A stretch of DNA of 26,664 nt from positions 1-26,664 of IMG/VR virus record IMGVR_UViG_3300032217_000408; one strand, given 5' to 3'. Below are positions 1-26,664 of the stretch, in pieces. The stretch comes from a virus. The translations under genes and the position numbers were made by a program. The notes below the pieces were generated by a model. That model was not told the origin of the DNA. It saw only the letters and a list, made by a program, of their open reading frames with translations, and ran no database searches. The stretch's first letter is position 1. The number at the start of each line of letters is the position of its first letter.

Positions 1-96
1 CCAAAAACCCGAGACCCTAAATTGTTAATTGCCGCTTCAATACGTGAAATTGCAGCAACAAAGGTAGGCAATAAATTAAGGGCAGTATCAACATGA
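1..96 (+). CDS. Partial gene, C-terminal 31 residues; likely head-tail connector or tail-completion protein
   Basis: Frame 1 is open from the window edge to a TGA at 94-96 and encodes a basic C-terminus (begins PKTRDPKLLIAAS, ends GNKLRAVST). The stop overlaps the next gene's ATG as ATGA, a sign of translational coupling. The position just before the tail terminator is where siphoviruses usually carry a head-tail connector or HK97 gp10-like tail-completion gene. That role is inferred from position only, because the remaining 31 residues carry no diagnostic motif. The 5' end lies outside the window. Confidence 0.65.
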   Translation, partial: PKTRDPKLLIAASIREIAATKVGNKLRAVST

Positions 97-530
97 GTAA
101 ACGTACTTCGATATTAAAAGCCTTAACAGAAAAGTTCAAGCTTATTGACGGCAACGCACCTTATAGTGTAAACATTTTTAATAATGCTTATCCCATTATA
201 AAATTCTGGGATGAAGTCAACGACTTTCCTTGCGTATACGGCTCCACAGGTTCAGAAACCCGTGACTATTTACCAGGCAATTTTACTTGGGCATACTTAG
301 GCATAAGTTTAAAAGTATATTGCCGAGGCGAAGAAGCTCAACAACAGCTAGAATTATTACTAGAAGATATAGAAACAGTAATTAATGCTAATCGAGTGTT
401 AGTGTATGATACTGTGAATAACCACGAAACTACTGAAATTTTAGTAGTTTCAATAACAACTGATGAAGGGCTTTTGCGCCCATATGCTGTCGGCGAAATA
501 AACCTTCAGGTCAGATATCAGCTGATGTAA
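93..530 (+). CDS. Tail terminator (tail-completion) protein, 145 aa
   Basis: Small acidic alpha/beta protein with the look of siphovirus tail terminators, which cap the finished tail tube and join it to the head. Visible features are an N-terminal helix (residues 1-20), a middle beta region, a helix of acidic and leucine residues (about 85-102, QQLELLLEDIETVI) and a C-terminal strand motif GEINLQVRYQLM. Length fits the family (about 130-150 residues). The start overlaps the preceding stop as ATGA, and I see no strong ribosome binding site, so coupling is likely. The next gene is the major tail protein, the expected order. The family is called from order, size and the C-terminal pattern, not from a search. 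Confidence 0.72.
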   Translation: MSKRTSILKALTEKFKLIDGNAPYSVNIFNNAYPIIKFWDEVNDFPCVYGSTGSETRDYLPGNFTWAYLGISLKVYCRGEEAQQQLELLLEDIETVINANRVLVYDTVNNHETTEILVVSITTDEGLLRPYAVGEINLQVRYQLM

Positions 531-601
531 CCCGTATCAAGAGTACGACCACAGATAAATATCTAGTCTAGTACTGCGATACTAAACAAAAAGGAAACAA
601 A

Positions 602-2083
602 ATGGCATTAAATTTAGTACGTAATAGTAGAGTATTCTTTACTACAAACGTTAACGCATCAACCGGGGCAGCCCTTACTACCGGTTTTACCGCTGCAAAT
701 ACTCAAGAAATTCAAGTTCTTGATGGATTTACATTCTCACAAAACACAAATGCTGATGTTATCACGATTTCTGAGGCCGGTGTGGCTCCTGTTCGTGGAC
801 AACGTTCGTTTAACACAAGCTTAGCACCAGTTGATTTTTCATTCTCAACTTATGTACGTCCTTACAATGCTTCAACAGCAATTACTGCTGAAGAATCTGT
901 GTTGTGGAATGCAATGTTTGGTGCTGTAGACTACAATGCTAGTACTAGTACACTAACTCTTGCTGGCTCACCTACTTATGCTTATATATTTAATAATGCC
1001 ACTGGTCTTGGCACACTAACAATTACCCTAACTTCTGGTACCCTTGGTACTGGTGCTAGTGTTGGTGATATTGTTACTATTGGCGGATTCACAGCAGCAA
1101 CAGGTGGAGCACTAACTTCGTTTAATGCTCCTGCACAAATTGTAAGTTATAAAGTTGGTGGCAGTTCTGTTACTAGTGGTGCAGTTCCAACAACAGGCTT
1201 AACAGAATTAGTATTAAACTATGTTAATCCTACTATAACAGCTACTACTGGTTTTACAAATACTACTCCAAAAATCTATCGTGGAGCATGGGCACCTATT
1301 GCCGCTACTCAAGCAATCGCTACTGCAGCTGGTTCTAATTTGAATCAATTGTTAAAGTTTGCTATGTTTTTTGCTGTTGACAATGTTGTTTACCAAGTTG
1401 ATAACTGCGCTATGAACCAGGTTATGATTGACTTTGGACTAGATGCTATTGCTACTCTTGCATGGACTGGCCAAGCAACTGCATTAACACAGTCAGCTGT
1501 TGCACTATCAACAATTACTGCTACTGCAGGTACTAGCTATACAGCTAAGAATACTTCAGCACCATTTATTACTAATAAATTGAGTACTGTTGCTTTCCAA
1601 ACACTTAATGCTCTTGGAAGTGCAGCAGCTACTACATACACAATGGCATTAACTGGTGGTTCAATCACAATTAACAACAATATTACTTATATTACTCCAG
1701 CTAACCTTGGTGTTGTTAATGTCCCAGCTGTTTACTACACAGGTACACGTTCTATTACTGGTACTATGAATGCCTACTTAAAAACAGGTAGCGGTGTTGG
1801 CAGCACAGGTCAATTGCTTGCAGATATGTTAGCAGCTAGTTCAAGTTCTGTGGAACCAATGGCATCTGTTTCATTAGCAATCGGCGGATCTAGCAATGGA
1901 AATCGTGTTGTCTTAGATATGCCATCGGTTACGTTTACTGTGCCAACAGTTGATGTTCAAGCAGTTGTTTCAACAGCTATTAACTTCACAGCTGAAGGTT
2001 CTCAACCGTCAACTACTGCAAATGGTAATACATTTGCTCTTGACAAAACCAACGATATCACAGTTCGTTACTACGCAACTTAA
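602..2083 (+). CDS. Major tail (tube) protein, 493 aa
   Basis: Likely subunit of the tail tube. It is rich in Ala, Thr, Ser and Gly, has few charged residues, and sits between the tail terminator and the chaperone pair, as major tail proteins do. The N-terminus (NSRVFFTTN, then VLDGFTFSQN and TYVRPY) and C-terminus (LDMPSVTFTVP, then NFTAEGSQPS, ending TVRYYAT) look like the tube core. At 493 residues it is much larger than lambda gpV (246). Residues of about 118-230 look like an inserted beta domain (GTLGTGASVGDIVTIGGF), possibly a surface decoration on the tube. The gene has a good ribosome binding site (AAGGA, 592-596) and uses somewhat more G and C than the genes downstream. The product name is well supported by context; the insert is inference. 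Confidence 0.85.
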   Translation: MALNLVRNSRVFFTTNVNASTGAALTTGFTAANTQEIQVLDGFTFSQNTNADVITISEAGVAPVRGQRSFNTSLAPVDFSFSTYVRPYNASTAITAEESVLWNAMFGAVDYNASTSTLTLAGSPTYAYIFNNATGLGTLTITLTSGTLGTGASVGDIVTIGGFTAATGGALTSFNAPAQIVSYKVGGSSVTSGAVPTTGLTELVLNYVNPTITATTGFTNTTPKIYRGAWAPIAATQAIATAAGSNLNQLLKFAMFFAVDNVVYQVDNCAMNQVMIDFGLDAIATLAWTGQATALTQSAVALSTITATAGTSYTAKNTSAPFITNKLSTVAFQTLNALGSAAATTYTMALTGGSITINNNITYITPANLGVVNVPAVYYTGTRSITGTMNAYLKTGSGVGSTGQLLADMLAASSSSVEPMASVSLAIGGSSNGNRVVLDMPSVTFTVPTVDVQAVVSTAINFTAEGSQPSTTANGNTFALDKTNDITVRYYAT

Positions 2084-2092
2084 TTGTTTTTT

Positions 2093-2123
2093 GGTAGGGG
2101 GTTGATCTCCCCTACCTCTTTTT
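2093..2123 (+). terminator. Hairpin plus T-rich tract after the major tail protein gene
   Basis: Ten bases after the stop, GGTAGGGG (2093-2100) pairs perfectly with CCCCTACC (2109-2116) around an 8-base loop. A T-rich run interrupted by C follows (TCTTTTTCTC). The stem is strong but the T-tract is imperfect, so this is probably a partial terminator that lowers transcription into the chaperone genes and protects the 3' end of the tail protein message. No convincing new promoter follows, so the downstream pair would depend on readthrough. Confidence 0.75.
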
Positions 2124-2155
2124 CTCGTTTCTTATAATAAAAGGATAATTTTTCC

Positions 2156-2587
2156 ATGGCAACACAAAATGCTGCACTTAGCCTAAAGTCTCTGTTAGTA
2201 CCGTCAAAAACGGTTGAAGTAGACTACCCAGGTTTAAACGGCTTTAAAATTAACGTAGTATTTCTTTCCCGTGAAACCTTAGTGGGTATTCGCAAGAAAG
2301 CTACAAAAACAACTTTTAAAAATCGTCAACCTGTAGAGGAACTTGACGACAAGTTATTTTTACAACTATATGTTAATGCATGTATTAAAGGATGGTCAGG
2401 CTTTAAGCTTTCTTACCTAGAACAGCTGGCTCCAGTAGATTTATCAGGACAAAAACTTGATGATGAACTACCGTACGACCAAGACAACGCATTATTCTTA
2501 ATGCAGTCGTCAGCAAATTTTGATGCTTTTATTTCAGAAACGGTAACTGAGTTATCAAATTTCACGAAGACCAGTACAGAGAGTTAA
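2156..2587 (+). CDS. Tail-assembly chaperone, short form (lambda gpG-like), 143 aa
   Basis: Likely cytoplasmic chaperone that binds the tape measure protein and helps the tail protein polymerise around it; it is absent from the finished tail in known systems. Evidence is the position between the major tail and tape measure genes, the size, and the acidic C-terminal half. A frame with no ribosome binding site of its own overlaps its end. An in-frame slippery heptamer A AAT TTC lies at 2557-2563, eight codons before the TAA. The start is ATG at 2156, preceded by AAAGGA at 2139-2144. A minority of ribosomes slipping -1 would make a 260-residue fusion with the downstream frame, as lambda makes gpGT. 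The protein sequence alone would not identify it; the layout does. Confidence 0.85.
   Translation: MATQNAALSLKSLLVPSKTVEVDYPGLNGFKINVVFLSRETLVGIRKKATKTTFKNRQPVEELDDKLFLQLYVNACIKGWSGFKLSYLEQLAPVDLSGQKLDDELPYDQDNALFLMQSSANFDAFISETVTELSNFTKTSTES
2557..2563 (+). other. Programmed -1 ribosomal frameshift site (A AAT TTC)
   Basis: The heptamer AAATTTC fits the X XXY YYZ rule exactly, in the zero frame set by the upstream gene (codons AAT at 2558 and TTC at 2561). After a -1 slip the tRNAs re-pair on AAA and TTT, and reading continues at CAC (2563). The -1 frame is closed upstream by a TGA at 2548-2550 and is then open to the TGA at 2935-2937. The site therefore falls inside the only short window where a switch is possible. 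I saw no obvious stimulatory stem-loop just downstream. Confidence 0.85.
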
Positions 2588-2937
2588 ATCGTCAACTAGA
2601 ATCCTATTTTAATAATAGCACAGTTAATATGACTCGTGATGCATATTTTGAATTATGCGAAGCACTAGGAAGCGAACCTATTGAAGAAGAAATTCCAGTA
2701 GAGTTTGAAGATTTTTGCTTAGACGTTCAAGAAGCACTAGGAATATACTCAAAGCTACGAGACGAATGGGATTATATGGGCGGTAATTATATAGGCAAAA
2801 CCTATAATGGTTTGCTAGATATATTAGAATTACTAGATGTACCGGTCGAAGATAGAAGAACTCAGTATGAGTTAATAGGTATAATTGATAAGCACAGGTC
2901 AAAAGCCATTGCTGATGCAAAACCTAAAACAAAATGA
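2563..2937 (+). CDS. Tail-assembly chaperone, frameshift extension (lambda gpT-like), 124 aa
   Basis: This frame supplies the C-terminal part of the long chaperone, the part that in lambda contacts the major tail protein. The stretch before its first ATG (2629) reads as real protein (HEDQYRELNRQLESYFNN), continuing directly into MTRDAYFELCEALG. No ribosome binding site precedes the ATG, so entry by -1 slippage at 2557-2563 is the natural reading. The product would be 136 + 124 = 260 residues. The extension is acidic and probably helical (EEEIPVEFEDFCLDVQEALG), then basic at its very end (KHRSKAIADAKPKTK). It ends three bases before a strong terminator. If the frameshift were absent, a separate 102-residue protein from 2629 is the alternative. 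Confidence 0.82.
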   Translation, partial: HEDQYRELNRQLESYFNNSTVNMTRDAYFELCEALGSEPIEEEIPVEFEDFCLDVQEALGIYSKLRDEWDYMGGNYIGKTYNGLLDILELLDVPVEDRRTQYELIGIIDKHRSKAIADAKPKTK

Positions 2938-2940
2938 AGA

Positions 2941-2972
2941 ACCCCAGTAGCTGATGCTACTGGGGTTTTTTT
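2941..2972 (+). terminator. Strong intrinsic terminator after the chaperone genes
   Basis: ACCCCAGTAGC (2941-2951) pairs perfectly with GCTACTGGGGT (2956-2966) over 11 base pairs around a TGAT loop and runs straight into seven Ts (2966-2972). This is a textbook rho-independent terminator. It separates the chaperone genes from the tape measure gene, which has its own promoter 22 bases further on. Confidence 0.95.
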
Positions 2973-2993
2973 ATGGACAAAAAAATTTAACTA

Positions 2994-3022
2994 TTGACAA
3001 CAAAGCCCATAGGTGTTATAAT
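2994..3022 (+). promoter_or_regulatory. Sigma-70 promoter for the tape measure gene (perfect -35, 17-base spacer, extended -10)
   Basis: TTGACA at 2994-2999 and TATAAT at 3017-3022 both match the consensus fully, with 17 bases between. A TG one base before the -10 box (3014-3015) makes it an extended -10. It lies between a strong terminator and the tape measure start and should be read by the unmodified host polymerase. The transcript start is expected near 3028-3030. Confidence 0.93.
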
Positions 3023-3037
3023 GGGGGTTACTAATAA

Positions 3038-3062
3038 TAGCGTTTGAAAATTTTGTGCGCTA
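3038..3062 (+). promoter_or_regulatory. Leader hairpin before the tape measure gene, similar to one at 23110-23132
   Basis: In the roughly 50-base leader, TAGCG (3038-3042) pairs with CGCTA (3058-3062) around a loop containing AAAATTTTGTG. The leader of the operon at 23160 has the same arrangement (TAGGC, AAATTTCGT, GCCTA) with a different but still complementary stem. The ribosome binding site AGGAG (3066-3070) starts four bases after the stem. A role in message stability or translation control is inference. Confidence 0.45.
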
Positions 3063-3075
3063 AGCAGGAGAACAC

Positions 3076-6000
3076 ATGGCAAATAATATCAATATTGCAG
3101 TTAATGTAAGTGACAATGGCACAACAGCACAAGCCACAGCTGAAGCTAAAAAATTAGCACAAGCACTACAAAATGCAGCTACAGCAGCTGCAGGCATACG
3201 TGTGCCGGTAGCTACTGCTGCTGCTCGTCAAGGGGTAGCTGCGTCTCAGCCAAGTATGACGCCTGCACGAGCAGCTGCTGCCGGCCCTAGTGGAACTGCT
3301 AGCGATACTAATTTAGGTCGTGGTGTTGCTGGTGCAACTGGAGCAGCAGGACGAGACTTTGCCGCACAAGCTCAAGGCTTAGGCGGGCTTGTGCACGTCT
3401 ATGCTACTTTTGCGGCTAACTTATATGCTGCAAGTGCTGCTTTTGGCGCGCTAAGCAAGGCAGCTGATACAGCTAATATTATTAAAGGTTTAGAGCAATT
3501 AGGTGCCGCTAGCGGCCGCTCACTAGGAGCACTTGCTAAACAAATGGCTCTCGCGTCTGATGGTGCAATTTCATTACGTCAAGCAATGACATCTACTGCA
3601 CTAGCAACTAGTGGCGGCATGACTAGCGATGCAATTTTACGTATGACTGAAGTAGCTAAGAAAGCCTCATTAGCACTAGGCCGTGATATGGGCGATTCTA
3701 TGGATCGTTTAACAAAAGGTATTATTAAGATTCAGCCTGAATTACTAGATGAACTTGGTATTATGGCTAGAGTTATTCCATCACAGCAAGCATATGCCCG
3801 TACACTAGGAAAAAGTGTTGAAGCATTAAGTGATTTTGAAAAACGTCAAGCGTTTGCTAATGCTGTACTTAAAGAAGGTGAAGATAAGTATAATAATATT
3901 AATATTCAAGCTAATGGCTATACTAAATTAGCTGCTAGTTTAAGTAATCTTGCTACTGAAGGTTTAAATGCAATTAATGTAGTACTATTACCTATTGCAA
4001 AATTACTATCTGAAAGTCCTGTGGGTCTAACATTAGCTGTTGGAACAGTAGCCGGCATACTATTAAAACAAGCTATTCCTGCACTTGGACAATATAGAAA
4101 AGGTCTTGAAGATATTAAAAGAATAAATCTTGAAAAAGCAGCAAATAAAAGTGATATTTTAACTGATACTGGTCAATATGATGCAGCACAAGCAGAAAGA
4201 TCAAAACAAGCATTTTTAGCTAGAAGTAATTATGCAACAAAAAGTGCAACTGAACAAGCTAAATTAATGCTTGAAGGAGAAAGAATACATGCAGCTGTTT
4301 TAGCACGTAACGAGGCTCGTTCAAATAGTTTTCTTGGGCACGAAACACTTAATCAAAAAATTATTAATAAAGCTTATGCAGAAGCAGCTGCATCCAATAT
4401 TAGATCAGATGTTGCTCAAACACAATCAAGATATGGATTAGTTGCTGCTTGGAAAAGATTAAATGAAGAAATTAATGTATCTAAAACTACAGGACAATTA
4501 TTAAAATTAGGTGATGGAGTTGAAGCAGTAGCACCTAAAACTAATATGTTGCAAAACGGTTTTATGAGATTAACAGGTGCTGCATTAATTTTAGGTACTG
4601 CAATAGGTACAATAATTGAAGCATTTTCAGGCTGGATAATAGTTATAACTGCCGTACTTGCTGGTATTCATTTTTTAATAGACTATAATAAAATTGCAGG
4701 AAAAGAAGCCGAAAAATTTAGTAAATCCCTAGATTTATTAAATGATGCTAGTAAAACAGTAGACGATACTTTAGATAATATAAATAGAAAACCATTTCTT
4801 CAACAAATAGGTCGCGAAAGTTTATCTGCAAAAGCCAATGCTTTAGGCGGGCTTAGTGACGCCTTAGTAAAAGTAGGCAAAGATGCTAAAGAACTTGAAA
4901 CAAATATGGGATGGTGGGATAAATTAAGTGATGCTAGAATATGGCATGGAATAGCAAACGCATTTACATTTAAAAGTAATGCTAATTTAGTAGATCAAAG
5001 CAGTTTAGCAAATGATACTTCTAAAGCATTATCACAAAGTATTATAGATGCTGCAAAAATCGTAGAAGGTGGACCAGCAGAAGCACAATTCAAAGCCTCT
5101 ATTAGTAGAGTAATAGGTGTATCGTACGCTAGTATAGCTGATCTTAAACTTAAGCTAGGTTCTGTTGGTGATACCTTACTTGATAAAGAACCTGGTATTA
5201 TAAGCACAATAGAAGATATAAGTAAAACTATTAGAACAGCAGCTGCAGATGGAGAAAGTTTAAAAACAGCATGGGATGCAGCAGCAAAATCTTGGGATTC
5301 TATTGTAGCAAGTCTTAGTACAAAAGATCCACTAGGAAAGTTAGGCGAAGAATCAATGGCTGTTGGTATGCAGATGCAAAAAGCTTTTGGAGATACAAAT
5401 GAAAGATTAGCGGAACTGTCTTCGTTAACTACAAATTTCGAAAAATTGCGTATGTTAAATCCAGATACACAACGTGAATTATTAACATGGGGTTATACAA
5501 TTCAAGCAGCTGGAAAAGAAGTTGAAGTTTTAAATACAAAATTAAAAGAACAAGAAAAAACTGCTGCAGAAGCTGCTAAAGCAGCAAGTGATTTACAAAA
5601 TAAGTATAAGGTAGATAGGCCAGAATCTTCACAAAGACGTAAAGGTCCATATGAAGGTGCAGGTAGGGATGTTGGTGTAGCCCCTCAACTTGCTATAGCT
5701 AATAAACTAGAACAAACTACTGCACAACAAGTAGAAGATACTAAAAAGAAAATACAGCTTTTAAAAGATAGTATGCAAAACGATACTCTGTATTTAAAAG
5801 CACAAAATGACGCATTTACAAAAGGTGCTTTACAGATTGAAAATTCTATTGCAATAGGATTTCAAAAATCTGGAATAGAGGTACAATTAAGAGCTTTGTC
5901 AGGTAATAATACTACTGAAGGTATACGTCAGAGTGCACGATTACAAGAAAGATTAATTGGTATACAAATACAGGGCATAGAAGCTAACAAACAATTAATA

Positions 6001-9000
6001 ATTGCTACTAATAATTTAGCCCGTATTACTGAAGATGTTGCTATTGAAGAAGGGATGAAGAAGGTTAATGCTCCAGGCTTTACAGGAAATAGAGAGAAGG
6101 AAATGGCAATCCTTCAGGAAAGGTCTAAGGCAAATCAACTTTCACAGTGGCTGATGACACGTCCTAGAAAAACAGTAGAAAACCTGGCAATGGATTCAAC
6201 AACTACGCTTAATGGCAAGCCAGCGCAATCATTAAGTAGTGTAGATCCAAAAGTAAAAGCTGCTGCATTAGGCATAGTTGTTGAAAATAAGGGAATAAGA
6301 GCAGGTGAACTTGAACAAGGAGTTTTAGCTAATACTAATATAGCAAATAAATTACAAGAACAAAAAGATTTAGCTGTAGCAATTTCAGAAACACAACGAG
6401 CAGGACTAGAAGCTACTCTTGCAGAAGCTAATGCTAGATTATCAATATTAAGTAGTTTAGAAAAATATTCGCCTATTGTAACCAAAATTACACAACAAAA
6501 TAGAGAAAGCGAAGAGGCTGCTACTCGTCAAACTCAACAACAGTTAACTATGTTAAGTTTGACTAGTAAGTTACGTGCAGAACAGGCAGCACTAGCTTTT
6601 ATGAAAAAGAACCCAAAATTATATGAAGCTGGAACTCAAGAAGCAGCAACAGCACGTATAGGTCAAATTAATGCAGAAATAGCTGCTCAAACTAGAAAAG
6701 ATACAGCAGAAAACTCAACAGCAGCTAGAAAAAATGCAGATCAAAGATACGCAGATGCTAAAAAGAATTTTGACTATGAAAGTAGTGTACGCAAACAACA
6801 ACTTGATTGGGATAACGAAGCTGCTCAAAATATTACTAATATAGCCAGTATTAGACTTGGTATTTTAACAGGCATGAAATCTTTTCAAGAGTCTGATTTA
6901 ATTGATCAACAACGTAGTATTGATATATCAAAAGAACTTAATGACAGTGAGTATAAATTAGCTAATTTAAAAGAAACTTCTCTTACTAAGCAAAATAAGC
7001 TTAAACAAGATATGAAAGAACTTGAAGCTAACATGGGTAGCCAAGATTATACTGAACTAGAACAGGCGTTGCTAAAAGAACAACAAGCATTAAAAAAACA
7101 AGTAATTGATTTAGGAAATTTGCATCGTGCTAAATTGCAACAAATTGAAGATATGTCAGCATATAGTAAAGCACTTGCAAAAAATAATGAAGAAGAACAA
7201 ATAGCTGCAAAAATTAGACAGTCTGCACAAGCTAAAACTAATATTGCTCAAATTAATTTAAATGCTGATATTAATAATAAGTCGTTTTTAGATGAAGAAA
7301 TTATTGCGCGTCAAAAAGTAATAGATTTACAAAAACAACAAGATTCTTATACAGAAACTGGAGATGCTATACGTAAAAAATATAGAGATGAATTAATTGG
7401 TCCTAAGAAAATAGCCGAAGAGGGTACTGGTGCTGATCAAATAAAAGCTAAAGCTAAAGTAAAAGAATTAGAAGACCAGCGAACTAGAGAACTAGATGAT
7501 TTAGCTGGAATAGATATTGCAACCAGAAAACTTATAAACTCTACAGCTGACTATAATGAAAAACTAGCAGAGTTAACCAAAACTCAGGCATTGGCACAAG
7601 GACAACGTGCAGTAGATGCTGCATATTTAGCTAATCAAGAAGCTCTTGGTACAGTTTCTACTGGAACAGCTGCTATTCGTCGCGGTAGTGCGGCTAAAGA
7701 AAATCTTTCTGAGCAATATGCAAAAGATACACTAGCAGTACAGGAAAAACTTGATAAGCTAGAAGACATAGCTTTTGAAAAAAGAACCTTTCAAGAATCT
7801 CAAGATATAAGAGGATATGAAAATAAACTAGCGTTTTATAAAAAACAACTAGGATACCAAACACAAATAATTGATAACGATACAAATACTGGTATACAAT
7901 TAGCAGAAAATGCTAGTATGTTAGAAAAGCAAAATTTACTTATTAGCACAGCGGCAAATCTTACCCAAAACTTAACTACTGTATTTGGTGATCTAGGAGC
8001 TACCATTGGTTCGGTCGGTGAAGCTTTAGCAAAAATGTTAGCTGACGAAGCTACTCAAGCAAAACTAATGGCAGATCTAAGAGATCAAGAAGTTGCTGCA
8101 TCTAAAGAACTAATGAAAACAGATGATGCAGATCAACAGTTAAAATTAGCCAATGAGTTAGCAAGAATACAAGATAGAATAAAAAATGCTGAACAGCAAA
8201 GTGCTGCACAACAACTAGCTAATGGAGCATTATTAGCTGGTCAAGCTAAAAAACTTTTTGAACAAAAAACAGTAGGATATAAAGTACTTGGAGCACTAGA
8301 AAAAGTTGCCTCAACTGCCGCAGCTGCTTCAAATGTTATAGCTTTAGCTACAACTGCTAAAAACATTGCAGCAAGTATTCCTGGTGTATTTGCAAAATTT
8401 ATGGAACAGTTTGGATGGCCAGGTATAGGTATAGCTGCTGGTGCGCTTGCTGCACTTGGTATAGCTGTTTCAGAAGCACCTGGTGGTGGTGGTACAATGG
8501 TTGATATGGCTGGTAAGACCTCTGAAGATCGTCAAAAAACTCAAGGTACTGGCGGAGTATTTGGCGACGAAAAAGCCAAAACAGCAACTATAGTTAACTC
8601 ACTAGAAATGTTAGCTAAAAATTCTATTGAAGGATTAAACTACGATAATGAATTATTAAAAGCTATGAGAAAAGTAGCAGATGCTGTAACAGGTGCTGCA
8701 AAATCTATTTATGCTAATTCAAGCATTAGAACTGGTGGATTTGGTACTGCCTTAAAAGACACTAGTAAAGCTGCTACTTTTGGTTTTTCAGGTTTAGGTA
8801 GTGTAGGTACAGCTGTAGATAAAGTTTTAGGTTCAATATTTGGTGGTGGTACTTCTACTACACAAAAAATCACTTCTGCTGGCTTACAACTTCAGGGTAC
8901 TTTTGATCAGGTAATGAAAGACGTCTCTGGAAGTATTCAACAATTTAAAGATGTATTAACTACATCACATACTGATGGTGGTTGGTTTGGTAATGATTCT

Positions 9001-10701
9001 GATTCAAGTTCGCTTTCTCGCGAAACCAAAGCATTAGGAAGTAAGTCTAGTCAAGCAATTGCAGACATATTTGGTAGTGCAGCTCAAATGTTTGTTGAAC
9101 TTGGCAAAAAGACAGGTGTTACAGCCTCTCAAATACAGACTACATTAGAGAATTTTGATGTTTCTATGCCTATTGATTTAATGAATAAAACAGGTCAAGA
9201 ACTTGTTGATGAATTAAATGCAGTTATAGGTGAAAAAATAAGTGGTGCAGCTGAAAAAATCTTTACTGGATTTGACCAATACAGAAACTTTGGTGAAGAC
9301 TACTTAGCAACAGTATTACGTGTTGTTGATGCAAATGATAAGGTAAATCAATCACTATTAGCAATGGGACATGCATTCTCAGTTATTGGTAGGTTTGACA
9401 TAACTGAAGCAATGGTTAATGCAGCTGGAGGTTTAGAAGCTTTTCAAACTCAAGCGTTATTTTTCCATGATAATTTTCTAACAGCAGCAGAAAAACTAGC
9501 TCCAGTACAAAAAGGTGTAAATGATCAGCTAACAAAACTAGGAATTACTACAAGTATTACAAGAGATCAATATAAGCAATTAGTAATATCTCAAGATCTA
9601 AGCACACGTGGTGGTCGTGAAATGTATCAAAGTTTAATGGAGTTAGCTCCTGGATTTGATATGGTTACTAAATCACTTGATGATCTCGCCGTTAAATCGT
9701 TAGATTTAGAAGCAAAAATATATGAATTGATTGGTAAAAAATCTGATGCAATAGCAATTGCCAGAAATAAAGAACTAGCAGCTATGGATGCTTCGCTAAG
9801 ACCACGTCAACTTTATATCAATGCGCTAACGGACGAAATTGCAATTCGTGATCGACTTAAATCAGCATATGATGCCTCAAATAAATCTGTAAATGCTGCA
9901 ATCGTTTCGTTAAATAACTACAAAACTGCACTTCTTGCAGGAGCTGCTTCAACACTTACTCCAGCGCAAAAATATGCAGATGCTACTGCAATATTTAAAG
10001 CAACTGCGCAAGCAGCTGCTGCAACTATTACTACATCTAGTACTGCAGCAGATATTGCTACTCGAGATGAAGCTGTTGCTAAATTAAGTTCTGTATCTGA
10101 TAGTTTCTTAGCTAACTCTAAAGAAATGAATGCGGGCACAGCACAATATGCAGCAGACTTAGCACTAGTTACTACTGCTGTAAATGATGCTACAACTGCA
10201 ATGGGTACTCAATTATCTGATGCTAAACTGCAGCTAGGTTTCTTAGATACTATTGCTGCTGCAACACAAACAACTGCAGATATTTTAACAGAATATTTAG
10301 CGGCTCAAGGTGTTACTAGTATTGCACAAACAACTTCTGCAACATCTGGTTCTGTGGCGTCTACTTATCAAATTCCTGGTCATGCAGATGGTGGACTAGC
10401 TAAAGGTATATCAATAGTTGGCGAGAACGGGCCTGAACTTGTGGACTTTAAAAATCCAGGCAGAGTTTATTCTAATCAAGCAAGCAATGAACTATTTAGT
10501 ACTAAGGAATTAGTTGAAGAAATCAAATCATTACGTAAAGAAGTAGCTAATTTACGTGCAGATCAACAAGAACAAACAGGACACTTAATTACATCAACAT
10601 ATGACGCTAACATGAAAAATGCTGAAGCAATTACAACAGGAAATCAAGAAGCTCTAAATAACCAAAATTGGAACACAAGATCTAAAGTTAAAATAGCTTA
10701 A
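3076..10701 (+). CDS. Tape measure protein, 2541 aa
   Basis: Sets tail length, fills the tail tube and is ejected at infection. The first 110 residues are Ala-rich. Two hydrophobic segments lie near 316-337 and 499-536 (LGTAIGTIIEAFSGW onward) and another near 1780-1801. The long middle section is charged and helical, with Gln/Glu/Lys/Ala-rich coiled-coil sequence (about 850-1700). Residues of about 2109-2195 (AMVNAAGGLEAFQTQ, then SQDLSTRGGREMYQSL, then MELAPGFD) match a pattern I recall from tape measure proteins of proteobacterial phages. The C-terminus carries the common ADGGLAKGISIVGENGPELV motif (about 2436-2455). I see no lysozyme or peptidase domain. The start has AGGAG at 3066-3070. 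It forms its own unit with promoter and terminator. At about 0.15 nm per residue it predicts a tail near 380 nm. Confidence 0.95.
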   Translation: MANNINIAVNVSDNGTTAQATAEAKKLAQALQNAATAAAGIRVPVATAAARQGVAASQPSMTPARAAAAGPSGTASDTNLGRGVAGATGAAGRDFAAQAQGLGGLVHVYATFAANLYAASAAFGALSKAADTANIIKGLEQLGAASGRSLGALAKQMALASDGAISLRQAMTSTALATSGGMTSDAILRMTEVAKKASLALGRDMGDSMDRLTKGIIKIQPELLDELGIMARVIPSQQAYARTLGKSVEALSDFEKRQAFANAVLKEGEDKYNNINIQANGYTKLAASLSNLATEGLNAINVVLLPIAKLLSESPVGLTLAVGTVAGILLKQAIPALGQYRKGLEDIKRINLEKAANKSDILTDTGQYDAAQAERSKQAFLARSNYATKSATEQAKLMLEGERIHAAVLARNEARSNSFLGHETLNQKIINKAYAEAAASNIRSDVAQTQSRYGLVAAWKRLNEEINVSKTTGQLLKLGDGVEAVAPKTNMLQNGFMRLTGAALILGTAIGTIIEAFSGWIIVITAVLAGIHFLIDYNKIAGKEAEKFSKSLDLLNDASKTVDDTLDNINRKPFLQQIGRESLSAKANALGGLSDALVKVGKDAKELETNMGWWDKLSDARIWHGIANAFTFKSNANLVDQSSLANDTSKALSQSIIDAAKIVEGGPAEAQFKASISRVIGVSYASIADLKLKLGSVGDTLLDKEPGIISTIEDISKTIRTAAADGESLKTAWDAAAKSWDSIVASLSTKDPLGKLGEESMAVGMQMQKAFGDTNERLAELSSLTTNFEKLRMLNPDTQRELLTWGYTIQAAGKEVEVLNTKLKEQEKTAAEAAKAASDLQNKYKVDRPESSQRRKGPYEGAGRDVGVAPQLAIANKLEQTTAQQVEDTKKKIQLLKDSMQNDTLYLKAQNDAFTKGALQIENSIAIGFQKSGIEVQLRALSGNNTTEGIRQSARLQERLIGIQIQGIEANKQLIIATNNLARITEDVAIEEGMKKVNAPGFTGNREKEMAILQERSKANQLSQWLMTRPRKTVENLAMDSTTTLNGKPAQSLSSVDPKVKAAALGIVVENKGIRAGELEQGVLANTNIANKLQEQKDLAVAISETQRAGLEATLAEANARLSILSSLEKYSPIVTKITQQNRESEEAATRQTQQQLTMLSLTSKLRAEQAALAFMKKNPKLYEAGTQEAATARIGQINAEIAAQTRKDTAENSTAARKNADQRYADAKKNFDYESSVRKQQLDWDNEAAQNITNIASIRLGILTGMKSFQESDLIDQQRSIDISKELNDSEYKLANLKETSLTKQNKLKQDMKELEANMGSQDYTELEQALLKEQQALKKQVIDLGNLHRAKLQQIEDMSAYSKALAKNNEEEQIAAKIRQSAQAKTNIAQINLNADINNKSFLDEEIIARQKVIDLQKQQDSYTETGDAIRKKYRDELIGPKKIAEEGTGADQIKAKAKVKELEDQRTRELDDLAGIDIATRKLINSTADYNEKLAELTKTQALAQGQRAVDAAYLANQEALGTVSTGTAAIRRGSAAKENLSEQYAKDTLAVQEKLDKLEDIAFEKRTFQESQDIRGYENKLAFYKKQLGYQTQIIDNDTNTGIQLAENASMLEKQNLLISTAANLTQNLTTVFGDLGATIGSVGEALAKMLADEATQAKLMADLRDQEVAASKELMKTDDADQQLKLANELARIQDRIKNAEQQSAAQQLANGALLAGQAKKLFEQKTVGYKVLGALEKVASTAAAASNVIALATTAKNIAASIPGVFAKFMEQFGWPGIGIAAGALAALGIAVSEAPGGGGTMVDMAGKTSEDRQKTQGTGGVFGDEKAKTATIVNSLEMLAKNSIEGLNYDNELLKAMRKVADAVTGAAKSIYANSSIRTGGFGTALKDTSKAATFGFSGLGSVGTAVDKVLGSIFGGGTSTTQKITSAGLQLQGTFDQVMKDVSGSIQQFKDVLTTSHTDGGWFGNDSDSSSLSRETKALGSKSSQAIADIFGSAAQMFVELGKKTGVTASQIQTTLENFDVSMPIDLMNKTGQELVDELNAVIGEKISGAAEKIFTGFDQYRNFGEDYLATVLRVVDANDKVNQSLLAMGHAFSVIGRFDITEAMVNAAGGLEAFQTQALFFHDNFLTAAEKLAPVQKGVNDQLTKLGITTSITRDQYKQLVISQDLSTRGGREMYQSLMELAPGFDMVTKSLDDLAVKSLDLEAKIYELIGKKSDAIAIARNKELAAMDASLRPRQLYINALTDEIAIRDRLKSAYDASNKSVNAAIVSLNNYKTALLAGAASTLTPAQKYADATAIFKATAQAAAATITTSSTAADIATRDEAVAKLSSVSDSFLANSKEMNAGTAQYAADLALVTTAVNDATTAMGTQLSDAKLQLGFLDTIAAATQTTADILTEYLAAQGVTSIAQTTSATSGSVASTYQIPGHADGGLAKGISIVGENGPELVDFKNPGRVYSNQASNELFSTKELVEEIKSLRKEVANLRADQQEQTGHLITSTYDANMKNAEAITTGNQEALNNQNWNTRSKVKIA

Positions 10702-10704
10702 AGG

Positions 10705-10735
10705 AATGCCCTGGGTAATACCGGGGCATTTTTTT
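10705..10735 (+). terminator. Intrinsic terminator after the tape measure gene
   Basis: AATGCCCTGG (10705-10714) pairs with CCGGGGCATT (10721-10730), ten pairs with one G-T wobble, around a 6-base loop. A run of seven Ts (10729-10735) follows. It starts four bases after the stop codon and closes the single-gene tape measure unit. Confidence 0.93.
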
Positions 10736-10755
10736 GTGCCAGATAAAAAATATAC

Positions 10756-10784
10756 TTGACTAAAGTTATCTAAACGAGTATAAT
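10756..10784 (+). promoter_or_regulatory. Sigma-70 promoter for the tail tip operon
   Basis: TTGACT (10756-10761, 5 of 6) and a perfect TATAAT (10779-10784) are spaced by 17 bases. There is no TG extension, and the leader is short (about 20 bases) and unstructured, unlike the promoters at 2994 and 23067. The ribosome binding site AGGAG lies at 10800-10804, close to the ATG at 10810. Confidence 0.92.
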
Positions 10785-10809
10785 AGGGTAAATTGAATTA
10801 GGAGAATAT

Positions 10810-12678
10810 ATGAGCAATGTAACGCAAGCATGGCTTGAAGATCCTGCCAGTATTCGTGGCATATTGGTAGAAGTAACAGTAAAAGATTTACTTGGTAAAT
10901 ATGGAACCGCTAACACAGACATAACATTATATCTTTCTAATATAGGATATACTACAAGTACAGCAGATGTTAGTTATTTGCCTTATTTAACAGGCGCGCT
11001 ACAAACAACAGAAAGCCTATCAATTGATGGTGGCTTATCCATGAGTTTTGGTGATATACAAATTGTTAACACTAATGGCGAATTGGACAGTTGGTTAGAT
11101 AGCACACAGTTTATTTGGGTTAACCGAACTGTTCAAGTATACTTAGGCGATCCACGTTGGGTAACCACCAACTTAGCAGATGTTCATACAGTATTTGAGT
11201 TAGTATTTAATGGTGTAGTAGCTGATACAGATTCTAGTACGCGCGAAACACTAAATATAAAAGTTCGTGATAAATTACAAAGATTAAATACCCCACTAAC
11301 AGGTAATACGCTTGGTACATATGGAATATGGGGATCTGGTCAAACAAATCAAGACAGTATTAGACCATTAGTATTTGGTGAAGTACATAATATGTCACCG
11401 TTACTAGTAGACCCGTCTTTATTAGAATATATGTTTGCTGATACTAGTGTTGGTACTATAATATCAGCCACATCTGCAACAGGTAATTTATTAACTTGTG
11501 CAAGTACAGTAGGTTTTGTAGTAAATAAACCAGTTGTGTTTACTGGTGTAACTTTTGGCGGCATTGCGGCAAAAACAATTTATTATATTAAAACTATTAA
11601 CTCAAGTAATACATTTACTATATCTGCTACTCTAGGCGGTACAGTTTTTACATTAAGTACTGCGGCTGCAGTAACTACTAGTATTATGCAAGCTGAAGTT
11701 CAAATAACTACAGCTGAGTCTGTTATTGAAATACGTTATAATGGATTAGCGGCTTATACTGATCCTGCTATATATGGTAATAATAATACTTCTAGGCCTA
11801 ATGGCGCTGTTATTGATTTAACTAATGGCAAATTTACTTGTACATCGCAACCACTAGGTACTGTTACAGCTTCAGTACAGGGCATACAAAGAACTATAGA
11901 TCTTACTACAGGTGCTCTAGTAGAAGGAACATATACTAATAATATTGCAAAAATAATAGCGCTTATAGCTACGCAATATGGTGATGTAAATAAAAGGCTA
12001 TCTGCTTCGGATTTAGACTTGGTTAATTTAAATACTTTTGCTATTAGTAATACTGCTCCGGTGGGCATTGTAGTAACAGATAGAACCAATGTTTTAAATG
12101 TTTGTCAAAATATTCTAGAGAGTGCTGCTGCACAAATATTTTTTAACCGAAAAGGGTTGCTGCAGTTGCTAGTACTTGGAACACCTACTAGTGATCCAGT
12201 AATTGCAATTACAGATACTGACATTTTATTTCACAGTTTAAATATCTCTGCAAGAACAGAAGTTGTTGCTGCAACAAAAATAGGTTATAATAAAAATTAT
12301 ACAGTTCAAACAACATTAGCAGGCAATGTGACACCAATGGCTGTTACTATGTTTAGTGAAGAATGGTATACCAGTAGTGTATTAGACTCTACTGTTCAAG
12401 CAAACTATAAACTTGAAAGCACTCCAATACAACAAGACACCTGTTTGTTAGCAAAAACTGATGCTGATGCACTAGCATTGTCCATAAATAATTATTTTAA
12501 AGTACCTAGAACAGTATATAGTTTTGTAGCAAAAGCCAGTTTATTTTCATTAAAACTAGGGCAAGCAGTTACATTGACACACAATAGATTTGGGCTAGCT
12601 AATGGCAAATCTGGACAAGTAATATCACTTAGTCCAGATTGGGTTGCTGGTACAATAAATGTAGAGGTAATTGTATAA
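10810..12678 (+). CDS. Tail tip / baseplate hub protein, 622 aa
   Basis: First gene after the tape measure, where the tail hub is expected. The N-terminal part (about 60-175) carries a pattern I recall from siphovirus hub proteins: SIDGGLSMSFGDIQIVNTNG, then VQVYLGDPRW, then KVRDKLQRLNTPL. The C-terminal part has NNYFKVPRTVYSF, then SLKLGQAVTLTHNRFGL, then SGQVISLSPDW, also typical. Between them, about 216-294 looks like an inserted small beta domain (SATGNLLTCASTVGF, then YYIKTINSSNTFTI), of the kind annotated as E1 FCCH-like in aquatic phage proteins. It should form the distal tail ring or hub that seals the tube. The stop overlaps the next ATG as TAATG. The hub role rests on recalled patterns and position. 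Confidence 0.78.
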   Translation: MSNVTQAWLEDPASIRGILVEVTVKDLLGKYGTANTDITLYLSNIGYTTSTADVSYLPYLTGALQTTESLSIDGGLSMSFGDIQIVNTNGELDSWLDSTQFIWVNRTVQVYLGDPRWVTTNLADVHTVFELVFNGVVADTDSSTRETLNIKVRDKLQRLNTPLTGNTLGTYGIWGSGQTNQDSIRPLVFGEVHNMSPLLVDPSLLEYMFADTSVGTIISATSATGNLLTCASTVGFVVNKPVVFTGVTFGGIAAKTIYYIKTINSSNTFTISATLGGTVFTLSTAAAVTTSIMQAEVQITTAESVIEIRYNGLAAYTDPAIYGNNNTSRPNGAVIDLTNGKFTCTSQPLGTVTASVQGIQRTIDLTTGALVEGTYTNNIAKIIALIATQYGDVNKRLSASDLDLVNLNTFAISNTAPVGIVVTDRTNVLNVCQNILESAAAQIFFNRKGLLQLLVLGTPTSDPVIAITDTDILFHSLNISARTEVVAATKIGYNKNYTVQTTLAGNVTPMAVTMFSEEWYTSSVLDSTVQANYKLESTPIQQDTCLLAKTDADALALSINNYFKVPRTVYSFVAKASLFSLKLGQAVTLTHNRFGLANGKSGQVISLSPDWVAGTINVEVIV

Positions 12679-14900
12679 TGGCAGCAATTGTTAATGAAAG
12701 AGACAAATCTCTACAAAGTGTAGCGTATAGGACTATGGATACTTCAGTAACTATAGCCTCAAATAATGGTGCTTTATTTAAAACTCCTAAAAATGGAGCA
12801 TTAACTATACCTACAGCAGGTATAACACTTACTGCAACTGCAAGTGTAATATTTACAGCTGCTGCTGTATATACTTGGCATTATGCGCTTAGCGCTACAC
12901 CAACAACTTGGGTATTAATAGGTACAGGCAATACCCAAACTATTACAACAAACGCATTTTTAAGCACAGTTGGTAATTCTACAGCAATAAACTACCGTTG
13001 TACTGTTACCGAAAACTTACTAACAACTGCATATGGTTATTATAATATACAATACAGTTTAGAGACTTCTGAGCCAGTAGTAACTACCTTATCTAGGGTT
13101 GTTGCTGCTGTTGGGTCCAATGCAAGCGGCGTTCCAATTAGTTTTTCTAATACAGATACAACAATTACTGTAACTCGTGGTACAAGTAATCTAACATATA
13201 ACTCAGGTGGTGGGGCTAACACATTTCAAGTAACTATTGATGTTACGGGAAATAACGCTACAGGAAGAACCACAGGAACAATAACTGCTACAAATGGCGG
13301 AACTACTTATGTATTAGCTGGAATTACTAGTTTAACAACTGATTCAGCAAAAGTAGTATTTATAATTACTCCGTATGATGCCGCAGGTGTAGCAATGTCA
13401 CCTGTAACACGAGAAATAGTTTATACAAAAGTTACAAGTGGGCTTATTGGAACAAACGCAGTATTTTATTATCTAGATATAACTGCACCGGTTATTAGTA
13501 AATCTACTAGCAGCCCGTTTATTGCTGGTACTCATAGCAGTATTACTGTAACAGGTAAAGAAGTAAATGGTGGGACAACTAATTCATATGGGTATATAAC
13601 AATTACTGGTAATGGAAGTACTGAAGTAGGTACTGCTACTGCAGGACCTATTACCTTTACTCCAAGTAATAGTGATCAAAAAACTTCTTATACTATAAAA
13701 TTATATAACCAAGCTTCTGTAGCCGGTGCAACTACCCTAGACACACAAATAGTTCCTATTGTGTTTATTGGTGGAAGCACTATAACTACTACATTAACTA
13801 ATGCAAATACAGTTATACCAACAGATGCTTCTGGTAATGCAGGAATTTATACTAATACTACTACTGATATATATGTATATGAAGGTGCTACCGCATTAAC
13901 CTATGATGCAGTAGGTACATCTAATGGTACATGGAAAGTTGTAACTAGTGCTACTGATATTACAGCAGGAGCAGTTACAGATTTAGGTATATACGGTAGA
14001 ACATCTATCGCATCTAATATACTAGCAAATACAGCGTTTATTAATTTTAATATAACTGGTACAACTTTAGGCGGTCAAGCTTTTACAAGTACAGCAACAC
14101 AAACTTTTGCAAAAAGTAAAGCAGGCGTTCAAGGTAATCCTGGTGTAGGAACTCGTGTAGTAATTGTTAATGTTTATGCTTGGAGTAATTCTGGCATACC
14201 TGCTTATACAGGTAATACAACGTATACTTGGACAACAAGTACTAATTCTACTGTACCCACAGGCTGGAGTTTAATTATTCCAGCCGCACCAGGTACCGGA
14301 TATACTTTATATCAACTAAGTTTAACTATTACAGGTTTAACAACTGATACTAGTACAACAGCTAGTTGGACTAATGCGGCTAGTGGTACTATTGGTTATC
14401 GTAATGATGGTACTATTGGTCCACAAGGTAATTCTGCACGTACTGCTTATATAGTTACTACAAGCCCAACAGTACCAGGAACGCCTACTGCAGCTATACC
14501 AGGTGCTGGTGGCGTAGGGGGTGATGCCGCACCTACCAGCACTGTTACTAATTTAGATAATTCACTAGCTAATTGGAGTTTTGCAGCTACTAGTATTTTA
14601 ACTAGTGGTCAGTATATGTATCAATGTGATGGTCTGCTTAATGCTGCAACTAATGCAATTACTTGGGGTAATCCTTATCTTTCAAATTTAAAAGTAGGAA
14701 GCTTATCTGCTATTAGTGCTAACTTAGGTAGTATTAATGCAGGTCAAATAAATATAAATAATAAGTTTATTGTAGACTCTACAGGTGCTACAACTATACA
14801 AAGTAGTACTAGTGGTTCTCGTATGTTAATTACTGAAAATTATATTAAAATATTTGATAATAACATTTTACGGGTGCAATTAGGTAATCTTAACATGTAG
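12678..14900 (+). CDS. Central tail tip protein, similar to the C-terminal part of gpJ-type host-specificity proteins, 740 aa
   Basis: The start is ATG at 12678, with GAGGT at 12664-12668 and a TAATG overlap with the previous stop. An earlier in-frame ATG (12639) lies inside the hub gene and is unlikely. The protein is a chain of Thr/Ser/Gly-rich beta domains that look Ig-like, with two related blocks (ITVTRGTSNLTY and IYVYEGATALTY). Short GxxGxxG stretches follow (SKAGVQGNPGVG, NDGTIGPQGN). The end (NLKVGSLSAISANLGSINAG, then FIVDSTGATTI, then NILRVQLGN) is the pattern seen at the C-terminus of lambda gpJ-like tip proteins. It likely extends from the hub as the central fiber that touches the host surface. 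It ends with TAG. Confidence 0.75.
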   Translation: MAAIVNERDKSLQSVAYRTMDTSVTIASNNGALFKTPKNGALTIPTAGITLTATASVIFTAAAVYTWHYALSATPTTWVLIGTGNTQTITTNAFLSTVGNSTAINYRCTVTENLLTTAYGYYNIQYSLETSEPVVTTLSRVVAAVGSNASGVPISFSNTDTTITVTRGTSNLTYNSGGGANTFQVTIDVTGNNATGRTTGTITATNGGTTYVLAGITSLTTDSAKVVFIITPYDAAGVAMSPVTREIVYTKVTSGLIGTNAVFYYLDITAPVISKSTSSPFIAGTHSSITVTGKEVNGGTTNSYGYITITGNGSTEVGTATAGPITFTPSNSDQKTSYTIKLYNQASVAGATTLDTQIVPIVFIGGSTITTTLTNANTVIPTDASGNAGIYTNTTTDIYVYEGATALTYDAVGTSNGTWKVVTSATDITAGAVTDLGIYGRTSIASNILANTAFINFNITGTTLGGQAFTSTATQTFAKSKAGVQGNPGVGTRVVIVNVYAWSNSGIPAYTGNTTYTWTTSTNSTVPTGWSLIIPAAPGTGYTLYQLSLTITGLTTDTSTTASWTNAASGTIGYRNDGTIGPQGNSARTAYIVTTSPTVPGTPTAAIPGAGGVGGDAAPTSTVTNLDNSLANWSFAATSILTSGQYMYQCDGLLNAATNAITWGNPYLSNLKVGSLSAISANLGSINAGQININNKFIVDSTGATTIQSSTSGSRMLITENYIKIFDNNILRVQLGNLNM

Positions 14901-14908
14901 GGTATAAA

Positions 14909-15199
14909 ATGGCAACTTTTGGTTTAAGAATGTACAAGTCAAATGGACTTGTTGCTTATGACTCTGATTCTGTTACTTGGAATCAAGTTGATCAACTTTA
15001 TGTAGCTGCTGGAGGAAGCGGTAGCTGGACCTATCCTATACTTATAGATAAAGAAATACTATTAGTACAGATGTTAATAGATGCACCTGCTACTAATAGA
15101 AAGTCTGTAGCACATACTTTTAGTACAAATAATACAAACGGTACTATTTCAATTTCAGGCGGTTCTGAAAACGCTTATTTTTGGGTGTTAATGCGATGA
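14909..15199 (+). CDS. Small tail-associated protein, 96 aa, sharing a motif with the end of the following adhesin
   Basis: Not assigned to a named family. Its opening, FGLRMYKSNGLVAYDSDSVT, closely resembles TTGLKVIRNDGTVSFDSRLG near residue 1550 of the next protein. It therefore looks like a free-standing copy of that protein's C-terminal domain head. Such domains occur near phage tail tips and may be attachment or trimerisation units; that is inference. The remainder is a likely beta sandwich ending SENAYFWVLMR. The ribosome binding site is weak (AGGG at 14899-14902). The stop overlaps the next start as ATGA, so the two are probably translated in a coupled way. Confidence 0.75.
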   Translation: MATFGLRMYKSNGLVAYDSDSVTWNQVDQLYVAAGGSGSWTYPILIDKEILLVQMLIDAPATNRKSVAHTFSTNNTNGTISISGGSENAYFWVLMR

Positions 15200-18100
15200 G
15201 TTTTGGATTTTCAGCAACTAATAATTATAACCAGATTTTAATATCTAGTGACACCCGTAATTTGCACTTCATAGGCAAAGCGTATTTATTTAATAATACA
15301 TTCAGTAGTGATTCCTATGGCGGAGTACGTCAATGGACTTTTAGAATAGGCACCGCTAAAAATATTGTACCATTGCCGTTTTTTACAATGACTGGTAGTG
15401 AATACTACGGAATATCAGCAGTAAGAACAATTGCTACAGGTAATAGCGTTATTTTTACTACTGCGCCTATTCCCATTCAGGGACAGATAGCAAAAGTTTA
15501 TAATTGGACTAATGGGCCTGGCGCTATTAATGAAGGTTCCGATAATATATACAGTATATCTACTGCAAATGTACTTATTGGAACTGTTATGTATTGGGAC
15601 ATATCCCCAAGTACTGGAAATGATTTTCAATATACAGATGGAAGTTTTGTTATTGGTAGCGGTGGTGTTGGTTCTTTTATTATAAGTCCTACTAAATTCT
15701 TTGATCCGTACCCAGAAATAGCAGAAAACTATACAATTAATATTAGAACTTATGAGGCATTAACAGGAGCAATAGTTTTATCATATACGTTTACTGTTAG
15801 CAATCAAACTTCTACTGATATTACAGGATTTGGCTGGTCTACGGATACAAACTGGGGACCTAGTACGGTTTCAGAAGGTAGTAATATGCCCGGTACTGGA
15901 ACTCCAGCGGGCACAACTTTTATAGTTACATCTACTCAAGGTAATAATTCAGTTATAGCTACATCATCGGCCATAACGTTGGCTACTGAATATACAGAAA
16001 CATACACATTTAGTAGCTTAGCTTTAACTATGAGTGAGGGTACAGCATATACAGTAGGTATTAATAGTACTAATGTTAAGAACGGTACCGCAGTATATTG
16101 GGAAATTCCCAGTTCTACAAATGAATTTTTAATCACTAGCGGCAGTTTTATAGTAAATAATAATACAGGGTCATTTAGCGTAACACCTACTAGTTTTTAT
16201 GATGCATTTGCTGAAACAAATGAAACATATAATATTGTATTAAAAAGATTTGATGGTACTAACTATAATACGGTAATTACATCTTCGGCTATAACTATAC
16301 TTAATGTTACCAATAACACAGCTACAACAGCACTTGGATGGAATACTGATGCTACTTTTGGACCTACTAGTTTAACAGAAGGTACAACATACAATGGTAC
16401 TACACCCCCTAATGTGTATGTAGTAACAGATGCTAATCCTAATAATCCCGTTATAGTTACTTCATTTCCGATTACTATACGTTCACAACAGGCTGAAGCA
16501 TATAATTTTTATATATTACCTGCAGCTATAGTAGAGGGCACAACTGCGTCTATTACTATTAATACTAGTAATGTTCCAGATAACACAGTTATATACTGGA
16601 CTCTAAACTTAACAAATTCAAATAACTTTGTAGCAGATAGTGGAAATTTTACTATTAACAGTAGTACTGCTACATTTAGTGTAACACCAACAAAAGTATA
16701 TGATGCCTATGTTGAAAGTATTTCCGATACTTTTACTATTACACTAACTAAACGTTTTGGTACACCTGATAATCTTATAACTGAAACACTTGCAACTTCT
16801 AGCGCAATAATTATAACACCAGCAAACTCAACAGAAATAGTAGGTTTTGGGTGGAATTTTAATGCTTTATGGGGCACTGATCCTATAAGCGAAGGCGTAA
16901 CTGGAAGTGGGGTACCCGATGAAGTAGCAGGAACAGTACCAGCTAATGCATTTATAGTAACAGAAAAAAACCCTGTTAATACAGTAATACTTACATCCGG
17001 TTTAATAAATGTTACTAGCGATACAACTGGCGGTCAAACAATAGATTTTTATCCAGATCGTACATACGGCGGTTGGATGAATACTACATATCAAGAGTTA
17101 ACTACAGGTACTCAAGGTGGTATGCATGTATTAACTAATTATCCAGTAGGCACTATTTTTTATTGGTATTTAACTACTTATACTACTGGTATAGCTTCTA
17201 CCTATACAGCATTAGACAATTATAGTACTAATTTTGATGCTCCAAGTGGTTACATAACAATAGGTCCAGCGTCAGCTGAAGTTAAAAGACTTTTTGGAGC
17301 CAATACTACTTTAAATTGTGCTTATATTACTTTAAAATGTAATAGTGTAAATGAGGATAATACTGTTGGTAATACAAGCTCTACTCCTTATCAAACTTTT
17401 CCACTTGCATTTAACTCAACTAGCACAGAAAAATACTGGCGATTAAAACTTAGATTTGATAATAGCACAGGTACTATTAAAAATACTAGTAATACTTATG
17501 GCTTTACTCCTGGAGGATCTTTTTACTTAAAACTAACGGGAATTACTTATACTCCAAACGTTACGTATTTTCGTTTAGGAGGGCCACGGACCACTTGGGG
17601 GCCAGCTAATACTCTTGAAGGAACTGCCAGTACATATACTGCGGCTTATGGTGTGGGAGGTACGGTTAATTGGGAAATAATACATATAACTACTCAAGCT
17701 TCTGATTTTGCGGCTACTACTGGTACTTTTACTATATCAAGTACTTTAAAACAAGCTAATTTTACAGTTACCCCAAGAGTTGATGGTGCCCGAGAAACTT
17801 ACGATACATTTAGAATAAGAGTATATAATTCATTTTACTCTGTACTATCTCCAATTATTACTATTGCTCCAAGTATAGATGTAACTGCGCCAGATATGCT
17901 GGTACCCATAGATGTTACTGAAGGCAGCGCATTTAATTGTACAGCATATACAGTAGGTTTAGCAGATGGAATTTACTTTTGGAGAATAGATGCTGGAACT
18001 ACAACCTATGCTATAGGACCTCCAGTTACAGGAGATTTTAGTACATACTATGGTCCTGTTACCATAACTAATAATGTTGGAACTTTTACAGTACCTGCTT

Positions 18101-20457
18101 TACCTAATGATATTACCAACGAAGGTACAGAGAATTTTACCATTAGTTTAGTAACAAAAGTCACTACAATTAGAAACTGGAATATTAACGATATAACTAC
18201 TAGCGGCACTAATGATTTTACAGTTATTTCTGGTACTACTATACCTGGTGGATATAACTGGTCGTATTTTTTTGTTAATGCTAGGGCAGATAATTTAACT
18301 GAAGGCACAGAAACTTTTACTATTAGTATTAAAGATAGTTCAAATACTTTATTAACTACCTCGGGTCAAATAAGTATAAGTGATGTAAGTCAGACAACGC
18401 CTGTAGCACCATATTTCACAGGTCCTAGTAGAATATCTGAAGGTTCTTCACATAATTATAATGTTTATACTAGTGGTTTAGCTGATGGTACATATTATTG
18501 GCGTATTAATGATATAACAACTACTACTATAGTTGATCAAAACACGTCTAACAGCACTGAATTTGTTGCACAATGGGCTCCAATTATTATAACTAATAAT
18601 ACTGGAACCTTTAATATAGAACCAAAATGGGACAACCAACCAGAGTACGATGAACAATTTACTATTAGTCTTGTTAACAAAGCTGGCAGTAATTATAGAT
18701 ATTGGAGTATAAACGACGTAACTACTAATGGTACTAACGATTTTATAGCTACATCAGGTGTTTGTATACCTGGGGGCTATAACTGGTGGTATTTTGCTAT
18801 TAATGCTAAAGCAGATAATTTAACTGAAGGTACTGAAAAGTTTACAATTAGTATTCGTGAAACCAGCACTAGTGGAGCTATTAAATTTACTTCAGGTCAA
18901 ATAAATATACTAGACGTTAGCTTAACGCCCCCTGTACTTCCTTATATAACAGGCCCTACTACAGTTGTTGAAAATATAGCTAATACCTATACTATACGTA
19001 CTACAGGATTAAATGATGATACATATTACTGGCGTATAAATGATATAACTACTAGTACTACTCCTAGTAACTCTTCTGGTACAACTACAACAGGCGTAAC
19101 ACCTTCATCAACAGGAGATTTTACTACTAGCTGGGGTACAGTTACTATAACTAATAATATTGGAACGTTTAATATAACTCCTTATGCAGATGGCGTATTA
19201 GAGTATGATGAACAATTTAGTATTAGTGTAGTAAATAAAGCTGCTGCTGATAAGTATTGGACTATAAAACATATAAGTACAAATGATAACGATTTTAATA
19301 ACATATCTAACTATTGTATACCTGGTGGATATAATTGGTGGTATTTTAATATACCTATAGTAGCAGATTCACAAACAGAAGGAATAGAAAAATTTAATGT
19401 TGAAATACGACAAGGTAGTACAACAGGTACTATCTTAACTACTTCAGGTGCTATCAGTATTACTGATAATAGCATAGGTGGAACTTATGCAGTATTACCA
19501 TCTTCTACACAAGAAGCAGTAAATTTTAATGTAATTATAGTTACACCAAATGTAGCACCTGGAACTACTTTATATTGGGAAATTAATCATATTACTACTT
19601 CAGATTTAGATTTTGTAACAACTTTTGGTTCTTTTGTTTCAGCAACTGGTGGAGCAACAATTACTCTTAGTGCTATTAATTACGATGAAGCAGAAATAGA
19701 TGAAGGTTTTACAATTAGTGTACGTACTCAAACAAAATATATGTGGGAAGTTGAATTACTTCGTAGTGGTACATCTAACACAGTACCAGAAATATATATA
19801 TTTGCACAACCCGATGCTGCACCAATATCAGCAACTGAAACTACCGGATTAAAAGTAATTCGTAATGATGGTACAGTTAGTTTTGATTCACGATTAGGCC
19901 CACTAGTAATTAATGCAGCTACCGCTGTTACGTTTCCTTCAAATCCACGCCCTAGTTTAGCTTATGGTTTAGGTCATGGTTATTGTGAACATCAAAGCCA
20001 AAGAGCACCTGCTAGTGGATATGCAGGCGGAGCATTTATACCTGATCAAGAAAATGCCTATAATGTGGGAAGTTTACCTGCTAAACCTATTTATTTTATG
20101 CCTACATTAGCACAAGCTGAAAGAGAACAGAAATTTACTCGTCAATATGATGAATGTACAATTGGACGAGACGACAAAGGAAATTGTATAGGCGATTCCC
20201 GAGTAAATTATAAAAATGAGTCAACATATTGGTGTTTCTATCGTGGTGGAATAAGACGTGATGGCAACTACATATATGCTGGTTGGATTGCTACCGATTG
20301 GTTTTGTTTTTATGCAAATTATAGAGCTGAAGTTATTATAGGTAATGATTATGGATCTCCACAATCCTCAGGCGGAGGCTCAGGGCCTTATAGTAATGAA
20401 ACTATAAATCTTAGTGCAGCTGCAGTATTAATATCAGATGGTGCGCTATATGATTAA
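15196..20457 (+). CDS. Giant repeat adhesin / tail fiber with Calx-beta-like domains, 1753 aa
   Basis: Largest tip protein, probably a surface-binding fiber. I place the start at ATG 15196, overlapping the previous TGA; a TTG at 15181 would add five residues. There is no clear ribosome binding site. About a dozen modules share a YW(x)I core, then DF, then SGxF and ExFxISI. YW or equivalent cores fall near residues 133, 301, 467, 656, 825, 929, 995, 1101, 1170, 1277, 1354 and 1460. The recurring TEGTETFTISIKD motif is typical of Calx-beta domains, which are Ig-like and often bind calcium. Residues 929-1440 form three double repeats of about 175 residues, each with IPGGYNWxYF. The C-terminal 200 residues (from GLKVIRNDGTVSFDSR) form a different, cysteine-containing domain (CEHQ, ECTIG, GNCIG, YWCFY, WFCFY). 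Receptor binding is inference. Confidence 0.85.
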   Translation: MSFGFSATNNYNQILISSDTRNLHFIGKAYLFNNTFSSDSYGGVRQWTFRIGTAKNIVPLPFFTMTGSEYYGISAVRTIATGNSVIFTTAPIPIQGQIAKVYNWTNGPGAINEGSDNIYSISTANVLIGTVMYWDISPSTGNDFQYTDGSFVIGSGGVGSFIISPTKFFDPYPEIAENYTINIRTYEALTGAIVLSYTFTVSNQTSTDITGFGWSTDTNWGPSTVSEGSNMPGTGTPAGTTFIVTSTQGNNSVIATSSAITLATEYTETYTFSSLALTMSEGTAYTVGINSTNVKNGTAVYWEIPSSTNEFLITSGSFIVNNNTGSFSVTPTSFYDAFAETNETYNIVLKRFDGTNYNTVITSSAITILNVTNNTATTALGWNTDATFGPTSLTEGTTYNGTTPPNVYVVTDANPNNPVIVTSFPITIRSQQAEAYNFYILPAAIVEGTTASITINTSNVPDNTVIYWTLNLTNSNNFVADSGNFTINSSTATFSVTPTKVYDAYVESISDTFTITLTKRFGTPDNLITETLATSSAIIITPANSTEIVGFGWNFNALWGTDPISEGVTGSGVPDEVAGTVPANAFIVTEKNPVNTVILTSGLINVTSDTTGGQTIDFYPDRTYGGWMNTTYQELTTGTQGGMHVLTNYPVGTIFYWYLTTYTTGIASTYTALDNYSTNFDAPSGYITIGPASAEVKRLFGANTTLNCAYITLKCNSVNEDNTVGNTSSTPYQTFPLAFNSTSTEKYWRLKLRFDNSTGTIKNTSNTYGFTPGGSFYLKLTGITYTPNVTYFRLGGPRTTWGPANTLEGTASTYTAAYGVGGTVNWEIIHITTQASDFAATTGTFTISSTLKQANFTVTPRVDGARETYDTFRIRVYNSFYSVLSPIITIAPSIDVTAPDMLVPIDVTEGSAFNCTAYTVGLADGIYFWRIDAGTTTYAIGPPVTGDFSTYYGPVTITNNVGTFTVPALPNDITNEGTENFTISLVTKVTTIRNWNINDITTSGTNDFTVISGTTIPGGYNWSYFFVNARADNLTEGTETFTISIKDSSNTLLTTSGQISISDVSQTTPVAPYFTGPSRISEGSSHNYNVYTSGLADGTYYWRINDITTTTIVDQNTSNSTEFVAQWAPIIITNNTGTFNIEPKWDNQPEYDEQFTISLVNKAGSNYRYWSINDVTTNGTNDFIATSGVCIPGGYNWWYFAINAKADNLTEGTEKFTISIRETSTSGAIKFTSGQINILDVSLTPPVLPYITGPTTVVENIANTYTIRTTGLNDDTYYWRINDITTSTTPSNSSGTTTTGVTPSSTGDFTTSWGTVTITNNIGTFNITPYADGVLEYDEQFSISVVNKAAADKYWTIKHISTNDNDFNNISNYCIPGGYNWWYFNIPIVADSQTEGIEKFNVEIRQGSTTGTILTTSGAISITDNSIGGTYAVLPSSTQEAVNFNVIIVTPNVAPGTTLYWEINHITTSDLDFVTTFGSFVSATGGATITLSAINYDEAEIDEGFTISVRTQTKYMWEVELLRSGTSNTVPEIYIFAQPDAAPISATETTGLKVIRNDGTVSFDSRLGPLVINAATAVTFPSNPRPSLAYGLGHGYCEHQSQRAPASGYAGGAFIPDQENAYNVGSLPAKPIYFMPTLAQAEREQKFTRQYDECTIGRDDKGNCIGDSRVNYKNESTYWCFYRGGIRRDGNYIYAGWIATDWFCFYANYRAEVIIGNDYGSPQSSGGGSGPYSNETINLSAAAVLISDGALYD
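17930..19480 (+). repeat. Three tandem double repeats of about 525-550 bases inside the adhesin gene
   Basis: The segment encoding IPGGYNWxYF recurs at 18241, 18766 and 19318, spacings of 525 and 552 bases, both whole codons. The first two copies are still clearly alike in DNA through ATTTAACTGAAGG, so at least one duplication is fairly recent or kept by gene conversion. Boundaries are approximate. Confidence 0.7.
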
Positions 20458-20668
20458 ACCTTTTACTGTACTAAAAACAAATACTGAAGCAGACGGTACA
20501 ATAACTGTATTTTTTACTGTGAAAAAAACAATCTTTATGGATCATGAAGGAGAAATAAGGCCTGTTACTGATAGTTTAGAAACTGCAATTAATGTACCGG
20601 CTGGTACAATAGATATAGAAAAATATTTATATGAACATTTAACAAAAACTGGGTGGATAGATGAGTGA
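20450..20668 (+). CDS. Unknown small protein, 72 aa
   Basis: I do not recognise this protein. It begins MIKPFTVLKTNTEADGTITV and is rich in charged residues and beta-formers, with a possible C-terminal helix (DIEKYLYEHLTKTGW). No membrane segment or signal peptide is visible. The ATG at 20450 overlaps the adhesin stop by 8 bases; an ATG at 20438 would add four residues. Neither has a good ribosome binding site, so coupling to the adhesin is likely. The placement right after the adhesin and the overlap with the next gene suggest a role with the adhesin, for example in its folding or attachment, but this is only a guess from context. Confidence 0.7.
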   Translation: MIKPFTVLKTNTEADGTITVFFTVKKTIFMDHEGEIRPVTDSLETAINVPAGTIDIEKYLYEHLTKTGWIDE

Positions 20669-21338
20669 TTTAACAAGTGATTTAATGTATCAAATTAATG
20701 GAGATAAAATACCTAATTATAGGAGTAATAATAATAGGTATAATGAAATATTTTTCGAACTAAAAGTAAAATTTCCGTGGATTAATTTATCACAGTATGC
20801 AGGTGTATCTGAACCTTATACTGATGAATATTTAAATGAAAATGTAGTACGATCTTGCTTAATATTAAAAGAAGCATTTACATTACTTGGAAATCAAGAT
20901 TTTGGATTAGCACATAGATTATTTAGTTTAGATAGCAATACATCTATGCTATCTGTAACTAAACTTTTTGTGGAAGATCAACCAATTTGGGTTAATCAAG
21001 AAATGTTTATTTTATCCGTTACAGAACATTATGAAGAATATAATAAACCTTGTAATCCAAAAATGCTTACTTATAAAGAGTACGGCATTATAGCACCACA
21101 GGAAACTTTAGAAACATTTAATTTAGATTTAACTGATTTAAATAATGATACAGCTTTTAGTATTTTAGTTGATAGTAATAATCAAATTATAGCTAAACGA
21201 AGATATACTAATTTTGATACTAATGATACAAGCTCATTTTTAGCATCTTGGCAAACATACTATATAATGTATGCTAAAAAAGCTAAACGTATGGATTTAA
21301 TTCGTAATATGTTTTCTAAATCCTATATTATTAGGTAA
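20661..21338 (+). CDS. Unknown protein, 225 aa, very AT-rich gene
   Basis: I do not recognise this protein. It is soluble-looking, acidic to neutral and mixed alpha/beta, with aromatic-rich patches (RYNEIFFELKVKFPWINL, then ASWQTYYIMYAKKAKRMDL). It does not share the Thr/Gly/Ala-rich beta style of the fibers around it, so it may be an assembly factor or an enzyme-like accessory rather than a fiber. The start at 20661 overlaps the previous stop by 8 bases. The gene and its small upstream neighbour appear more AT-rich than the genes on either side, which may mark a separate origin. Confidence 0.75.
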   Translation: MSDLTSDLMYQINGDKIPNYRSNNNRYNEIFFELKVKFPWINLSQYAGVSEPYTDEYLNENVVRSCLILKEAFTLLGNQDFGLAHRLFSLDSNTSMLSVTKLFVEDQPIWVNQEMFILSVTEHYEEYNKPCNPKMLTYKEYGIIAPQETLETFNLDLTDLNNDTAFSILVDSNNQIIAKRRYTNFDTNDTSSFLASWQTYYIMYAKKAKRMDLIRNMFSKSYIIR

Positions 21339-21347
21339 ATTTATAAG

Positions 21348-21360
21348 GTGGCACTGCCAC
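21348..21360 (+). promoter_or_regulatory. Small hairpin just before the ribosome binding site of the 307-aa gene
   Basis: GTGGC (21348-21352) pairs with GCCAC (21356-21360) around a 3-base loop. The ribosome binding site AGAAGGAA follows at 21362-21369, with the ATG at 21374. It may keep the binding site free of other structure or slow exonucleases; no T-tract follows, so it is not a terminator. Confidence 0.35.
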
Positions 21361-21373
21361 TAGAAGGAATACG

Positions 21374-22297
21374 ATGGCAGCAAATAATCTTAGGATAATT
21401 TATCAAAATGCGCTGGATGCAACCGCAACTATAACTGCATCCAGTGAGGCTTCGGCTAGTACACCAGTAACAAATCTTAAACTCGACCCTAAATCGCAAG
21501 TTTGGAGAAGTGGCTCAACTACCACAGCAATTTCAAATGGTGTGTACACTGCAAAAGCTAACTTAGTTGTTGTTTTTGCAGCAAGTACTGTAGTAGCTGG
21601 TGTTGTATTACCATTCTGCAATCTTTCATCTGTGGCTACCATTCGTGTGCGTGGATACACCGGCACAGCTCCTGTAATGTTAGGTACAGTAGACACACCA
21701 ACTGTAACTACTAGTGGCACACTAGTATTTGATACTGGCACTATACTAGCCTGCCCATATCAACCACTGGGTTTATGGGACTGGGGAACACAGCCTCTTG
21801 GTGTAAACAGTTATAGTTATGGTGGTGGTACTTATGCTCGTGCATGGATACCCGGCAAACCTAGTTGTACTAGTTTGTTAATTGAAATTGTAGATACAGC
21901 TAATTACAGCCCTTATATTGAAGCGTCACGGTTAATCATAGGTAACTATTGGTCACCAAAATATAATACTAGTTTTGGGTTAAGTAATACTTACAAGGAT
22001 TTAAGTTCTAATGCACGCAGTGAATCAGGCGACTTAATAAGCAATCGTGGAGTAGTATACAATTCAATAAATTTTGATTTAAGTTACCTAACTCCTGCTG
22101 ACCGTCTAGAAGTATCGCGTATATTTAAAGGCAATGGCATTAGCAAACCGCTATTTGTTAGTTTATTTCCTGATAATAGTACTGATTATGCCAAAGAACA
22201 AGCGCATCAAATATACGGTAAATTAAGCCAGTTATCAGGAATACAACATAGTATGTTTGATATATACGGTACACAAATAGAAATCGAGGAAGTATAA
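21374..22297 (+). CDS. Minor tail / tip structural protein, 307 aa
   Basis: Likely virion protein of the tail tip. The N-terminal half (about 1-190) looks like a beta sandwich. NLKLDPKSQVWRSG is followed by VVLPFCNLSSVATIRVRGY, a layout that recalls galactose-binding-like (discoidin) folds, then a Gly/Tyr loop (SYSYGGGTYARAW) and LLIEIVD. The C-terminal half is different (SRLIIGNYWSPKYN, then GVVYNSINFDLSYLTPADR, then KPLFVSLFPD), ending in an acidic IEIEEV tail. I recall similar proteins among tail genes of proteobacterial siphoviruses, but not a precise name. It has a good ribosome binding site (AGAAGGAA). Its stop overlaps the next start as TAATG. Sugar or surface binding is inference from fold appearance. 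Confidence 0.68.
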   Translation: MAANNLRIIYQNALDATATITASSEASASTPVTNLKLDPKSQVWRSGSTTTAISNGVYTAKANLVVVFAASTVVAGVVLPFCNLSSVATIRVRGYTGTAPVMLGTVDTPTVTTSGTLVFDTGTILACPYQPLGLWDWGTQPLGVNSYSYGGGTYARAWIPGKPSCTSLLIEIVDTANYSPYIEASRLIIGNYWSPKYNTSFGLSNTYKDLSSNARSESGDLISNRGVVYNSINFDLSYLTPADRLEVSRIFKGNGISKPLFVSLFPDNSTDYAKEQAHQIYGKLSQLSGIQHSMFDIYGTQIEIEEV

Positions 22298-23001
22298 TGC
22301 CAACATTTTATCCTGGCCAAACAGACTACTTAGATCAACTTAATGCACTTGTGGCATTAACTGGTCCAGGTAGCGGGCAATTTTTAGCTGGTACAGCTGG
22401 AGCACCTTCAATAACTTTTGCTACTAGTACTCAAAGTGGATGGTATTTAGATGCAGTTAATCAACCTGCACTTGCAACTAGCGGTGTTAGACGACTGTAC
22501 GTTACAGCAGCTGGATTACTAACTGTAGTAACTGGTGCAACAATTACTGGTAATTTTACTACTAGTGGCCCTACAAATGCCACAAATATTGCCAATGATC
22601 AAACAACTGGAGTTTTAAATTTTGGTGGTACAAGTGGCACTGGTGCTATTACCCTAGGTCAATCTACTGCTGCCCAAACTGTGGGTATTGCCACAGGTGT
22701 TAATGCTACTGGGGTTACAAAAACTCTTAATTTAGGTACAGGTGGTGCAAGTGGTTCCACTACCTCAATTACCATTGGTTCTGTGTTAGGCACAACTGCT
22801 GTTGGTATAGGCACAGCGCCTTCAGTGTCTGCTGTACTAGATGTACAAAGTACTGTGCGTGGTGTGCGTTTTCCAAACATGACAACAACGCAGAAAAATG
22901 CTGTTGCAACACCTGGAGCTGGACTAGTAGTATTTGATACTACTCTTGCTAAGTTATGTGTTTATAGTGGTAGTGCTTGGCAAACAATTACTTCTGTGTA
23001 A
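22297..23001 (+). CDS. Tail fiber protein, 234 aa
   Basis: The N-terminal 40 residues (YPGQTDYLDQLNALVALTGP) look like an attachment segment. The centre is low-complexity Thr/Gly/Ala sequence with short repeats (GVLNFGGTSGTGAITLGQST, NLGTGGASGSTTSITIGS), typical of beta-helical fiber shafts. The C-terminal 50 residues (RGVRFPNMTTTQKNAVATP, then GLVVFDTTLAKLCVYSGSAW) match a motif common at the ends of phage tail fibers. The start overlaps the previous stop (TAATG). It is the last gene of its operon, with a terminator right after it. Confidence 0.82.
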   Translation: MPTFYPGQTDYLDQLNALVALTGPGSGQFLAGTAGAPSITFATSTQSGWYLDAVNQPALATSGVRRLYVTAAGLLTVVTGATITGNFTTSGPTNATNIANDQTTGVLNFGGTSGTGAITLGQSTAAQTVGIATGVNATGVTKTLNLGTGGASGSTTSITIGSVLGTTAVGIGTAPSVSAVLDVQSTVRGVRFPNMTTTQKNAVATPGAGLVVFDTTLAKLCVYSGSAWQTITSV

Positions 23002-23022
23002 ACAATATACTGTTTAACTAAC

Positions 23023-23063
23023 AAAAATTCCTCGTTGCTAGAAATAGGGCGGGGAATTTTTTT
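23023..23063 (+). terminator. Intrinsic terminator after the 234-aa fiber gene
   Basis: AAAAATTCCTCG (23023-23034) pairs with CGGGGAATTTTT (23050-23061), with one G-T wobble, around a 15-base loop, and runs into Ts up to 23063. The A-rich left arm could also act in the opposite direction. It closes the long tail tip operon that starts at 10810. Confidence 0.9.
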
Positions 23064-23066
23064 GTC

Positions 23067-23095
23067 TTGACTTTGCTATGCCAACGTGTTATAAT
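23067..23095 (+). promoter_or_regulatory. Sigma-70 promoter for the distal fiber operon (extended -10)
   Basis: TTGACT (23067-23072) and TATAAT (23090-23095) are spaced by 17 bases, with a TG at 23087-23088. The nine bases TGTTATAAT are identical to those of the tape measure promoter (3014-3022). It begins four bases after the T-tract of the terminator. Confidence 0.93.
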
Positions 23096-23109
23096 AGAAC
23101 AAAATCATA

Positions 23110-23132
23110 TAGGCGTCTAAATTTCGTGCCTA
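23110..23132 (+). promoter_or_regulatory. Leader hairpin similar to the tape measure leader
   Basis: TAGGC (23110-23114) pairs with GCCTA (23128-23132) around a loop holding AAATTTCGT. It sits about the same distance from the promoter as the hairpin at 3038-3062 and shares the loop core AAATTTnGTG and the following CTAA. The stem bases differ but still pair, which favours a selected RNA shape. Confidence 0.5.
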
Positions 23133-23158
23133 AATTTAACTTTGTAAGGGAGACGCCT
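23111..23158 (+). promoter_or_regulatory. Long-range inverted repeat covering the ribosome binding site of the membrane protein gene
   Basis: AGGCGTCT (23111-23118) is the exact complement of AGACGCCT (23151-23158). The right arm overlaps the end of the ribosome binding site AAGGGAG (23146-23152) and ends one base before the ATG (23160). The left arm shares bases with the hairpin at 23110-23132, so the two structures exclude each other: one would block and the other free the start region. Its operation as a switch is inference. Confidence 0.5.
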
Positions 23159-23159
23159 G

Positions 23160-23501
23160 ATGGAGTCAACGATACCGACCACATTATACGAATGGATATC
23201 TACAGCTTTTTTAGCCGTAATAGGAATTGCTATAGGAATTCAATTGCTTATTAAAAATTGGAAAACTAATAATACAGAATCAGCATTACTATCCATGATG
23301 CACGATGAACTAGAAAGAATGAGTGCGCAAAACTCTTTACTTTCTCAGGAAATAGGTAAGCTACAAACAGAGCTTGTAAAACTTAGCACGCAGTTAACTG
23401 AGCTTAATATAGAGAATCAAAATCTACAAATGCAAATAGCTAGTTTAAATAAAGAAATAGCTAGATTGCATGGGTTTATAACTGATAAGGGGGCTCTATG
23501 A
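23160..23501 (+). CDS. Membrane-anchored coiled-coil protein, 113 aa; possible holin- or spanin-like protein
   Basis: Residues of about 10-30 (ISTAFLAVIGIAIGIQLLI) form one membrane segment. The rest, about 45-105, is a regular heptad-type coiled coil (ELERMSAQNSLL, KLQTELVKLSTQLTEL, NLQMQIASLNKEIARL). Positive charges right after the membrane segment (KNWK) suggest the coiled coil stays in the cytoplasm, the opposite of an Rz-type spanin. A single anchor followed by a coiled coil could still be a lysis protein, a membrane-linked assembly factor or a fiber-related scaffold. It is the first gene of an operon with fibers and no visible endolysin, so lysis is not established. The leader can fold over its ribosome binding site. 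Its stop overlaps the next ATG (ATGA). Confidence 0.75.
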   Translation: MESTIPTTLYEWISTAFLAVIGIAIGIQLLIKNWKTNNTESALLSMMHDELERMSAQNSLLSQEIGKLQTELVKLSTQLTELNIENQNLQMQIASLNKEIARLHGFITDKGAL

Positions 23502-24088
23502 GTAGTCCAGCAAAAGTAAATTTTAAATTATATCAAGGTAGTACATTTAATGAAGTACTACGTTGGGAAAGTTCAGTAAAGTCTTATAAACCAATTACAG
23601 CAATCGCCAAATCTGCACCACTTGTTGTAACTAGTACGGCTCATGGTATTCCAGTAGAATGGCGTGTTAGGTTTACTAATATCCTAGGTATGACAGAATT
23701 AAATAATTCAGAAACCTACTATAAAGTAACCAGCGCTGCCGCTAATACTATAACTGTTAATGATATAAATAGTTTAGGTTTTAAAGAATATATATCTGGC
23801 GGCGTAATTGAATACAATACGCCAGTTGATTTAACTGGCTATACTGCGCGAATGCAAATACGTAGTAAAATTGATGATACCACTGTAATACAAGAACTTA
23901 CTACTTCAAATGGTGCTATTATAATTAACAATACTACTAAAACAATTACACTTAATATTACCGCTGAAGTAACCGCAACATATACGTTTAGTACTGCAGT
24001 ATATAGTTTAGAAATGGTTTCTAGTGGAGGTCAGGTAACACCTTTTTGTAATGGAACAATTACACTAGTCAAGGAGGTAACCAGATGA
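23498..24088 (+). CDS. Baseplate / receptor-binding accessory protein, 196 aa
   Basis: Resembles a widespread phage tail family whose members contain LTGYTARMQIR followed by LTTSNGAI, TKTITLNITAE and a C-terminal GTITLVKEVTR. These parts are visible at about 113-196. An insert at about 30-95 (ITAIAKSAPLVVTSTAHGIP, then ETYYKVTSAAANTITVND) looks like the small FCCH-like beta domain also seen in the hub protein. The N-terminus (KVNFKLYQGSTFNEVLRWE) is the usual family start, so the small domain is inserted into the family core. The ribosome binding site is AAGGGGG (23487-23493). Both neighbours overlap by ATGA. It probably binds or supports fibers. Confidence 0.75.
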   Translation: MSSPAKVNFKLYQGSTFNEVLRWESSVKSYKPITAIAKSAPLVVTSTAHGIPVEWRVRFTNILGMTELNNSETYYKVTSAAANTITVNDINSLGFKEYISGGVIEYNTPVDLTGYTARMQIRSKIDDTTVIQELTTSNGAIIINNTTKTITLNITAEVTATYTFSTAVYSLEMVSSGGQVTPFCNGTITLVKEVTR

Positions 24089-24345
24089 GTACAGATAATA
24101 TAGCAGTAGCTGTTAATGTTATTCAATCAGTTATAAGCGGTGGTAGTAGTACAACTATTATAACAGCTGCACAAGGACCAGCCGGACCACCGGGCCCTGC
24201 AGGTTCTTCGTCTATAAGCGGTTTATCCGATGTAGACGCAACCGGATTAGTAAACGGAGCTTTATTGATCTATAATAACCAACTAGGGTTATGGAAAGCT
24301 TCAAAATCACTTGAACAACAGACCCTAGAGTGCGGTCAATATTAA
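24085..24345 (+). CDS. Small tail protein with collagen-like motif, 86 aa
   Basis: An N-terminal beta-like segment (NIAVAVNVIQSVIS) leads into ITAAQGPAGPPGPAGSS, a short collagen-type Gly-X-Y run that could hold three chains together. A C-terminal segment (SISGLSDVDATGLVNGALLI, then YNNQLGLWKAS) follows that is common in phage fiber proteins. Small GPxGPxGP proteins commonly follow the baseplate-type protein encoded just upstream. It has the strongest ribosome binding site in this operon (AAGGAGG, 24071-24077) and overlaps the previous stop as ATGA. It is likely a linker or trimerising adaptor between baseplate and fiber. Confidence 0.75.
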   Translation: MSTDNIAVAVNVIQSVISGGSSTTIITAAQGPAGPPGPAGSSSISGLSDVDATGLVNGALLIYNNQLGLWKASKSLEQQTLECGQY

Positions 24346-24356
24346 AGGAATAAGAA

Positions 24357-25850
24357 ATGGCATCAAGTATTAAAATTAAAAGATCCGAAACGGCTGGTAA
24401 TCCAGCCGTATTGGGTGCGGGTGAATTAGCCTATTCTGCTCTAACAGATAATGGCTCAAATGGCGGGGATAGATTATATTTAGGTAGCGGTACAGAGACT
24501 GCTGGCAATGCTGTAAATCATCTAGTAATTGGCGGTAAATATTTTACCGATATGCTAGATCATGCGCGCGGTACTCTAACTGCTAACTCAGCAATTATCA
24601 CAGATGGTAGTGGTAAAGTTGACCAAATAAATGTATCTAATGTTACAATTACTGGTAATACTGTTAGCACTACAGATACAAATGGTAACTTAATTTTAAG
24701 CCCAAATGGTACAGGTAAGGTTAGCATTAAAGGTGTGTATACACTTCCAACAAATGCTGGTACTATAAATTACGTATTGACTACTGATGGTAGTGGTACT
24801 GCAAGTTGGCAAGCTGCTGCAGGTGGTAGTTATGCAGCTGGTGTTAATTCATTTTTAACTAATCCAACAAGTAATAATCTTGCAACTGCAGTAACGGATG
24901 AAACAGGAAGTGGTTACTTAGTATTTAATATTAGTCCTACTTTTAATACAAGTATTTTAGGTAGTGGTAGTTCATTTGATTTATTAAATACCACAGTTAC
25001 TACTCTAAATATTGGTGGTGCTGCAACTGCATTAACTTTAGGTGCTACTACAGGTACAACAACAGTTAGAAATAATTTAACTGTTACAGGCGGTATTAAC
25101 GTTGGTTCCCATATTATTCCAGCTACAGACGTAGCGTATGATCTAGGTTCTGCTACATACAAATTTAGAGATTTATACTTATCTGGTAGCAGTATTAAAT
25201 TAGGTGGTGCAACAATTACTGCAAGTGGCACAAGTATTACAACAGGTGCTATTGATAATACTCCAATTGGTAGTACTACCGCAAGCACAGCTACTTTTAC
25301 AACTGTAGCAACTTCTGGTAATGTAACAGTTGGTGGTAATTTAACAGTTAACGGTACTACTACTACAATTAATTCTACAACTATCAATGTAGATGACAAA
25401 AATTTAGAACTTGGAAGCATTGCTAGTCCAACAGATTCTACTGCTGATGGTGGTGGTATTACACTTAAAGGTTTAACTGATAAAACGTTAAACTGGGTTA
25501 ATGCTACAGCTTCTTGGACTTCTTCAGAGAATTTTGATCTTGCAACTGGTAAAAGTTATTATATAAATGGTAGCAATGTTTTAAGTGCAACTACTCTTGG
25601 TAGTGCAGTTATAAACTCTAGTTTAACTAGTGTTGGCATTATTGCTACAGGTACTTGGAATGCAACTGTAATTACACCAGCATATGGTGGTACAGGTCTT
25701 AATAGTATTACAAGTCGTGGTATTATTTATGGTAACGCATCAGGAACAGTAGGCGTAACAGCTGCATCTAGCGTTGATGGTAGTTTTTTGAGAGCAGATG
25801 CTAGCGGCAATCCTTATTTCTCAAATGTAATTGACGGCGGAACATATTAA
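24357..25850 (+). CDS. Tail fiber protein, 497 aa, with marine-phage-type modules
   Basis: The N-terminus (SIKIKRSETAGNPAV, then GAGELAYSAL, then GDRLYLGSG) is a common attachment module of fibers in T4-like and other aquatic phages. A Thr/Gly/Ser-rich shaft follows. Residues of about 345-410 (DDKNLELGSIASPTDST, DGGGITLKGLTDKTLNWV, SWTSSENFDLATGKSYYING) closely match sequence I recall from cyanophage structural proteins, evidence of module exchange between phages. The C-terminal part (GTWNATVITPAYGGTGL, then SSVDGSFLRADASGNPYF) is also typical of fibers. The ribosome binding site is AAAGGAA (24344-24350). No chaperone-type or enzymatic tip domain is visible. A hairpin lies after the stop and another fiber gene follows. 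Confidence 0.85.
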   Translation: MASSIKIKRSETAGNPAVLGAGELAYSALTDNGSNGGDRLYLGSGTETAGNAVNHLVIGGKYFTDMLDHARGTLTANSAIITDGSGKVDQINVSNVTITGNTVSTTDTNGNLILSPNGTGKVSIKGVYTLPTNAGTINYVLTTDGSGTASWQAAAGGSYAAGVNSFLTNPTSNNLATAVTDETGSGYLVFNISPTFNTSILGSGSSFDLLNTTVTTLNIGGAATALTLGATTGTTTVRNNLTVTGGINVGSHIIPATDVAYDLGSATYKFRDLYLSGSSIKLGGATITASGTSITTGAIDNTPIGSTTASTATFTTVATSGNVTVGGNLTVNGTTTTINSTTINVDDKNLELGSIASPTDSTADGGGITLKGLTDKTLNWVNATASWTSSENFDLATGKSYYINGSNVLSATTLGSAVINSSLTSVGIIATGTWNATVITPAYGGTGLNSITSRGIIYGNASGTVGVTAASSVDGSFLRADASGNPYFSNVIDGGTY

Positions 25851-25856
25851 AAAACA

Positions 25857-25878
25857 TACCCAGCTCTATAGCTGGGTA
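25857..25878 (+). promoter_or_regulatory. Intergenic hairpin without T-tract between two fiber genes
   Basis: TACCCAGC (25857-25864) pairs perfectly with GCTGGGTA (25871-25878) around TCTATA. The bases after it (ATTCCTTGTT) are not a T-run, so a full terminator is unlikely. It could stabilise the upstream message, mark an RNA processing point, or terminate weakly. The next ribosome binding site (AGGAG, 25889-25893) follows at once. Confidence 0.6.
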
Positions 25879-25898
25879 ATTCCTTGTTAGGAGCCCAA

Positions 25899-26664
25899 AT
25901 GGCAAATCAGGTTATACTTAAAAAATCTTCAGTAACTACGCGTGTGCCTGCTGCTGGAGATTTAACCTACGGCGAGTTAGCAATAAACTACGCTGATGGG
26001 GTACTTTACTACAAAAAACCAGACAATACTATTGGTAGTATTTCTGGTACTGCTGGGGCTACTACAGGTGTATTAACAATTGGTACAGGTTTAAGCGGAA
26101 CTAGTTTTAATGGTAGTTCAGCAGTAACTGTTGCTATAGATTCTACAGTTGCTACGCTAACAGGTACTCAAAATCTTTCAAATAAAACTTTTGTAGCGCC
26201 CATACTAGGTACGCCTATTTCTGGCAATTTTGGTACTGGCACATTTACATGGCCTACATTTAATCAAAATACAACAGGTACAGCAGCTGGATTAAGTAGT
26301 ATATTAGCTGTATCAAGTGGCGGTACAGGTACTGCAAGTCCTGGTATTGTAGCAGGTACAAATGTTACTGTTAGCGGTACATGGCCAAATCAAACCATTA
26401 GTTCAACTGCTGCAAATGCAACTACTGCAAATACATTAACAATTGGTACAGGTTTAACTGGAACTAGTTTTAATGGCAGTACTGCAGTAACTGTTGCTAT
26501 AGATTCTTCAGTAGTTACATTACTAGGTACACAAAGTCTTTCAAACAAAACATTAACTAGTCCTACATTAACAGCTCCAGTGTTAGGTACACCTGCGTCA
26601 GGTGTAATGACTAATGTTACTGGATTGCCATTAACAACTGGTGTTACTGGAATACTGCCTGTAG
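25899..26664 (+). CDS. Tail fiber protein, partial (first 255 residues, cut by window end)
   Basis: Open from ATG 25899 (AGGAG at 25889-25893) to the window edge. The N-terminus ([20 protein letters not shown], then [20 protein letters not shown]) is the same type of attachment module as in the preceding fiber and is common in aquatic phage fibers. The rest is a Thr/Gly/Ser shaft with a 39-residue repeat ([20 protein letters not shown] and onward to LSNKT) present twice. SGGTGTAS and [12 protein letters not shown] are also typical fiber strings. With the preceding gene it forms a tandem pair, so this phage probably carries at least two distal fibers or a multi-part one. The C-terminal tip, which would hold the binding site, is outside the window. 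Confidence 0.85.
26073..26552 (+). repeat. Two copies of a 117-base repeat in the last fiber gene
   Basis: The copies lie at 26073-26189 and 26436-26552, in frame and 363 bases apart. Each encodes 39 residues beginning LTIGTGL and ending LSNKT, with only a few substitutions between them. More copies may lie beyond the window. Confidence 0.8.

Follow-up and report, generated by a model that had tools for sequence, protein, structure and literature searches.

Covering of the ribosome-binding site (RBS) by structure in the leader of an mRNA is an already known type of control. The holin gene S of phage lambda carries a stem-loop in its start region (sdi), which selects between two start codons. 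In the leader of the MS2 maturation gene, a stable structure closes the Shine–Dalgarno (SD) sequence, and a shorter hairpin of the nascent RNA leaves the SD open, with a delay that has been measured (PMC6071253). Successive, mutually exclusive hairpins that form during transcription control access to the SD in the aapA3 toxin mRNA of Helicobacter pylori (PMC6733600).

The locus described here lies in a window of 26,664 bases, which is the whole stretch of DNA that was analysed. The window is a separate virus record and carries structural genes of a tailed phage, with matches to a major tail protein and to a tail tube terminator. As in the MS2 leader, the strand that eventually covers the RBS is predicted to be engaged first in an early small hairpin. 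However, MS2 is an RNA phage whose delay was measured, whereas the present leader belongs to a DNA-phage transcript of unrelated sequence and its behaviour is predicted from sequence. At most, the window leader would work like the MS2 leader in logic. As in aapA3, mutually exclusive hairpins would govern SD access in succession; in contrast, aapA3 involves an antisense RNA and its transient hairpins conceal the SD, whereas the early hairpin of the window would free the SD, and no antisense partner for the window leader was seen. As in lambda S, initiation at a phage gene for a membrane protein would be modulated by a stem close to the RBS, but the window gene lacks another Met codon nearby and is not known to encode a holin.

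Promoter, leader and two competing helices

The features of the locus are as follows.

23023–23064, + strand: intrinsic terminator of the upstream gene (fold at 23023–23061)
23067–23095, + strand: sigma-70 promoter TTGACT-17-TATAAT with an extended −10 TG at 23087–23088 (11/12 matches, top of the scanned region)
23102–23159, + strand: putative leader RNA of about 58 nt, its start site placed from the −10 box
23110–23132, + strand: short hairpin of 5 bp, TAGGC (23110–23114) with GCCTA (23128–23132), the minimum free energy (MFE) structure of the nascent leader
23111–23118, + strand: left arm AGGCGTCT, common to both helices and identical in the window and in relatives L009, L010, L012 and L096
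23146–23152, + strand: SD sequence AAGGGAG, predicted to be about two thirds paired in the closed form
23151–23158, + strand: right arm AGACGCCT, read from the sequence, over the end of the SD and the spacer between the SD and the ATG
23160–23501, + strand: downstream gene for a 113-aa protein with an N-terminal hydrophobic helix, a coiled coil and the motif MHxELERM (open reading frame and family alignment)

Because a terminator and a promoter precede it, the leader is taken to be the start of its own transcript. The T-tract of the terminator reaches the −35 box of the promoter, and the terminator structure is retained with differing sequences in most relatives. The same consensus promoter is present in 103 of the 115 family loci read, and a control pattern, read backwards, gave 0 matches; a scan of viral contigs with the promoter pattern yielded mixed matches among those listed.

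The arms AGGCGTCT and AGACGCCT, read directly, are exact 8-nt complements, and the start codon ATG lies at 23160. The original prediction of an 8-base pairing over the end of the SD and the bases by the ATG is confirmed with exact coordinates, and so is its claim that the same left arm is needed for the short hairpin at 23110–23132: bases 23111–23114 are common to TAGGC/GCCTA and to the long helix, and the two cannot coexist as nested helices.

RNAfold gives the long helix as the MFE structure of the leader (−15.5 kcal/mol), with the bases over the SD and the start mostly paired; the predicted unpaired probability at 37 °C in the full leader is 0.13 for the start and about 0.36 for the SD. The full leader is thus predicted to form a helix over the SD and/or the start region, as an RBS-sequestering leader does. 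The truncated leader folds into the short hairpin (−6.4 kcal/mol), and MFE folds of the growing transcript show this hairpin from a length of about 29 nt onwards and the long helix as soon as the right arm has been synthesized. The short-first, long-second order is predicted for the window, L009, L010 and L012, so that an earlier hairpin uses the anti-RBS strand, as in a kinetic leader of the MS2 type. G23113 of the window has a pairing probability at 37 °C of 0.93 in the long helix and 0.07 in the short hairpin, but because a rival fold, consisting of the short hairpin and a local start-codon hairpin, lies just 0.5 kcal/mol above the MFE (−15.0 versus −15.5 kcal/mol), this long/short balance is within model error.

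Three minor points concern the same leader. The sequence TTTAACTTTG at 23135–23143, directly 5′ of the SD, resembles the T7 gene 10 translation enhancer, TTAACTTTA, and falls within the loop when the structure is closed. An H-type pseudoknot between the loop of the short hairpin (AATTT) and AAATT just after it, noticed by eye, was rejected: there is no linker across the first stem, and the pairing is AU-only. No Rfam family was matched at gathering score by the window or five related loci.

When the leader was dinucleotide-shuffled, 0.48% of the shuffles produced an exact complement of at least 8 nt between leader and RBS region; mock start positions in the window have one in 1.6% of cases. 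Among the 103 starts of related loci that are preceded by an SD, none has such a complement (the largest is 7), and neither has any other scored start in the window (the largest is 6). The shuffles and the related starts support the earlier view that such a complement is unlikely by accident. Occlusion of the RBS was compared with that in leader shuffles in which the RBS was held fixed, and the resulting values were 0.057 for the window (borderline), 0.020 for L009, and a weak 0.13 and 0.10 for L010 and L012, respectively. Because the window alone is borderline, the case rests on conservation in relatives.

Related leaders and alternative explanations

Protein searches found 181 family-encoding loci in viral contigs; the 80 best were retained, and a search with the leader pattern contributed two more distinct leaders, those of L096 and L068. 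The subclade of the window comprises six distinct leaders. The short hairpin has 5/5 pairs in all six. The long helix has 8/8 pairs in the window, 7/8 in each of L009, L010, L012 and L096, and 4/8 in L068; both helices are present in these first five leaders, and in L068 just the short hairpin is intact. Such a fading of the long helix beside an intact short hairpin is what would be expected if only the short 5′ hairpin were functional, for example as a stabilizer of the mRNA 5′ end, and the RBS pairing were a by-product confined to a small clade. Some leaders behind a second promoter described below (L244 and L249), as well as those of L027 and L017, are likewise predicted to have a hairpin close to the 5′ end. 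However, the right arm is conserved too, even in L096, where the surrounding SD differs, and AGACGCC has no other evident reason to be kept; this explanation seems rather unlikely.

Beyond the subclade, RBS occlusion across 39 distinct leaders equals that of shuffled controls (mean percentile 0.46). Covering of the RBS as a general feature of the gene was rejected, there being no family-wide excess over the shuffles, and for the same reason the covering helix is regarded as a subclade trait. The original prediction named relatives that keep the gene and lose the complementarity as evidence against it, and such relatives do occur outside the subclade. Its proposed comparison of homologous leaders gave a divided answer: L009, L010, L012 and L096 have both helices, but L068 and L014–L017 keep the gene and the promoter with merely weak complementarity. 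L014 and L015 have a 5-bp ATGTA/TACAT pairing at the same place, and their RBS is predicted to be open (accessibility 0.60 and 0.62).

The absent or weak complementarity beyond the subclade, together with the borderline value of the window against shuffles and the small number of distinct sequences, is compatible with a functionless chance match that was retained by common ancestry in a young clade. Against this stand the rarity of an 8-nt match and the conservation of the leader. Leader identity (79–83%) exceeds coding identity (63–72% at the nucleotide level) in L009, L010, L012 and L096, which argues that the leader is under selection; in L096, the leader is 83% identical (33/36 in the first 36 nt) and the protein 53%. 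A chance origin is accordingly judged improbable.

Four conserved leader columns are changed in L012 alone, and at two of them, the short- and long-helix partners of the left-arm G at 23113, the change is C to U. Because both alternative partners of the same G have changed from C to U, L012 retains a G·U pair in both helices; the chance of such paired changes under random placement is about 0.016 in a post hoc test. No true double compensatory change was found in either helix among the subclade leaders. Covariation analysis of the RNAalifold type is unsuited to these leaders: the arms barely vary within the subclade, and outside it the leaders do not align. It is very improbable that the arms are a DNA inverted repeat bound by a repressor directly downstream of the promoter, for although they lie at about +10 and +50 of a strong promoter and are near invariant, their spacing varies by 1–2 bases within the subclade, the L012 change preserves RNA G·U pairing and breaks the DNA symmetry, the arms fall on the SD and the start, and further copies of the arms in the window do not exceed chance.

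A candidate leader-based control of translation

Computation shows the two helices, the order in which they appear and their conservation within the subclade. We place moderate confidence in a cis-acting mRNA leader that would restrict translation of the gene at the head of a tail-fibre operon. Translation control, as originally proposed, is the natural reading of exclusive helices between a promoter and a start codon, but it would apply to the subclade only. The main doubts about this reading, itself a prediction from sequence, are its narrow phylogenetic spread and the lack of double compensatory changes.

According to the leader reading, host RNA polymerase would initiate near 23102, and the nascent RNA would first make TAGGC/GCCTA, sequestering the left arm and leaving the SD free. 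Once the right arm has been transcribed, the left arm could swap partners and cover the bases between the SD and the ATG, and the closed form would presumably reduce ribosome entry. It is a tentative and somewhat doubtful extension that the short hairpin delays closing enough for a brief period of translation from each new transcript. Such a delay is possible because the estimated nested-path barriers from the short to the long helix are 9–12 kcal/mol; these are upper bounds because a pseudoknotted toehold (GTCT with AGAC) could accelerate the switch, abolishing any delay. An MS2-style kinetic RNA switch in tailed DNA phages, giving a pulse of membrane protein and having its helices balanced by matched changes as in L012, is quite unlikely, and that the leader times a membrane protein is a guess.

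If the leader does limit translation, it would provide a compact natural system of 58 nt in which two helices compete and of which five variants from nature lend themselves to probing, and it would place a check at the level of translation behind a consensus promoter among the structural genes of metagenomic phages.

The gene family and its neighbourhood

The 113-aa protein likely carries one membrane helix. It has no Pfam match above cut-off, and its PHROG matches are weak and of the coiled-coil kind. Downstream of the gene, in the window and most relatives, a phrog_1084 protein is encoded, often with a collagen-like protein and tail-fibre-like proteins, and the gene at 23160 looks like the head of a tail-fibre operon. 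The sole homologue in genome contigs and in phage and plasmid records is that of Curvibacter phage P26059A (L004, KY981271.1 31427–31780), which adjoins small membrane proteins, lies two genes before a peptidase M15 gene and abuts the preceding gene without a promoter or leader. Such neighbours suggest that the Curvibacter phage protein has a role related to lysis, whereas the window gene stands in a tail-fibre setting.

The proteins of about 113 aa form a large, uncharacterized phage family with the motif MHxELERMsxQN (L009–L044 and L162–L241; 181 viral-contig loci), and upstream of their genes there is nearly always a terminator, together with a consensus extended −10 promoter and a leader. 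A broader by-product of the analysis is thus an unnamed, widespread membrane/coiled-coil family with leaders of about 58 or about 123 nt behind a terminator and a consensus promoter. Among the 103 promoter-bearing loci, nearly all leaders measure about 55–90 nt or about 120–142 nt. L025, L174, L191 and about 30 others have a near-constant leader of about 123 nt with the conserved ends ATACCAAAATGTCAGAAC...TTTTTTCTTGACAAGC and CCACTGCTAATAAGGAGATCTGATT, and this is the majority type among the relatives.

In another clade, L021 (5844–5965) and L232 have different leader sequences that pair with their own SD, TCTCCTATTT/AAATAGGAGA and TCTCCC/GGGAGA (p = 0.026 and 0.066 by duplex energy), and a single matched T-A to C-G change was noticed by eye. 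This is a hint that pairing with the SD may have evolved more than once.

A second extended −10 promoter, TTGACA-17-TGTTATAAT, is located at 2994–3075 of the window, downstream of a terminator, and is followed by a leader of about 50 nt before a gene for a 2541-aa protein. The same arrangement recurs in relatives L244, L249, L255, L263 and L264, with leaders of 45–53 nt.
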